NCBI RefSeq assembly: GCF_000265425.1
Contig: NC_018014.1
Span: 4,402,001-4,466,000 of the forward strand
DNA length: 64,000 nucleotides
Origin: Terriglobus roseus DSM 18391
Lineage (GTDB): Bacteria > Acidobacteriota > Terriglobia > Terriglobales > Acidobacteriaceae
Direction: 5' to 3'
The position numbers and the translations under genes were made by a program. A model generated the notes under the pieces. That model was not told the origin of the DNA, made no database searches, and saw nothing but the letters and a program-made list of their open reading frames with translations. Every line of letters begins with the position of its first letter. Position 1 is the first letter of the stretch. Below are positions 1-64,000 of this stretch, piece after piece.

Positions 1-1196
1 CCCGTGGAGCCGGTCTGCAGAATCTTGTGCAGCTTGTCCGCGGTGGCTTCCTGGTTTGCTTCGTACAGCAGCTCGCCCGTGGTCAGATCGACCACATCGG
101 CAGCGAAGATGGCATTGTCGAAGTCGCTCTGGGCAACTTCGATTTCCGTCACGCCGCCTGCGCGCATCTTGGCCAGCAGGGACGAGCTGATCTTGCGGTT
201 TGCCGCAACGATCTCCGTGCCGTCTGTGCCGTTGATGGCATTTGCCGGCTTGATGCCGACGATGTTGGTCGTGCCCTCTGCAGGGATCTGCCAGTACATC
301 TTGCCGTCACGCAGCGAGATGTTGTCTGCCGTGTAGAAGGTCTTGAGGATCTCCTCGTCCGTACGCAGGCCGAGCGCGCGCAGGAAGATGGTTCCGAGGA
401 ACTTGCGCTTGCGATCGATGCGGACGTACAGGATGTTCTTCTGGTCGTACTCGAACTCAACCCACGAACCGCGGTACGGGATGATCTTGCCGAGGAAGTA
501 GGTACGGTTGTTCGCCGTCTCAAAGAAGACGCCGGGCGAACGGTGCAGCTGCGAGACGATAACGCGCTCGGTGCCGTTGACGATAAACGTACCGTTGGCG
601 GACATGAGGGGGATGTCGCCGAAGAAGACTTCCTGCTCCTTCATGTCGCGCAGGGTCTTTACGCCCGTCTCAGGATCCTTGTCGTAGATCTTGAGCCGGA
701 TGGTGACTTTCAGCGGTGCGGCGTAGGTCATGCCGCGCTCTTCGCATTCTGCCTGGTCGTACTTCAGTTGCAGACCGACCGGGTCACCGCACTTGGTGCA
801 GAAGTCAGGGGTGTTCTTGTTGTAGGTACCGCAGAAATGGCAGAGCACGTCGCCCGGGTGGAAGGGGTCGGTGATGACCATGTGGCCGCAGTTCACGCAG
901 GCCGTGCGCAGGTGGTTCAGGCCCTTGAGGTAACCGCACTTACACTCCCAGTTGCCGATGGAGTAATCGACGAACTCGAGCTCGGAGACGTTGCGGAAGT
1001 CGGTGATTGGAAACACGGATGTGAAGACCGACTGGAGTCCATTGTCCTCGCGCTCCTGGGGGAGCTTGTCCATCTGCAGGAAGCGCTCATAGCTGCGGCG
1101 CTGTACCTCGATGAGGTTCGGGATCTGGATTGCGGTTGGGATCTTCGAAAAATCGAGACGGCTGCGAAGGGCGCGCGTTTCGGTGTTGCTTGCCAT
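1..1196 (-). CDS. rpoB: RNA polymerase beta subunit, N-terminal part (runs off the left edge)
   Basis: Catalytic beta subunit of RNA polymerase. About 398 codons (protrusion and lobe) lie in the window; the rest is beyond base 1. The ATG at 1196 follows AGGGGAG on the coding strand. Family hallmarks visible are QIPNLIEVQRRSYERFL (residues 24-40) and FIVNGTERVIVSQLHRSPG (204-222). Residues 84-140 form a segment absent from E. coli beta, placed between IGNWE and GLQLKYD. It holds eight cysteines (85, 87, 100, 103, 119, 122, 133, 136) and looks like a double zinc ribbon. The gene follows rplL after an unusually long 670-bp spacer. Identity is certain; the zinc binding is inferred. Confidence 0.98.
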   Translation of the reverse strand, partial: MASNTETRALRSRLDFSKIPTAIQIPNLIEVQRRSYERFLQMDKLPQEREDNGLQSVFTSVFPITDFRNVSELEFVDYSIGNWECKCGYLKGLNHLRTACVNCGHMVITDPFHPGDVLCHFCGTYNKNTPDFCTKCGDPVGLQLKYDQAECEERGMTYAAPLKVTIRLKIYDKDPETGVKTLRDMKEQEVFFGDIPLMSANGTFIVNGTERVIVSQLHRSPGVFFETANNRTYFLGKIIPYRGSWVEFEYDQKNILYVRIDRKRKFLGTIFLRALGLRTDEEILKTFYTADNISLRDGKMYWQIPAEGTTNIVGIKPANAINGTDGTEIVAANRKISSSLLAKMRAGGVTEIEVAQSDFDNAIFAADVVDLTTGELLYEANQEATADKLHKILQTGST

Positions 1197-1827
1197 ACGT
1201 TGAGACTCCCCTGGTTCGTGCCGAGGCCTCTCTTGTCCACGTCGCCGCATCCGATGCGTTGACTGACTTGAGAGCCGGAAGATGCCGTGTGGGCGGCTCT
1301 TCCGTGGGTGATGTGCGCTTTGAAGACTGCCGGAGTTCTACCTCGGTGAGAACCCTGGCGCGCAGTGAAATGGGCAGAATACCCGGTGGTTGATACGAAA
1401 GTCGTTCGGTTGCTACAAAACTGGGTGAGTGTCTTCGTGCTCTCTGGTTCCTGGGACCATTGCGAACAAGTGCCGGACTACTGCGGCCTTCCGGAAAATT
1501 TCTCCGGGGACGCGAAATCGCTCACAGGGACAGGAATGCCCGTGAGCGCAAGATCCGACTTTTGCACTGAATCGATGATGAAAATACCTGCCGCCCCTTA
1601 GTGAGGTTGCCCGCCTCAGGGTTGCTGCCGCTATTACTTCCAGACTGCACCGCAAACCTCCGCCGCCCGAGGTTTGCAATGGCCGGCTCACAGATGAGCC
1701 GGATGAGGTTCGATTGTCGTTTGTGTTCGACCGTCGCGCCGTTACGCAGTCCTACGCAGGGCGGTCATCTTCCAAAAGTAAGGATACTGCGATTGGAAGA
1801 TTTGTGCAACTTATGAAACACGACAAA
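1197..1827 (-). other. Long rplL-rpoB spacer with three strong hairpins (rpoB leader)
   Basis: No convincing gene lies here. Three inverted repeats are visible: 1519-1548 (CGCTCAC...GTGAGCG plus GGG/CCC), 1652-1677 (GCAAACCTC/GAGGTTTGC, 9 bp) and 1683-1702 (CCGGCTCA/TGAGCCGG, 8 bp, 4-nt loop). If transcription starts at the candidate promoter at 1781-1809, this is an untranslated rpoB leader of nearly 580 nt. A regulatory role is inferred from length and structure only. Confidence 0.5.
1781..1809 (-). promoter_or_regulatory. Candidate promoter for rpoB
   Basis: On the minus strand TTGCAC (1804-1809) is followed by a 17-nt spacer and TATCCT (1781-1786), a fair sigma-70-type match. It lies just downstream of the terminator that follows rplL, so it could start a separate rpoB transcript. 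Confidence 0.4.
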
Positions 1828-1857
1828 GCGGCTCCCGGCTGGAAAGCCGGGAGCCGC
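1828..1857 (-). terminator. Terminator or attenuator after rplL
   Basis: A perfect 13-bp stem (GCGGCTCCCGGCT with AGCCGGGAGCCGC, 4-nt loop) starts 9 bases after the rplL stop. On the minus strand it is followed by TTTGTCGTGTTT. Partial termination between rplL and rpoB is known in other bacteria, so this may be an attenuator rather than a complete stop. Confidence 0.75.
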
Positions 1858-1866
1858 ATGCCGGAA

Positions 1867-2241
1867 CTACTTGATTTCGACCGTTGCAACGCCGTCGAAC
1901 TTCTTGGCAACCGCAGCTGCCTCGTCCTTCGAAACGTTCTCCTTGAGGGGCTTGGGAGCGCCGTCAACGAGGTCCTTCGCTTCCTTCAGGCCGAGAGCCG
2001 TAACTTCACGCACCATCTTGATGGTGTTGATCTTGTTCGCGCCGGCATCCTTGAGGATGACGGTGAACTCGGTCTTCTCTTCTGCAACGGGAGCTGCAGC
2101 GCCGCCGCCTGCTGCGGGTGCTGCAACAGCTGCTGCTGCTGCCGAAACGCCGAGGCGCTCTTCAAGCTTCTTTACAAGTGCCGAAGCCTCGAGCAGGCTC
2201 AGGCTAACGATCGCGTCTTCCAACTGCTGGATGTCTGCCAT
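1867..2241 (-). CDS. rplL: 50S ribosomal protein L7/L12
   Basis: Stalk protein of the large subunit, which recruits translation GTPases (EF-Tu, EF-G and others). The 124 residues show the standard layout: helical dimerisation domain (about 1-32), an Ala/Gly-rich hinge (33-52) and the globular C-terminal domain from about 54, with the conserved KTEFTVIL and [19 protein letters not shown] segments. It is the last gene of a rplA-rplJ-rplL unit and is followed at once by a strong hairpin. The gap to rplJ is 149 bp, long for this pair. Confidence 0.99.
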
Positions 2242-2390
2242 GATGTTTTCCTTTTAGATCAATCTGGTGATACAAACTCGTGTTGCTGATTACGTCTCCG
2301 AAGCGTTCGTACTGCTTCGGCTGCCCTGCTCTTCCGGAAGGTTTCCGATGCGCCCAGACTGCGCACCTTCTGGTTGAACGGAGCGAATCT

Positions 2391-3077
2391 TTATGCGCCT
2401 TCGGCTGGAGCCTCGGTCGCTGCAGCGACCGCCTGCGGCGATGCACCCTCGGTGTCTTCCGCTGCCGGAGCAGCTTCGATCTGAGGTGCTGCCTCAACTG
2501 CCGGAGCCTCTTCCGCCGCGGGAGCTTCTGCAACGGGTGCGTCGGCACCCTTTGCAAACTTCTCCTTCTCGACGCCCTGGTTGATAACGACTGCGAGGTC
2601 GCGACCAGTTGCGTTGATGACGGTTGCCAGACGCTGTGCCGGAGCATTGATGAGCCACAGCAGCTTGGAGAAGAGCTCTTCCTTGCCCGGCATGGTTGCC
2701 AGAGCCTGGACTTCGCTTACGTCGAGGACCTGGCCGTCGACGATGCCCAGCTTAAAGGTGAACTGCGAGTTGTCCTTCACCCAGCCGGCAAGTGCCTTGG
2801 CGAGTGCAACGGGGTCGCCCGAGGTGTAAGCGATGGAGCTGACACCCTTGAGACCGCCGAGTGCGCCCTCAATCTTGGTGCCCGCGCCGGCCTTGGGAGC
2901 CAGCTTGTTCTTGAGCACGCTGTACTTACCGCCTGCGTTGCGAACAACCTTACGGAGGTCAATGTCCTTGTCCGCGGTCATCGCGGAGAAGGTGCCGATG
3001 ATAGCAGCGGTCGCGCCCTGGAGGTCTGCTGCCAGTCCCGCGACCTTCTGGTGCTTCTTTGCTTTGGTCAATGCCAT
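2391..3077 (-). CDS. rplJ: 50S ribosomal protein L10
   Basis: Base of the ribosomal stalk; binds 23S rRNA and anchors L7/L12 dimers. Residues 1 to about 176 match the usual L10 length (start MALTKAKKHQKVAGL, then ALAGWVKDN and LIDAPAQRL-like LINAPAQRL). Residues 177-228 are an additional low-complexity tail of Ala, Glu and Pro, longer than in most L10 proteins. L10 with L7/L12 often represses its own mRNA at the leader. The spacer before this gene has two small GC-rich hairpins that could take part, but no L10 site can be proved by eye. Confidence 0.98.
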   Translation of the reverse strand: MALTKAKKHQKVAGLAADLQGATAAIIGTFSAMTADKDIDLRKVVRNAGGKYSVLKNKLAPKAGAGTKIEGALGGLKGVSSIAYTSGDPVALAKALAGWVKDNSQFTFKLGIVDGQVLDVSEVQALATMPGKEELFSKLLWLINAPAQRLATVINATGRDLAVVINQGVEKEKFAKGADAPVAEAPAAEEAPAVEAAPQIEAAPAAEDTEGASPQAVAAATEAPAEGA

Positions 3078-3091
3078 GGTTCAATCCTCTG

Positions 3092-3128
3092 CTGGGCTTT
3101 GGCCCAGATAACCGGGCACAGTGGCCCG
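3092..3128 (-). promoter_or_regulatory. Double hairpin in the rplA-rplJ spacer
   Basis: Two adjacent stems, CTGGGC/GCCCAG (3092-3107) and CGGGC/GCCCG (3113-3128), lie just upstream of the rplJ start. Position matches the L10 autoregulatory leader of other bacteria. Function is inferred. Confidence 0.3.
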
Positions 3129-3164
3129 ATCGGAAACATCTGCCGCGCTTTGCGGCGAAAGTCG

Positions 3165-3875
3165 TTACGCCTTGGCGGCGAGATCGGCGACAGCCTGATC
3201 CAGCTCAATGCCAGGGCCCATCGTCGACGAGAGATAGATCGCCTTGATGTACTTGCCCTTTGCGGCGGAAGGCTTTGCCTTCACCACAGCACCGATGACG
3301 GTCATGGCGTTCTCGACCAGCTTGATCGCGTCGAAGGAGCTCTTGCCCACGGGAACGTGAACAAGCGCAGTCTTATCTGCGCGGAACTCGACCTTACCGG
3401 CCTTGATTTCCTTGACGGCAGCGGCCACATCCGTGGTCACCGTACCGGTCTTCGGATTCGGCATCAAGCCGCGGGGTCCGAGAACCTTACCGAGACGACC
3501 GATGGAGCGCATCATGTCCGGCGTTGCGATCAGGGCGTCGAAGTCGGTCCAGGATTCCTTCTGGATCTTCTCAACGAGCTCTTCACCACCAACGATGTCG
3601 GCACCAGCCTCAGTCGCCAGGCGCTGGTTTTCAGCGGTGGAGATGACGGCAACCTTCTTCGTTTTGCCAAGGCCGTGCGGCAGGATCACAGTCGCGCGGA
3701 CCATCTGGTCGGCGTGACGAGTATCCACGCCAAGGCGCAGGGTGATGTCGACGTTCTCATCGAACTTCGCATACTTGATCTTCTGCAGAAGGGGGACCGC
3801 GTCGGTCAGGGCGTAGGGGCGGGGCTCAACAGCCGCGCGCGCCTTTGCCAGATTCTTCGAAATCTTACGAGCCAT
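3165..3875 (-). CDS. rplA: 50S ribosomal protein L1
   Basis: L1 stalk protein that helps the deacylated tRNA leave the E site; in many bacteria it also represses its own operon by binding the mRNA leader. The 236 residues are standard length, with the conserved [12 protein letters not shown] (about 139-150) and the C-terminal [10 protein letters not shown] segment. In most bacteria rplK lies directly upstream; here rplA is the first gene, about 300 nt downstream of a strong promoter, and the neighbours beyond are unrelated VanZ-like genes. A long leader could be the site of L1 control. Confidence 0.99.
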
Positions 3876-4181
3876 TTGCTATTCCTTTGTCTCCCACCGC
3901 ACGAACCATTGGACAAAGCGGGCTGATGGATTCTTCTAGCCCAGTGGGTATGCCTCGCGTTGACTACAGCTTTTCGCTTTCGCTCAAGCTCCCCAACGAG
4001 GGCCCCACCCTTTGTCCGCAGCGTTACTTCTACGCTGAACCCGCCCCGAATTGCGATTACTCAACTGCTGCGGGGGACGAGCCGTTCGGCCGTGGTGATT
4101 GACGAAGCTGCTTGCGCAGACTTCGATGTGCAAGAGGACCGGCGGTACAAAGACACGCACGGAGGCTCAGACACTCTGACT

Positions 4182-4210
4182 AGTATCCCCGGATTCAAGT
4201 GAAATGTCAA
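4182..4210 (-). promoter_or_regulatory. Promoter of the rplA-rplJ-rplL operon
   Basis: Minus strand TTGACA (4205-4210, perfect -35), 17-nt spacer, GATACT (4182-4187, good -10). It is the only strong sigma-70-type match upstream of rplA and gives a leader of about 300 nt (roughly 4175 to 3876). The leader contains AGCTT/AAGCT and GGGCT/AGCCC inverted repeats but no gene. Confidence 0.7.
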
Positions 4211-4452
4211 CGAAAGGGAGAGATTTCCAGCAAGTAGGGCAGTTTGCTGCAAAAGAGTGCGCAATACCTCAATTGTTTACCCGGTCATATCTTCCACCGG
4301 GTGGCGTAGTTTGTTGCGCATTGAGAAACATACCGGACGGTTGTATTTGCGATAGATCGCTTGGATAGAACAACTTACCGATGCATAGGACGATGGTCTC
4401 TACCGTGCACTTCCTTGTTTGCACTAATACATGTACTGGAGACGATTGCCGC

Positions 4453-5115
4453 ATGAACCTGATCAAGACGTCCGCTTCACCGAAAAACAACCAATACGCA
4501 TGGCTTCCGGTGTTCTGTGGCATCGCGGTGATTTGCGTGGAGTCGACGAACAAGATGGGGGCCGGTCAGACCGGCATCTGGTTGCGGGAGCTGTTGGGGC
4601 TGTTTGGTACCGGTAGCGCTACGGCTGTAGAGATGTTGAACCACTATCTGCGTAAGGGTGGCCACTTCACCGGCTACGGCCTGCTGGGGCTTTTCTTCGC
4701 AAGCGCGTGGCTCTCCGTTCTGCGTGGCAGGTATGCCGGCACCTGGAGCACGTTGCGGCTGCGTGCGGGTGCCTTCGGTGTTGCTTCCACGCTGGTCGTT
4801 GCGAGTGCCGATGAGATCCACCAGATGTTTTTGCCGTCGCGCGGTGCCTCGATCTGGGATGTGTTACTGGACACGAGTGGCGCACTGACGTTGAACCTGA
4901 TCGTCTTCGCCTACCTTGCGATGCGCCGCAACGCGATGGTGCAGACGGGACCGGTTCTGACATTAGGACTTTCGATGGTGGGGATTCCACGGCGTATGGC
5001 TGGATCGCGTCGTGTGCGCGGTTTTGTGCGTCGGTCGAATCGTAGCGTCTCAGCGATGAAGCGGACGATTCGTCGGAACAACGCGGACCGCTTTCACGCG
5101 GTGATTCATGATTAG
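4453..5115 (+). CDS. VanZ-like family membrane protein
   Basis: Predicted integral membrane protein of 220 residues. The VanZ-like signature is clear: NHYLRKGGHFTGYGLLG followed by SADEIHQMFLPSRGASIWD. VanZ proteins affect glycopeptide or teicoplanin sensitivity in some hosts, but most family members have no known role. The ATG at 4453 is chosen because GGAG lies 11 bases upstream; an in-frame ATG at 4381 has no ribosome binding site. After the last membrane segment the protein ends in a basic Arg-rich tail of about 60 residues. It faces a second VanZ-like gene across a shared terminator hairpin. Confidence 0.8.
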   Translation: MNLIKTSASPKNNQYAWLPVFCGIAVICVESTNKMGAGQTGIWLRELLGLFGTGSATAVEMLNHYLRKGGHFTGYGLLGLFFASAWLSVLRGRYAGTWSTLRLRAGAFGVASTLVVASADEIHQMFLPSRGASIWDVLLDTSGALTLNLIVFAYLAMRRNAMVQTGPVLTLGLSMVGIPRRMAGSRRVRGFVRRSNRSVSAMKRTIRRNNADRFHAVIHD

Positions 5116-5138
5116 TGGATTTGGATGATTTCCAAGTA

Positions 5139-5168
5139 CCAGGGGCACGGCTTATGCCGTGCCCCTGG
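5139..5168. terminator. Bidirectional terminator between the two VanZ-like genes
   Basis: Perfect 13-bp stem CCAGGGGCACGGC/GCCGTGCCCCTGG with a TTAT loop, centred between two convergent genes whose stops are at 5115 and 5203. Confidence 0.75.
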
Positions 5169-5202
5169 TGCATTACAGTGCATTACCAAAGCCTGTTCAC
5201 CA

Positions 5203-5736
5203 CTATGCTTTTCTATTGACGCCGAAAAGCCAGGTCACAGAGACAAGCGAGATCAGTACGACAGCGCCGGCTGTGTCAAGAAACACGTCGGTGACCATGC
5301 CGGTACGGCTTGGTAAGAAGCTCTGGTGGACTTCGTCGAGCGATGCGATCAGCATGGTGCAGAAGATAGCCATGGCGATGCAGTAGGCGCGCCATGTCGC
5401 CGTGGACAGATGCTTCATGGGTGTCACCCACGTGAGCAACCATGCCCGTAACCAAACCAGCCCCATGCTGCCGTAGCCGAGGAAGTGCCCCGTCTTACGG
5501 ATGTAGTGATGAACCTCGGGCCAGCGGGCATCTGGCACGGCGCCGAAGAGTGCTTCGAAGCTGGTTCGCATCCACGTGGATGTGTGATCTGCGGAGAAGT
5601 TGGGCGTCGATTCCATTACGATGACGCCGAGCGCGACGATCACGGGTGTCCACACGAGCAGGAACCAAAGGACAGCCGAACCGGAAGCCAATGGCTTGCG
5701 GCCGCCAAGCAACGCGGGGCGCGTCAAGCGCGGCAC
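5203..5736 (-). CDS. VanZ-like family membrane protein
   Basis: 177 residues with an N-terminal membrane helix (about 20-42) and the same VanZ core as the convergent gene: HHYIRKTGHFLGYGSMG, then SLDEVHQSFLPSRTGMVTDVFLDTAG. The two proteins are paralogues in opposite orientation. Biochemical role unknown. Upstream (5737-5905) there is only a short spacer and then the MFS transporter pair on the same strand. Confidence 0.8.
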   Translation of the reverse strand: MPRLTRPALLGGRKPLASGSAVLWFLLVWTPVIVALGVIVMESTPNFSADHTSTWMRTSFEALFGAVPDARWPEVHHYIRKTGHFLGYGSMGLVWLRAWLLTWVTPMKHLSTATWRAYCIAMAIFCTMLIASLDEVHQSFLPSRTGMVTDVFLDTAGAVVLISLVSVTWLFGVNRKA

Positions 5737-5905
5737 TCGCGTAAAGGCGATAAAGCGTTAGAGGGGTGCAAAGGTAGAGGGCGGGACGCGTTCGACGAGC
5801 TGCGAGACACTGCGGAACATGGAAGGTTTCTTCGTTGCACAGGATGATGATACTAAGTCGCACGCAATGCGGGATGAATCGCCTACCCACGCCGCGCGCG
5901 ACTTA

Positions 5906-6067
5906 TTACTTCACGCCCGGAGTGGCCGGCGCCGCTGCAGCTGGTGGCGAGGTGAAGAGCTTTGCCGCGTTGAGTCCGGTCTTGTAGACGCCCCAGGCCA
6001 GCGGCAGCGCTACGAGGAGCCAAGCGCCTGCAATCAAGGCGGGGGATGAGGTGCGTGCTTCTGTCAT
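5906..6067 (-). CDS. MFS transporter small subunit (53-residue membrane protein)
   Basis: A very short gene read directly from the sequence: it starts MTEARTSSPALIAG and has one hydrophobic helix (about residues 9-27, AWLLVALPLAWGVY) and an Ala/Pro-rich end. It begins 20 bases after the stop of an oxalate/formate-type MFS transporter on the same strand. Small proteins of this kind with the core PLAWGVYKT are known as partner subunits of OFA transporters. Position, hydrophobic helix and that core make it a real gene; the partnership is inferred. Confidence 0.75.
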   Translation of the reverse strand: MTEARTSSPALIAGAWLLVALPLAWGVYKTGLNAAKLFTSPPAAAAPATPGVK

Positions 6068-6087
6068 GCAATCTCTTTCGCGGTGCG

Positions 6088-7464
6088 TTAATGGGCGGGG
6101 GCGTCAACTGCACCGGCGAGAGTCTCGCGCATCCAGTACTTTTCAGCGACGGGACGGACCAACAGGTTGGCGATAAAGCCGACGACCAGCAGACTTGCCA
6201 TGATGTACAGGACCAGGCGGTAGCCGTCGAGACGGTTGAGGCCGGCGGTCTTGTAATGGTCCAGGATGCCGTTGACGATGAGCGGTCCGATGATGCCGGC
6301 GGTAGACCATGCAGTCAACAACCGGCCATGGATGGCTGAGACGTTGAAGCCGCCAAAGAGATCCTTGAGATATGCCGGGATCGTCGAGAAGCCGCCGCCA
6401 TACATGGACAATGCGAGGCAAGCGAGGACCACGAATAGCGGGACCGAGTTGATGTGATCGGAACCGGTGTACGGCATCAGGAAGTACAGAACCGGACCAA
6501 GCGTGAAGAAGCAGAAGTACGTCGCCTTGCGCCCAAAGCCGTCAGAAGCACTGGCCCAGAAGAAGCGGCCGGCCATATTCAGGAGGCTGAGCATGCCCAC
6601 GAATCCGACCGCTGCGCCGGGCGTGATGCGGCCCTTGAACAGATCTTGAATCATGGGTGCGGCTTGCTCGAGAATGCCAATGCCGGCCGTGACATTGGTG
6701 CAGAGGACAATCCACAACAGCCAGAACTGCGGTGTACGCCAAGCCTGTTCGACCGCTACGTTGTGGGTACTGACCAGACCAGTTGCAGCCTTGGGTACGT
6801 AACCGGCGGGCTTCCAGTCGGGCGGGGGCACACGCATGGTGAAGACGCCAAACATCATGAACAGAAAATAGAGCGAACCCATGGTGATCCAGGTGAGCGG
6901 GATCGGGTTCGCGTGACCTGCAGCTTTGAAGTAAGCCATGAGCGTGTTGCCCAGGGGCGCACCGATGAGTGCGCCACCGCCAAAGCCCATGATGGCTAGT
7001 CCCGTCGACAGGCCCGGACGGTCTGGGAACCACTTGATCAGCGTGGAGACAGGCGAGATGTAGCCCAGGCCGAGGCCCATGCCACCGACGACGCCGTAGC
7101 CAAGGTAGATCAGAGCGAGACTGTGTAACGAAGCACCGAGCGCTGCAATCTGAAAGCCCGCACCGAAGCAGATGGCGGCGTAGAACATGGCTCGGCGCGG
7201 GCCGGCCTTTTCAAGCCAGGCACCAAAGACGGCGGCGGAGAGCCCGAGGACGGCAATGGCAATGGAGAAGATGTAACCGACTTCCTTCAGAGACCACACC
7301 GCACCGTCTGCGCCCTGCAGTGCGAGTAACGGGTTCTTAAAGACAGAAAAGGCGTAGACCTGACCGATGGACAGGTGAATCGCTAAGGCTGCAGGGGGTA
7401 CCAGCCAGCGGCTGAAACCCGGTGCAGCGATGGACCGCTCACGGTCAAGGAAACTGATTGCCAT
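6088..7464 (-). CDS. MFS transporter, oxalate/formate antiporter (OFA) family
   Basis: 458-residue major facilitator protein with about 12 membrane segments. Family features are the SIGQVYAFSVFKNPL segment in helix 1, GYGVVGGMGLGLGYISPVSTLIKWFPD after helix 3, and ASASDGFGRKATY in the central part. OFA carriers exchange small carboxylates such as oxalate, formate or lactate/pyruvate; the substrate here cannot be read from sequence. It is expressed with the small subunit gene just downstream. No oxalate or formate metabolism gene is adjacent. Confidence 0.85.
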   Translation of the reverse strand: MAISFLDRERSIAAPGFSRWLVPPAALAIHLSIGQVYAFSVFKNPLLALQGADGAVWSLKEVGYIFSIAIAVLGLSAAVFGAWLEKAGPRRAMFYAAICFGAGFQIAALGASLHSLALIYLGYGVVGGMGLGLGYISPVSTLIKWFPDRPGLSTGLAIMGFGGGALIGAPLGNTLMAYFKAAGHANPIPLTWITMGSLYFLFMMFGVFTMRVPPPDWKPAGYVPKAATGLVSTHNVAVEQAWRTPQFWLLWIVLCTNVTAGIGILEQAAPMIQDLFKGRITPGAAVGFVGMLSLLNMAGRFFWASASDGFGRKATYFCFFTLGPVLYFLMPYTGSDHINSVPLFVVLACLALSMYGGGFSTIPAYLKDLFGGFNVSAIHGRLLTAWSTAGIIGPLIVNGILDHYKTAGLNRLDGYRLVLYIMASLLVVGFIANLLVRPVAEKYWMRETLAGAVDAPAH

Positions 7465-7623
7465 AAGGACTGATCTCTAATCCCGGGGCACGGGAAGCGA
7501 TTGTGAAGGAACTGGGGGAGTCCGGGCGGTTGTCGAGTCGTCTTGCGACGCAAACGCAAAGAGACCGCGCGCCAATGGCACACGGTCCCTTTTGTGATGC
7601 AAGAACGGAGTTGTGCGGACAGC

Positions 7624-8100
7624 TTACGCTGCTTCGCTGTTGCCTTCTTCGCCGCCACCCTGCTCGGCGAGCTGCTTCTGCAACTCTTCCTGCTTCTTGG
7701 CCTTGGCTTCTGCACGCTTCGTTGCCTTCGCGTCCAGCTCCTGCTCGGCGCCGAGCAGTTCGATCACGGCCTTTTCGCCGCCATCGCCCTTACGGAAACC
7801 GGTGTGGATGATGCGTAGGTAGCCGCCCTGACGGTCGCTGTAACGCGGCGCCACGGTGGCGAACAGGCGGGTGACTGACGCGTCGGTCATCATGAATGCG
7901 AGTGCCTGACGGCGCGAGTGAACATCGCCCTTCTTACCGAGGGTGATCATCTTCTCGACGAGCGGACGAACTGCCTTGGCCTTAGCCAGGGTGGTTTCGA
8001 CACGGTCTTCAATCAGGACCGAGGTGACCAGGTTGCGCAGAAGTGCGCGACGGTGGCTGGGGTTACGTCCGAGTTTATTTCCTGCTTTGCGGTGACGCAT
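7624..8100 (-). CDS. rplQ: 50S ribosomal protein L17
   Basis: Large-subunit protein near the exit tunnel. Start MRHRKAGNKLGRNPSHRRALLRNL is diagnostic and the fold ends near residue 118. Residues 119-158 are an extra charged tail rich in Lys, Glu and Ala. It is the last gene of the S10-spc-alpha cluster, 140 bp after rpoA. Confidence 0.99.
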   Translation of the reverse strand: MRHRKAGNKLGRNPSHRRALLRNLVTSVLIEDRVETTLAKAKAVRPLVEKMITLGKKGDVHSRRQALAFMMTDASVTRLFATVAPRYSDRQGGYLRIIHTGFRKGDGGEKAVIELLGAEQELDAKATKRAEAKAKKQEELQKQLAEQGGGEEGNSEAA

Positions 8101-8240
8101 GGCTCTTGCCTCTTATCTGAAATGCAGGAATCAGGGCATTCGCGCCGCATTGTTCCTGTACTGCTTGCTGATCGCTCAGCACTTGAGTCATAAAACTAAG
8201 TCCGGAGCAGACGGTGCGAACCCGTCTGCCCCGGCGGTAA

Positions 8241-9335
8241 CTAGAAGTTCTCCGTCTCCGGCAGAACCAGATCGTCCTCGTCCTCATCTTCGTCTTCTTC
8301 GTCATCGAAGTTGCCGAAGGATGCGGCCAACGTTGCTGCAGGCAGAACCGACGTCGGTCCGGGGACCGGGTTGCCAGACTCGTCGATCTTCATGCCGAGC
8401 GAGAGGCCCATCTGAGCAAGGATTTCCTTGATCTCATTCAGGCTCTTGCGGCCGAAGTTCTTGGTCTTCAGCATCTCGGCTTCGGTCTTCTGGATCAGCT
8501 CACCGATGGTCGAGATGTTGGCGTTCTTGAGGCAGTTGTAGCTGCGGACCGAGAGCTCGAGTTCCTCAACCGAACGGTTCAGGTTGTCGTTGCGCATGGC
8601 AGGACCGTCGTGCGATCCGTCCAGTCCGCTCTCCATCTCTTCTTCGAAGTTGATGAAGATCGTCATGTGATCCTTCATCAGCTTTGCCGAGAGACCGAGT
8701 GCGTCGGCGGGCAGAACCGTGCCGTTCGTCCAGATCTCGATGGTCAGCTTGTCGTAGTCGGTGATCTGACCGAGACGTGCTGCCTCGACGGCGTAGTTGA
8801 CCTTACGCACGGGCGAGTGAACCGAGTCGACCGGAATGAAGCCGATGCCGAGATCCGGATCGAAGTTCTTGTCTGCCGAAACGTAGCCGCGGCCACGCTT
8901 CAAGCGCATTTCCATGTCCAGCTTGCCACCCTCAGACACGGTCGCGATGTACACGTCCTTGTCGAGGATTTCGACGTCGCCGTCGGCTTCGATCATGCCG
9001 CTGGTGATCACGCCCGGCTCATCCGCGCGCAGATAAAGGGCCTTGGGGCCATCGCCGTTCAGCTTGAACGGGATCTGCTTCAGGTTCAGGATGATGTCGG
9101 TCGCGTCTTCCACCACACCGGTGATCGACTGGAACTCGTGCAGTACGCCTTCGATCTTCACGGCGGTGACAGCGGCGCCTTCGATCGAGCTAAGCAGGGT
9201 GCGGCGCAGGCTGTTGCCTACGGTCGTACCGAAGCCACGCTCAAAGGGCTGTGCGCTGAACTTACCGTACTTTTCCGTCAGCGTTTCGGTTTCGACCGCA
9301 AGACGCTTCGGCTTTTGAAAACCTCTCCACAACAT
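8241..9335 (-). CDS. rpoA: RNA polymerase alpha subunit
   Basis: 364 residues. The N-terminal domain that dimerises and holds beta and beta' is intact ([19 protein letters not shown] near residue 32), as is the C-terminal DNA-binding domain ([37 protein letters not shown] in several blocks). The ATG at 9335 ([10 protein letters not shown]) is preferred over one five codons upstream because GAGGAG lies 7 bases before it. Odd: after the usual end the chain continues about 40 residues into a very acidic stretch ([12 protein letters not shown]) and ends LVLPETENF. Alpha operon order rpsM-rpsK-rpsD-rpoA-rplQ is standard. Confidence 0.98.
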
Positions 9336-9545
9336 GGGTACTCTCCTCATTTCCTGGCTCTATCCAAGACCGCGAAGCATTCTGCGGTTGGTAAAGGTCG
9401 GATCCTGCAGTTGAGTGACTTCAAGAAACTGCCGAGGCAATTTCTAAGTGGCACTTACGGCCATAACATCGAGTGGCCGCATCTCGAACGAAGAACTGAT
9501 AAGCAGGGCATGCGAGCCGGAAGATACCGGCCCGCAGCCTGATTA

Positions 9546-10175
9546 CTACTTCGAGTAAAGTTCGACGATCAGCTGTTCGTTGACCGGCAGCTGGATCTCT
9601 TCACGCTTCGGCAGGGCGATGATCTTGCCCGTGAGTGCCTCGCGGTCGATAGAAATCCATGAGGGCTGCATCAGGCCGGCAGCGAACTGCTGCGAGCTTG
9701 CCAGGATCTCGAGCTTCTTGCTCTTCTCGCGGATCTCGATGACGTCGCCGATCTTGACCTGGAAGGAAGGAATGTTCACCTTCTTGCCGTTGACCGACAC
9801 GTGACCGTGGCGGACGATCTGGCGAGCCTGGCGACGGCTGATGGCATAGCCGATGCGGTACGCAACGTTGTCGAGGCGACGCTCAAGCTGCTGCAGAAGC
9901 AGTTCGCCGGTAACGCCGGTCTTGTTGGAAGCCTTCTCGTAGTACGCGCGGAACTGGGTCTCGAGCGTGAAGTAGATGCGCTTTGCCTTCTGCTTTTCAC
10001 GCAGCTGCAGGCCGTAGCCGACGATCTTCTTCGCGCGAGCCTGACCGTGCTGGCCTGGGGGGAAGTTGCGCTTGTCGATGGCGCACTTCTCACTGAAGCA
10101 ACGCGAACCCTTGAGGAAAAGCTTGACGCCATCGCGACGGCAAAGCCGGCAGACAGCTCCTGTATAACGTGCCAT
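9546..10175 (-). CDS. rpsD: 30S ribosomal protein S4
   Basis: Primary 16S rRNA-binding assembly protein, 209 residues. It is the zinc-binding (C+) form: Cys9, Cys12, Cys26 and Cys31 near the N-terminus. The S4 RNA-binding domain ([27 protein letters not shown]) sits at about residues 97-125. In E. coli S4 represses the alpha operon; the spacer to rpsK holds a strong hairpin but an S4 pseudoknot site was not identified. Confidence 0.99.
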
Positions 10176-10257
10176 TACTTACTCTCTTTCGATAATTTCC
10201 GGTGACGATCGGTTTACAAGGCTGGCAGCCTCTCCATCCCGATCCACTTGCATTTGT

Positions 10258-10293
10258 CATCCGGCAGCGAAGCTTGCACCTCGCTGCCGGATG
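10258..10293 (-). other. Intercistronic hairpin between rpsK and rpsD
   Basis: 13-bp perfect stem CATCCGGCAGCGA/TCGCTGCCGGATG with a 10-nt loop, 6 bases after the rpsK stop. No T-run follows in the direction of transcription, so it is more likely an mRNA-processing or stability element than a terminator. Confidence 0.6.
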
Positions 10294-10298
10294 AGTAC

Positions 10299-10715
10299 TT
10301 ATACGCGGCGGCGCTTGGGCGGACGGCAGCCGTTGTGCGGGATCGGCGTAACGTCGCGGATGCTGCGGACGTCGATGCCCGCGGCAGCCAGCGCACGTAC
10401 TGCCGACTCACGTCCCGAACCAGGACCGGAGACGCGCACGTCTACCGAGCGCAGACCGTGGTCGCGAGCAGCGGTGGCGGCATTCATAGCAGCCTGCTGC
10501 GCCGCGAACGGCGTGCCCTTACGCGAACCACGGAAGCCGAGCGAGCCCGAGCTCTTCCAGGAGAGTGTGTTGCCCTGCTGGTCCGTGATGGTCACGATGG
10601 TGTTGTTAAAGGTCGCCTGAATGAATACCAGACCGTACGGGACATTTTTCCGTTCCCGCTTCTTGAACTTCTTGCCTTTGCCGGTCTTACCGGCCGCACT
10701 CTGCTGCTTAGCCAT
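10299..10715 (-). CDS. rpsK: 30S ribosomal protein S11
   Basis: Platform protein of the small subunit that contacts mRNA near the E site. 138 residues with the family core [38 protein letters not shown] and the C-terminal [16 protein letters not shown]. The start overlaps the stop of rpsM by one base (TAATG), which implies translational coupling. Confidence 0.99.
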
Positions 10716-11095
10716 TACTTGGTCGCCTTCTTCTTGCCGGCAACCGTGCCCTTACGGGGACCCTTGCGCGTGCGTGCATTGGTGTGGGTGCGCTGTCCGC
10801 GGACAGGCAGGCTGCGGCGATGACGCAGGCCGCGGTAGCTCTGGATTTCGATCAGGCGCTTGATATTCAGGCCGATTTCCTTGCGGAGATCGCCCTCAAT
10901 GCCGCCTTCCTGCTCGATGACAGAACGGATCTTGTTCAGCTCGTCTTCGTCCAGCGTCTGGATCTTGCGAAGCGGATCGATCTCCGCCTTGCCAAGGATT
11001 CGCAGCGCGCGGGTTTCGCCGATGCCGTAGATATAGGTGAGGCCGATGCGTGCCTGCTTGTTGTTGGGCACATCGACGCCAGCAATACGTGCCAT
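10715..11095 (-). CDS. rpsM: 30S ribosomal protein S13
   Basis: Head protein of the small subunit that contacts the P-site tRNA and L5. 126 residues starting [24 protein letters not shown], with the helix-two-turn-helix region in the middle and a basic tail ([16 protein letters not shown]). AGGAAG lies 6 bases upstream of the ATG. It overlaps rpsK by one base. Confidence 0.99.
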
Positions 11096-11260
11096 GGTGT
11101 CTTCCTTTAGTTCTCTGCCGTGACGATGTCGTACACGGCTGTTATGCGGAGATCCCGGGGTTCATCGCAAGCCTTGACTTCGGCTAACTCGCCCCAGAAG
11201 ACCACTCCCGAAGGAGTTATTGGGTTCCGCGTGGTTACTGCACTTACAAACTGCGCAGGA

Positions 11261-11374
11261 TTAACCCTGGCGCTGCTTGTGCTTTGCGATCTCACAAATG
11301 ACCCGAACGACACCCTTACGGTGGACGATCTGGCACTTGTCGCAAATCTTCTTGACGCTTGCGCGTACCTTCAT
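11261..11374 (-). CDS. rpmJ: 50S ribosomal protein L36
   Basis: A 37-residue protein read directly from the sequence: it starts [15 protein letters not shown] and ends KHKQRQG. Zinc ligands Cys11, Cys14, Cys27 and His32 are all present, so this is the zinc-binding form. Position between infA and rpsM is the usual one. Confidence 0.97.
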
Positions 11375-11432
11375 TTTGCTGCTTCCTAACTTCAGACGGG
11401 ACTTACCCGACTGACTGCTGACTCGCTACGGT

Positions 11433-11651
11433 TTACTTGTAGCGGTACACAATGCGCCCGCGGTTCAAATCGTACGGGCTCAACTCGATAGCGACGCGAT
11501 CACCGGGGAGGATGCGAATGAAGTTCTTGCGCATGCGGCCGGAGACGTGGGCCAGCACCTGGTGCTTGTTCTCCAGCTCCACCTTGAACATCGCATTCGG
11601 CAGGGTTTCGACAACCACTGCCATCACTTCAATTGCATCTTCCTTCGGCAA
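11433..11651 (-). CDS. infA: Translation initiation factor IF-1
   Basis: 72-residue OB-fold factor that binds the A site of the 30S subunit during initiation. Standard length with the conserved [21 protein letters not shown] and [30 protein letters not shown] segments. Between map and rpmJ, as in most bacteria. Confidence 0.99.
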
Positions 11652-11700
11652 ACCGTCTCCTTATAACTTCTCGACTACCAACTGCACTTACAAACTCTGG

Positions 11701-12450
11701 TTAACGCGTCAGAACGACCGGGCCATCCTTGGTCACAGCGACCGTGTGCTCAAAGTGGGCGCTCATGCTGCCATCCACCGTCACCGCAGTCCAACCGTCC
11801 TTCAAAACCTTCACATCCGCACTGCCGGCGTTGATCATCGGCTCAATCGCCAACACCATCCCCGCCTTCAGCTTCGTGCCCTTGCCCCGCTTGCCGTAGT
11901 TCGGCACCTGCGGGTCTTCGTGCATGCTCTTCCCGATGCCGTGGCCCACGAAATCGCGGACTACGCCGAAGCCTTCAGCCTCGCACATCTCCTGCACCGC
12001 AGCACCCACGTCGCCCAGGGTATTGCCTACCTGGACTTCCTGGATCGCCTGCATCAGGCTCGCCTGGGTCACATCCAGCAACTTGCGCGTCTCCGGGCTG
12101 ATACTGCCCACGGGATACGTCATCGCCGCGTCCGAGTAGTAGCCGTCCAGAATCACGCCGCAGTCGACCGACACAATGTCGCCCTCCTGCAGAACACGCT
12201 TGGCCGAGGGAATGCCGTGGATCACTTCGTTGTTCACCGACGTGCACAGGCACGCCGGGTAGTTGTTATATCCCTTGAACGCCGGCTTCGCGCCAAGTTC
12301 CTTGATTTTCGCTTCGGCAACGCGCTCCATGTCCATGGTGGTCGCGCCGGGCTTCACTGCCTGCTCGACTGCCTGGTGCACCTGCCGCAGGATGGCGCCG
12401 CTGGCGCGCATCTTCTCAATTTCCTGCGGTGTTTTGATCGCAATTGCCAT
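11701..12450 (-). CDS. map: Methionine aminopeptidase, type I
   Basis: Removes the initiator methionine from new proteins. 249 residues with the five metal ligands of the pita-bread fold at Asp96, Asp107, His170, Glu203 and Glu234, and the substrate-binding His78 in NNEVIHGIP. The short length, without an N-terminal zinc-finger extension, marks the basic type Ia enzyme. Placed between adk and infA as part of the spc-alpha operon. Confidence 0.98.
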   Translation of the reverse strand: MAIAIKTPQEIEKMRASGAILRQVHQAVEQAVKPGATTMDMERVAEAKIKELGAKPAFKGYNNYPACLCTSVNNEVIHGIPSAKRVLQEGDIVSVDCGVILDGYYSDAAMTYPVGSISPETRKLLDVTQASLMQAIQEVQVGNTLGDVGAAVQEMCEAEGFGVVRDFVGHGIGKSMHEDPQVPNYGKRGKGTKLKAGMVLAIEPMINAGSADVKVLKDGWTAVTVDGSMSAHFEHTVAVTKDGPVVLTR

Positions 12451-12475
12451 TCGCTTCTGCTACACGCCTCTGCTG

Positions 12476-13228
12476 TTACGCGGTTCTGTGCCGCAGACGC
12501 TCCAGCGCCGTGGCGATACTTGCCGTCACAGTTTCGACGGACTTTTCTCCATCAACAACCTCAAACCTGCCGAGGCCACGGTAGTGCTCGATGACCGGCG
12601 CTGTCAGCTCAGCGAATTGCTTCATTCGCTCCGCAAAGACCTCTTCGGTGTCGTCGGGCCGCTGCACCAGCGGCGTTCCATCTACATCGTCCAAGCCCTC
12701 AACCAGCGGCGGATGCGTATAGATGTTGTAGATCTTCTTGGAAACAGACCCCGTGCGCCGCCCCGTGATGCGACGCAACAACTCATCATACCGAACTTCG
12801 ATACTTACTGCAATGACCGGTAGCCGACCGGCAGCCGTCATGTCGCCATCCGCGCCCGGAAAGCCGGGGCCGTCAAGCTGCTCGTCCAGCCATTCTGCCT
12901 GGCCGAGTGTCCGCGGGTAGCCATCCAGGATGTAACCGCGGCCCACATCCGGCTTCGACAAGCGTCCCTGCACCATGCGGTTGACCAAGTCGTCCGGCAC
13001 AAAGATGCCCTGTGCCACCAGATCCTGAAACTCACGGCCAACAGGTGTTCCCTGCTTGATGTTCTCCCGGATGATGTCTCCGGTCGAAATCTGGGGGATG
13101 CCCCACAGATCCATCAGGATTTGAGCCTGCGTGCCCTTGCCGACGCCCGGTGCTCCCAGAAGAAGAACCGGCCCGGGGATGAAACCATCCGCCGGGACCG
13201 GAATTGTGTTCGTGTTCGTCTCCGTCAC
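12476..13228 (-). CDS. adk: Adenylate kinase
   Basis: Converts ATP + AMP to 2 ADP. 250 residues; the P-loop GAPGVGKGT is at 25-33, so the N-terminus is about 20 residues longer than in E. coli. The AMP-binding helix (ISTGDIIRENI) and DGYPRT motif are present. The lid (GRRTGSVSKKIYNIYTHPP) has no zinc cysteines. An unusual short insert (GPGFPGADGDMTAAGR) lies before the lid. Starts six bases after the secY stop, so the two are co-transcribed. Confidence 0.97.
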   Translation of the reverse strand: MTETNTNTIPVPADGFIPGPVLLLGAPGVGKGTQAQILMDLWGIPQISTGDIIRENIKQGTPVGREFQDLVAQGIFVPDDLVNRMVQGRLSKPDVGRGYILDGYPRTLGQAEWLDEQLDGPGFPGADGDMTAAGRLPVIAVSIEVRYDELLRRITGRRTGSVSKKIYNIYTHPPLVEGLDDVDGTPLVQRPDDTEEVFAERMKQFAELTAPVIEHYRGLGRFEVVDGEKSVETVTASIATALERLRHRTA

Positions 13229-13234
13229 GTGCGC

Positions 13235-14632
13235 TTACCAGCTCCGCCGACCGCGTGTGCGACCGCTCTTCGGCGTGAAGCCGTCGTAATGGCGCATGAT
13301 CAGCTGCGATTCGACCTGCTGCACCGTGTCCATGGCCACACCCACCACGATCAGCAACGACGTGCCGCCGAAGTAGAAGTTGACACCCAGACCGTTGGTG
13401 ATCCAGCTGGGCAAGCGGTCGAACGCCGAGCCGACCAGCCAGAGGTGATTCAGGTGGATACCCGAGATCAACATCTGCGGGATCAACTGGATGACGATCA
13501 GGTACAGAGCGCCGACCAACGTGATGCGCGTCAGGATGTCGTTGATGAAGTCACTGGTGCGGCGGCCGGGGCGGATACCAGGAATGAAGCCACCGTACTT
13601 GCGCAGGTTATCCGCGATGTCATCCGGACGGAAGACAATGGAGATGTAGAAGTAGGCGAAGAAGATGATCGCAGCCATCGAGAGCAGCTGGTACCAGGGC
13701 TCGCCGGGCTTCAAGCCGTCCGCGATGACGCGCAGGAACGTGTGGTTCTGTACGAACTGCGTGTTCGCAAAGAGCAACGGTGCCGACAGAATCGAGCTGG
13801 CAAAGATGACCGGCATAACGCCACCGGAGTTCACCTTCAGCGGCAGGTGCGTCGACTGGCCGCCCATCATCTTGCGGCCGACGATACGCTTGGCGTACTG
13901 CACCGGGATGCGTCGCTCAGAGCGCTCGACGAAGACGATGAAGTAGACCACAGCGATCATGGCTGCGATAAGGATGGCGATGGCCAGCGGCGTGAAGCCA
14001 CCCCATGCGCCGTCGCGTGCCTTCTCGTAAAGATCGTTGATGCCGTTCGGCAGACCAGCCACGATACCCGTGAAGATCAACAGGGACATACCGTTGCCGA
14101 TACCGCGCTCGGTGATCTGCTCACCCAGCCACATGATGAAGGCCGTACCGGTTGTCAGCGTCAGCACGCAGAGCGCGATGAACTTGCCCGATCCCATGGT
14201 GACCATGGGCGCGCCTGTCTGGGACTTTGTCAGAGTCAGCGCAATCGCGAACGACTGAACGATCGCCAGCAGCACCGTCACGTAACGGGTCCACTGCGTG
14301 ATCTTGCGGCGGCCGACTTCGCCTTCCTTCTGCAGCTTTGCCAACGGCTCATAGATGACGGTCAGCAGCTGGAAGATGATCGACGCGGTGATGTACGGCA
14401 TGACGCCCAGCGCGAAGATGGTCAGACGACGCAGCGACCCACCGGTGAAGAGATCCACCAGGCCGAGCGACGAGCCGGCATTCTGCGAGAAGTACTGCGC
14501 GAGCAGCTCTGCATTGATGCCGGGTGTGGGAATGTGTCCGCCGAGACGGTAGACGGCAAGCAGGCCCAGCGTAAACAGCACACGCGTGCGCAGCTCGGGG
14601 ATGCGGAAGATGTTGGCAATCTTGTCGAACAT
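13235..14632 (-). CDS. secY: Preprotein translocase subunit SecY
   Basis: Channel-forming subunit of the Sec translocon, 465 residues with ten predicted membrane helices. Diagnostic features are LGLLAVYRLGGHIPTPGIN near the N-terminus, LGVMPYITASIIFQLL in helix 2, and the cytoplasmic loop ending QYAKRIVGRKMMGGQSTHLPLK. It sits between rplO and adk as usual. Confidence 0.99.
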   Translation of the reverse strand: MFDKIANIFRIPELRTRVLFTLGLLAVYRLGGHIPTPGINAELLAQYFSQNAGSSLGLVDLFTGGSLRRLTIFALGVMPYITASIIFQLLTVIYEPLAKLQKEGEVGRRKITQWTRYVTVLLAIVQSFAIALTLTKSQTGAPMVTMGSGKFIALCVLTLTTGTAFIMWLGEQITERGIGNGMSLLIFTGIVAGLPNGINDLYEKARDGAWGGFTPLAIAILIAAMIAVVYFIVFVERSERRIPVQYAKRIVGRKMMGGQSTHLPLKVNSGGVMPVIFASSILSAPLLFANTQFVQNHTFLRVIADGLKPGEPWYQLLSMAAIIFFAYFYISIVFRPDDIADNLRKYGGFIPGIRPGRRTSDFINDILTRITLVGALYLIVIQLIPQMLISGIHLNHLWLVGSAFDRLPSWITNGLGVNFYFGGTSLLIVVGVAMDTVQQVESQLIMRHYDGFTPKSGRTRGRRSW

Positions 14633-14778
14633 CGGGCGGTGATTTCCAGTCGGGCCTTGAGGCCCTTGTTCCTAAACTTTGTTCGGAGGGTCTACGGGCA
14701 AAGGCCGAGCCAGATGGCTCGACCCTTCTCCCATGATTTCGCGTACCGCCATTCTACGCCCGTGGGGGCGAGATAGGC

Positions 14779-15267
14779 TTACGCTGCGGCCGCTTCCGAC
14801 TCAACTGCTTCGCCGAGAACGATAGCCTTGCCGCCGGCATTCTCGATTGCGGTCTTTGCAGCCGCCGAGAACTTGTGCGCGTACACGGTGACAGCGGTCT
14901 TGATCTCGCCGTTTGCCAGCACCTTCACAAGTGCGCGCTTCTTCTTCAGCAAACCATTCGCGCGGATCGACTCCAGCGTGAACTCGGTCATATTGCGGGT
15001 CGAAGCAACGAGCTCGATCGTGTCGAGCGACAGAACCTGGTACTCCACGCGGAAGATGTTTGTGAATCCACGCTTGGGGAGGCGGCGGTGCAGCGGCATC
15101 TGGCCGCCTTCAAAACCGCGCATCATGCGCGAACCGGAACGCGAACGCTGACCGTCATGACCACGGGTCGACGTCTTACCCATGCCCGAACCCATACCCC
15201 GGCCGACGCGCTTTTTGTTGCTGTTTGCTCCCTTGGGTGCACCAAGGTTTGAAAGATTGAGTGCCAT
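14779..15267 (-). CDS. rplO: 50S ribosomal protein L15
   Basis: Late-assembly large-subunit protein, 162 residues. The Gly/Arg-rich N-terminal extension (KKRVGRGMGSGMGKTSTRGHDGQRSRSG in part) and MRGFEGGQMPLHRRLPKRGF are diagnostic. The end is Ala/Glu-rich. The spacer to secY is 146 bp and contains a small GAGCCA/TGGCTC hairpin. Confidence 0.99.
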   Translation of the reverse strand: MALNLSNLGAPKGANSNKKRVGRGMGSGMGKTSTRGHDGQRSRSGSRMMRGFEGGQMPLHRRLPKRGFTNIFRVEYQVLSLDTIELVASTRNMTEFTLESIRANGLLKKKRALVKVLANGEIKTAVTVYAHKFSAAAKTAIENAGGKAIVLGEAVESEAAAA

Positions 15268-15396
15268 GGTATTTCCTCGCTAACGCCAGCCGTAAAGGCC
15301 GACTCGCATTGCCGGGTTGTCCGGCAGGTTATGCGGGCTGCATTGCTACAGCCCGGGTCCAGTGTCCTCGATGGTGCCGAGGACGGTACAGAGTAC

Positions 15397-15585
15397 TTAC
15401 TCTACGACGCGAACCAGGTGAGGGATCACCGCGATCATGCCGCGGATCGAGGGGGTATCCTCGCGCTCCACGATCTGGTTCAACCGGGTGAAGCCCAGGC
15501 CCTTGACGACGAGCTTGTGCTTGACCGGTGTTGCGATCTTCGAGCGGAAGTACTGGATCTTGATCTTGCCCGTTGCTTCTGCCAT
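15397..15585 (-). CDS. rpmD: 50S ribosomal protein L30
   Basis: 62-residue L30 with the conserved core IKIQYFRSKIATPVKHKLVVKGLGF (in parts) and TPSIRGMIAVIPHLVRVVE. The 129-bp spacer to rplO holds two hairpins (GGGCTG/CAGCCC at 15335-15354 and GTCCTCG/CGAGGAC near 15362-15382). Confidence 0.98.
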   Translation of the reverse strand: MAEATGKIKIQYFRSKIATPVKHKLVVKGLGFTRLNQIVEREDTPSIRGMIAVIPHLVRVVE

Positions 15586-15639
15586 TGCCTTATCCTCTTT
15601 GGTCGGGCAGGAGACTCTGTCCCCTGCCCGCCGAATTGC

Positions 15640-16146
15640 TTACAGTTCCGAAATGTCCTTGCCACGCAGAGCGGCAACCTGAGCCTTGTCGCGCAGCTGA
15701 ATCAGTGCGTCGAACGTAGCCTTGATCACGTTGTGCGGATTTGCGGTGCCGAGCGACTTCGTCAGCACGTTCTGCACGCCTGCCGAGGTCATGACTGCAC
15801 GAACCGCGCCGCCGGCGATGACTCCGGTACCTTCCGGTGCCGGCTTCAGCAAAACCTGGCCCGAGCCGTAACGGCCCAGAACGAGGTGGGGGATGGAAGT
15901 CTCTGTGAGGTTGATCTTGTACAGATTCTTCTTCGCCGCTTCAATGCCCTTGCGGATTGCCTGGGGCACTTCCTTCGCCTTGCCGCTGCCGTAGCCAACA
16001 ATGCCCATGTCCGAATCGCCAATCACAACCAGCGCTGCGAACGACATATTCTTACCGCCCTTAACGACCTTGGTCACGCGGTTGATCGCGACGACCTGGT
16101 CCTTCAGGTTCAGCTTGCCTGCATCAATCTTCTTGCGAATCGCCAT
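15640..16146 (-). CDS. rpsE: 30S ribosomal protein S5
   Basis: Small-subunit protein important for decoding accuracy and mRNA unwinding. 168 residues with the S5 N-terminal RNA-binding domain ([28 protein letters not shown], in parts) and the C-terminal domain ([32 protein letters not shown], in parts). 53 bp before rpmD. Confidence 0.99.
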
Positions 16147-16206
16147 GTAAATCCTCTTGGGGAACTCTGTCCCTGTCTCAACTGTTTCTCGAACCGTCAG
16201 GCTCTC

Positions 16207-16572
16207 TTAGAACTCGAGTCCACCTTCACGAGCAGCATCGGCCAGAGCCTTGATGCGGCCGTGATACAGGTAGCCACCGCGGTCAAATACGACACGGGTA
16301 ACGCCCTTATCCTTGGCGCGCTCGGCGATCAGCTTACCTACCGAAGCGGCTGCTTCGATGTTGCCGCCAGACTTCTTGTCCTCACCCTTCTTGGTGACGG
16401 TAGAAGCCGAAGCCAGCGTCGTTGCCGAAGCATCGTCGATGAGCTGCGCGTAGATGTGGTTGAGCGAACGGAAGACGTTGAGGCGCGGACGCTCTGCGGT
16501 GCCCGATACCTTGGCGCGGACACGCGCGTGAACCCGCTTGCGGATTACATTGCGCTGAGGTGCTGTGATCAT
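16207..16572 (-). CDS. rplR: 50S ribosomal protein L18
   Basis: 5S rRNA-binding protein of 121 residues. Conserved [24 protein letters not shown] and the C-terminal [27 protein letters not shown] (in parts) identify it. The 213-bp spacer to rplF carries a copy of the covarying triple-hairpin element. Confidence 0.99.
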
Positions 16573-16698
16573 GGTCTTTTTCCTTCCCTATCGGCGCAGC
16601 CACCCAGTGGCCGCGTTCGGTTCGGTGAGCGATGGCATCTTGTCCATCGCCTCGGTGTTGTGCAACTGCGACTTCTGCAGAGTGCTTTGAGTTTTGAA

Positions 16699-16788
16699 CC
16701 GGCTCGCCCGAAGCGAGCCGGCCCATCCATTCCATTGCGGTACGCGCACACCGCGAATAGCGGCAGCGAGAACCGCGCGAAGTGCTTA
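16699..16788 (-). repeat. Covarying triple-hairpin element, copy 1 (after rplF)
   Basis: Starts with the rplF stop codon and runs downstream on the minus strand: a small stem (GCAC/GCGC type, one G-U pair), then CCGC/GCGG (16751-16763), then CCGGCTCGC/GCGAGCCGG with loop CCGAA on the plus strand (16699-16721). About 80 percent identical by eye to the copy after rpsH. Stem changes between copies are compensatory, which argues for selection on RNA structure. Confidence 0.7.
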
Positions 16789-17325
16789 CTTCGAGCCGGT
16801 CTTACCGACCTTCTTCTTCAGCTTCTCGTCCGAGTAGCGAACGCCCTTGTTCTTATACGGATCGGGCTTACGCAGCGAACGCATATCGGCAGCAACCTGG
16901 CCGACCTTCTGGCGATCGATGCCCTCGACCGTGACGTGGGTCTGCTTCGGATCGATGGTGACGGTGATGCCGGTGGGCAGCGGGAACTCGATGGGGTGGG
17001 AGTAGCCGAGGGTGAACACGACCATATCCTTACCCTTCAACTCAGCACGATAACCAATGCCGACGATGTCGAGATCCTTCTTCCAGCCGTTGGTCACGCC
17101 CTCAACGGCGTTGAAGACCAGGGCGCGAGCCAGGCCGTGAACAGCCTTCTGCGAATCGTTGTCGCGAACCGCGTGCAGGAAGCCGTCCTTCTGCTCCAGA
17201 CGGATACCCGTCGGCAGCAGAGCGTTCGTCTGACCCTTGGGTCCGGTTACTTCTACGATGTTGCCGTTCACCGTGTACTTCACGGTGGAGGCCATCGGAA
17301 TCGGCTTCAAACCAATACGTGACAT
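16786..17325 (-). CDS. rplF: 50S ribosomal protein L6
   Basis: Large-subunit protein near the sarcin-ricin loop and factor-binding site. 179 residues made of two repeated domains; the C-terminal signature [23 protein letters not shown] (in parts) is clear. Spacers on both sides exceed 200 bp and both carry the same structured element. Confidence 0.99.
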
Positions 17326-17466
17326 GTGTTTCTATCCTTGCGGCTTGCGAGTCCCGGAGAAAGCTTCTAGCTCTTAGCCACTAGCTGTTAGCCAACTCGT
17401 TCCACTGCAGCCAGTGCGACAATTGCCGCACTTACAACTCAAACTTGATACTTGCGAAAGTCGGAT

Positions 17467-17556
17467 CCGGATCGCCCGAAGCGATCCGGCCCATGCATTT
17501 CATCCCGGTAGTCTCACGCCGCGAAGAGCGGCGTCGAGAACCGCACGAAGTGCCTA
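17467..17556 (-). repeat. Covarying triple-hairpin element, copy 2 (after rpsH)
   Basis: Begins at the rpsH stop codon (17554-17556). Hairpins: GCAC-GAA-GTGC (17543-17553), ACGCCGC-GAAGA-GCGGCGT (17516-17534) and CCGGATCGC-CCGAA-GCGATCCGG (17467-17489), given on the plus strand. The third stem differs from copy 1 by a paired change (C/G to A/T), and the second differs from the copy after tuf by a paired change (C/G to T/A). Confidence 0.75.
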
Positions 17557-17952
17557 CCAGACGTGTGCGAGGACTTCGCCGCCAACGTTTTCCTTGCGAG
17601 CGGTGCGGCCGGTCATGACGCCCTTGGGGGTGGTCAGGATCGAGATGCCGAGGCCACCCTGCACGCGACGGATTTCGTCGCGGCCGATGTACACACGCGA
17701 GCCAGGCTTGGAGATACGCTTCAGGTCCAGGATTGCAGACTCACCCTCGGCGCTGTACTTCAGATACACACGCAGAATACGGTGGCCGTCTTCTTCCAGC
17801 GCCTTGTAGTTTGCGACGTAGCCCTCTTCCTTCAGGATGCGGGCAATCTCAATCTTCAGGTTGGAAGCGGGCACGTCCATCTTCTGGTGGCGCGAACGCA
17901 TAGCGTTACGGATGCGGGTCAGGAAGTCTGCTACGGGATCGGTCAGGTTCAT
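17554..17952 (-). CDS. rpsH: 30S ribosomal protein S8
   Basis: 16S rRNA-binding assembly protein, 132 residues. DPVADFLTRIRNAMRSRHQ at the N-terminus and the C-terminal GLGISILTTPKGVMTGRTARKENVGGEVLAHVW (in parts) are diagnostic. In E. coli S8 represses the spc operon at the L5 start; such a site was not identified here. Confidence 0.99.
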   Translation of the reverse strand: MNLTDPVADFLTRIRNAMRSRHQKMDVPASNLKIEIARILKEEGYVANYKALEEDGHRILRVYLKYSAEGESAILDLKRISKPGSRVYIGRDEIRRVQGGLGISILTTPKGVMTGRTARKENVGGEVLAHVW

Positions 17953-18092
17953 GGGTCTTCTCTTCTACCTCTCGTTTGCTGCGGGCGACATACGCCGGCA
18001 GAACCTGCAGAGGATTTCGTTGTGCTACTTGGTGAGTTCCGGACCGGCCCACGGCGAGGTGAGCCAGCCCGAACTGTTTCCCTGGGTAGTGC

Positions 18093-18278
18093 TTACCAGG
18101 AGGACTTGACGACGCCTGGAATCTCGCCCTTGAGTGCAAGGCTGCGGAAGCACAGACGGCAGATGCCGAACTTGCGGAGGAATGCGCGGGGACGGCCGCA
18201 GAGCTGGCAGCGGTTATGCTGGCGGCACTTGAACTTGGGCTTCTTCGCGTCTTTTACGGCTTTGGCGGTGGTCGACAT
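18093..18278 (-). CDS. rpsN: 30S ribosomal protein S14, zinc-binding short type
   Basis: 61 residues, the short S14 form. Zinc ligands Cys24, Cys27, Cys40 and Cys43 (CQLC and CRLC) are all present, followed by [18 protein letters not shown]. Lies between rplE and rpsH, as in organisms with the zinc form. Confidence 0.98.
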
Positions 18279-18304
18279 GCTTTATTACTCCGATCTCTGT
18301 AAGG

Positions 18305-18844
18305 CTATGCGCGGAAGGGCATGCCGAAGTGCTTGAGGAGGACGCGCGCGGAGTTATCATCCTTCGCCGTCGTCACGATGGTCACGTTCATGCCCTTGAG
18401 CTTCTCAACCTTGGAGTAATCGATCTCCGGGAAGATGAGCTGATCGCGCAGGCCCAGCGTGTAGTTGCCGCGGCCGTCAAAGCTCTTGCTGGACACGCCC
18501 TTGAAATCGCGAACGCGGGGCAGAGCCACGCTGATCAAACGATCCAGGAACTCGAACATCGACTCGCCGCGCAGGGTAACCATGGCGCCGATGCTCTGGC
18601 CTTCACGAACCTTGAACTGTGCGATCGACTTCTTCGCCTTGGTCATGACCGGCTTCTGACCGGTAACGGCCGCCAGATCGCTCACAAGGGGATCGAGAAT
18701 CTTGTTGTTCTGCGTCGCCTCACCGAGGCCCATGTTGATGACGATCTTCTCGATCCGGGGAACGGCCATGACGTTTGCCATGCCAAGTTCCTTCTGGACC
18801 GCCGCCTTCAACTCATTGTTGTACTTATCGCGTAGACGTGCCAC
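18305..18844 (-). CDS. rplE: 50S ribosomal protein L5
   Basis: 5S rRNA-binding protein, 179 residues. Conserved [38 protein letters not shown] and [19 protein letters not shown] segments. Followed by rpsN after 26 bp. Confidence 0.99.
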
Positions 18845-18995
18845 TTAGCTACTTCTCTTTCTCCACGGTGCCGGGGTAGGCCGCGAGGCCCTTGTACCGT
18901 TTCGTGGGGTGCTCCATTGAGTAGGGAGTCCTAGCCTTCAGTCGTAGAGGCTGCGGGTTACGCTAACAACTCAGACTTCAAACTAAGACTTCGGG

Positions 18996-19322
18996 CTACT
19001 TGACCTTCGGGTAAGCCAGAACTTCACCGGTCGTCTTGGCGAAGCGGATCTTCTTGCCGTCTTCGATGCGGAAACCAACGCGGGTCGGCTTGCCGTTGCC
19101 ATCGACCAAAGCCACATTCGAGAGGTGGATGGGAGCTTCCTGCTCCGCGATACCGCCCTTGATGTTTGCCTGGGGATTCGGCTTGACGTGCTTCTTGATC
19201 ATGCCGACGCCCTGCACCAGGACCCGATCCTTCTCTGCAATGATGCGCAGAACGCGACCAGTCTTACCCTTGTGCTTGCCAGCGATCACGAAAACCGTGT
19301 CGTTCTTCAGAACATGTGCCAT
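18996..19322 (-). CDS. rplX: 50S ribosomal protein L24
   Basis: Assembly-initiator protein, 108 residues, with the KOW motif near the N-terminus ([21 protein letters not shown]). The ATG at 19322 is preferred because AGGAG lies 7 bases upstream; an in-frame ATG seven codons earlier would put that site inside the gene. The spacer to rplE is 151 bp. Confidence 0.97.
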
Positions 19323-19581
19323 GTAGTACTCCTTGTCCCACACCGTGGTCCCGGTGGCTGGGCCTCTGCGAGTACCTCCGCAGGTCGAGGTTGAAACATT
19401 GGACCAAACTTGTCTACTCTACGCGAAAACCCGCTGCGAGTAAAGCAACGCGCAGTATATTTTCGGAATCGGGATCCAAGTCCCTTCGATTCCATAAACC
19501 GACCGCAGCGAAGCGATCACCAGCCACGAAAAACGGAGACCGCATTCACGGTCTCCGCTGATCACTTTTGTCGAACTGGCG

Positions 19582-19953
19582 TTAGATAACTTCGGGCGCC
19601 AGCGAGACGATCTTCAGGTACTTCTTGTCGCGGAGTTCGCGGGCCACGGGTCCGAAGACGCGGGTTCCGACGGGCTCGCCGGAATCGTTGATCACAACGG
19701 CTGCATTCTGGTCGAAGCGGATGTAGGTGCCATCCTTGCGACGGGCTTCCTTGCGCAGGCGAACGATGACAGCCTTCACAACCTTGCCCTTCTTCACGGT
19801 GCCATCGGGCGAAGCTTCTTTCACCGCAGCGGTTACCACATCACCCAGACCAGCTTTCTTACCTAGGCCGCCACCGAGGGGCAGGATCACCTGCAGACGA
19901 CGGGCGCCCGAGTTATCGGCAACGTCCAGGATGGAACGCATTTGTACGGACAT
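19582..19953 (-). CDS. rplN: 50S ribosomal protein L14
   Basis: Large-subunit interface protein, 123 residues, starting [23 protein letters not shown]. The reading frame is open for another 34 codons upstream, but GGAGAG lies 8 bases before the ATG at 19953 and family length supports this start. Conserved [13 protein letters not shown] and [29 protein letters not shown] (in parts). Confidence 0.98.
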
Positions 19954-20134
19954 TGTTTTCTCTCCTGACCCGACTGGCTTTCCGCCCGGGCCGGGGGCTG
20001 TTCGCCCCAAATATTCTTGATGGTCGCGGCCGCGGAGAGGATCGCTGTACAACATCTACAACGTTCGTCGCGCAGGACGCGTCGTGCCCTAGCATGGTGC
20101 CGAACGGTGCCGACTCCGGGCAAACTTTAGGGGT

Positions 20135-20158
20135 CCCCATCTCAGTATCGAGATGGGG
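20135..20158 (-). other. Intercistronic hairpin between rpsQ and rplN
   Basis: 9-bp perfect stem CCCCATCTC/GAGATGGGG, loop of 6, starting 9 bases after the rpsQ stop. No T-run follows on the minus strand, so it is not a good terminator. Confidence 0.55.
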
Positions 20159-20167
20159 AGGCCCAAA

Positions 20168-20494
20168 CTACTTGGCGGCAGCGGCTGTCGCTTCGCTCAA
20201 CGAGAGCGACGAGCGACGCACGATCTCTTCGAGGTTCCAGCGCTTCAGCTTGCTGGTGGGACGGGTCTCGCGGATACGGACCTGGTCGCCAACGCGTGCC
20301 GAGTTCTGCTCGTCGTGCGCATAGAACTTCTTGTTGGTCTTGACGACGCGCTTGTACTTCGGGTGCGCCTTGCGCATTTCCACCGAAACAACGATCGTCT
20401 TGTCCATTTTGGTCGAGGTCACCAGGCCGATCTTCTCGGTGCGGTGGCCAATCTTCTCTGCCGGAGCAGTAGTCGTAGCAGTTGTCTCAGCCAT
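20168..20494 (-). CDS. rpsQ: 30S ribosomal protein S17
   Basis: 16S rRNA-binding OB-fold protein, 108 residues. Core [25 protein letters not shown] and [18 protein letters not shown]. Both ends are extended with Thr/Ala-rich low-complexity sequence compared with E. coli. Starts two bases after the rpmC stop. Confidence 0.98.
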
Positions 20495-20496
20495 CG

Positions 20497-20748
20497 TTAT
20501 GCCTTCTTCGCCTTGGTCTTCTTCGCGGGTGCAGCCGACTCGGTCGGAGCCGTTGCCTGACCGAGCGCACGCTGGCGTGCGACGGTCTTAATGCGCGCGA
20601 TATCTTTCTTCAGTTCGCGCAGCTTGTTCACGCCTGCCGTATCGCCCAGGCTCTTCTGGAAGCGAACGCGGAAGAGCTGTTCGCCCGCCTGGGCTTCCTG
20701 CGTCTTCAGTTCGCTATCGGTAAACTCTTTGATCTTGCTCAGTTCCAT
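20497..20748 (-). CDS. rpmC: 50S ribosomal protein L29
   Basis: Exit-tunnel protein that helps bind SRP and trigger factor. Residues 1-65 are the usual two-helix hairpin ([21 protein letters not shown], in parts); residues 66-83 are an Ala/Lys tail. 83 residues in all. Confidence 0.97.
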
Positions 20749-20814
20749 CGGTATCTCTCTCGGTGCGCCAGACTCAAGCGGTCTGCGCCAAACTCTTAGT
20801 GCCGGAACAGCGGA

Positions 20815-21261
20815 CTACGCTGTTGCAGCCTTGCCTTCGGTCGCAACCTTCATGCCAGGGCGCTCAACGAATACGGTGCGCAGGGGCAGCTTGTTGGAAG
20901 CCAGACGCATTGCTTCCTTCGCAACCTCAACCGAAACGCCTTCCATCTCGAAGAGCAGCTTGCCGGGGCGAACAACCGCAACCCAATGGTCAAGTGCACC
21001 CTTACCAGATCCCATTCGAACTTCTGCGGGCTTCTTGGTGATGGGCTTGTCCGGGAAGATCCGCAGCCAGACCTTACCGCCACGCTTGATATAACGCGTC
21101 ATTGCGATACGGCTTGCTTCGATCTGGCGATCCGTGATGTAACCGCACTCCACAACCTTCAGGCCGAAGTCGCCGAACGCGAGTTCGGAACCGCGCCATG
21201 CCTTACCGCGCATCTTGCCCTTTTGCTGTTTGCGGTACTTGACCTTCTTTGGCATCAACAT
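20815..21261 (-). CDS. rplP: 50S ribosomal protein L16
   Basis: Large-subunit protein near the A-site tRNA elbow, 148 residues. Start [20 protein letters not shown] with GGAGAT 10 bases upstream; the second in-frame ATG would be too far from this site. Conserved [41 protein letters not shown] (in parts). Confidence 0.99.
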
Positions 21262-21336
21262 AACGTGCTATCTCCGGCTGCGGCCTTGGCTGATATGACT
21301 CAGTCAGTCTCCGCGCGCTTTCTTTTCTTGATGATG

Positions 21337-21360
21337 GCGGACCGGCTTACACCGGTCCGC
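21337..21360 (-). other. Intercistronic hairpin between rpsC and rplP
   Basis: 9-bp stem GCGGACCGG/CCGGTCCGC with loop CTTACA, 17 bases after the rpsC stop. A similar stem with loop CGGCTTACA (22125-22147) lies after rplV. Confidence 0.55.
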
Positions 21361-21377
21361 AGTTACTGAAAACCTAC

Positions 21378-22046
21378 TTAGAACGCACCTGTGGTGGTCA
21401 CAACGTCGCGGCGCTTCTTCTGCTCGTAGATGTCGCCACGGTAGACCCAGGTCTTGACGCCGATGATGCCGTACGTCGTGTGAGCCTCGGAGAAACCGTA
21501 GTCGATATCAGCGCGCAGCGTGTGCAGCGGCAGACGACCCTGCAGATACCACTCGGAACGTGCGATTTCGTTGCCGTTCAGGCGGCCCGAGACGCGGACC
21601 TTAATTCCCTTGCAGCCGAAACGCAGGGCCGAATCAACCGACTTGCGCATGGCGCGACGGAACGAAACACGCTTCTCAAGCTGCAGTGCAATGTTCTCAC
21701 TGACCAGCTGTGCGTCCAGTTCCGGCTTGTTCACTTCGAGAATATCGATGAACACTTCGCGGCTGGTGCGCTTCTGGATGTCTGCCTTCAGCTTGTCGAT
21801 CTCAGCGCCCTTGCGGCCGATGATGATGCCCGGACGCGCGGTCTTGATGATCAAACGGAGCTTGTTGCCTGGGCGCTCGATCTCGACGGACGAGACACCA
21901 GCGGCCTTCAGCTTTTCACGCAGCTCAGCCTTCAGCTTTACATCCTCAACGAGGAGCTTGTCGTAGCCGCGCTCTACAAACCAGCGCGACTTCCACGGCT
22001 TGTTGATGCCGAGGCGGAACCCATACGGATGGACCTTCTGACCCAT
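21378..22046 (-). CDS. rpsC: 30S ribosomal protein S3
   Basis: mRNA-entry-channel protein of 222 residues. N-terminal start [16 protein letters not shown] domain around [21 protein letters not shown], and the C-terminal [21 protein letters not shown]. Standard length and position. Confidence 0.99.
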
Positions 22047-22124
22047 AACTTATCCCTTCACTTCGCGTCCGCGGACGTTGCCGCGAACTTACTCAGTACT
22101 TACTCGCTGCTAACTGCTCAGCGC

Positions 22125-22147
22125 GCCGGGCCGGCTTACAGCCCGGC
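22125..22147 (-). other. Intercistronic hairpin between rplV and rpsC
   Basis: GCCGGGC/GCCCGGC, 7 bp, loop CGGCTTACA, 9 bases after the rplV stop at 22156. Confidence 0.45.
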
Positions 22148-22155
22148 CTATGAAC

Positions 22156-22659
22156 TTACGCGGTTGCCTTTGCTGTCTTCTTGGCAGCGGCCTTCTTCGC
22201 CGGTGCCTTCGTAGCAGCCTTCTTCGGCTTGCCGGCTGCCTTGGTCTCTGCGGGTGCTGCAGCAGAACCAGTCTCAACCGTCTTGCGCTCGGTGACCGTC
22301 ACGATGATGTGTGCCATGCGGCGCTGATAACGGAACGCACGGCCCATGGGGGCAGGGCGGATCCGCTTCATACGCGGGCCTTCGTTTGCTACTGCCTGCT
22401 TCACAACAAGGCGATCGATATCGAGATCGAAACCCTGTTCCTGGCTCAGGTAGTTCGCATTCTGCACGGCCGAACGCAATGCCTTCTCGACCACGGGGGC
22501 GATGCGCTTCTTGGTGAACATCAGTGTGTTCAGCGCGGACTCCACGCTGAGGCCCTTGATGGTATCCAGCACCAGCTTCGCCTTTTGCGGGCTGACTCGC
22601 TGGAACCGCGCTTCCGCGCGGAACTCTCGTACTGCACTCTTCTCGGCTGTCTTCGCCAT
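22156..22659 (-). CDS. rplV: 50S ribosomal protein L22
   Basis: Lines the exit tunnel. The L22 core is residues 1 to about 118 (RVSPQKAKLVLDTIKGLSVE, RPAPMGRAFRYQRRMAHIIVTV). Residues 119-167 form a long Lys/Ala tail (KAPAKKAAAKKTAKATA), unusual in length, probably reaching rRNA on the ribosome surface. Confidence 0.98.
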   Translation of the reverse strand: MAKTAEKSAVREFRAEARFQRVSPQKAKLVLDTIKGLSVESALNTLMFTKKRIAPVVEKALRSAVQNANYLSQEQGFDLDIDRLVVKQAVANEGPRMKRIRPAPMGRAFRYQRRMAHIIVTVTERKTVETGSAAAPAETKAAGKPKKAATKAPAKKAAAKKTAKATA

Positions 22660-22720
22660 AACTTCTTCCTTATCGCGGTCGCAGGCTTACCTGCTGAACC
22701 GCTGACTAACTAACTTGCTG

Positions 22721-23002
22721 TTACTTACCCTTGGCCGTTTCAGCCTTGGCAGCATGACCCTTGAAGGTGCGCGTTGCGGAGAACTCGCCCAGCTTGTGTC
22801 CAACCATGTTCTCCGTCACGTAGACCGGAATGAACTTGCGTCCGTTGTGGACGGCAATGGTGTGGCCGACAAACTCCGGAAAGATGGTGGAGCGGCGTGA
22901 CCAGGTCTTCACCACTTCCTTCTTGCCCGCTTCGTTCAGCACTGAGACCTTGGTCATCAGGTGCGCGTCGATAAACGGTCCCTTTTTCGTAGAACGTGCC
23001 AT
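22721..23002 (-). CDS. rpsS: 30S ribosomal protein S19
   Basis: Head protein, 93 residues, starting [19 protein letters not shown], with the conserved [23 protein letters not shown] and [15 protein letters not shown]. Standard length; 21 bp after rplB. Confidence 0.99.
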
Positions 23003-23023
23003 ATATCCCTCTCGCTCCCTGAA

Positions 23024-23848
23024 TTACTTGCTGCGGCGGTTGACGATAAATACGTCGGTCCGCTTGTTGTTACGTGTCTTGAATCCACGGGTTGGCTGTC
23101 CCCACGGGGTCACTGGGTGACGTCCGCCAGAGGTCTTACCTTCACCACCACCGTGCGGGTGATCGACAGGATTCATCGAGACACCGCGGTTTGCCGGGCG
23201 GATACCGCGCCAGCGGCTGGCGCCGGCCTTACCGAGCGAGATGTTTTCGTGGTCCGTGTTGCCAACCTGGCCGATGGTCGCCATGCAATCCACCAGCACG
23301 CGGCGGGTCTCGCCGGAGGGTAGCTTCAGCAGGGCGTAGTCGCCTTCCTTGGCGATCAGCTGTGCGGACGAACCGGCGGAGCGCACCATCTGCGCGCCCT
23401 TACCAGGACGAAGCTCAACTGCGTGGACCGTCGTACCAGCCGGGATGTTCTTCAGCGGCAGAGCGTTTCCAACCAGGATGTCGGCTTCCGGACCGCTCAT
23501 GATCTGCATGCCAACCTTGAGGCCGACCGGCTGGATGATGTAGCGCTTCTCACCGTCGCGGTAGTTGATCAGTGCGATGCGCGAGCTGCGGTTTGGATCG
23601 TATTCGATCGTTGCCACGGTGCCCGGGACGCCGTACTTTTCGCGCTTGAAGTCGATGAGACGAAGCTTCTGCTTGTGACCGCCGCCGTGGTGGCGCATGG
23701 TCAGTCGGCCCGAAGAGTTACGGCCGCCGGTACGCGGCTTCACTGTCAGAAGCGGCTTGTACGGCTCGTTCGTCGTGATGTCCGAGTTCACCAGCTTCGA
23801 CTGGAAGCGCAGTGTCGGTGTAATGGGTCGGAATGTTTTGATCGGCAT
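23024..23848 (-). CDS. rplB: 50S ribosomal protein L2
   Basis: Peptidyl-transferase-centre protein of 274 residues. [15 protein letters not shown] at the start, [15 protein letters not shown], and the C-terminal [20 protein letters not shown] with the functional His. The ATG at 23848 fits family length; an earlier ATG at 23872 has no ribosome binding site. Confidence 0.98.
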
Positions 23849-23988
23849 TTCTATTTCCCTTGCCTTCCGCATAGCTAGTCAGGCGCGCGGATCTCATAAC
23901 TACTTACTCGGATATCAACAAGCTTCACCTGCCACGAGACCTAGCCGACTAGCTGACTCGCACACTTGTTAACTCACTACTTACAGGC

Positions 23989-24282
23989 TTACAGCGAGTT
24001 CACGTACTCCGGCATCTTCTCGCCCGGCTGGAGGCGAACATACGCCTTCTTCCAGTCCGGCTTGAAACCGGTGAACTTACCGCGGCGGCGTTCCTTGCCA
24101 AGGAAGTTAGCAGTGCGAACACCAGCTACCTTTACCTTGAAGAGGTTTTCCACGGCCTGCTTGACTTCGGTCTTGGTTGCGTCGCAGGCGACCTCAAATA
24201 CGAGGGTTCCTTCGGATTCCTTGGCAACCATGCCCTTTTCAGTGATCAGCGGGCGACGAATGGTGGTGTAAAGGGTAGCCAT
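23989..24282 (-). CDS. rplW: 50S ribosomal protein L23
   Basis: Exit-tunnel docking site for trigger factor and SRP, 97 residues. Core TIRRPLITEKGMVAKE, ENLFKVKVAGVRTANFLGKERRRG. Start overlaps the rplD stop by one base, indicating coupling. Confidence 0.98.
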   Translation of the reverse strand: MATLYTTIRRPLITEKGMVAKESEGTLVFEVACDATKTEVKQAVENLFKVKVAGVRTANFLGKERRRGKFTGFKPDWKKAYVRLQPGEKMPEYVNSL

Positions 24283-24956
24283 TACGCAACCTCCTTCTTC
24301 GCAGCCAGCTTACGGCGCGACACATTCTTCTTCAGCACATCCTGCAGCGCCTCAATGGCAGCCTGCGAGAAGATGGCGTGCTCATAGCGGAGCAGGTCGT
24401 AGGGGTGAACTTCCGAGCTCAGAACCAACTCGACGCCGTCCAGGTTACGCGAACCCAGGAACAGGTTCTCCGTCAGCTTCTGGCTTGTCTCAACCAGCAG
24501 GGCAGTCTTCTTCGCGTCAAGGACGTCCAGAGCCTGGCGGTAGAGCTTGGTCTTCGGCTCAGCGGTTTCCAGTGTGGAAACAACCGTCAAACGACCGTCG
24601 GCCAGCTTGGAAGCGAGTGCCGATGCAAGTGCACCCAGCAGCTTCTTCTTTGGGAACTGGTAGTCGTAGGAGCGGGGCTGGGGTCCGTGGACCGTACCAC
24701 CGTGGCGCCAGATAGGCGAACGAACCGAACCCACACGGGCGCGACCGGTACCCTTCTGCTTCCAAAGCTTCTTACCGGAACCTGAAACAAGCTTCTTGTT
24801 CTTGGTTGCGGCTGTTCCCTGACGCATGGAAGCGCGGTAGTGGTTCACCGACTCCCAGAGCAGGGCCTTGTTTACTTCGACGCCGAACACCTCGTCCGCA
24901 AGCTCCAGCTCGCCGACCTTGTTCCCGCCGAGATCGACCACATTGATCTTTGCCAT
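24282..24956 (-). CDS. rplD: 50S ribosomal protein L4
   Basis: 224 residues. The tunnel loop with KQKGTGRARVGSVRSPIWRHGG is diagnostic. L4 represses the S10 operon in gamma-proteobacteria; the leader here (about 57 nt) looks too short for that mechanism. Overlaps rplW by one base and lies 202 bp after rplC. Confidence 0.99.
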   Translation of the reverse strand: MAKINVVDLGGNKVGELELADEVFGVEVNKALLWESVNHYRASMRQGTAATKNKKLVSGSGKKLWKQKGTGRARVGSVRSPIWRHGGTVHGPQPRSYDYQFPKKKLLGALASALASKLADGRLTVVSTLETAEPKTKLYRQALDVLDAKKTALLVETSQKLTENLFLGSRNLDGVELVLSSEVHPYDLLRYEHAIFSQAAIEALQDVLKKNVSRRKLAAKKEVA

Positions 24957-25158
24957 CTCTTATTCCTTCGGCTGCCGTTCTATTGCGGCGGCCCTACTTC
25001 GCTTGTGTCATCCCGCTGTCGACTGGCTCATGGAGCAGTCCGCGGCAATGCAGGTAATACGGTATTGCTTGAAACTGCCAGACAAACCGAGGAGGCTGTC
25101 ATCCGCGACGAAGCGGAGGGCCTGCTTTCGCATAGCCGCTCCGCTCACGCGGCAAAAG

Positions 25159-25899
25159 TTACTTCTTCTTGCTCGGCGAAGCCTTCTTCGAGGCCTTCAG
25201 CGGATCGAGCGTACCAGCTCCGGCAAATCCACGACGCTCGCGCGGCGGGTTCTTTGCCTTTGAGATCAGGATCGTTCCCTGACGCGGTCCGGGTACTGCA
25301 CCCTCGACGAGCAGGAGCCCGTCTTCCAGGTCGATACCGCGGATGCGGAGGTTGCGAACCGTGATCTGCGCGTCACCGAAGTGACCCGGCATACGCTGGC
25401 CCGGGAATACGCGCGACGGGAACGACGATGCACCGATCGAACCCTGAATCTGGAACATGTGACCGTGCGACTTGGGGCCGCCGGCGAAACCATGGCGGCG
25501 AACAACACCCGCGAAGCCGCGGCCCTTGCTCTTGCCAATGATGTCGACGAACTTCTCGCCGTCGAAGATGTCGACCAGAACACGATCGCCAGCCTTGACC
25601 TGATCCTCACCCTCGGTGTTCGTACCTGAAGCCGACTCGATGCCGACCTCGCGGAGCTCACGAACCGGCGGTGCATCTGCCTTGGCGAAGTGACCCGTCA
25701 TCGGCTTGTTGATCTTGGAAGCCTTCACGAACTCGACGAGGCCGATCTGGGCGGCATCGTAGCCGTCCTTCGCCTGCGTCTTGAGCTGCGTGATGACGCA
25801 GGGGCCGACCTTGATCACGGTTACCGGGTGAACCACACCGGCATCGTCGAAGATCTGGGTCATGCCGATCTTCTTGCCCAACATACCTGTTACTGACAT
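25159..25899 (-). CDS. rplC: 50S ribosomal protein L3
   Basis: Assembly protein whose loop reaches the peptidyl transferase centre. 246 residues: MLGKKIGMTQIFDDAGVVHPVTVI, then GFAGVVRRHGFAGGPKSHG and FPGQRMPGHFGDAQITVRNLRI (in parts). C-terminus extended by about 25 Lys/Ser-rich residues. Confidence 0.99.
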   Translation of the reverse strand: MSVTGMLGKKIGMTQIFDDAGVVHPVTVIKVGPCVITQLKTQAKDGYDAAQIGLVEFVKASKINKPMTGHFAKADAPPVRELREVGIESASGTNTEGEDQVKAGDRVLVDIFDGEKFVDIIGKSKGRGFAGVVRRHGFAGGPKSHGHMFQIQGSIGASSFPSRVFPGQRMPGHFGDAQITVRNLRIRGIDLEDGLLLVEGAVPGPRQGTILISKAKNPPRERRGFAGAGTLDPLKASKKASPSKKK

Positions 25900-26005
25900 C
25901 TTGACTCCTCATCATGCCGTGCGAGTCGTTCCGCAACAGCACTGCCGGGTTTACCCGAATCTTGTTTGCTTGCGCTTTCGCGCGGGTGCTACCTGCAGAC
26001 CGCTC

Positions 26006-26326
26006 TTAGCGAGTAACGGTCTTGATCTCTACGTCCACACCGGCCGGCAGGTCGAGCTTCATCAGCGCGTCCACGGTCTGCTGGGTGGGTTCAAGAATGT
26101 CGATCAAGCGCTTGTGCGTACGGATTTCGAACGCCTCACGCGACTTCTTGTCGACGTGGGGGGAACGCAGCACGCAGTACTTGTTCTTCATGGTCGGGAG
26201 GGGAATCGGACCCGCAACCTGTGCTCCGGTGCGCTTCGCGGTCTCGACGATCTCGCCGGTCGACGTGTCCAGGACACGATAGTCATACGCCTTCAGGCGG
26301 ATGCGAATTCTCTGCTGTGCAGCCAT
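26006..26326 (-). CDS. rpsJ: 30S ribosomal protein S10
   Basis: First gene of the S10 cluster, 106 residues. S10 is in the 30S head and also partners NusB in antitermination. Core [55 protein letters not shown] (in parts). A good promoter lies about 65 bp upstream. Confidence 0.99.
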
Positions 26327-26389
26327 TGTTCTACTCTCTATCTACGCAAAGATCTGCTTGACGCGGGAGGCCTTTAGGCCAACCTTACG

Positions 26390-26418
26390 AATATACCGTG
26401 ATCCTGATCCCGACGCAA
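26390..26418 (-). promoter_or_regulatory. Promoter of the S10-spc-alpha cluster
   Basis: Minus strand TTGCGT (26413-26418), 17-nt spacer, TATATT (26390-26395, five of six matches). It sits between the kelch-gene terminator and rpsJ and predicts a leader of about 57 nt. Confidence 0.65.
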
Positions 26419-26445
26419 GAAAATGTAGCCGAAATATGGAGGAAA

Positions 26446-26471
26446 GGGGCGCCTCGCCGCGAAAGCGCCCC
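26446..26471 (-). terminator. Terminator of the kelch-type lipoprotein gene
   Basis: 7-bp stem GGGGCGC/GCGCCCC, followed on the minus strand by CCTTTCC. It separates the upstream kelch gene from the S10 promoter. Confidence 0.5.
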
Positions 26472-26529
26472 GCCTTGTTCTGCTCGAACCACTGCTACCC
26501 CTCTCATGCTCCTCCGACATCTGCCCGTC

Positions 26530-27981
26530 TCACCGAAAAACCTCCAGGTACCGCACACCACTCGATGTCGTATCGTTACCGCTCGTAATCAACACCTGGC
26601 CGTTGCTCAGGAGCGTCGCAGTCCCACGAAACCGGTTCGAAAGTGTGTTGGGCCCGTTCGTTGCGATCTGCGTCACCGGGTCAAAGATCTCCGTGGTGGC
26701 GCTCGGATACTCGACCTCGTCATATCCATTTGCCAGCAGAAACCGCCCGTCCAACAGCCGCACCAGCGCATGAAACGTCCGGCCCACGTGCAGCGTTCCA
26801 AAGTCAGTGAATTTACCGGTTGCGGGATCCCAGACCTCGACCTGCGCCACCTGCTGCGTTCGAATGTTCTGGTCTTCGTTCGTCATCCCGCCAAAGATGA
26901 CCACACGCCCGTCGTCCAGCACGCCCGCCGAATGCCCGGAACGACTGATGCGCAGGCTGCCGGTGGAAGACCACTTGTTCGTCGCCGGGTCGAAGATCTC
27001 TGCCGTCTTCAACGCATCGAGCGAGCAGGTCGCGGCGCAGTTATTCGGCCGCCCACCCACCACCAGCACACGACCATCCTTCAACCGCGTCGCTGTGTGC
27101 TGCCACCGTCCGTCCTTCGTGGACGGCCCCACGTCGAACCTGCCCGTCACCGGTGAATAGATCTCACTCTCCGTGTTCGATGAAAAGTCAGGACCGTACT
27201 GCGAAATGCCGCCCACCACCAGCACGCGCCCATCCGCCAGCAGGGTCATCGTATGTTCACGACGGCCCCGGTTCATCAGAGGACCCGCGGTGAATCGGTC
27301 TTGCGCGGGATCGTAGATCTCTGATGTCTTGAAGACCTCGCGGAAGAGGTTGGCGCTCGTGATGCGGTCATAGCCGCCCGTCACCAGCACCTTGTCATCG
27401 GCAAGCGAAACCGAAGCATGCCCCTGCCGAGGCGTCACCATCGTCCCCGCAGGCACCACACCGGCCGAGCCGTTCAGATACCGCTCTGCCCGCGTATGCA
27501 GAGCACCGGTTCCCCATCCACCGATCAGCAGCACACTGCCATCCGGCAGCAACTCCGCCGTATGTCGGTCGTACCCTTCGGGCGTCCCGCCCTTGTCGCT
27601 GATCATCTCCGCGTAGCCGCTCACCTGCACCTGGGCTTCCGCGTACTTGGTCGGATCGGCAACGCTCCATGCGCGGACCTTGGCGGTCATGGCTTTGTTC
27701 GGCGCGACATAGAGACCGCTGGTGCTGGCGGACCCGCCATTGACCACTTCGAAGGCCACACGCGTGTCCGCCGTGCCCGTTACCGTGGTGGAGAACTGCT
27801 GTTTCTCCAACAGGAAGAGCGAGACGCTGCTCGGTGCAATCGCTACGGTCACTGTTGCCGGTGCTGGTGTTGGTGTTGGATCTCCACTGCGTGGCGACCC
27901 GCCGCTACCCGCGCCGCCGCAACCCGTGAGCGTCGACAGCGCGACACTCAGAAACAAACTACATAAAAATGAAAGTCTCAT
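26530..27981 (-). CDS. Kelch-repeat beta-propeller lipoprotein
   Basis: 483 residues. The start at 27981 has AGGAG 7 bases upstream and yields a signal peptide ending in a lipobox (STLTGC, Cys21), so the protein is probably exported and lipid-anchored. After a Gly/Ser/Pro linker and a short Ig-like region, residues about 130-480 hold five to six kelch-type blades with repeats such as DGRVLVVGG, DDKVLVTGG and DGRVVIFGG, each about 55 residues apart. Such propellers resemble galactose oxidase-type folds, but copper ligands are not evident. Specific function unknown. Confidence 0.8.
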   Translation of the reverse strand: MRLSFLCSLFLSVALSTLTGCGGAGSGGSPRSGDPTPTPAPATVTVAIAPSSVSLFLLEKQQFSTTVTGTADTRVAFEVVNGGSASTSGLYVAPNKAMTAKVRAWSVADPTKYAEAQVQVSGYAEMISDKGGTPEGYDRHTAELLPDGSVLLIGGWGTGALHTRAERYLNGSAGVVPAGTMVTPRQGHASVSLADDKVLVTGGYDRITSANLFREVFKTSEIYDPAQDRFTAGPLMNRGRREHTMTLLADGRVLVVGGISQYGPDFSSNTESEIYSPVTGRFDVGPSTKDGRWQHTATRLKDGRVLVVGGRPNNCAATCSLDALKTAEIFDPATNKWSSTGSLRISRSGHSAGVLDDGRVVIFGGMTNEDQNIRTQQVAQVEVWDPATGKFTDFGTLHVGRTFHALVRLLDGRFLLANGYDEVEYPSATTEIFDPVTQIATNGPNTLSNRFRGTATLLSNGQVLITSGNDTTSSGVRYLEVFR

Positions 27982-28144
27982 CCCCCATCTCCTGGGACTG
28001 ACTTCGGCGCGAAAGATCCGCAAGGCCAAAGCAGCTTCTGTCGTGATGCCGGCGCAATGGGGGGAAACGCCGACGTCAGATTGTATGAATTCCGTTGGTT
28101 AACTTAATGATCGGCAAAAAAAACATCGAACCGAAGGCGCGCAA

Positions 28145-28639
28145 TTAACAGGGCGGTGCAAAGACCTGGCCATGCTTTCTGGCGATCGCAAGGACGCGCT
28201 CAATCTCTGCACCATTCGGCGGAATGCGCGGCGCGCTTTCACCCAACGGCGTTCCTGCCTCTGACAGAAAGGCCTCCAGGCCGCTGGTGCATGCAATCAG
28301 AACATGTGCGGTTTCAGGGTTACTGTTTACAAATCCGTGCAATGCATTGCTCGGGACAAATCCTCCCTGTCGCGCACCGATCTGGAAAGACTCGATAACA
28401 TCGTCCGTCTGGCGCAGGACCGTAAGGGATCCCTCCAGCACATAGAAGAATTCAACGTCTGGATGTGAGTGAACGGGGATGCCGACGTTATGCGGAACCA
28501 ATGCCTGAAACAGCGCAAACTGGCCATCCGTCTCTCCGCTGGATACAAGCGGTGTAACCGTAACGCCGAGCACCTCCATGGAGGAAAGCGGGTCGGCCTC
28601 AACCAGCCTTGCGGCCGGAACGTAAGTTGGAGCGAGCAT
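28145..28639 (-). CDS. Cupin-domain protein
   Basis: 164 residues with one cupin barrel. Motif 1 is HSHPDVEFFYVLEGSLTV (about 58-75) and motif 2 ends HGFVNSNPETAHVLI. His58, His60 and Glu64 plus His102 could bind a metal. The ATG at 28639 has a strong AAAGGAGA site 5 bases upstream, lying inside the 3' end of the TetR gene; the two genes overlap by 41 bases. Substrate unknown; probably the target of the TetR regulator. Confidence 0.8.
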   Translation of the reverse strand: MLAPTYVPAARLVEADPLSSMEVLGVTVTPLVSSGETDGQFALFQALVPHNVGIPVHSHPDVEFFYVLEGSLTVLRQTDDVIESFQIGARQGGFVPSNALHGFVNSNPETAHVLIACTSGLEAFLSEAGTPLGESAPRIPPNGAEIERVLAIARKHGQVFAPPC

Positions 28640-29243
28640 GTGAATCTCCTTTGTTGGATTGATCTTTTTCGTGATGAAGACTGGTTAAAAGCGCGGATAC
28701 CGCCCAGCGCACAGCCTGCGCGGCATCATCCGAGGAAAGCGCGCCACGGTCTCGCATGAGCTGCCATGCGGGCGCACTATATAAGGCAAGAAATACAGCC
28801 ACAACCTGCTGCCGCTTCTTCGATGAAAGATGTAAGGTAGCTGCCTTCAGAGCAGACTGAAACGCCGGCCGCCCCTCAATCGCTCCCTGATCGCGAACGG
28901 CCATCCCGACACCCGAACTTAGAAATGCCCGGACCAGCGCACCGTTCTGATCGAAGTTTTGATAGAGCTGCGGCGCGAGCGAAAGAATATCCGCCTCCGT
29001 CTCCGGAAAGCGTGTATCTGTCTCTTCTTTCAGCCGCTCCCAGGTAGCCGCGATCAGTGCGTCTTTCGAAGGAAAGTGACGGTACACCGTCCTGGCTGAA
29101 ATGCCGGATGAAGCTGCAATCGCTTCATGACTCAGCTCGCCCGTGTCGCTTAGCAACACCATGGCGGTCGTGATGATCTCTTCTCTTGTCGAGTCCTTGT
29201 GACGCTGTCGAAGAGAGTCCTGGGGGGAAGACGTTGCACTCAT
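28599..29243 (-). CDS. TetR-family transcriptional regulator
   Basis: 214 residues. The N-terminal helix-turn-helix is clear (HEAIAASSGISARTVYRHFPSKDALI, in parts, about residues 39-64); the rest is a helical ligand-binding domain with no recognisable ligand. It ends 41 bases inside the downstream cupin gene, so the two are coupled. The perfect palindrome ATGTCA-N6-TGACAT overlaps its own start codon, suggesting autorepression. Confidence 0.85.
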   Translation of the reverse strand: MSATSSPQDSLRQRHKDSTREEIITTAMVLLSDTGELSHEAIAASSGISARTVYRHFPSKDALIAATWERLKEETDTRFPETEADILSLAPQLYQNFDQNGALVRAFLSSGVGMAVRDQGAIEGRPAFQSALKAATLHLSSKKRQQVVAVFLALYSAPAWQLMRDRGALSSDDAAQAVRWAVSALLTSLHHEKDQSNKGDSHARSNLRSGRKAG

Positions 29244-29259
29244 GTCATAAAACTGACAT
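29242..29259 (-). promoter_or_regulatory. Putative TetR operator overlapping the start codon
   Basis: Perfect inverted repeat ATGTCA-TAAAAC-TGACAT. A further ATGTCA half-site lies at 29272-29277 and, read on the minus strand, forms part of TTGACA (29273-29278), a perfect -35. Repressor binding would block this promoter. Inferred from symmetry and position. Confidence 0.55.
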
Positions 29260-29320
29260 CACGACACTTCTATGTCAATCGAAAACGACACAACCCGAGA
29301 CGAAATCGGGAAATGCGAAA

Positions 29321-30277
29321 CTAGGTAAGTTCTGGAGCCCTTAACGGCCCGCGTGAGGTTACACCCAGCGAGTGTTCGCCGCGCCGGTGCTGCCGAGGCG
29401 AACACCCAAGCACCCGCCGAAACGCCTTACTGAATGCACTCTCTGAGTCATAGCCCAGCGAGCATGCAATTGCCGCAATCGGCTCTGCAGACGTCTTCAA
29501 CTTCTCGCCGGCAAGCAGCATGCGCCAACGCGTCAGGTATTCCATCGGGGTAGCACCCGCAGTCTGTTTGAACCGCAGCGCAAAGATCGACCGCGACATC
29601 CCCACGCGCTCCGCCAGGCTCTGCAGCGTCCACGCGCGACCCGGCTCCTCATGCATGCACGCCAGCGCCGCGCTCATCTGCTTGTCGGTCAGCGCAAACA
29701 GCCAGCCCGTCCCGGCCTTCGCGTCATCCGCCAAATGCAGGCGCAGTGCCTGGATCAGCATCATGTACGCCAGTTGCTGCGTAATCAACGCGCCGCCCGG
29801 CTGCGGATTGCGCAGCTCTTCCCTCATCCGCTCCAGGGACCAGCGCATCACGGCTCTGTCCGACTCCTTCGCGATGTGGACGATGGGCGGCAGCGATTGC
29901 AGCAATACAGAAGCGTGGCTGCCGCTGAGCATGAAGTGCCCACCCGCAAGGTAGTTGCCGGTGATCTCCCGTTCGGGTAATGCAGCAGCGGCCCGAATCT
30001 GCGGCAGCAAAGTGTAGAAGTCGATCGGCGTCAGCGACAGATCCGTTGCCAGGCTGAACGGCAGACCGCGCGGCAGGATGAAACACTCCCCTGCTATCAG
30101 GTGCACTGGCTCCGGCACGCCCTCCACCCGCAACCAGCAGTGCCCCGACACCACCGCATAGCACTTGATGCCCGCATGCTTGCCAAACTGGATGGCAAGA
30201 TCAACGCCCACACCAAACCCGCCGGACGAGTAACTCTGCGGCTTCAGGAGCGCCAGCACCTCAGACAGTGGATCCAT
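29321..30277 (-). CDS. AraC-family transcriptional regulator with N-terminal cupin domain
   Basis: 318 residues. Residues about 5-180 form the AraC-type cupin sensor found in regulators of oxidoreductase genes (CYAVVSGHCWLRVEG, ILPRGLPFSL); residues about 210-305 are the double helix-turn-helix (SLAERVGMSRSIFALRFKQTAGATPMEYLTRWRM, in parts, and IAAIACSLGYDSESAFSKAFRR). The ATG at 30277 has GGAGGG 5 bases upstream. It is divergent from an SDR gene across 123 bp, the usual arrangement for this subfamily, so that gene is its likely target. Confidence 0.88.
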   Translation of the reverse strand: MDPLSEVLALLKPQSYSSGGFGVGVDLAIQFGKHAGIKCYAVVSGHCWLRVEGVPEPVHLIAGECFILPRGLPFSLATDLSLTPIDFYTLLPQIRAAAALPEREITGNYLAGGHFMLSGSHASVLLQSLPPIVHIAKESDRAVMRWSLERMREELRNPQPGGALITQQLAYMMLIQALRLHLADDAKAGTGWLFALTDKQMSAALACMHEEPGRAWTLQSLAERVGMSRSIFALRFKQTAGATPMEYLTRWRMLLAGEKLKTSAEPIAAIACSLGYDSESAFSKAFRRVLGCSPRQHRRGEHSLGVTSRGPLRAPELT

Positions 30278-30400
30278 AGCAGCCCTCCGGACGATCGCGC
30301 CAGAACTACGGACGCACAGCATAGATCGTACCGCTCCTGGATCCCATCTGAATCCCACAGGCCGCGAGAGCACCTGACTTCCACGAAAAGGAAACACCCC

Positions 30401-31291
30401 ATGCGAGTCTTCCTCACCGGCGCCACAGGCTTTATCGGCACCTACATCATCCCGGAACTCCTCCAGTCCGGCCATCAGGTCATCGGTGTCACACGCTCAG
30501 AGGAAGGTGCCAACACCCTTCGAGCCGCAGGCGTGGAACCCTTCATGGGCACGCTGGAAGACCCAGCAGGCCTCGCCCGCGGCGCAGCCCAGGCCGACGG
30601 AGTCATCCACTGCGCCTTCGATCACAACTTCACCAACTTCGCCGCCAACTGCGAAAAAGACCGCGCGGCCATCTCAGCCATCGGAGAGGTCCTCAAAGGC
30701 TCAGACCGCCCCTTCCTCGTGACCTCCGGCGTCGGCATCGGCTCCTCCGATGTACCCGGCGAGCCCGCCACGGAAGACAGAATCAACCTCGCCCACCCCA
30801 ACCCGCGCACCGCATCGGAGCAGCTCGCAGTCTCCCTCGTTGAGCAGGGTGTGAACCTCTCCGTCATCCGTCTCCCGCAGGTCCACGACACCGTGAAGCA
30901 GGGCCTCATCACCTACTTCCTCACACTCGCGCGCGAGAAGGGCTACGTCGCCTACCTCGGTGAGGGCCAGAACCGCTGGTCCGCCGCCCACGTCACCGAC
31001 ACCGCACGTCTCTACCGCCTCGCACTCGACAAGGCGACACCCGGCGCTCGCTACAACGCCGTAGCAGAGGAAGGCGTGCCCGCCAGGGACATCTGTGAAG
31101 TCCTGGGCCAAGGCCTGAAGATGCCCGTCAAGTCCCTGTCAACGCAGGAAGAGATTAGCGACTACTACGGCTGGATGGCCATGTTCGCTGGCATGGACCT
31201 GCCCGCATCCAGCGAGCAGACGCGCAAAGCCCTGGACTGGACCCCAACCGGCCCCGATCTCATCACCGACCTGAAGAACATGCAGTACTAA
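30401..31291 (+). CDS. Extended SDR / NAD(P)-dependent epimerase-like oxidoreductase
   Basis: 296 residues with the N-terminal Rossmann motif FLTGATGFIGTY (GxxGxxG, residues 4-15) binding NAD(P). The active-site Tyr/Lys pair of classical SDRs is not clear, as in atypical NmrA-like members. AAAAGGAAA precedes the ATG. Divergent from the AraC regulator. Substrate unknown. Confidence 0.82.
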   Translation: MRVFLTGATGFIGTYIIPELLQSGHQVIGVTRSEEGANTLRAAGVEPFMGTLEDPAGLARGAAQADGVIHCAFDHNFTNFAANCEKDRAAISAIGEVLKGSDRPFLVTSGVGIGSSDVPGEPATEDRINLAHPNPRTASEQLAVSLVEQGVNLSVIRLPQVHDTVKQGLITYFLTLAREKGYVAYLGEGQNRWSAAHVTDTARLYRLALDKATPGARYNAVAEEGVPARDICEVLGQGLKMPVKSLSTQEEISDYYGWMAMFAGMDLPASSEQTRKALDWTPTGPDLITDLKNMQY

Positions 31292-31310
31292 CCAGACACA
31301 CCGTCAACGC

Positions 31311-31340
31311 AGAAGGGAGAGGCTTTCGCCTCTCCCTTCT
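31311..31340. terminator. Bidirectional terminator
   Basis: 13-bp stem AGAAGGGAGAGGC/GCCTCTCCCTTCT with TTTC loop between the convergent SDR and M15-peptidase genes. Confidence 0.75.
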
Positions 31341-31368
31341 GTCATGCTCTCAATTTCCCGCGCAAAGA

Positions 31369-32100
31369 CTAAGCGCGTCTCCGGTGCCGCGAGTGCTTCT
31401 TCCCGCTGTGCGGAGCAAACGTCCACTGCCGCACCGGGCCGACATCCACGTGGATGAACTGGCCCTTGGGGTAGTACCCAACACCGCCCGCGCCCAGCGA
31501 CAGCGCGGCATCGCGCAGAGTTGCTGCCGAAACACCCGGCAGGCGAAGATCAATGGCCTTGGCCTCAATGTGCTGCGAATGCTCCGCGGCGTTTGTTGTG
31601 CCGCTCGCGCGCAGTGCATCATTGGTCTCCTGGGTACGGTAGGCCGACAGGATATTGATCACACCCGTCGACTTTCCCACCTTGGCCAGCATGGTGTGCA
31701 GCACATCGAAGGTGCGCGGATCAAACGTGGTGACTTCCTGGTTGTGGCTGTCGCGCAGGAAGTTGCTGAGCTTATCCAGCGCCTCGGGGACATACGTATC
31801 ACCCACGCGGTAGACGACATCGATCATCTCGCCGCTCGGATGCACCAGCTTCAACTCGTACTTCTGTCCCTCGACCGGTAGTTCCGCTTCGTCATCCGGC
31901 AGCAGCCCCATGCCGGGCAGTGCAACATTCACGAAAGCATGCGCAATGGCCCGCAGGCGAGGATGCCGGCGCGATTCAAATCGGCGAGCGCTCGCCGAAG
32001 GGGTGACCGCACCAAGCAGCACAACAACACAGAGTGTGGAGAGAAGACCAACAGAAGCGAACGGACGGAAGGGCCGGGGGAGACGCAGTGTCAAAAGCAA
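31369..32100 (-). CDS. M15-type murein peptidase (DUF882 / YcbK-like), exported
   Basis: 243 residues. An N-terminal hydrophobic stretch (about 16-37) acts as a signal or anchor. Zinc ligands typical of the M15/DUF882 fold are His177, Asp184 and His217 in SQHIEAKAID and GQFIHVDVG. Members of the family cut peptide cross-links in peptidoglycan. The basic end (KKHSRHRRRA) may bind the wall. Cellular role inferred from family. Confidence 0.82.
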   Translation of the reverse strand: MLLTLRLPRPFRPFASVGLLSTLCVVVLLGAVTPSASARRFESRRHPRLRAIAHAFVNVALPGMGLLPDDEAELPVEGQKYELKLVHPSGEMIDVVYRVGDTYVPEALDKLSNFLRDSHNQEVTTFDPRTFDVLHTMLAKVGKSTGVINILSAYRTQETNDALRASGTTNAAEHSQHIEAKAIDLRLPGVSAATLRDAALSLGAGGVGYYPKGQFIHVDVGPVRQWTFAPHSGKKHSRHRRRA

Positions 32101-32523
32101 AACTCCTGGATTTGATTCGCACCGCCAACGCTGGGAACAGACCTTCGCCTATCCGCGAAGAACTGCCAAGGCCGAACGGGAGAGGCGGTGCACACGAACG
32201 ACAGCCCTCCCCTCGATACTAATCGACACAAACGCGTCTCCCGGAGTCCGCCGGCCCACATCCGGGGGAGCGCCCACGCCAAAATGGGGAGTATCCGATG
32301 CAAAAACCGGGAAAACCGTTACTAAGTGCCCATCTACGGTGCCACACCCGGCACTAAATGGCGCGACGGTGCAGACGTTTCAGGCCGAAAAGCTGGGCCG
32401 ACGGTCCTCACGCCCTAGGTTCCCGTTGCCAAACCCTGCGCCGCAGGGCTACGGTTTCTGCTAACGAAAAAGATCTCTCAGAGCGTAGTCATAGGTGACA
32501 CCTGTGCCTACGGGGGCATTCCC
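32101..32523. other. Spacer with structured-RNA candidates upstream of two divergent genes
   Basis: No gene found in 423 bp. On the plus strand, CCCTGC/GCAGGG nested in CCGT/ACGG (about 32423-32453) and a 12-bp hairpin at 32484-32512 (CGTAG...CTACG outside, CATAGGT/ACCTGTG inside) lie just before the TTG start of the beta-helix gene. Known riboswitch classes do not match convincingly on either strand. Confidence 0.35.
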
Positions 32524-34680
32524 TTGATCCTGAAGTATGTGCGGTCCGTTGTAGTTCTCGTCCTCCTGGCACTCTCTTACGCAACACCCATGCGGGGTGA
32601 CGACTTTTATGTCTCTCCAAAGGGCGCGGACACGAATCCCGGCACAAAGGCGCGGCCCTTCGCCTCACTCGAACGCGCAAGAGACGCAGCACGAGCAGCT
32701 AAGCATGACGCCCCCATCACCATCTGGTTGCGCGCTGGCGACTACCGCAGAACAACAACGTTCGCCCTCACCTCAGCAGACAGCGGGACCGCAGCCATGC
32801 CCGTGGTCTATCGCGTCATGCCCGGAGAGAAAGCACGCATTGTTGGCGGCGCGACGGTCAGCAAATTCAAGAAGTGGAGCGGAGAGATCCTGCGCGCCGA
32901 TCTACGGGCACAAGGCATCACCAGCTACGGAGATCTCCTATCGCGCGGCATGGGCCGGCCGAACCTCGCAGCACTGGAACTCTTCTTCAACGGCAAGCCG
33001 ATGACGCTGGCACGCTGGCCAAACACGGGCTGGGCCTACACCGGCGCAGCCACGAAAGACAAAGCGCCGAACCAGTTTGCCTACCAGGGCGACCGCGCAG
33101 CGCGGTGGGTCAACGCACCCGATGCATGGGTGCACGGCTACTGGTACTACGACTGGGCCGATCACTACGAACGCATCGCCGCGATCGACACGGCGCACCA
33201 TCTCATCGACACCGCAGCGCCTAATCCCACCTATACCTACCGCGCCGGGCAGCGCTGGCAGGTGGTGAACGTCCTGGAAGAACTGGACGAGCCGGGCGAG
33301 TGGTATCTGGATCGCACAGCGGGCGCGTTGTACTTCTGGCCGCCGTCTCCCCTCCCCTCGGGAACGACAGAGGTCTCCTTACTCGACAGGCCGCTGGTCA
33401 GCATCGAAGGCTCGTCCTACGTGGAGTTCCGCGATCTCGATTTCGAACTGACACGCGCCGATGGCATCGTCATCCATGACGGCAACCACAACCGCATTGC
33501 GCACTGCACCATCGCCAATACCGGCAACGCAGGCGTGGTCATTCGAGGCGGAGCAAACGACTCCGTAGAAGACTCAGAGGTTCGCGCAACCGGCGATGGC
33601 GGCATCGTCCTCGATGGCGGAGACCGCAAGACGCTCACCGCCGCCGCACACCTTGCAGCACGCAATCACATCCACGACTACGGCCGCTGGTCGCGCACCT
33701 ACACACCCGCCGTCAACGTGTCGGGCGTGGGTAATCGCGTCGTCGGCAACACGATCGACCACGCTCCACACTTCGCCATCTGGGTGCACGGCAACGAGCA
33801 CCAGATCGAGAACAACGACGTCCATACCGTCGCGATGGAGTCAGGCGACGTGGGCGCTTATTACATCGGCGCAGACACCACCGAACGCGGCAACACCGTG
33901 CGCGGCAATTACTTCCACAACCTCGGTCTCGGAGACGTCAACGCCGTCTATCTCGACGACGAATCCAGCGGGTCGCTCGTGACAGGCAATGTCATTCGCG
34001 GAGCCGCTCGCGGCGTCAAGATCGGCGGTGGCAACGACAACGTCCTCGAAAAGAACCGCTTCGTTGACGACGACATCGGCATCCACTTTGACGCACGGGG
34101 CATGGGCTGGCAAAAAGCCTACTTCGACGGCACCAACCCCGCTCTCCTCAACCGCCTGAAGGCAATGCCCTACAACGAAGAACCATGGCGCAGCCGGTAC
34201 CCCCAACTCCCACGCTTTCTCAACCAGACGCCAGGTCTCCCCACCGGAAACGCCATTCACGACAACGAGTGCTGGTGCAGGCTGTGGGTCGACTACCGGG
34301 ACAAGCTGACCGAAAAGAACATGGACTCCTCCGGCAATCAGGTCCACACCGAGAAGGCCGTGTGGAACCCCGACTGGGTAAAAGGCATGGGCCTCGACAT
34401 CGATACGCCCCTGGTCACGCGCCGGCTGACAGGGGTCAGTCCGACGCAGGCAAAGTTGACCATCGAGAACCAGGGACGCAGCACGCAGTCCGGCGCGTTT
34501 GCCCTCTGGATCGAACCCGGAGCAGATGCCAGAATCGTAACGCCACCGGAGATTCCCTTCTCCCTCAAGCCCGGAGAAAAGACCGAACAGACAATCACCA
34601 TCGAGCACCGTACCCCGGTTCACCTCGGCGCCTATCTCAAGGGTGAAAGCTTTATTCCCGCCGGCATCACGATGAAGTAA
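32524..34680 (+). CDS. Secreted right-handed beta-helix protein, glycosidase-like (GH141-type)
   Basis: 718 residues. Starts with TTG at 32524, GGGGG 8 bases upstream, and a signal peptide to about residue 25. The opening DDFYVSPKGADTNPGTKARPFASLERARDA is typical of beta-helix glycan-active enzymes including GH141 and some lyases. Coils such as ARNHIHDYGRW, VVGNTIDHAPHF and IENNDVHTVAMESGDVG mark the helix between about 280 and 540; a beta-sandwich follows. Catalytic residues cannot be assigned. Next to a PNGase A homologue and a phosphodiesterase, so a glycan-degrading role is likely. Confidence 0.75.
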   Translation: MILKYVRSVVVLVLLALSYATPMRGDDFYVSPKGADTNPGTKARPFASLERARDAARAAKHDAPITIWLRAGDYRRTTTFALTSADSGTAAMPVVYRVMPGEKARIVGGATVSKFKKWSGEILRADLRAQGITSYGDLLSRGMGRPNLAALELFFNGKPMTLARWPNTGWAYTGAATKDKAPNQFAYQGDRAARWVNAPDAWVHGYWYYDWADHYERIAAIDTAHHLIDTAAPNPTYTYRAGQRWQVVNVLEELDEPGEWYLDRTAGALYFWPPSPLPSGTTEVSLLDRPLVSIEGSSYVEFRDLDFELTRADGIVIHDGNHNRIAHCTIANTGNAGVVIRGGANDSVEDSEVRATGDGGIVLDGGDRKTLTAAAHLAARNHIHDYGRWSRTYTPAVNVSGVGNRVVGNTIDHAPHFAIWVHGNEHQIENNDVHTVAMESGDVGAYYIGADTTERGNTVRGNYFHNLGLGDVNAVYLDDESSGSLVTGNVIRGAARGVKIGGGNDNVLEKNRFVDDDIGIHFDARGMGWQKAYFDGTNPALLNRLKAMPYNEEPWRSRYPQLPRFLNQTPGLPTGNAIHDNECWCRLWVDYRDKLTEKNMDSSGNQVHTEKAVWNPDWVKGMGLDIDTPLVTRRLTGVSPTQAKLTIENQGRSTQSGAFALWIEPGADARIVTPPEIPFSLKPGEKTEQTITIEHRTPVHLGAYLKGESFIPAGITMK

Positions 34681-34706
34681 CGCACCGTCTTGCCCACATG
34701 CTTCTA

Positions 34707-35654
34707 CTAGGGATGCAGCGCAGGAGTCTGCGCTCGCAACCACTGCAACAGACCCGCTGGATCATCCGTAATGATGGCGTCCACATGCGCGTCGGCCATG
34801 CGCTTCCAGCCTTCCGCTGTGTTGATCGTGTACGGCGCCACTTGCAATCCAGCCTTGTGCGCAGCAGCCACCGACTCCGGCGTCACCAGCGAATCATCCG
34901 GACTCAGAATGCCCGCGCCCGATACCTCCGCGATATGCGGAAAGTCCTTGTTCGAATCCTTGATTCCCATCAGCGAGTCATACTTCGCCATCCCAAACAA
35001 CGCCGACAACCGGATCTCCGGATCGATCTTCTTCATCGCAACCAGCGTGCGGAAATCGAAGCTCTGCAGGATCACGCGCGACTGTAACTTATGCTTCCGC
35101 ACCGCAGCATCGATCATCCGCACGAACTCCTCCGGCGTAGGCGTGTACTCCGGATGCAGTGGCGAGATCTTCGTCTCGACATTGAAATCGAACGTACCCT
35201 GCGGAGCCAGGTCCAGCACCTCATCAAAGGTCGGGATCGTCGTATGCGGCACCGCCACCTGCTGCGGGAATGCCTTGAGCGTCCTCGATCCGCAGTCATA
35301 CTGCTTTAGCTGCGCCAGCGTCAGCGAGTGAATCAAAGTACCCGGCGCAACCACCGGCCCCACACACTGCCGTTCATTCGCCAGGACGGACTTCATGAAG
35401 GCATCGTCAGTCACCGGCGGTGTCAGGTAAGGAAAGTGCGACACCACCAGCACGTTATCCTTCGTCACTGCCAGATCAAGCTCCAGCACGTCCGCGCCAT
35501 TCTTGATCGCATACTCAAACGCAGGCAGCGTATTCTCCGGCCGCGCCGCACGACCACCACGGTGCGCATGAATCAGAATGGTTTCACCAAGACCGGACAG
35601 GGTAACGAAGAAGAGACATGCAAATACGAAGAGCGAAGACACTTTCTTGGGCAT
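34707..35654 (-). CDS. Glycerophosphodiester phosphodiesterase, exported
   Basis: 315 residues with a signal peptide (cleavage near residue 23). The GDPD site is complete: His31-Arg32 in IHAHRGG, Glu40-Asn41-Thr42, Glu58 and Asp60 in LELDL, and His73. Hydrolyses glycerophosphodiesters to glycerol 3-phosphate and an alcohol in the periplasm. C-terminal TDDPAGLLQWL is also typical. No glycerol-phosphate transporter is nearby. Confidence 0.9.
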   Translation of the reverse strand: MPKKVSSLFVFACLFFVTLSGLGETILIHAHRGGRAARPENTLPAFEYAIKNGADVLELDLAVTKDNVLVVSHFPYLTPPVTDDAFMKSVLANERQCVGPVVAPGTLIHSLTLAQLKQYDCGSRTLKAFPQQVAVPHTTIPTFDEVLDLAPQGTFDFNVETKISPLHPEYTPTPEEFVRMIDAAVRKHKLQSRVILQSFDFRTLVAMKKIDPEIRLSALFGMAKYDSLMGIKDSNKDFPHIAEVSGAGILSPDDSLVTPESVAAAHKAGLQVAPYTINTAEGWKRMADAHVDAIITDDPAGLLQWLRAQTPALHP

Positions 35655-35826
35655 GACTTACATCTACGCGGACCACATGAAAGCCGCGTCAAGTTCAAAG
35701 ACAAACGCGTGAAGACAGGCGCGGAGGCGGTAAATCTGGCAACATGCCAACCTACGCCACCAGCTGAAAACGGACCAGGTACCTCGGTTAGGATGGGGCA
35801 CCCACCAATTCCCCCTTGGAGCTGTC

Positions 35827-37533
35827 ATGCCCCGCATCTTGTGCCGCCCTCTCTCTTTGCAGCGCTGCGTCCTTGCAGCGTCTCTGACGTTCGCCGTCAC
35901 GGCCGCCGCACAGGTAGTCACAGTCGACACCAAACCCGTCGTCGGATCCTCAAACCCTGCCACGGCAGAGCCGCCAGTAACACGGCCTACCTCCGCGCCC
36001 TGCACCGTCACACTCTTCGACAATCAGGTCTTCAAGGACTACAGCGCCAAGCCACTTACCTATGCACCGCCCACCGGTTGCCGCGGCCACTGGGCGAAGG
36101 TCGTCCTCACCGTCGACTTCACCGTCACCGCCGGCCGCCAGTTCGACCGCACTGCTTCGCTCTACCTCGGCAACGCCAACATCTTCTACGGCACCACGGC
36201 CGAACCGCGCGCGGCTCTGAGCCCGTCCTGGCACGTCGAGCGCGATGTAACAGACCTCTCGGCTCTCTTGAAGACTTCGCAGTCGGGACAGGCCATCGTC
36301 TACAACGTGGTCGACAGCACCTACACCGGCATCATCTACGGCACGGCGAAATTGCTCTTCTATCCTGCCGACTTCAGGAATCCACCCGCGGTCGTTCCGG
36401 ACGTCGTCATCCCGGTCAGTGGCACCAACAGCCCATACGAACTCGACACCACCAGCTCGCAGCTCACCACCTCGGTGGTCGCTCCGCGCAACACCGTTAA
36501 GGCCTACCTGGACGTCATCGCGCAAAGCCAGTCCAGCGACGAGTTCTGGTACCTGTGCGCCCCGAACGACGTCGCAGCCAAGCTCCAGAGCTGCCCCAGC
36601 ACCGCCTTCCGTGAAACTGAAATCACCATCGACGGCAAGCCTGCGGGCGTCGCTCCCGTCTATCCATGGATTTATACCGGCGGCATCGATCCGTATCTCT
36701 GGGAGCCCATCGTCGGCGTCCAAACGCTCAACTTCAAGCCCTACCGCGTAGACCTCACTCCCTTCGCCGGCGTGCTCAGCGACGGCGCACCGCACACCGT
36801 GGGCGTTAGCGTCTACAACGCCACCAGCTACTTCCTTGCCACGGCAAACCTACTGCTCTACACCGATCCCTTCCGCGCGCAGACAGGCGGCGGTCTGCTT
36901 GAAAACACACTCAGCCTTGCACCCACGCCGCTGGTCGTTGAGAAACTCACAACAGACGCCTCCGGCACCACAACAGGTACCGTCACCGTCGACTCCGCAC
37001 GCACCTTCACCGTCAAGGGCTACGTCAACAGCGCTCTCGGTCGCGTCGAAACCACCGTCGAGCAGAAGGTCAACTTCAACAGCGCACAGACCTTCAACGT
37101 TGGCACCAACGACATCCAGAACGCCGTGCAGACCAGCACGGTCAGCAGCAAAACGACTAGCCAGTTGGGCTTCCTGAAGGAGACAACGGACAAGCAGATC
37201 TCGTTCCCGCTGACGCTCAACTATGCCTACACCGTCAACAACGACGGCACCTCGGCGCAGGTAGTCACGAGCGATCAGAAAGACGTTGAGACCGAGACGA
37301 AGTCCATCAACGGCCTGCCCATCTTCGGCAGCAGCCGGAACGAGGTAGTACACACAACCGACACGCTCAACTACAGCGCAGCCGGTGCGCTCGTCTCAGC
37401 AACACCAACCAGCGCCTCGGCCACTTACAAGGCAGAAGACACACTCGGTAAGTGCTTCAGCCGCCAGGTAACCTCCACAGCCCGCGCCGTCACCAATGTC
37501 ACCGATGGTGCAGGCTGCCCGGTGAAACGCTGA
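35827..37533 (+). CDS. PNGase A-like peptide N-glycoamidase, secreted
   Basis: 568 residues with a signal peptide (ending near AAAQ, residue 29). The region of about residues 60-360 resembles eukaryotic peptide-N-glycosidase A: SLYLGNANIFYGTTAEP, GIDPYLWEPIVGVQTLNFKPY (in parts, near residue 288) and DLTPFAGVLSDGAPHTVGVSV. Such enzymes release N-glycans from asparagine. Six or more cysteines could form disulfides. The C-terminal third is Thr/Ser-rich beta sequence. Family assignment is by recall of these motifs; activity is untested here. Confidence 0.75.
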   Translation: MPRILCRPLSLQRCVLAASLTFAVTAAAQVVTVDTKPVVGSSNPATAEPPVTRPTSAPCTVTLFDNQVFKDYSAKPLTYAPPTGCRGHWAKVVLTVDFTVTAGRQFDRTASLYLGNANIFYGTTAEPRAALSPSWHVERDVTDLSALLKTSQSGQAIVYNVVDSTYTGIIYGTAKLLFYPADFRNPPAVVPDVVIPVSGTNSPYELDTTSSQLTTSVVAPRNTVKAYLDVIAQSQSSDEFWYLCAPNDVAAKLQSCPSTAFRETEITIDGKPAGVAPVYPWIYTGGIDPYLWEPIVGVQTLNFKPYRVDLTPFAGVLSDGAPHTVGVSVYNATSYFLATANLLLYTDPFRAQTGGGLLENTLSLAPTPLVVEKLTTDASGTTTGTVTVDSARTFTVKGYVNSALGRVETTVEQKVNFNSAQTFNVGTNDIQNAVQTSTVSSKTTSQLGFLKETTDKQISFPLTLNYAYTVNNDGTSAQVVTSDQKDVETETKSINGLPIFGSSRNEVVHTTDTLNYSAAGALVSATPTSASATYKAEDTLGKCFSRQVTSTARAVTNVTDGAGCPVKR

Positions 37534-37549
37534 TCCAACGCAACAATGA

Positions 37550-37584
37550 GAAAGCCCCATGTCGGAGACCGGCATGGGGCTTTC
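37550..37584. terminator. Bidirectional terminator
   Basis: 12-bp stem GAAAGCCCCATG/CATGGGGCTTTC between the convergent PNGase A-like and DUF1906 genes. Confidence 0.75.
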
Positions 37585-37655
37585 CACTTCGTGCCGCACT
37601 CGAACAAAACGCGAGTCGCGCATGAATGCAGTAGAACCCTCGTGGTCGCGGAACT

Positions 37656-38531
37656 CTAGCGACCATGCGACGGATCGCGTTCCGCTGCAACGTCCAGGTC
37701 AAGCAGCATCCCCGGCAACTCCGGCACGTAACAGTTGCCGTCACTCGCGTAGGTCTTCATGCAGGCCCGCGTTATGGCAGGCCGGCGAGGACTCTGGGAA
37801 TACTGCCAGGCAATCGCTCCTGGTGTTCCACTCGCAGCCATAGGCGGTGGCGTCACCGTGCATCCGTTCGAAGGCGGACAGCTGTCCTGAGCGACGAACA
37901 GCGCAATCGGATGGAGATGCTTCGCCGCCACCACCTCGCGAACATTCTGTGCCGTCGTAATGGTCTTACCCGGTCCGTCCGAAACCGGCTGGCCGCTCAC
38001 ATAAGCCCCCGCACGGAAGCCTCCGGCGCTAACGGCCTCTGTCCACGCAAAGAGGTAATCCGCTTGCTCCGCGAGCAGACGGCCACCCTCTTCCTGATCA
38101 AGGAACAGCGTTGCCCCCGAAGGGAATCCCTCCCGTAATGCCGCCTGTATCGCGTCGTGAGCGTCGGCCTTGCCGAGTGCAACAGCAGAAGTACCGCGCT
38201 TCGCCTTGGCCAGGATCTCCTTATCAAGGCGACCGTTCCACAAAACCAGGAAACCCAGATTCTGCGACTTGATCAGCGTCCGCTTTCCCTGCCAGCCGTT
38301 CGACTGCATGCCCGGCGGGTTGTTGAGCCAGTAGCCAACAAAAGCAAAGCGCTTCGCGATCGTCGGCAGGACCTGGTCGCCCGGGTACAGGTTTCGGTCG
38401 AGCCCCAGAAAACTACCCGCCGGCTTTTCAGAAGAACCCATCTGGGCGTGGGCCTGTGCAACGGAGCAGCATGCAAGCCATCCCGCAAAGAGCATTGGCG
38501 TGAAGCGGTGGACCAGGCTGCGCTTGAACAT
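37656..38531 (-). CDS. Exported DUF1906 (glycoside hydrolase-like) protein
   Basis: 291 residues with a signal peptide (cleavage after AHAQ, about residue 30). The opening FLGLDRNLYPGD and the barrel-like pattern ATLFLDQEEGG match the DUF1906 domain, which is structurally like GH25 lysozymes and is found in secreted proteins. Acidic residues in FLDQEEGG are candidates for catalysis. Activity unknown. Confidence 0.7.
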   Translation of the reverse strand: MFKRSLVHRFTPMLFAGWLACCSVAQAHAQMGSSEKPAGSFLGLDRNLYPGDQVLPTIAKRFAFVGYWLNNPPGMQSNGWQGKRTLIKSQNLGFLVLWNGRLDKEILAKAKRGTSAVALGKADAHDAIQAALREGFPSGATLFLDQEEGGRLLAEQADYLFAWTEAVSAGGFRAGAYVSGQPVSDGPGKTITTAQNVREVVAAKHLHPIALFVAQDSCPPSNGCTVTPPPMAASGTPGAIAWQYSQSPRRPAITRACMKTYASDGNCYVPELPGMLLDLDVAAERDPSHGR

Positions 38532-38717
38532 GCAAACTCCTCGTTGCGAACGCCGCCCTACGATCGAAATGGGTCGCGTCTGGCGCTCGCTCCAAGAATG
38601 ATAGGCGAGTCTGGATCTTGCTCAGCAACGCAGCGCAAAAGCAGTTCCGCAAAAGCAAAGGCCGCAGCGAACTGCGGCCCTTACTGTTGCACGAACTTTC
38701 TCGTCAAGCGTAGGCGC

Positions 38718-39230
38718 TTACACCGCCTGCCCTAGCTCGGCAACGACGGCAGCGAACTTATCGAGGATCTGGTTCCAGCCCTCGACCTGGCCACTCGTCT
38801 TCGCAGTCTCCATGCTCTCGTTTCCAATGAGCGTGAGCTTGGTCTTACCGTTCCCCAGATCCTCAAACGTAATCACGTCGTTGGCATCCTCGATCGCCTC
38901 GTGCTCCATGCCGTAGTGCTCAGGCTCGACCTTGTTCCCCTGCGAATCGGCAAAGTACATCGACAAGACAATCTTCTCGTTGGGAACAATCTCGCGATAT
39001 TCCCCACCATTCCAAAACTCCTGCCCGTCCGGCGACTTCATGCAGATCAGGAACTTGCCGCCCACTCGAAAATCCATCTCGTAAACCGGCGTCGTAAAGC
39101 CCTTCGGCCCCCACCACTGCATCGCGTACTTGGGGTCAGTCCACGCCTTCCAGACCACTTCCCGTGGAGCGTCGAACACTCGTGTGACAACCATCCGCTC
39201 TGTCTCGCTAACCGCGTCTTTCGTCATCAT
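38718..39230 (-). CDS. SRPBCC / AHSA1-domain protein
   Basis: 170 residues with the START-like AHSA1 fold: TRVFDAPREVVWKAWTDPKYAMQWWGPKGF at the start and EVEGWNQILDKFAAV-like GQVEGWNQILDKFA at the end. Such proteins bind hydrophobic ligands; many have no known role. The ATG at 39230 overlaps the ArsR stop (ATGA), with GGAGGGGAAG just upstream, so the two are coupled. ArsR-SRPBCC pairs are common. Confidence 0.85.
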   Translation of the reverse strand: MMTKDAVSETERMVVTRVFDAPREVVWKAWTDPKYAMQWWGPKGFTTPVYEMDFRVGGKFLICMKSPDGQEFWNGGEYREIVPNEKIVLSMYFADSQGNKVEPEHYGMEHEAIEDANDVITFEDLGNGKTKLTLIGNESMETAKTSGQVEGWNQILDKFAAVVAELGQAV

Positions 39231-39586
39231 CTCTTCCCCTCCGTCTCTTTCATTTGCTTCACAACCACATCCAGCTTGTCGAAACTCTCTTCCCAGAATC
39301 TGCGATAGGAAATGGCCCAATCGCTGACTGTCTTGATCGCCTCAGGACGAAGTGTGCACACACTCTCGCGCCCACGCTTCGTCTTCATCACAATGCGCGC
39401 CCGCACCAGGTACGCAATATGTTTCGAGATCATCTGCTGCGACAACGAAAATGGTTCCGTCAGGTGATGAATAGAAGCAGGCCCCTGCGAGAGCCGCTCG
39501 ACCATCGCCCGTCGAGTCGGATCAGACAAAGCCGCGAATGTCGTACCCAATCTATCCACAACCATATGGTAGTGGGTTTCTTCCAT
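39227..39586 (-). CDS. ArsR-family transcriptional regulator
   Basis: 119 residues. Winged helix-turn-helix: LSDPTRRAMVERLSQGPASIHHLTEPFSLSQQMISKHIAYL (in parts, residues 20-60). No metal-binding cysteines of the classical ArsR/SmtB type, so it belongs to the metal-independent group usually paired with SRPBCC proteins. Overlaps the SRPBCC gene by four bases. Confidence 0.88.
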   Translation of the reverse strand: MEETHYHMVVDRLGTTFAALSDPTRRAMVERLSQGPASIHHLTEPFSLSQQMISKHIAYLVRARIVMKTKRGRESVCTLRPEAIKTVSDWAISYRRFWEESFDKLDVVVKQMKETEGKR

Positions 39587-39623
39587 CTGTCAAGACGGTT
39601 TTTCGTCGTTTAACGACGAGCAG

Positions 39624-39659
39624 CAGAAAGGGCCGCAGCTTTCGCTACGGCCCTTTCTG
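39624..39659 (-). terminator. Terminator after tuf
   Basis: 12-bp stem CAGAAAGGGCCG/CGGCCCTTTCTG, about 85 bp after the tuf stop on the minus strand, followed by a second small stem CGTCG/CGACG (39605-39619). No long T-run follows. Confidence 0.55.
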
Positions 39660-39705
39660 TTATTGCTTCTGAGTCCCGCCTAAGCCTTCATTTCCGTCCT
39701 TGAAC

Positions 39706-39745
39706 ACGTCGCGCGAGCGACGTCGAGAACGGCACGAAGTGCCTA
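39706..39745 (-). repeat. Covarying hairpin element, copy 3 (after tuf)
   Basis: Begins with the tuf stop (39743-39745). GGCAC-GAA-GTGCC (39731-39743) and ACGTCGC-GCGA-GCGACGT (39706-39723) correspond to the first two hairpins of the copies after rpsH and rplF; the third hairpin is missing. The second stem has a paired substitution relative to copy 2. Confidence 0.65.
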
Positions 39746-40930
39746 CTTGATGATCTCGGAGATGGTGCCAGCGCCGACGGTACGACCGCCTTCGCGGATG
39801 GCGAAGCGGAGGCCCTTTTCCATGGCGACGGGCGTGTGCAGCGTGATCTCCAGAGCGATGTTGTCGCCCGGCATCACCATCTCCGTGCCAGCCGGCAGCT
39901 TCGCCGATCCGGTCACGTCAGTGGTGCGGAAGTAGAACTGGGGACGGTAGCCGTCGAAGAACGGGGTGTGACGGCCGCCCTCTTCCTTGCTCAGGACGTA
40001 GATCTCGCCCTTGAAGGTGGTGTGCGGCGTGATCGAACCCGGCTTGGCAAGAACCATGCCGCGCTCAACGTCGTCCTTGGCGGTACCGCGGAGCAACAGA
40101 CCCGCGTTATCACCAGCAAGACCCTCGTCCAGCTGCTTCTTGAACATCTCCACGCCGGTAACGGTCGTGTTCTGCGTGTCGCGGAAGCCAACGATCTGTG
40201 CCGGCTCGCCGACCTTGATCTTGCCACGCTCGATACGGCCGGTAACAACCGTGCCACGACCCGAGATCGAGAAGATATCTTCGATCGGCATCAGGAACGG
40301 CAGGTCGACCAGGCGGTCAGGCTGCGGAACGTTCTTGTCGACAGCGTCCATCAGCTCGTCGATCTTCGCTTCCCACTGGGCTTCGCCGTTCAGTGCGCCA
40401 AGCGCCGAACCACGGATGACGGGAACGTCATCGCCAGGGAAGTCGTACTTGCTGAGCAGCTCGCGAACTTCCATCTCGACCAGGTCGATCAGTTCTTCGT
40501 CTTCAACCGCATCGCACTTGTTCAGGAACACAACGATGTACGGCACGCCAACCTGGCGAGCGAGCAGAACGTGCTCCTTCGTCTGGGGCATCGGGCCGTC
40601 GGTGGCCGCCACTACGAGAATGGCACCGTCCATCTGCGCTGCGCCCGTGATCATGTTCTTGATGTAATCGGCGTGGCCCGGGCAGTCAACGTGAGCATAG
40701 TGACGGTTCGCCGTCTCATACTCAACGTGCGACGTCGCGATCGTAATACCGCGCTCGCGCTCTTCCGGTGCGTTGTCAATCGTGTCGAACGAACGGAAAG
40801 AGTTCTTCGGGTTGTGCTTGGAAAGAACCTTCGTGATCGCAGCCGTCAGCGTCGTCTTGCCGTGATCGATGTGACCAATCGTGCCCACGTTAACGTGCGG
40901 CTTGGACCGGTCGAACTTTTCCTTACCCAT
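39743..40930 (-). CDS. tuf: Elongation factor Tu
   Basis: GTPase that brings aminoacyl-tRNA to the ribosome, 395 residues. G1 GHIDHGKT at 19-26, G3 DCPGHADY, G4 NKCD, and the C-terminal domains KPGSITPHT and [15 protein letters not shown]. Last gene of the str operon; no second copy in the window. Confidence 0.99.
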
Positions 40931-41010
40931 GATGTTTCTCCTCTTGCCTTACGGCGAAGTTCTGAAGCTAAACCCGTACGGCGTACGCCGCGTGAAGCTT
41001 ACGCAGAAGT

Positions 41011-41073
41011 GGCACAGCAAAGCTGTGCCCCCTCTTCAAATCAGGTTCTGAAGGCCGGGCACAAAGCCCGGCC
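41011..41073 (-). other. Two palindromic modules in the fusA-tuf spacer
   Basis: GGCACAGC-AAA-GCTGTGCC (41011-41029) and GGCCGGGC-ACAAA-GCCCGGCC (41053-41073). They have the same palindrome-with-AAAG-loop design as the dispersed modules at 54-63 kb. Confidence 0.5.
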
Positions 41074-41097
41074 CACAGAACGATGTACTGCCGACAC

Positions 41098-43191
<2,094 letters not shown>

Positions 43192-43320
43192 GTTGTGTTC
43201 TTCTTCTCCGGAACTAACTTCCGGTGTCCTTCGCAGATTCAGGAGTAAGCCAGACCGCCTGACTTACTCCTGATTTGCTTGACCAAACTACATTGAGTTA
43301 CTCGCGAGAGTGCGCAGCGC

Positions 43321-43830
<510 letters not shown>

Positions 43831-43908
43831 TCAAGCATCTGGACCTGTGGTTCAAAGCAGCGGGCAGAACTCAATCCACCCGCTGCCGGAATTCCTTGAA
43901 TCTCAAAA

Positions 43909-44292
43909 CTACTTCGCGACAGCCTTCGGACGCTTTGCGCCGTACTTGCTGCGGCTCTGCTTGCGCTTCGCAACGCCAACAGAGTCAAGCGTTCCGCGAA
44001 CGATGTGGTAACGCACACCCGGCAGATCCTTCACACGACCGCCACGAATAAGGACGATCGAGTGCTCCTGCAGGTTGTGGCCTTCGCCCGGGATGTAGCT
44101 GGTCACTTCGATACCGTTCGTCAGACGAACACGCGCAACCTTACGGAGCGCCGAGTTCGGCTTCTTCGGTGTCTGGGTATACACACGGGTGCAAACACCA
44201 CGCCGCTGTGGCGATCCCTGCAATGCCGGGCTGGCCGTCTTGTAGTTCGGCGCAGTGCGGCCCTTCTTCACAAGCTGATGAAACGTAGGCAC
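43909..44292 (-). CDS. rpsL: 30S ribosomal protein S12
   Basis: Decoding-centre protein, 127 residues. It starts with GTG ([11 protein letters not shown] follows); AGGGAG is 5 bases upstream. The frame is open for another 86 codons, but that extension is not S12-like. Lys43-type region [11 protein letters not shown] and [13 protein letters not shown] are intact, with no visible streptomycin-resistance change by eye. Confidence 0.98.
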
Positions 44293-44481
44293 GGTAACTC
44301 CCTGAAACTCTTGTCTAAACTGCTGAACTTTGGGTGTCTGCTTGAACCGCGCACTGTCAGGAGTGGCGATCTCAGGCTTTCTCTGACGGGCTGCGGCGCC
44401 GAAAAAAGCACCTGCAAACCCCTCCAGCCCTCGCAGTCGCAACCTACACGCACCACGGGACGGAAACCTCGGAACCCTTCT

Positions 44482-44510
44482 ACTGTAGCAATTCACCGCT
44501 GGAGCGTCAA
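44482..44510 (-). promoter_or_regulatory. Promoter of the str operon
   Basis: Minus strand TTGACG (44505-44510), 17-nt spacer, TACAGT (44482-44487). Leader to the rpsL GTG is about 180 nt. Confidence 0.65.
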
Positions 44511-44610
44511 CGAACGGCGCGAAATCTGTTGACAACCAATCCCACTCCAACTGAAATTGTACTCAGGCCCGAGCGGATTGGCGTCCGCCCGGGGTTTTGA
44601 GGTGATCGAC

Positions 44611-44718
44611 TCACCTCAGGAAGTGCTTCAGAATGAGCAACGCAAGTCCAATCAGCGCCAGAATTACCTTCTCTGACGCAGAAACAGACAGGCGAAGCCC
44701 AGGTTCTTTGGGCATCAT
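44611..44718 (-). CDS. Possible small membrane protein, 35 residues
   Basis: Reads MMPKEPGLRLSVSASEK followed by a hydrophobic helix (VILALIGLALLILKHFL) and stops. GAGAGG lies a few bases upstream of the two ATGs. An 8-bp hairpin (TGAGGTGA/TCACCTCA, 44598-44618) overlaps the stop. Short length leaves doubt, but helix plus ribosome binding site is a reasonable case. No family recognised. Confidence 0.4.
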   Translation of the reverse strand: MMPKEPGLRLSVSASEKVILALIGLALLILKHFLR

Positions 44719-44738
44719 CCACCTCTCACAATGAAATG

Positions 44739-44769
44739 CGCCTTCGGGGACTTCATCTCCCCGAAGGCG
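44739..44769 (-). terminator. Terminator of the alpha/beta hydrolase gene
   Basis: 12-bp perfect stem CGCCTTCGGGGA/TCCCCGAAGGCG, loop of 7, about 140 bp after the hydrolase stop. Confidence 0.6.
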
Positions 44770-44910
44770 ATTCGCTTTTCAGGGCGAATGTCGTCTGTTC
44801 GGGGTGCCCGTAAGCGCCGCCAACACTGTGAGTGGTGACGGCAGTATTCCTCAACAGCCCTGTACTATCTGCCGCTTACCCGCCGCTCGAATCCTGAAGC
44901 CTGCAATGAT

Positions 44911-45603
44911 CTACCCCGTAATCCACCCGATCAAAGCCCGATTCACCGCCTCCGGTTGCTCCAACGTCGATCCGTGTCCACAGTCCTTCACGATCACCAG
45001 GCGAGCACCCGGAATCGCCAAAGCCATCTCCTGCGCGCGCTCCACCGGCGTCAGAGCATCGCCATCCCCCACCAGCACCAGGGTCGGCACCTGGATCGCC
45101 GCCAGTCCCGGCACGCTGTCCGGTCTCTCGATAATCGCCTCCGTCTGCCGCTTGAAACCCTCCAGACCAACCGCAGCAATCATCCGTTCCGACACCTCCC
45201 GAAGTCGCTGGTCGTTCTGACGGTCCGGATGAAAGATCGCCATGGCCACCCCGGCGGCCAGCGTCTGAAAGTCCTCACTCTCCGTGCGAGCCAGGATCGC
45301 CCGCCGATTCGCCGTCTGCTCCGGCGTATCCGGCCGCGCAGACGTATCCAGCAGCGCCAGCTTCATCACGCGCTCCGGAGCCTGCCGCAGGATCTCGAAG
45401 CTTAGGTAACCGCCCATCGAAATACCGGCAAGCGCAAAACGCGGCGGAGCATTCTCCAGAATCGACGCCGCAATCTCGCCCATGGTCTTTCCAGTCAGCG
45501 TCGACGCAACGGTAACCGGGCCGTAAGGCCACAACGCCTCCACCTGCGATCCAAAAACCTCCGCAGAACACAACAATCCAGGCACAAGAACAATCGGTGT
45601 CAT
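44911..45603 (-). CDS. Alpha/beta-fold hydrolase
   Basis: 230 residues without signal peptide. Nucleophile elbow AGISMGG with Ser62, oxyanion region VLVPGLLCS, and the acid and His near VLVGDGDALTP and DCGHGSTLEQP. Typical of small esterase-like hydrolases of the 2-hydroxymuconate/3-oxoadipate enol-lactonase group; substrate unknown. Stands alone as a single gene. Confidence 0.85.
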   Translation of the reverse strand: MTPIVLVPGLLCSAEVFGSQVEALWPYGPVTVASTLTGKTMGEIAASILENAPPRFALAGISMGGYLSFEILRQAPERVMKLALLDTSARPDTPEQTANRRAILARTESEDFQTLAAGVAMAIFHPDRQNDQRLREVSERMIAAVGLEGFKRQTEAIIERPDSVPGLAAIQVPTLVLVGDGDALTPVERAQEMALAIPGARLVIVKDCGHGSTLEQPEAVNRALIGWITG

Positions 45604-45781
45604 TCACCCTCCCCTGCCTTGTTGGATGCACCACTCCAAACCTCGCCCGCCCTTCGATTCCTCGCGCGCTATGAAGCCGTTCACTTCCATCGTGCCGCAA
45701 AGAAAAGCCCACGGACGTTGACCGGCTATGCGTCCTAAATTGTCTTGCCTCCCGCCTTCCCTTCCCTGCTAGCCTTTCCCC

Positions 45782-47857
45782 ATGCGCTTTCCTGTACTTG
45801 CCTCCACGGCCACACTGGCTGCCAGCCTACTCGTCGCTCCGAATGCCACGGCCCAGCGGCCCGGATCGGACACAACGAATGTCTTCACACCCGAGATGAA
45901 GTTCTTCGCCAATCCCGACCCGCGCATCGCGCAATACGAGGCATCGCAGGGCACAGGAACACCCGTCCGCTCCATCGGCGCCGTAGAACTCTCGCCGGAC
46001 GGCAAGAAGATCGCCTGGATGGTCGCCAATGAACCGGTCGCTGGCGCTCGCCGCGGTGGCGGCATGCAGCTCCACATCAGCCCGGCACTCTCGCCCAGCC
46101 CGTCCGAACCGGCCATCTCCGCAGGCGACGGCTGCTTCAGCAGCCTGCCCCGCTGGTCGCCCGACGGCGCAACCCTCGCCTTCGTCGGCACCTGCGCCGA
46201 CCACCAGCCGCAGATCTACCTACGAAACAGCGCAGGCAAGGTCTCCCAGCTCACCCACATCAAGGGCACGCTGACCTCACCCGCATGGTCGCCCGACGGC
46301 TCCTCCATCGGCTTCCTCTACGTTGAAAACGCCACGCGCTCCGCCGGCGCACTCGCCGCCATGAAGCCGCCCGCCGGCGTCATCGGCCAGGACGGCGTTG
46401 AGATCCAGTGGGTCGCCGCTGCCAACGCCAAATCCGGCGAGATCAGCGTCGTCACACCCAAAACCCTGCACGCCTATGAGTTCGACTGGGCGCCCGACTC
46501 GAAGCACATGGCCTTCGTCGCCGCCAACCCGCCCGGCGAAAACACCTGGTGGATCGCGCAGATGTACACCGTCGCCACGGGCGATCCGGCCAGCGCCAAG
46601 TCCATCCTGAACCCCGTAACCGCAGGCGGCTCGCTGCACGGCCTTCAGATCGCCGTCCCCCGCTACTCGCCCGACGGCCGCAACATCGCCTTCATCGGCG
46701 GCCTCATGTCCGACCAGGGCTCCACCGGCGGCGACATCTACCTCATGGGCTCCGACGGCAGCGGCCTGCAGGACCTGACCACCGGCCGCAAGTCCACACC
46801 CGTCTACATCGCCTGGGCCGACAACGACCACATCGCCTTCTCGGAAGATCAGCCCGGCAAATCGCACCTGAGCGTCCTCGGCACCAACGGCAAGGAACTG
46901 CTCGAAGGATGGACCGCGCCACAGTCCATCAGCAGCGGCCGCGCCTCACTCTCCTTCTCCTTCTCGCCCTCCGCCAAGATGGTCGCCTTCGTCTCGGCAG
47001 GTCCGGACAAGGCAGCCGAGGTCTACGCAGGCGACCCGCGCGGCCTCCGCGCCGTCACCCAGATCAACGAACACGCCACCGGCGCCGCCAGCAAGACCGT
47101 CTCACTCGAGTGGGAAAACGAAGGCTTCCACGTTCAGGGCTGGCTCACACTGCCCGAAAACTACGACGCCAACAAGAAGTACCCCATGATCGTCAGCGTC
47201 CACGGCGGCCCATCGTCTGAGGTCGGCCCCGGCAACGCAGGCGGTGGCAACGGACTCTACGCCCATCTCGGCTACTTCGTCCTCTCGCCCAACCCCCGCG
47301 GCTCCTACGGTCAGGGCGAAGCCTTCGTCCAGGCCAACCGCAAGGACTTCGGCTACGGCGATCTCCGCGACATCCTCAAGGGCGTCGACACCGCCGAAAT
47401 GAAGTACAGCATCGACGACAAGCGCCTCGGTCTCACCGGCTGGAGCTACGGCGGCTTCATGAGCATGTTCGCCATCACTCAGACCAACCGTTTCCGCGCC
47501 GCCGTCGCAGGCGCCGGCATCAGCAACTGGCAGAGCTACTACGGCGAAAACTCCATCGACCAGTGGATGGTGCCCTTCTTCGGCGCCACCGTCTATGACG
47601 ATCCGGCCGTCTACGCCAAGTCCTCCGCCATCAACTTCATCAACAAAGTCACCACACCCGAACTCATCCTCGTCGGCGACCGCGACGGCGAATGCCCGGC
47701 ACCGCAAAGCTACGAGATGTGGCACGCACTCCGCGCACTCGGCAAGAAGACCGAACTCGTCGTCTACCCCAACGAAGGCCACGGCTTCAGCAACCCCGCC
47801 CACTCCGCCGACCGCACCGCCCGCACCGTGGCATGGTTCGAAGACAACATGAAGTAA
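45782..47857 (+). CDS. S9-family (prolyl oligopeptidase/DPP-IV type) peptidase, exported
   Basis: 691 residues with a signal peptide (ending near ATAQ, residue 25). Residues about 60-420 are a WD40-like beta-propeller (repeats such as [40 protein letters not shown]); the C-terminal third is the alpha/beta hydrolase domain. Catalytic Ser555 in GWSYGGFMS, Asp633 in VGDRDGE and His667 in NEGHGF. Cleaves short peptides in the periplasm, probably for nutrition. Terminator follows directly. Confidence 0.92.
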
Positions 47858-47874
47858 GCGCTCCACAACAAAGC

Positions 47875-47909
47875 AGGAAAGGCCCGGCGAATTCTGCCGG
47901 GCCTTTCCT
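47875..47909 (+). terminator. Terminator after the S9 peptidase gene
   Basis: 14-bp perfect stem AGGAAAGGCCCGGC/GCCGGGCCTTTCCT, 18 bp after the stop; ends in TTTCC. Confidence 0.8.
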
Positions 47910-48093
47910 GTTCACGCAGCTTCACAGGAAGCGAATCCCAGGAAACCGCACAAAAATTGCTGTGACTGCTATCCGGCATGGCGTCTCTCAGACACCGGCG
48001 GAGTGCAACGCCCCTCGTTTTGAAACCCTCCATCTCAACAAGAGCCCAGCCTATTCCGGCTGCCCGCTCAACAGTTACTTGGAGACACAAGCA

Positions 48094-49107
48094 ATGAGTT
48101 CCAGCAAGAACCCCATCTCGCGCCGCAAAGTCGTCACCAATCTGGGCGCAGGCATCGCAGGCGCCGCGCTGACCGGCGCTATGCCCGCCGCAGCGCAGGC
48201 CCAGACCAAGGGCGGTCCCACCGTCGCACCCTTCGTCGATCCCACCACCAAGTACCCCAGGCCGCCCTACCCCGGCCAGACGCAGCCTTGGCCCGGCCTC
48301 GCTAGCAAGATGACACCGCGCCCCGACCACGGCGAGACCAGCTACAAGGGCTCCGGCCGCCTCGCAGGCCGTAAGGCACTCATCACCGGCGGCGACTCCG
48401 GCATGGGCCGCGCCGCAGCCATCGCCTACGCCCGCGAAGGCGCTGACGTCGCCATCAGCTACTACCCAACCGAAGAACCCGACGCACAGGAGGTCATCGC
48501 ACTGATCAAGGCAGAGGGCCGTAAGGCCGTCGCCATCCCCGGCGACCTCCGCGAAGAGAGCTACTGCAAGTCCCTCGTTGCCAAAGCCGTCGCCGAACTC
48601 GGCGGCCTCGATATCGTCGTCTCCAACGCCGGCCGTCAGCAGCAGTGCGAAGATCTTCTGCAACTCACCAGCGAAGCCTTCGACGCCACGATGAAGACCA
48701 ACATCTACGCGCCCTTCTGGATCATCAAGGCAGCGCTGCCGCACCTCAAGCCCGGCGCCTCCATCATCGGCACCACCTCCGAGCAGGCCTACGATCCCTC
48801 TCCCAACCTCTACGACTACGCCCAGACCAAGGCCGCGACCATGAACTACATCAAGTCGCTCGCCAAGCAGCTCGGCCCCAAGGGCATCCGCGTCAACGGC
48901 GTCGCACCCGGCCCCATCTGGACACCGCTGCAGGTATCCGGCGGCGCCACCCAGAAGAAGCTCATCAACTTCGGCGGAGACTACCCGCTCGGCCGCGCCG
49001 GCCAGCCGGCTGAACTCGCCAGCATCTACGTCCAGCTCGCCTCCAACGACGCCAGCTACACCAACGGCAACATCTACGGCGCAAGCGGCGGCGGCGGCCA
49101 GCCGTGA
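48094..49107 (+). CDS. Tat-exported SDR-family oxidoreductase
   Basis: 337 residues. N-terminus [21 protein letters not shown] is a twin-arginine signal. The SDR domain begins near residue 85: [11 protein letters not shown] binds NAD(P); catalytic Tyr and Lys in [14 protein letters not shown] as the NNAG variant. Similar to YhxC/YghA-like glucose-dehydrogenase-type SDRs with the [16 protein letters not shown] opening. A Tat signal on a cofactor-binding SDR is uncommon but known. GGAG lies 9 bases before the ATG at 48094. Confidence 0.88.
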
Positions 49108-49114
49108 AACTCAC

Positions 49115-49243
49115 CAAAGCGGCTTTAGCCGCCGGGATAGATACAGCTGCCAGGTAAGAGCGGCTTCAGCCGCCGGGATAGAAACAGGTACTACGTAAGA
49201 GCGGCTTCAGCCGCCGAGATGAGCATCTCGGCGACTGAAGCCC
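49115..49243 (+). repeat. Three palindromic direct repeats after the SDR gene
   Basis: Three copies of an approximately 40-bp unit: AGCGGCTTTAGCCGC or AGCGGCTTCAGCCGC followed by CGGGATAGA-ACAG or a variant. The last copy continues into GAGATG-AG-CATCTC and a second arm GACTGAAGCC. Short direct repeats with a central GCGGCTTCAGCCGC palindrome resemble the palindromic modules at 54-63 kb. May act as transcription terminator or REP-like sequence. Confidence 0.6.
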
Positions 49244-49315
49244 TTTTCTCTGCCAATGACTCGGAGCATTCACAGACGCCAGATCACCCGGGAGTAAGCT
49301 CATGCCAAGGTGAGC

Positions 49316-50494
49316 ATGAACGTACTGGTCCTCAACGGCGGATCGTCCTCGATCAAGTTCTCGCTCTTCCACGTCACCGACGGCCAGGCTGAACCGAAAC
49401 TCCTGCTCGACGGCGAACTCAGCAACATGGCCGAGCCGAAAGCGAAACTCACGCTCTCCCACCCCAAACAAGAACACTCCGTGCCAGGCGCCGGCACCCA
49501 CGCGGAAACCATCGCCATCGTCCTCGACGCCGTCGAGAAGGCAGCCGCCGGCACCATCGAAGCCGTCGGCTACCGCGTCGTCCATCCCGGTCCACACCTC
49601 CACGACCACGCACTTATCACCGACGCCCTCCTCAAAGAGCTCGAAGCCGCAGCCGACTTCGCCCCCTTGCACGATCCCGAAGCCATCGCCATCATCCGCG
49701 AAACCATGCAGCGATTGCCCGCCGTGCCGCACGTCGCATGCTTCGACACTGTCTTCCACCAGACGATGCCGCCTGAAGCCAGCACTTACCCCATTCCCAA
49801 AGACCTGCGCGATCGCGGCATCAAGCGCTACGGCTTCCACGGCCTAAGTTGCGAATCCGTCGTCCGCCAGCTCCAGCAGACAGGCCAACTCCCGCACCGC
49901 ATCGTCATCGCCCACCTCGGCAGCGGCTGCAGCGTCACCGCAGTCCTCGACGGCCAATCCATCGACACCACCATGGGCTTTACTCCAACCGGCGGCATCG
50001 TCATGGGCACACGCCCCGGCGACCTCGACCCCGGCCTCATGCTCTACCTGCTACGCCAGGAGACCGCCACCGATGCAGCGAGCAAAGTGGAACAGATGTT
50101 GAATCACCGCGCTGGTATGGTCGCTCTCACCGGCCTCGCAAACGACATGAAAGCCGTGCGCGAAGCGGCCACCAACGGCGACGAAGCCTCACTCCTCGCC
50201 ATCAAGGTCTTCACCCGCAGCATCCGCAAGGCAATCGGCGGCTTCGCCTGGCTCATGGGAGGCCTCGACGCCATCGTCTTTACCGGCGGCATAGGCGAGC
50301 ACGACGCCGCCACTCGCTCCGAAGTGATGCAGGACACAGAAGTCTCGCTCGATTCATCGCACAATGCGACACAGGGTACGGGCATTCGCCGTATCAACGC
50401 ACCACACTCCAGGACGGCGGTCTACGCCGTTACCGCCCAGGAAGATCTTGTCATCGCCCTGCACGTGAAACGCATCGTCTCGGCAAACGCATAG
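49316..50494 (+). CDS. ackA: Acetate kinase
   Basis: 392 residues. Converts acetyl phosphate and ADP to acetate and ATP (reversible). MNVLVLNGGSSSIKF at the start, GYRVVHPGP, RYGFHGLSCESV, AHLGSGCSVTAVLDGQSID, GTRPGDLDPG and VFTGGIGEH are all typical. The start is ATG 49316 with AAGG just upstream; a GTG two codons earlier is also possible. Immediately followed by phosphoketolase, so it uses that enzyme's acetyl phosphate to make ATP. Confidence 0.96.
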   Translation: MNVLVLNGGSSSIKFSLFHVTDGQAEPKLLLDGELSNMAEPKAKLTLSHPKQEHSVPGAGTHAETIAIVLDAVEKAAAGTIEAVGYRVVHPGPHLHDHALITDALLKELEAAADFAPLHDPEAIAIIRETMQRLPAVPHVACFDTVFHQTMPPEASTYPIPKDLRDRGIKRYGFHGLSCESVVRQLQQTGQLPHRIVIAHLGSGCSVTAVLDGQSIDTTMGFTPTGGIVMGTRPGDLDPGLMLYLLRQETATDAASKVEQMLNHRAGMVALTGLANDMKAVREAATNGDEASLLAIKVFTRSIRKAIGGFAWLMGGLDAIVFTGGIGEHDAATRSEVMQDTEVSLDSSHNATQGTGIRRINAPHSRTAVYAVTAQEDLVIALHVKRIVSANA

Positions 50495-50542
50495 AACGAC
50501 CATCCGGTGCCGCGGTCCGGGCATCGCACGAGGCCCAATCGC

Positions 50543-52957
50543 ATGAGCTCCATGGAAATCATTCCCGCCGCCGACGTACTCTCCGCAGAAGAACACCGCA
50601 AGATCGACGCCTACTGGCGCGCCTGCAACTACCTCTGCGTCGGCATGCTCTACCTCGTCGCCAATCCCCTGCTGCGCGAGCCGCTCAAGCCCGAACACAT
50701 CAAGAACCGCCTGCTCGGCCACTGGGGCTCTGACCCGGGCCAGACCTTCGCATGGGTCCACCTCAACCGCCTCATCAAGAAGTACGATCTCAACCTGATC
50801 TACCTCTCGGGCCCCGGCCACGGCGCACCCGCGACCCTCTCCAACAGCTATCTCGAGGGCGTCTACTCCGAGGTCTACCCCGATAAGAGCGAGAACATCG
50901 AAGGCCTGCAGAAGTTCTTCAAGCAGTTCTCCTTCCCCGGCGGCATCGGCAGCCACTGCACCCCGGAGACACCCGGCTCCATCCACGAAGGCGGCGAACT
51001 GGGCTACAGCGTCTCGCACGCCTTCGGCGCAGTCTTCGACAACCCCGACCTCATCGCGGCCGTAGTCGTCGGCGACGGCGAAGCAGAGACCGGCCCTCTC
51101 GCCACCTCCTGGCACTCCAACAAATTCCTGAACCCCGTGCACGACGGCGCGGTCCTCCCCATCCTTCACCTCAACGGCTACAAGATCGCCAATCCGACCA
51201 TCCTCGCCCGCATAACACCAGAAGAGCTGGAGCAGCTCTTCCGCGGCTACGGCTGGGATCCCTACATCGTCGAAGGCGAGGATCCCGCCCTCATGCACCC
51301 GTTGATGGCGCAGGTCACCGAACACTGCATCAACCAGATCCGCGCCATCCAGACCAGGGCCCGTACCGCAGCCCCCGGCACACCCGTCGAGCGCCCACGC
51401 TGGCCCTTGATCATCCTCCGCTCGCCCAAGGGCTGGACCTGCCCCAAGGAAATCGACGGCCACAAGCTCGAAGGCTCATGGCGCGCCCACCAGATGCCCG
51501 TGCTCGATCCCGTCACCAACCCCGCACACCTCAAGCTGGTCGAAGACTGGATGCGCAGCTACCGTCCCGAAGAGCTCTTTGACCAGGGCGGCGCACTCAT
51601 CCCCGAACTCAAAGCCATGGCCCCCGTCGGCGACCGCCGCATCACCGCCAACCCGCACGCCAACGGCGGCAAGCTGCGTAAGCCGCTCGACCTGCCCAAC
51701 TTCGCCGACTACGCCGTCAAGGTCGACCGGCCCGGCAAGACATTGCTCTCTTCGACCAATACCCTCGCGCACTTCCTCTGCGACGTCATGCGCCGCAACA
51801 TGACCAGCTTCCGCGTCTTCGGCCCGGATGAGACAGCCTCCAACAAACTTCAGGCAATCTACGAAGGCAGCCACGGCAAGACATGGATGGCCGCCCTGCT
51901 GCCCCAGGACGCCGACGGCGGCGACCTCTCCACCAGCGGCCGCGTCATGGAAATGCTCAGCGAACACACACTCGAAGGATGGTTTGAAGGCTACGTCCTC
52001 ACCGGCCGCCACGGCTTCTTCTCCACCTACGAAGCCTTCGTCCACATCATCGATTCCATGTTCAACCAGCACGCCAAGTGGCTCGAAAAATCCAAGCTCG
52101 AACTCCGCTGGCGCACGCCCATCTCCTCCATCAACCTGCTCATCACATCGCTCGTCTGGCGGCAGGATCACAACGGCTTCACCCACCAGGATCCCGGCTT
52201 CCTCGACATCGTCACCAACAAGAGTCCGGAAGTCACGCGCATCTATCTCCCGCCAGACGCCAACTGCCTCCTCAGCGTCGCCGACCATTGCCTGCGCAGC
52301 ACCGATTACATCAACGTCATCGTCGCCGACAAGGCCGAACACCTGCAGTACCTCACCATGCCGCAGGCCATCGACCACTGCACCAAGGGCATCGGCATCT
52401 GGGAGTTCGCCAGCAACGACGACGGCATCGAACCCGACGCCGTAATCGCCTGCGCCGGCGACATACCCACCTCCGAATCACTCGCAGCCGTAGCCATCCT
52501 GCGCGAGCGCTGCCCTGACCTGAAGATCCGCTTCGTCAACGTCGTCGACCTCTTCCGCCTCATGCCGGAACGCGAACACCCGCACGGCCTCTCCGAACGT
52601 GAATTCGACAGCCTCTTCACCATCGATAAGCCCGTCATCTTCAACTTCCACGCCTACGCCTCGCTCATCCACAAGCTCACTTATCGCCGCAAAAACCACG
52701 ACAACTTCCACGTCCGCGGCTACAAGGAAAAAGGCAACATCAACACACCGCTCGAGCTCGCCATCCTCAACCAGGTCGACCGCTTCAACCTCGCCATCGA
52801 CGTCATCGACCGCGTACCAAAGCTGCAAGCCTCCGCCTCGCACACCAAGCAGTGGCTGCAGGACCAGATCATCGAATGCGTAAACTACGCCCACGCCAAC
52901 GGCATCGACGCACCAGCCCTCCGCAACTGGACCTGGAGCTCCATGCCACCGAAGTAA
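50543..52957 (+). CDS. Phosphoketolase (xylulose-5-phosphate/fructose-6-phosphate)
   Basis: 804 residues. Thiamine-diphosphate enzyme that splits xylulose 5-phosphate or fructose 6-phosphate into acetyl phosphate plus glyceraldehyde 3-phosphate or erythrose 4-phosphate. [20 protein letters not shown] (in parts), [19 protein letters not shown] and [11 protein letters not shown] are diagnostic. The ATG at 50543 (GAGG upstream) fits family length. With acetate kinase 48 bp upstream it forms a bifid-shunt type pair. Confidence 0.95.
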
Positions 52958-52988
52958 CATCCGGTCGCAGACAAGCCGCGCAATAGAA

Positions 52989-53020
52989 AACCGCCGCAAC
53001 GCAATCGCGTAGCGGCGGTT
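52989..53020 (+). terminator. Terminator after phosphoketolase
   Basis: 9-bp stem AACCGCCGC/GCGGCGGTT followed by CTCTCT; 30 bp after the stop. Confidence 0.65.
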
Positions 53021-53063
53021 CTCTCTATGGATGGATAGCGAGATCAACTCCCCCAAGAAGCTT

Positions 53064-53098
53064 GTCATCCCGTAGCGAAGCGGAGGGATCTGCATGTA
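53064..53098. repeat. Short dispersed repeat resembling TGTCATCC...GGATCTGC elements
   Basis: A single copy of a motif (CTTGTCATCCCGTAGCG...AGGGATCTGCAT) that recurs in intergenic DNA of many soil bacteria, by recall. No second copy was seen in this window. Confidence 0.3.
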
Positions 53099-53198
53099 AG
53101 CCCCACCGACAATCCCCTACCGGCATGCCAACATTCCAACCCCGTTTGCGCGAAGCGCGAACCTCCACGGCCCCAAACGCCTCTGCCCCTACAAAACC

Positions 53199-54041
53199 CT
53201 AAGGCAATAAAAGCCCCGCCCCCTGCGGCAACGTTAACGTATCCCCCAAAGGCCGAATCTCCGTCCGAACCGTCTCCTGCTGCTTCGTCAGCGACTTCAA
53301 CATCAAGATCTTCCCACCCATATGCACGCTCATCGACCGAGTCTTCCACTCGGCGCCCTTCACCGGCGCACGCTCCAGTCGAAAGTTCCCGCCCTGCTCC
53401 ACCTTCCCGATTAGCCCAAATCCAAACGTAACCGGGTGCGAGATCGTCGCCTGCAGCGTGCACAGCCGCTCCGCCGGCTCCATCACCGACACCGTACCGG
53501 CCATCGCCGCACCGACACGCTCTTCATACGTCGATGGCTGAAACTTCGGATCGGGCACAAAGCGGAAGACCCGGCAATCGCCCTGCATCCCCTCGGACGT
53601 AATCAAAAAAGCCCGCGGCAATAACTGCAGCAACCGCGCCGCGTGCAGTTCATCATCCTTGTGAGCCTGGCCCTGCCGACGATACTCCTCAGGATTCGCC
53701 ACCAGCGCCTGCAGTCGCTGCTCCTCGGCAGCAGCCTGCTGCGCCGTCAGCGGATTTCCATCGACCGCGACCAGCCGCCGCAGCATGCCGTCGCCCACCT
53801 CCACCACATGCTCCCGCCACAGGTGGCCTCCCGTGCGGTCTGACCGCTCCTCGGCCGTGTACGCAAAGTGCCCGGCATGCTGCCGCGACGCAACCTCGTT
53901 GGCCGCCATCGCACTGATTGCCGCAGGCACCTGCGCAACACACACCGACGCAGCAAACACCAGGCCGGAAAACATCGTTGCAATCGACGGAACGCTTACG
54001 CTTCGGGCCACATGCTGCCGGGGAGTGCAGATCATCGTCAT
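53199..54041 (-). CDS. Exported protein of unknown function
   Basis: 280 residues with an N-terminal hydrophobic signal region (about residues 15-42). The mature part begins with a short helix (SAMAANEVASRQHAGHFAY) and continues with beta-rich sequence including LFLPRAFLI-like LLPRAFLITSEG and FRFVPDPKFQPSTYEER. Similar proteins occur in acidobacteria, but no domain with a known activity was recognised. Function unknown. Divergently placed against the repeat-rich spacer at 54.0-54.7 kb. Confidence 0.65.
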   Translation of the reverse strand: MTMICTPRQHVARSVSVPSIATMFSGLVFAASVCVAQVPAAISAMAANEVASRQHAGHFAYTAEERSDRTGGHLWREHVVEVGDGMLRRLVAVDGNPLTAQQAAAEEQRLQALVANPEEYRRQGQAHKDDELHAARLLQLLPRAFLITSEGMQGDCRVFRFVPDPKFQPSTYEERVGAAMAGTVSVMEPAERLCTLQATISHPVTFGFGLIGKVEQGGNFRLERAPVKGAEWKTRSMSVHMGGKILMLKSLTKQQETVRTEIRPLGDTLTLPQGAGLLLP

Positions 54042-54199
54042 CGCTTCCTTCTACCAGACCACACTGGCATCGGAGCATGAAACGCCCTGGAAAGGTTGTG
54101 ACAGCCAAAAACGCTTCGCGCACTCCTTGCAGCCATTTGGAAGCCACGCGAAAACTCTTTCCAGCGCAAAGAAGCCCCGGCACCGCACACAGCCCACCA

Positions 54200-54395
54200 A
54201 GCGCACCCAGCGCACCCGCGCGTCCAACCCACCCGGAGCACCCAGCCCACCAAGCGCACCAAAGGTGCGCGCTATCCCAGCCCAGGGCAAAGCCCTGGGT
54301 CACGGCACAACAACCGATCTGCGGGCTGTAGGCCCGCGCTAAATCCCGAACGATCGCAAACGCAAAAGCCCCCCAAACAAGGGGGCCTCGCACGC
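54200..54395. repeat. Palindromic module cluster, first copy of a 290-bp-spaced duplication
   Basis: Holds, in order, GCACC-AAA-GGTGCGC, CCCAGGGC-AAA-GCCCTGGG, GCGGGC-TGTA-GGCCCGC and GCCCCCC/GGGGGC. The same order recurs at 54490-54684 with the same spacing (offset 290) and few differences. Confidence 0.7.
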
Positions 54396-54396
54396 C

Positions 54397-54435
54397 GGGT
54401 GCCCCATTCATGACGGCTTCATCGTCATGAGTGGG
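54397..54435 (+). repeat. GGGTGCCCCA hairpin element (REP-like), divergent stem
   Basis: GGGTG head followed by a 13-bp stem CCCATTCATGACG/CGTCATGAGTGGG with one G-T pair. The head is shared with the copies at 58-62 kb; the stem differs. Confidence 0.55.
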
Positions 54436-54489
54436 TTCGCAGAAGCAGTCGCCGATGTCGCGACCAAGCGCAAGTACTCACAGCGCACC

Positions 54490-54684
54490 AGCGCACCGAG
54501 AGCACCCGCGCGTTCAACCCACCCGGAACACCCGGAGCACCAAGCGCACCAAAGGTGCGCGCTATCCCAGCGCAGGGCAAAGCCCTGGGTCACGGCCCAA
54601 CCACAGCTCTGCGGGCTGTAGGCCCGCGCTAAATTCCGAACGGCCGCAAACGCAAAAGGCCCCCAACAAGGGGGCCTCGCACGC
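54490..54684. repeat. Palindromic module cluster, second copy, ending in a terminator
   Basis: Same modules as at 54200-54395. The last one, GGCCCCC-AACAA-GGGGGCC (54658-54676), lies 22 bp after the DUF1080 stop and is followed on the minus strand by TTTTGCGTTT, so it also works as that gene's terminator. Confidence 0.7.
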
Positions 54685-54697
54685 AAAACCAACAGTC

Positions 54698-55516
54698 TTA
54701 GTGGCTCGGCCCAATCTCCTGCACCGGACGAATCCAGATATTCCGAAAGCTCAGCGGCTCGCTCTTATCGCCATGCGCCTGCAGCTTGATCGGAGCCATG
54801 TCGTACGCCTTGTAGACCGGCTTGCCCACGTACAGTGTCTCGCCCTTCAACTCGAAGTGGTTCTCCACCAGCACGCCATTCTCAAACACCGTCACATACG
54901 CCGGCTTCAGCACCGTGCCATCCGCATTGAAACGCGGCGCAGTCCACACCACGTCATACGTCTGCCACTCACCTGGCTTGCGCGCAGCGTTCGCCAGGGG
55001 TGCCGTCTGCTTGTAAATGCTGCCCAGCATGCCGTTCGTGTAGGTCGGGTTGTTGTAGCTGTCCAGGATCTGCAGCTCATAGCCCGCATCGCCCTTACCC
55101 GTCGACGCCAGGAACAGGCCGCTGTTGCCGCGACCCTGGCTCTCGCCCGTAATGCTCGCAGGGATACGCCACTCCAGGTGCAACTGATAGTCCTTGAACC
55201 TCTGCTTGGTCTCGATGTTGCCCACGCCGCCCTTCTTCACGGTCATGATGCCATCGGCCACAGTCCAGTCCGCGGGCGAACCATCCTTCACCGCCACCCA
55301 CTCCGACAGATCCTTGCCATCGAACAGCTTCACGGCATCCGACGGAGCCGTACCTACCGTCGCGGCGGGCGTCACCACCGGAGGAACCGGCTGGTAGAAC
55401 TCCGTATCCTCATGCTTGGGGCCGGCGGCGGCGGGAGCCTGCTGCGCAAAGGCAGCAAAAGGAGCAGCTGCAACGGCAGCCAGGACGATCAGAGACGAAA
55501 AATTAGCACGCACCAT
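54698..55516 (-). CDS. Secreted DUF1080 / 3-keto-disaccharide hydrolase domain protein
   Basis: 272 residues with a signal peptide (cleavage after FAQ, about residue 25). The DUF1080 fold is clear: LFDGKDLSEWVAV, GNIETKQRFKDYQLHLEWR (in parts), GNSGLFL, GYELQILDSYNN and LQAHGDKSEPLSFRNIWI near the end. The family is concanavalin-like; some members hydrolyse 3-keto-glycosides. Start at 55516 has no Shine-Dalgarno site; TATATT lies 12 bases upstream, so it may be leaderless or nearly so. Confidence 0.85.
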   Translation of the reverse strand: MVRANFSSLIVLAAVAAAPFAAFAQQAPAAAGPKHEDTEFYQPVPPVVTPAATVGTAPSDAVKLFDGKDLSEWVAVKDGSPADWTVADGIMTVKKGGVGNIETKQRFKDYQLHLEWRIPASITGESQGRGNSGLFLASTGKGDAGYELQILDSYNNPTYTNGMLGSIYKQTAPLANAARKPGEWQTYDVVWTAPRFNADGTVLKPAYVTVFENGVLVENHFELKGETLYVGKPVYKAYDMAPIKLQAHGDKSEPLSFRNIWIRPVQEIGPSH

Positions 55517-55732
55517 AGTGCGGGAAGAATATACCGCCCACCCAACACTTTGCATGTCCTATGTCCGCACCACCCCTCCAGCCAGGGAAATTTGGTGCCG
55601 TAGATTGCACGTCCTCGTCCGCACCGGGGTCTCTCCACCTGATTTACACTGAGGAGCAGACATTTTCGGGCACTTCCCGTCCCACGTAGAGACCGCGGCA
55701 CAGCTCAACGGGCTGCTGCGGGGAGGTTTTTC

Positions 55733-58084
55733 TTGCAGCGTCGTCTTCTTTCCTTGTTCGTCATCCTGTTCTTCGCCGTGCCCGTGGGCGTTTCCCTTTC
55801 CGGCTGCGGCGGCAGCAGGAGTGGTAGCAGCGGCGCCTTCTGCAACGGCACCATCGGCCCTCGGGTCGGCGATGCGCAGAGCATCGTGCTCCAGCCCACC
55901 GTTGGCGGCGTCAGCCTCGGCTTCACGCAGACCTCTTCCGTGACCACACCCACGGCGACCGACTGCCAGGGCAACGCGGTCACCATCGCGAAGTACACCT
56001 ACGCCTCCTCGAACCAGAACATCGCGGACGTGAATCCCAACACTGGCAGCATCTGCGCCGGTCAGTGGAATCGCAACAACGCCAGCGGCATCCCGGACTA
56101 CACCTTCTGCACCAACACCACCAACGTCAGTGGCGTGGCAGAACTGACGGCATCCGGCGGCGGCGCCAACAGCAACAAGGTGCTCGTCTACGTCCATCCG
56201 CAGATCACCGCCATCACGCTCGGTGCCAAATCAACCGACTGCGTCAACGATCCTGCGACGAACTGCCCCGCGTACACCGCAACGGCAACGACCTCGGCTC
56301 CGGCCTACGACCCCAACACCTGCATCTCCTTCAACCAGAGCGCGCAGCTCGTCGCACGCTTCTTCGCCGGATCGAGCAACATCACCTACAGCGCTGGTCA
56401 CGCGAACTTCTCCGCGCAGACCGCCGGCTTGGTCACCTTTGAAAACACCAGCGGCGTAGCCACGGCCCTCGCCCCCGGAACGACGATCGTCACCGCGACC
56501 ATCGCCAATTCGACCTCGACCGCCGGCCTCATCTCCGTCTGCCCCCCCAAGACCATCACCATCAGCACGCCCAACGCAGTCAATGGCGCGGTCACGGTGA
56601 ACCCGAACAACACCGAGCCCATCACGGCCACCGTGAAAGACATCAACGGCGTTACGCTCACCGGCCTGAACCTGACCTACACCTCGACCACGCCGGTCTC
56701 AGCACCTGCCTCCAGCACCGGCATCGCACCGGTCTTCCCGGGCACCGCCGCCATCAACGCCTTCTGCCTCCCGCCCAACTGCAATCCGTCGCCCTACGGC
56801 AACGTCGGATTCCTGGGAACGGGTAAGCCGGTCGCCTCCAACACCCTGCTCTCCACCACGCCCGGCAATAGCAGCACCCGGCTCTGGATCGGCAGCACAG
56901 ACTCCAAGTACCTCGTACCGGTCGACCTCACCACCGGCGTCGTCCCGTCGCCCACCGCCCTGCCCTACACACCAAACTCCATGGTGCTCTCGCAGAACGG
57001 TGCCACCATCTTCATGGGATCGCCCTTCGGCCTGATGACCTTCACCACGGCCTCCAACACGATCGCCAGCGTCTCCACCACGCTCCAGGGAACCGTGCTC
57101 GCCGTCTCGCCTGACAGCGGTACCGTCGTCATCAGCGACTCCACCCGGAACCAGATCTCCGTCGTCAACACGGCAACGTCGACCGTCACCAGCACCTTCA
57201 CCGGTATCGGAACACGCGCCGCTTACACCCCCGACGGCGAGACACTCTACGTCACCACCGCAGCCAACCACCTGCTCGTATACTCCGCCTTCACCAGCTG
57301 GCAGGAGTACGACCTCTCCGCAACCGGCGGTGCCAATGATGTCGCCGTAGCCATACCCAGCGTAGGCGCCTTCGTCGGTGGCTCAACTGCCATCAACGGC
57401 CGCTCGTACTGCCCCACCACCGTTGCAAGCCGGACCGTCTTCTACCCGCAGGCCTCGCTCACCACGGTCTCGGCAGCAGTTGGTGACCGAGTCGCTTCTA
57501 CCAACGACGGCCGCCACCTCCTCGACGTCCGGCTGGCCGCCAGCGGTGGAACGCCCATCGTGAACGACGTGACCTTCCCCACCTCCACGGCAAACGACGG
57601 TGCCAACGGCTCGCGTACCTTCACCAACACGCTGCCCACCGGCGACTGCCCGGAGAGCGGCCTCCCGCCGGCCTTCGGTACCGCCGTTAACACCGCGGTA
57701 CTCACCGGCGTCACCACCACCGGCATCACCGGCGTCTTCCCCGCATCGGACTCCAGCATCGCCTTCACCACCTACCTGCCTACCGCAACCGCGGCAGCAG
57801 GTGCGATCCTGCCGGGCTACGTCCCCGCCGCATCGGGCACAGGCACCACACGATCCATCGCCCTCACTGGCAGTGCAACCGCACCGGTCTCCGGCGTCTT
57901 CTCTTCCGACAACAAGTTCTTCTTCACCGGAACAGCAGGCGACAATCAGGTCCACGTCATCACCCGCAGCACCCTGACGGACACCAGCCAGATCGCACCC
58001 AGGCTGCCCAGCAACACCAACACCACGGGCACCGCAACCCCCAACCTGCTCGTCCAGTACCCACGCACAGTCACCAACAACTAA
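55733..58084 (+). CDS. Large lipoprotein with Ig-like and YVTN-type beta-propeller regions
   Basis: 783 residues. TTG start with GGGGAGG 7 bases upstream. Signal peptide with lipobox SLSGC (Cys25). Residues about 40-360 are Thr/Ser-rich beta-strand sequence resembling bacterial Ig-like repeats; residues about 380-760 hold propeller-like blades (RLWIGSTDSKYLVPVDLTT, TIFMGSPFGLMTFTT, TVLAVSPDSGTVVISD). Such proteins are common, large and uncharacterised in acidobacteria. Function unknown. Confidence 0.75.
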   Translation: MQRRLLSLFVILFFAVPVGVSLSGCGGSRSGSSGAFCNGTIGPRVGDAQSIVLQPTVGGVSLGFTQTSSVTTPTATDCQGNAVTIAKYTYASSNQNIADVNPNTGSICAGQWNRNNASGIPDYTFCTNTTNVSGVAELTASGGGANSNKVLVYVHPQITAITLGAKSTDCVNDPATNCPAYTATATTSAPAYDPNTCISFNQSAQLVARFFAGSSNITYSAGHANFSAQTAGLVTFENTSGVATALAPGTTIVTATIANSTSTAGLISVCPPKTITISTPNAVNGAVTVNPNNTEPITATVKDINGVTLTGLNLTYTSTTPVSAPASSTGIAPVFPGTAAINAFCLPPNCNPSPYGNVGFLGTGKPVASNTLLSTTPGNSSTRLWIGSTDSKYLVPVDLTTGVVPSPTALPYTPNSMVLSQNGATIFMGSPFGLMTFTTASNTIASVSTTLQGTVLAVSPDSGTVVISDSTRNQISVVNTATSTVTSTFTGIGTRAAYTPDGETLYVTTAANHLLVYSAFTSWQEYDLSATGGANDVAVAIPSVGAFVGGSTAINGRSYCPTTVASRTVFYPQASLTTVSAAVGDRVASTNDGRHLLDVRLAASGGTPIVNDVTFPTSTANDGANGSRTFTNTLPTGDCPESGLPPAFGTAVNTAVLTGVTTTGITGVFPASDSSIAFTTYLPTATAAAGAILPGYVPAASGTGTTRSIALTGSATAPVSGVFSSDNKFFFTGTAGDNQVHVITRSTLTDTSQIAPRLPSNTNTTGTATPNLLVQYPRTVTNN

Positions 58085-58107
58085 GCAGGGTAAAAAGTAG
58101 CAAAGAG

Positions 58108-58131
58108 AAGGCCGCCAGCGATGGCGGCCTT
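58108..58131 (+). terminator. Terminator after the large lipoprotein gene
   Basis: 10-bp stem AAGGCCGCCA/TGGCGGCCTT with GCGA loop, then TCC; 24 bp after the stop. Confidence 0.75.
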
Positions 58132-58158
58132 TCCACTTCCCACACGCACCCACCAGGC

Positions 58159-58190
58159 GGGTGCCCCATGTCTCGCTTCTGAGACATGGG
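58159..58190 (+). repeat. GGGTGCCCCA hairpin element (REP-like)
   Basis: GGGTG head, 10-bp stem CCCATGTCTC/GAGACATGGG and GCTTCT loop. One paired change (T-A instead of C-G) from the copies at 59336 and 61685. Confidence 0.8.
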
Positions 58191-58220
58191 TTCAAACCCA
58201 TCCCATCCGCAAAGACAAAA

Positions 58221-58245
58221 CCCCACATCTCCAAGAGACATGGGG
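58221..58245 (-). terminator. Terminator of the VOC-RibH/nusB operon
   Basis: CCCCA + TCTC stem with a 2-2 internal loop (CA/CA) pairing GAGA + TGGGG; on the minus strand followed by TTTTGTCTTT. It lies 23 bp after the nusB stop. Confidence 0.65.
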
Positions 58246-58267
58246 CTCCATTCCTACTCCAACAAAA

Positions 58268-58708
58268 TCAAGCCAGACGCTTCGCCATCACCGTCCGCGA
58301 CACCGCATCCAGTACCCCGTTCAAAAACGTAATGCTCTCCGGAGCAGCATACCGCCGCCCAACCTCCAGCGCCTCATTGATGATGATCGGGTGCGGCGTA
58401 CCCTTGTACCCCAGCATCTCCGCAATCGCCATCCGCAACAGGTTCCGGTCCACCACCGCCATCCGGTGTACCCGCCAGTGCTGCGAGTGCGTCTCGATCA
58501 GATCATCGATCTCGTCACTCCGCTCCACAGCCACCCGGAACAGATCCTCCGCAAAGCTCTGCGTCTCCAGATCAACCGTCTGCGCGCCCTCATCATCCGT
58601 GCGGCTCTGCCAGAACACCTTGCGAACCTCGTTCGCCGTCTGCTTGCCCAGATCACTCTGATACAACATCTGCATCGCCAGCTCGCGTGCCTTACGCCGA
58701 GCGCCCAT
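58268..58708 (-). CDS. nusB: Transcription antitermination factor NusB
   Basis: 146 residues, all-helical NusB fold. RRKARELAMQMLYQSDL at the start and VDRNLLRMAIAEML plus PIIINEALEVGRRYA at the end are diagnostic. Binds rRNA boxA with S10. Start overlaps the stop of the upstream gene by one base (TAATG), the common ribH-nusB order. Confidence 0.97.
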   Translation of the reverse strand: MGARRKARELAMQMLYQSDLGKQTANEVRKVFWQSRTDDEGAQTVDLETQSFAEDLFRVAVERSDEIDDLIETHSQHWRVHRMAVVDRNLLRMAIAEMLGYKGTPHPIIINEALEVGRRYAAPESITFLNGVLDAVSRTVMAKRLA

Positions 58709-59730
58709 TAATTTCCACCTTCCACTGCACGGTCCACATCAGCCTGCGCCGCACGACCAGCAGCCACGCCGCTGCCCTCATGCTCACCTGCAGCCACATG
58801 CCCGATCTTGCGTGCAATCGATACCATCTCGATCGCCGCCACCGCTGCCTCAAACCCCTTATTGCCGGCCTTCACACCCGCACGATTCAGCGCCTGCTCC
58901 AGCGTCTCGCACGTCAGCACGCCAAACGCATGCGGCACGCCCGTCTCCTGCTGGCTCTGCCCAATCCCGCGCGCCGCCTCGTTATAGATCGCCTCATAGT
59001 GCGCCGTCTCACCGCGCAGCAGGCAGCCCAGGGTGATGATCGCGTCATACTTCCGCTTGCCATCCGTATCCCGCAGATCCGCCATCATCCGCGCCGCCGC
59101 AGGAACCTCCCACGCACCCGGCACCCGCACAATGTCGATATCCTCGCGGCGCCCACCACTGCGCAAAATCCCATCCAGCGAACCCTGCAGCAGACGATCC
59201 GTGATCACGGCATTCCAGCGAGCCGTCACAATTCCAAACCGCATCCCAGCCGCGCTCAGATCACCCTCAACGGCAATCGGCACACCCGCCAGCACATCCT
59301 CGCGCTCCCAGAACCCAAATACCAGCCCAGGAAGCGGGTGCCCCACGTCTCGCTTCTGAGACGTGGGATCGACTACTGAGGACGTCGAGGGATTCGCGTC
59401 ACTCAAATCCACCGTAAACATCCGAGACTTCCAATGCGTCTCCACCACATCCGAAAGCCGCGAGCCAAGTTCCTCAGCAGCCAGCCAACGCTTCACAACA
59501 CCATGCACGATCTCGATCTGCGTGCACTCCACCAGCAACTCCGGCACAGCCGGCGGACGGCCCGTAACAAACTCCACATTGCCCAAAGGCGCCAGAAACG
59601 CCGAGCCCTTACCCGCACCATCATCCCAGCCACGGCCCGGCTCAAACCCAAGCTCACCAAACAGCGACGAAAGCCGCTCCCAGGCCGCCGCCGAACCCAC
59701 CGGCTTCACCACTGTCAAACCCTTGATCAT
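58708..59730 (-). CDS. ribH: Lumazine synthase (RibH) fused to an N-terminal VOC-like domain
   Basis: 340 residues, far longer than the usual 155 of RibH. Residues about 161-305 are 6,7-dimethyl-8-ribityllumazine synthase, the penultimate riboflavin step: FGIVTARWNAVITDRLLQG, VRVPGAWEVP, ITLGCLLRGETAHYEAI and GVKAGNKGFEAA. Residues 1-145 resemble a glyoxalase/VOC domain (FGELGFEPGRGW...AFLAPLGNVEFVTG, ending GLVFGFWER). Residues 122-132 (TSQKRDVGHP region) are encoded by a REP-like hairpin inserted in frame between the last strands of that domain. ATG 59730 follows TACAAT closely and may be leaderless. Coupled to nusB. Confidence 0.85.
   Translation of the reverse strand: MIKGLTVVKPVGSAAAWERLSSLFGELGFEPGRGWDDGAGKGSAFLAPLGNVEFVTGRPPAVPELLVECTQIEIVHGVVKRWLAAEELGSRLSDVVETHWKSRMFTVDLSDANPSTSSVVDPTSQKRDVGHPLPGLVFGFWEREDVLAGVPIAVEGDLSAAGMRFGIVTARWNAVITDRLLQGSLDGILRSGGRREDIDIVRVPGAWEVPAAARMMADLRDTDGKRKYDAIITLGCLLRGETAHYEAIYNEAARGIGQSQQETGVPHAFGVLTCETLEQALNRAGVKAGNKGFEAAVAAIEMVSIARKIGHVAAGEHEGSGVAAGRAAQADVDRAVEGGN
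59336..59367 (+). repeat. GGGTGCCCCA hairpin element inside the VOC-RibH gene
   Basis: GGGTG head, stem CCCACGTCTC/GAGACGTGGG, loop GCTTCT. Identical in sequence to the copy next to the transposase (61685-61716). It is read in frame by the minus-strand gene as roughly PTSQKRDVGHP without any stop. Confidence 0.85.
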
Positions 59731-59821
59731 CCCTTGATTGTACGGAAAACACCGCCTCAGCACGTCAGCAACTCAGCAGCACCCTCCAACCCGTCCCCCT
59801 CTTTCGGGGCGTCACCAAACC

Positions 59822-59853
59822 GGGTGCCCCACCTTCGCGAAGCTAAGGTGGGG
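59822..59853 (+). repeat. GGGTGCCCCA hairpin element, variant stem
   Basis: GGGTG head and 9-bp stem CCCCACCTT/AAGGTGGGG. Confidence 0.6.
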
Positions 59854-59915
59854 ATCGCTCCGAAAGGAGCGACCAAAACCTCTCACCCTCCCCAACTAAC
59901 AGGAAGGCACAAACC

Positions 59916-59950
59916 GGGTGCCCCATTCTTTTCCAAAGGAAAAGGGTGGG
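59916..59950 (+). repeat. GGGTGCCCCA hairpin element, variant stem
   Basis: GGGTG head and 13-bp stem CCCATTCTTTTCC/GGAAAAGGGTGGG with two G-T pairs. Confidence 0.6.
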
Positions 59951-60003
59951 TTATTCGCGCAAAGCGCGAACCCCCTCGGAGGGGCACGGCTTCAGCCGTG
60001 CCA
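59951..60003. repeat. Palindromic modules after the hairpin element
   Basis: TTCGCGC-AAA-GCGCGAA, CCCCTC-G-GAGGGG and GGCACGGC-TTCA-GCCGTGCC in a row. The first matches the module that opens the clusters at 62361 and 62814. The rest of the spacer to 60118 has no gene. Confidence 0.6.
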
Positions 60004-60118
60004 TCACACCCAAACCCAAACAGGCGCGGCCAATCCCAAACACAGGAGAACCCTGCAATCCCCGCGCCCACACACCGCTCACGGCTGGCCCAACCACAGC
60101 AAAAGCTATCATTCAGGA

Positions 60119-60745
60119 ATGGCCCGCACACCCTCCAACACCGATCTCCCCCTCGGCACCCAGTGCCCCGCCTTCGAACTCAAGGACGTCCTCTCCGACC
60201 GCGGCATCGGCCGTGACGACATCTTCGGCGGACCGGACGACCTCACCGAGCGGCGCGGCCTCCTCGTCCTCTTCCTCTGCGTCCACTGCCCCTTCGTCCA
60301 GCACATGGAGCAGGCGCTCACCGCCCTCATCGCCCGCTACGCCGACCGCATCGCCACCGTCGCCATCATGTCCAACGACATCCTCGAGCACCCCGAAGAC
60401 GGCCCCGACTACATGCGCGATCAGGCCACCCGACTCGGCTGGGACAAGCTCGGCATCCCCTACCTCCTCGACACCACCCAGGACACAGCACGCGAGTTCC
60501 ACGCCGCCTGCACCCCCGACCTCTACCTCTTCAACACCAACTACGAACTCACCTACCACGCCCAGTTCGACCGAACCCGCCCCTACCGCGAATCCGACGC
60601 AAAGAACGGCCTCGAACGCCACCCAGAAATCCACGCCCAACCCAACGGAGCCGACCTCGAAGCAGCCATCCAGGCCCTCCTAACCAACCAACCCCCAATC
60701 ACCCCACAAATCCCAAGCCTCGGCTGCAACATCAAGTGGCGCTGA
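60119..60745 (+). CDS. Thioredoxin-like peroxiredoxin-type protein
   Basis: 208 residues without signal peptide. Thioredoxin fold of the AhpC/TSA-like group: PLGTQCPAFELKDV, LLVLFLCVHCPFVQHME with a CxxC at Cys54/Cys57, TPDLYLFN and the C-terminal IPSLGCNIKW typical of one uncharacterised subfamily. Likely a cytoplasmic thiol oxidoreductase. The ATG has only AGGA directly before it and TATCAT 6 bases further up, so translation may be nearly leaderless. Confidence 0.85.
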   Translation: MARTPSNTDLPLGTQCPAFELKDVLSDRGIGRDDIFGGPDDLTERRGLLVLFLCVHCPFVQHMEQALTALIARYADRIATVAIMSNDILEHPEDGPDYMRDQATRLGWDKLGIPYLLDTTQDTAREFHAACTPDLYLFNTNYELTYHAQFDRTRPYRESDAKNGLERHPEIHAQPNGADLEAAIQALLTNQPPITPQIPSLGCNIKWR

Positions 60746-60766
60746 ACAGCTCCAAACAACCAAAGC

Positions 60767-60799
60767 GGGTGGCCCCACGTCTCGCTTCTGAGACGTGGG
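60767..60799 (+). repeat. GGGTGCCCCA-type hairpin element
   Basis: GGGTGG head (one extra G) and stem CCCACGTCTC/GAGACGTGGG with loop GCTTCT, 22 bp after the thioredoxin-like gene. Confidence 0.75.
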
Positions 60800-60843
60800 T
60801 TCGCAGGACAGTTACGGCCGACAAGATACTTAGGCACAAGCGG

Positions 60844-61587
60844 CTAGTGCGACAAACCATAAGTTGGATTTTCGGGAATTCGCACATCCCAGGCCATGTC
60901 GCTCTTCCAGGAAGCCTGAGTCTCCTGCGCGCTAAGCCGCTTGAGAATTCGCCCGTCAGCAACGTTTAGTACATAGCCAACGACTTGGCACATGATTCCG
61001 CCATAGGAACTGCTGCAGGGAACCTCCGCAAAAACATGAATCGCAGATGAGTCGGCACTCCACGCAATACCCGACATATTGAACTGCGGGTTTTCTTCAA
61101 TGCGCTTGCACGTGGCTTCGTCGCCATTGGCGGCCTTGCACGGCGGGAATTGCGCAACCATGTCTCTTTGCGCGACACCCGTTAAGTTTTGTCGATGTGG
61201 CGTACTGTTGGCGTTCAACGTATAGACATCGACAAAAAATCCCGCATAAGAAGTAGTTCCGCCCGACACGAAAAACGCCTCCGAATTAGGTGCCCATAGC
61301 AACTCATGCGCCCCCTCCTGCAGTGTGATGACGTGTGCCTTCTTCCCCTCGATAATCCGCAGCGAATAGGGGAAATTACCATGCTTATGGCCACAGAGCA
61401 CCCGCGCCGAGCTCTTGTGGTCTGGAGCAACAATGCTGTGGGTCTCCTGCGCGCAGCTAAGGTCCAGGATGCTCGCATGCTTCGACCAGATTGGTCTTTC
61501 AACCGCCGCGTGATCAGCTTGAGCTAGCAACTCACTACCGAGTAAGGAAAAGAACACTAGTAAAACCTTCAAAAGGCCCTTCGACAT
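60844..61587 (-). CDS. Exported protein of unknown function
   Basis: 247 residues with a signal peptide (cleavage after LLAQ, about residue 22). Beta-rich with about seven cysteines and short WD-like strands (HELLWAPNSEAFFVSGG, GIAWSADSSAIHVFAE). No catalytic motif recognised. GC content looks slightly lower than in its neighbours. Flanked by hairpin elements on both sides. Confidence 0.6.
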   Translation of the reverse strand: MSKGLLKVLLVFFSLLGSELLAQADHAAVERPIWSKHASILDLSCAQETHSIVAPDHKSSARVLCGHKHGNFPYSLRIIEGKKAHVITLQEGAHELLWAPNSEAFFVSGGTTSYAGFFVDVYTLNANSTPHRQNLTGVAQRDMVAQFPPCKAANGDEATCKRIEENPQFNMSGIAWSADSSAIHVFAEVPCSSSYGGIMCQVVGYVLNVADGRILKRLSAQETQASWKSDMAWDVRIPENPTYGLSH

Positions 61588-61684
61588 GGGATCAACTTAC
61601 ACCGAGTGAGTTCCAGAATGGACATATCGCTGCTCAGCAGGCTGAGGGCCCGCGCTATTACAGCCCGGGCTTGATATCGTGGCC

Positions 61685-61716
61685 GGGTGCCCCACGTCTC
61701 GCTTCTGAGACGTGGG
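61685..61716 (+). repeat. GGGTGCCCCA hairpin element adjacent to the transposase
   Basis: GGGTG head, 10-bp stem CCCACGTCTC/GAGACGTGGG, loop GCTTCT. It ends one base before the stop codon of the RAYT gene. A degenerate copy (CATCTC...GAGACGT, about 62322-62345) lies on the other side. Confidence 0.8.
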
Positions 61717-61717
61717 T

Positions 61718-62242
61718 TTATAGGATGCCAGCCCTCGGATCAATCCGCATCGGCAACCCACCCCGCTTCCGAGCCGTCCATGGCGACTCCACCTCCACCG
61801 GTCCTTCGACACCGGTACTCCAGTGTCGAAAGCTCGACCAGTCCCATAACTCCGGCGACGTCACCAGCCCGCGAGTAACCGGGTTGCGATGTATGTAGCG
61901 TCGCTTCTCAATGATTTTTCTCTCCGAGAAGACGTTGAAGTCGTAGTATCGCTTCTGCCAGAACGGGCGCTGCGCATTCTTCACCGCCACGGATATTTTC
62001 AGGGCCTGCAAAGCCTTCGCGAGCGGCACTCCCAGTGGCTCTGTGAGCAGCAGATGGACATGCTCAGGCATGACGACGTAAGACATTACAAAGAATCCAT
62101 ACCGTGCACGCATGACTTCCAGAGACTGCACGAAGATATCGCGCGAGGCCGCCGCCCGAAGATAGGCCTTTCGTTCAAAGCAGGAGAAGGTGACAAAATG
62201 CATGTCCCCTTCCTGCTGGTATCGAGCGAGACCCTTCGGCAT
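61718..62242 (-). CDS. REP-associated tyrosine transposase (RAYT, Y1/HUH type)
   Basis: 174 residues, single-domain Y1 transposase. HFVTFSCFERKAYL near the start, the HUH motif HVH at residues 61-63 in MPEHVHLLLTEP, and the helix with the candidate nucleophile Tyr116 in RRYIHRNPV; SPELWDWSSFRHW follows. RAYTs are linked to REP/BIME repeats, which they bind and cut as single strands. Here the nearest repeat ends right at the stop and at least six more copies lie within 8 kb. It looks intact. Confidence 0.9.
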   Translation of the reverse strand: MPKGLARYQQEGDMHFVTFSCFERKAYLRAAASRDIFVQSLEVMRARYGFFVMSYVVMPEHVHLLLTEPLGVPLAKALQALKISVAVKNAQRPFWQKRYYDFNVFSERKIIEKRRYIHRNPVTRGLVTSPELWDWSSFRHWSTGVEGPVEVESPWTARKRGGLPMRIDPRAGIL

Positions 62243-62360
62243 GTCGGCATCGTACTGGGGTCGATCAGAAATGTGTCACGAGTAATTCAGGACTCGCTCG
62301 CCTGCGTCCCGAATCCGAACCACCATCTCACTTCCGAGACGTCGCTTTGCAGGATGCAGA

Positions 62361-62565
62361 CCCATTCGCGCAAAGCGCGAACCAAAGGGAGCAGTGGCCT
62401 TCAGGCCACTAGAATCTGGCCCTATCGCAAAGGGCTTTAGCCCTGGACCCGTCGCATAAAAATCAAGCAACGAGGCGCACTGAAGGTGCGCGACTTCCCA
62501 GCCCAGGGCAAAGCCCTGGGTTTCCGTAGAAAGCGGCAGTGCGGGCTGTATAGGCCCGCGACAAG
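62361..62565. repeat. Ordered palindromic module cluster
   Basis: TTCGCGC-AAA-GCGCGAA, AGTGGCC-TTCA-GGCCACT, GGGCT-TT-AGCCC, GCGCAC-TGAAG-GTGCGC, CCCAGGGC-AAA-GCCCTGGG and GCGGGC/GCCCGC follow one another. The same order recurs at 62814-63020. Confidence 0.75.
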
Positions 62566-62674
62566 ATCCCGCCATCCACACACCTGCTTCCCCGAAGCCG
62601 AGATCGCAAACGCACCACCCGCCCCGAATCCATCTTCCCCCGCCTCAGGCAGTCGAAGAATGGATGGGATAGTG

Positions 62675-62768
62675 CGCAGCGGGCTGAAAGCCCGCGCTAT
62701 CCTAGCCCAGGGCGAAGCCCTGGGTCAGCGTCCACCACAAAATTGCGGGCTGTAGGCCCGCGCTAAAC
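62675..62768. repeat. Partial palindromic module cluster
   Basis: GCGGGCT-GAA-AGCCCGC, CCCAGGGC-GAA-GCCCTGGG and GCGGGC-TGTA-GGCCCGC; the first modules of the full series are missing. Confidence 0.7.
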
Positions 62769-62813
62769 CCAACCGCCACACCGCATCACAAGCAGGGTCA
62801 CAAACACTCCAAC

Positions 62814-63020
62814 CCATTCGCGCAAAGCGCGAACCGGAGCGAGCAGTGGCCTTCAGGCCACTGGATCCCGTCCCATCGCAACAGGGGCTTCAGCCCCGGA
62901 CCCGTCGCATAAAAGTCAACCAACCAGGCGCACTGAAGGTGCGCGACTTCCCAGCCCAGGGCAAAGCCCTGGGTCAAATTCAGGAAGAGGAACTGCGGGC
63001 TGTAGGCCCGCGACAAAAAC
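62814..63020. repeat. Ordered palindromic module cluster, second full copy
   Basis: Modules as at 62361-62565, about 453 bases further on, with scattered differences in the spacers. A third broken set follows at 63060-63115. The whole 62243-63260 stretch has no gene. Confidence 0.75.
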
Positions 63021-63268
63021 CCTCCGGCCACACCCGTGTTCCACAAACAGCCGAAGGTCTCGCGCAAAGGCCACTGCATCCCGCCCCATCGCAACAGGGG
63101 CTTCGCCCGCGAAAGCCGCCTCCCATCAACGCCAATCGACCTGTCAAGCCCCCGCACGTCTCCGAATCGCCCTAACTCTCAGCAAGAAAGCCACTTACAA
63201 CCCAAACTTTGTTGGCGGTCTATTTCCACCAATTCCCTAAAATAGAAATAGACCCAGAAAGAAACAAA

Positions 63269-63295
63269 AGCGCGCCGCAAACATCGCGGCGCGCT
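63269..63295 (-). terminator. Terminator of the S53 peptidase gene
   Basis: 10-bp stem AGCGCGCCGC/GCGGCGCGCT, loop of 7, followed on the minus strand by TTTGTTTCTTT. It lies about 115 bp after the stop, beyond three direct repeats. Confidence 0.85.
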
Positions 63296-63390
63296 AAGTC
63301 GTTTGTTATCTAATTTTTACCCGTAACTCGTTTGGAATCTAATTTTTGCCGTTTCGGGAATCGTCAACTCCTTTGTTTTCTGATTTTTAC
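63296..63390. repeat. Three 25-bp AT-rich direct repeats
   Basis: 63296-63320, 63325-63349 and 63366-63390 share the pattern AASTCSTTTG, three variable bases, TCTRATTTTTRC. Spacers are 4 and 16 bp. They sit between the S53 stop and its terminator and are followed on the plus strand by AGGGGGAGGGGGG. Confidence 0.75.
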
Positions 63391-63411
63391 GAAAACTAGG
63401 GGGAGGGGGGT

Positions 63412-64000
63412 CTACGGATTGCTCGGCGTCTGCGGCTTGCCGGCCGCCGGCACAAACGGAGCCAGCAGGAAGTCCCGCGCCGACACCGTGCCGTTGCCAA
63501 GCACGCGGTTATAACCCTTCGGCGTCGTGTAGTACAGACCGTTGAAGCCCGGAATGCCCTGGTGGAAGACGTTCCGTGTCAGCCCAATCTGGTGCGACAG
63601 AGCCAGCGCATAGATGTAGTAGTTCTCATTGCCCATGCGAGTACCAAAGCGCTGCACCGCCAGTGCCGTAAGACCCGCAAAGTCCGGCGCCGAAGCACTC
63701 GTGCCGATCACGCCCACCGCCTGGCCGCCGATCACCGCAACGTCCGCGCTGTCATCCGCACCGCAGGAGATCGCACCGCCCGGGCAGCCGCCCATGTGTA
63801 ACGACACGTCCGGCACCGTACGGAACCGAGCATTGCCCGTGTTCGTCAGCGCCTGGAACAGCGGCTTCTTGAACAGGACACTGTCGCCGCCGCCCGATCC
63901 CCAGTACTGGCCCGTCGATGACGTGCCATAGAAGATGTCGCCCACCAACGGGTCCGCAAAAGCCGACTCACGCACATACGCCGAGTTCAGGTCCGTGCTC
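63412..64000 (-). CDS. S53 (sedolisin/pro-kumamolisin) peptidase, C-terminal part
   Basis: 196 codons within the window; the gene continues beyond base 64000. The sedolisin signature GTSASAPDFAGL holds the nucleophilic Ser. RFRTVPDVSLHMGG upstream and LGTRMGNENYYIYALA downstream fit the family. S53 enzymes are secreted acid peptidases. The end (PFVPAAGKPQTPSNP) is Pro-rich. The prodomain and the Glu/Asp residues lie outside the window. Confidence 0.85.
   Translation of the reverse strand, partial: STDLNSAYVRESAFADPLVGDIFYGTSSTGQYWGSGGGDSVLFKKPLFQALTNTGNARFRTVPDVSLHMGGCPGGAISCGADDSADVAVIGGQAVGVIGTSASAPDFAGLTALAVQRFGTRMGNENYYIYALALSHQIGLTRNVFHQGIPGFNGLYYTTPKGYNRVLGNGTVSARDFLLAPFVPAAGKPQTPSNP

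Follow-up and report, generated by a model that had tools for sequence, protein, structure and literature searches.

A dispersed twin-hairpin element adjoining stop codons in Terriglobus and its relatives

Structured spacers in Terriglobus roseus

An element of about 38 nt adjoins the stop codons of rpsH, rplF and tuf on the minus strand of the window, the 64,000-nt stretch of the Terriglobus roseus DSM 18391 genome analysed here (contig NC_018014.1, positions 4,402,001 to 4,466,000). The original prediction had placed a structured sequence directly after these stop codons, and it was found in all three spacers (Table 1). The element consists of a first hairpin (hairpin 1, GNNC-UUC-GNNC), a linker N-GUUCUCGA, and a second hairpin (hairpin 2); the linker comprises eight bases and reads N-GUUCUCG(A) in the window copies. 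In the rpsH copy, hairpin 1 is GCAC-UUC-GUGC, the linker G-GUUCUCG, and hairpin 2 ACGCCGC-UCUUC-GCGGCGU. The tuf copy matches over 43 nt (E 6.7e-8).

Table 1. Features of the window discussed in the text; positions are counted from the first nucleotide of the window.
Feature	Position	Strand	Evidence
Twin-hairpin element after the rpsH TAG stop	17515..17553	-	Sequence; covariance model 43.3 bits (L097); 42-nt fold
Twin-hairpin element after the rplF TAA stop, partly decayed	16747..16785	-	Sequence; 83% identity between rplF and rpsH spacers over 94 nt (E 9.5e-22); fold
Twin-hairpin element after the TAG stop of one of two tuf genes	39705..39742	-	Sequence; covariance model 42.1 bits (L114); fold
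Third hairpin, rpsH-rplF spacer, separate feature	17467..17489	-	Sequence; by-eye comparison with other genomes
Third hairpin, rplF-rplR spacer, resembling that of the rpsH-rplF spacer	16699..16721	-	Sequence; repeat family D6
rpsH (S8), host gene	17554..17952	-	Pfam PF00410
rplF (L6), host gene	16786..17325	-	Pfam PF00347
tuf (EF-Tu), host gene	39743..40930	-	Pfam PF00009, PF03144, PF03143

None of 200 shuffles folded better than the native 90-nt spacers of rpsH (z -5.42) and rplF (z -3.07); in both, hairpin 1 is absent from the minimum-energy structure and longer pairing takes its place. Folded as 42-nt segments, the rpsH (z -2.06) and tuf (z -1.76) copies form the motif. The rplF copy is partly decayed: its hairpin 1 carries an A-C mismatch, its 42-nt segment (z -0.65) gives no motif fold, and the covariance model described below missed it at E<=0.01. 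A triple hairpin, as originally described, is present behind rplF and rpsH, whereas the tuf copy has two hairpins only. We treat the third hairpin as a separate feature because tuf lacks it and because hairpins in a similar place stand behind rpsH where the twin-hairpin element is missing, as in genomes G002, G009, and G012 (by eye). Among 4227 Rfam families, none matched the element in the window at its gathering score, and the 951-base rplF/rpsH stretch gave nothing with E below 0.1 (best E 0.45).

Copies in other genomes

The element is a dispersed family, wider than the three spacers, and occurs in certain soil Acidobacteria and in part of the viral DNA. The original prediction depended on further instances in related genomes, and many were recovered with a covariance model built from 13 copies. 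Stretches around the matches were fetched and 160 distinct copies extracted, 135 of them from four genomes (G000, G003, G008, and G013); the search scored at most 150 candidates per genome, so that copy numbers from the model are rough and the total is to be read as at least 160. Setting aside 20 copies in a composite repeat and nine tandem second units left 131 copies for positional analysis.

In the genome of T. roseus itself, the 18-base core matched exactly at 13 places and with one mismatch at three more. Ten of these 16 begin between -7 and +1 relative to a stop codon, two are tandem second units, and four are away from stops. With at most one mismatch, the core occurred in 7 of 61 sampled genomes (T. 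roseus included), all within the window's genus, which contributed 19 genomes to the sample. Exact matches to the common stem types numbered 12 in T. roseus and 30, 29, 25, 6, 2, and 2 in the six others. Across the family, 26 of 398 genomes contained an exact match, four of which look coding. Matches that were probably coding or lacked a good second hairpin were set aside, both on genome contigs (L247, L249, and L250; likewise genomes G365, G376, G397, and G413) and on viral contigs (L262, L263, L264, and L266, with L263 and L264 matching the model weakly at E 8e-4 and 0.02). The collection scans may omit the window genome or its near kin. An uncultured Terriglobus record (L255) has flanking sequence as in G014 of the window's genus, and Granulicella genomes assembled from bog and palsa metagenomes carry copies, some in tandem with units of 22 or 29 nt. 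In another genus (g50), the pattern matched in 15 of 49 genomes, with 90 exact matches in one (G407) and one to three in each of the other 14; the remaining 34 had no exact pattern match, rpoC ends having been read only in matching genomes.

Individual sites are occupied unevenly. The covariance model found the rpsH site occupied in 6 of 17 genomes. A search for tuf at E<=1e-150 gave 19 copies from 11 of 19 genomes, one without a readable flank, and the element follows two of the 18 readable copies; the second tuf gene of T. roseus lacks it. The hairpins behind rpsH in other genomes, with the linker CGGCGGGA, were considered as a further multicopy family and rejected, their counts being mostly near control, with the exception of G006 (34 vs. 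18).

Location relative to stop codons

Seventy of the 131 copies start at -1 to +1 of the stop codon of an open reading frame of at least 60 amino acids (9 at -1, 41 at 0, and 20 at +1), where the random expectation in noncoding DNA is 0.4–0.5%, as estimated from 400-kb samples of two genomes with a simple custom gene caller; with orthologs numerous among the copies, the counts do not represent independent events. The wider interval of -9 to +1 holds 80 copies, ten of them at -9 to -3. A further 17 touch a stop triplet without a reading frame of that length, and 34 have no adjoining stop. A general excess of hairpins at stops was also sought in these genomes and none was found: 4-bp hairpins occurred at background level in 258, 269, and 276 genes of three genomes.

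The 97 stop-associated copies follow TAG in 70 cases, TAA in 21, and TGA in six. The preference for TAG exceeds that of the genomes themselves, with 20 of 25 occupied stops in G003 vs. 58 of 258 genes (P 1.4e-8), and 14 of 16 in G000 vs. 112 of 269 (P 3.2e-4). A further possibility is that the element is translated, as a short readthrough tail or peptide; in the common type at offset 0, the frame is open for about 11 codons past the stop (by eye). That frame is not kept across the offsets -1, 0, and +1, however, and stem variation follows base pairing, not codons, which makes a coding role scarcely credible.

Compensated stems

Pairing was counted in 38 of the 39 distinct copies of 35 nt, other lengths being excluded. 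Of 380 cells, 96.6% were paired, and seven of the ten base pairs showed two-sided changes. The covariation score (0.394 vs. 0.179 in shuffles) was reached by none of 500 shuffles, although these ignore relatedness, and related sequences can beat such shuffles without structure; the score was lost when partners were slid by one to three columns. Three types of hairpin 1 predominate among the 131 copies: GCAC/GUGC (47), GUAC/GUAC (36), and GUGC/GCAC (16). The linker is nearly fixed, with GTTCTCGA exact in 110 of 153 copies counted.

The two paired substitutions on which the original prediction drew amount to one base pair each and are weak alone; the wider copy set supports them. Two-sided changes occupy 51 cells, and one-sided changes, of the kind that would have counted against the prediction, occupy six. 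Its description of the substitutions as direct evidence for selection on RNA structure was nonetheless too strong. The stems do covary, but one-sided intermediates are few, and discrete, fully paired types are also obtainable by copy replacement or palindrome correction. With intermediates this rare, some of the pattern may stem from these two processes, and covariation by itself is not proof that the RNA is under selection.

In 48 orthologous pairs, mean identity was 0.85 in the element vs. 0.62 in the next 50 nt. Copies paired at random already share 0.76 identity, however, and in about nine orthologous pairs, frr included, the element is no more similar than its flank; the higher identity at shared sites is thus partly family likeness. 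The frr flanks of G005 and G000 share 0.88 identity, yet hairpin 1 reads GTGC/GCAC in the former and CCAC/GTGG in the latter. Between these two genomes, the flanks of frr, rpsH, and an R3H gene are alike as much as the element or more, and the element differs by whole stem types.

Genes and viruses carrying the element

Sixty-seven entries with distinct C-termini, orthologs included, carry the element at the stop codon; by reading, six are ribosomal proteins, two are tuf, and two are frr. A Pfam search of 40 of these entries, with known ribosomal proteins and tuf mostly excluded, identified glutamine synthetase, HSP70, ketoacyl synthases, S21, EngA- and HflX-type GTPases, DnaB, DnaA, GyrB, ribosome recycling factor, SRP54, GTP cyclohydrolase I, DNA polymerase III beta, and unrelated enzymes; three of the 40 had no Pfam match at E<=1e-5. 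Gene symbols such as gyrB and ffh are readings of Pfam names.

A shared function in ribosomal mRNAs, the last claim of the original prediction, was not supported. The element is not a ribosomal regulon, as its hosts include many housekeeping genes (dnaA, gyrB, dnaK, frr, SRP54, and glutamine synthetase among them). The idea of a binding site for a ribosomal protein, or for a processing enzyme specific to translation genes, draws on copies behind rpsH, rplF, rpsN, rpsU, tuf, frr, and ribosome-associated GTPase genes in several genomes. It also draws on a pairing of the 3' arm of hairpin 1, over 6–8 nt, with a segment beyond hairpin 2 in the rpsH, rplF, and rpsN spacers (L098, L099, L103, L104, and L106), a possible alternative fold in ribosomal spacers. 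These spacers, in which the pairing is frequent, are not independent, and as a genome-wide property the pairing was rejected: over all copies it does not rise above permutation (0.32 vs. 0.31 in stop-adjacent copies, 0.29 vs. 0.27 in the remainder). With the hosts scanned mostly non-ribosomal, with viral structural and lysis genes also bearing the element, and with the second tuf gene of T. roseus empty, we consider such a regulator very unlikely.

In g50, the element stands behind rpoC in ten genomes, which were selected because the element is present (an L428-like gene, identified by Pfam as the RNA polymerase beta' end); other hosts in this genus are dnaN in G273 and a peptide deformylase gene in G420, with C-termini similar to the G420 host in G188, G205, and G254. 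All 30 rpoC ends read in the window's relatives lack the family described so far (family 1); their stops are TAG in 7 of 30 cases, as against 8 of 10 at the occupied ends. The rpoC copies sit between the stop codon and a terminator-like hairpin (by eye). The element, with its two GC-rich hairpins at the ends of genes and, in some copies, a place ahead of such a hairpin, could itself be a transcription terminator or attenuator. Several observations speak against this role: the window copies have no T run behind them, a scan of 16100–18100 gave one terminator-like site (1.8 expected) that is not at the element, the rpsN, rpsH, and rplF copies lie between closely spaced genes on the same strand, and the terminator-like hairpin after the rpoC copies is separate from the element. 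We rate it as highly improbable.

Viral contigs carry the element as well. Three scans of IMG/VR gave 47 places with a 20-base pattern, repeated contexts included, of which 20 have a stop codon within -12 to +3. Three of the 20 (L398, L409, and L419) look coding with an imperfect stem; the other 17 represent ten distinct contexts in about seven virus lineages, as judged by shared contigs. The clear cases involve structural genes, capsid genes included, and lysis genes: the element follows a head or protease gene in L268, a head-tail joining gene with the portal gene next in L269 (stem register shifted), and endolysin genes at -6 in L261 and at 0 in L265. Neither of two proteins flanking the L260 copy matched a PHROG. 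Some of the element-bearing viral contigs may be proviruses.

Multiplication and mobility

A second sequence family, GCAUUGCAUGC-AGCRG-AYGCG..., follows the same plan; the copy after the tuf gene of G011 was the first to be noticed. Allowing up to two mismatches gave 13 copies, 12 of which have their first nucleotide at -1 or 0 relative to a stop codon; of the 15 matches with three mismatches, none begins so close (within 1 nt) by the reading-frame rule. Two of its copies (L305 and L317) are not independent, as G000 apparently has a duplicated stretch. Four pairs of matches there are separated by 460.5 kb, at about 2.41–2.74 Mb and 2.87–3.20 Mb, which suggests a long duplication in the genome or its assembly and would fit the listed contamination of 9.37%. 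The two families meet at the same genes: behind rpoC, G018 has the second family where ten g50 genomes have family 1, and behind dnaN, family 1 occurs in G016 and family 2 in the genome of L158.

The unit also occurs within larger repeats. In a composite of about 280 nt, three direct repeats of the CTAAAATCGTCTTTCTATTGGGGTTACGG type are followed by TTGACA and the twin-hairpin unit, often with a terminator-like hairpin ahead of TTGACA; it accounts for 20 copies in three genomes of the window's genus, away from stops (e.g., L164, L225, and L233). Similar three-fold repeats (D17) occur at 63295–63391 of the window. In G407, the core pattern was found at 85 places (L453–L502); 28 of 30 distinct copies examined lie in an intergenic composite, in which GCGCCC..GCCGGGCGGGCG precedes the element, and one, at rpoC, lies at a stop codon.

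Matches to Y1_Tnp transposases are present in 17 of 19 genomes of the genus, and 20 stretches were fetched of the 56 listed. Strong copies lie near the transposase in only two of the 20, at 560 nt in L078 and at about 4 kb in L088; in neither do copies stand on both sides of it, and the only G003 stretch has none. Mobilisation by RAYT was rejected on this ground, strong copies standing within 4 kb in just 2 of 20 stretches. The window itself has a Y1 (RAYT-like) transposase match at 61886–62203, beside which dispersed GC-rich repeats with short stems extend over 62360–63032, with an Acido-Lenti-1 RNA match at 62680–62724; no inverted repeat with arms of at least 14 nt within 60 nt was found there. 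A GC-rich palindromic repeat of the GGGTGCCCCACGTCTCGCTTCTGAGACGTGGG type (D5) occurs at 58149–58193, 59326–59370, 60758–60802, and 61675–61719, and a D5-like sequence stands after rpoC in G005.

Could the element be simply a selfish short repeat, of no benefit to the gene that it follows? Such a repeat would insert at or into stop codons, splitting the triplet after TA and rebuilding TAG with its own leading G, and would do little harm there; its stems would be kept paired by the needs of a mobilising enzyme or by template-switch correction of palindromes. The excess of TAG at occupied stops (G003, G000, and rpoC), the patchy copy number among the g50 genomes, the tandem copies, and the scarcity of one-sided intermediates all agree with this account. 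It fits less well with the lack of a linked transposase in the 20 fetched stretches, with the same stop being occupied across several species (rpoC and rpsH), and with two sequence families that share one plan and one type of site; no target-site duplication was seen by eye. We regard it as the chief alternative and a real possibility, if not the most probable one.

Discussion

We infer that the element acts on the mRNA after translation ends, as a dispersed cis-acting RNA element, a reading that we favour and consider evenly poised. A role once translation has ended is favoured by its position and conserved linker, by the occurrence of one family or the other at a given stop, and by the rpoC and rpsH sites that several species share. 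The preference for TAG and the uneven bursts of copies point to a mobile repeat. Functional and mobile readings can both hold. Weighing a function against a purely selfish repeat, we put the former at an even balance and the latter lower.

The two hairpins and their conserved single-stranded linker are locked to the first nucleotide after the stop codon, and the proposed mechanism is as follows. Hairpin 1 (nt 1–11 after the stop) would presumably lie under the terminating ribosome, with hairpin 2 starting near the edge of its footprint. Hairpin 1 would be melted while the ribosome terminates and would reform once the ribosome is recycled. Together, the two hairpins may then hinder scanning and re-initiation and may shield the coding region from 3'-5' exonucleases, and the linker probably binds a predicted trans-acting factor. 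The unit also multiplies, alone, in tandem, or within larger repeats. Against a function stand the 20 of 160 copies that lie in the composite off stops, the 34 of 131 without an adjoining stop, the alternation of presence between relatives, and the loss of hairpin 1 from the 90-nt minimum-energy folds. The rpsH and rplF copies also lie inside gene series, where published ribosome termination structures (RTS) are depleted according to the sections of PMC7518266 consulted.

RTS, as described in those sections (Chemla et al. 2020; PMC7518266), are stable mRNA structures directly past the stop codon, for which control of re-initiation has been proposed; they are defined by folding statistics, share no sequence, and are depleted within operons and enriched at operon ends. 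The element resembles them in its stable structure immediately past the stop, and such a fold was found in the 42-nt rpsH and tuf copies, not in rplF. It differs, so far as that partial view of RTS extends, in forming one sequence family, with a two-hairpin plan and a conserved linker, that is also present in gene series and on viral contigs. The rpsH, rplF, and rpsN copies are inside gene series, and the rpoC copies precede a terminator-like hairpin.

Repetitive extragenic palindromes (REPs) offer a second comparison. Those within 15 nt of a stop codon reportedly stall ribosomes and lower translation (Liang, Rudd, Deutscher 2015, as cited in the part of PMC12306157 consulted). The element is likewise a dispersed palindromic repeat; compared with what that part relates, it differs in lying mostly at -1 to +1, in having two hairpins and a linker, and in stems that vary by compensation. 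GTAG- and CGTC-tagged REPs with RAYT transposases, from the portion of PMC3733652 consulted, are short palindromic repeats, patchy and grouped, and the element shares these traits. Unlike the GTAG REPs of that account, it has GTAG at the hairpin foot in only 15 of 61 copies (offset 0 or +1) and no consistent link to a RAYT gene. Acido-1 and Acido-Lenti-1, Rfam small RNAs of Acidobacteria (PMC2864571, in part), are comparable as small RNAs of this phylum; the element, unlike them, matched no Rfam family in the window. We recognised no description of it in the open-access literature searched, including the parts of PMC11109978 and PMC2864571 checked.

A broader proposal, more speculative and on the unlikely side, is that the element belongs to a class of RNA that inserts itself precisely at stop codons and serves as a portable post-termination module. 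A factor would read the GUUCUCGA linker after the ribosome leaves, which would place termination or mRNA survival under common control for host genes and viruses alike, and unrelated versions of the same plan would swap at the same stop across lineages.

The exact placement of these copies raises the question of how a repeat comes to land within one nucleotide of stop codons. The element also provides a natural system for what structure directly behind a stop codon does, with useful contrasts in its presence or absence at the same stop in relatives, its single and tandem copies, its compensated stems, its near-fixed linker, and its occurrence on viral contigs.
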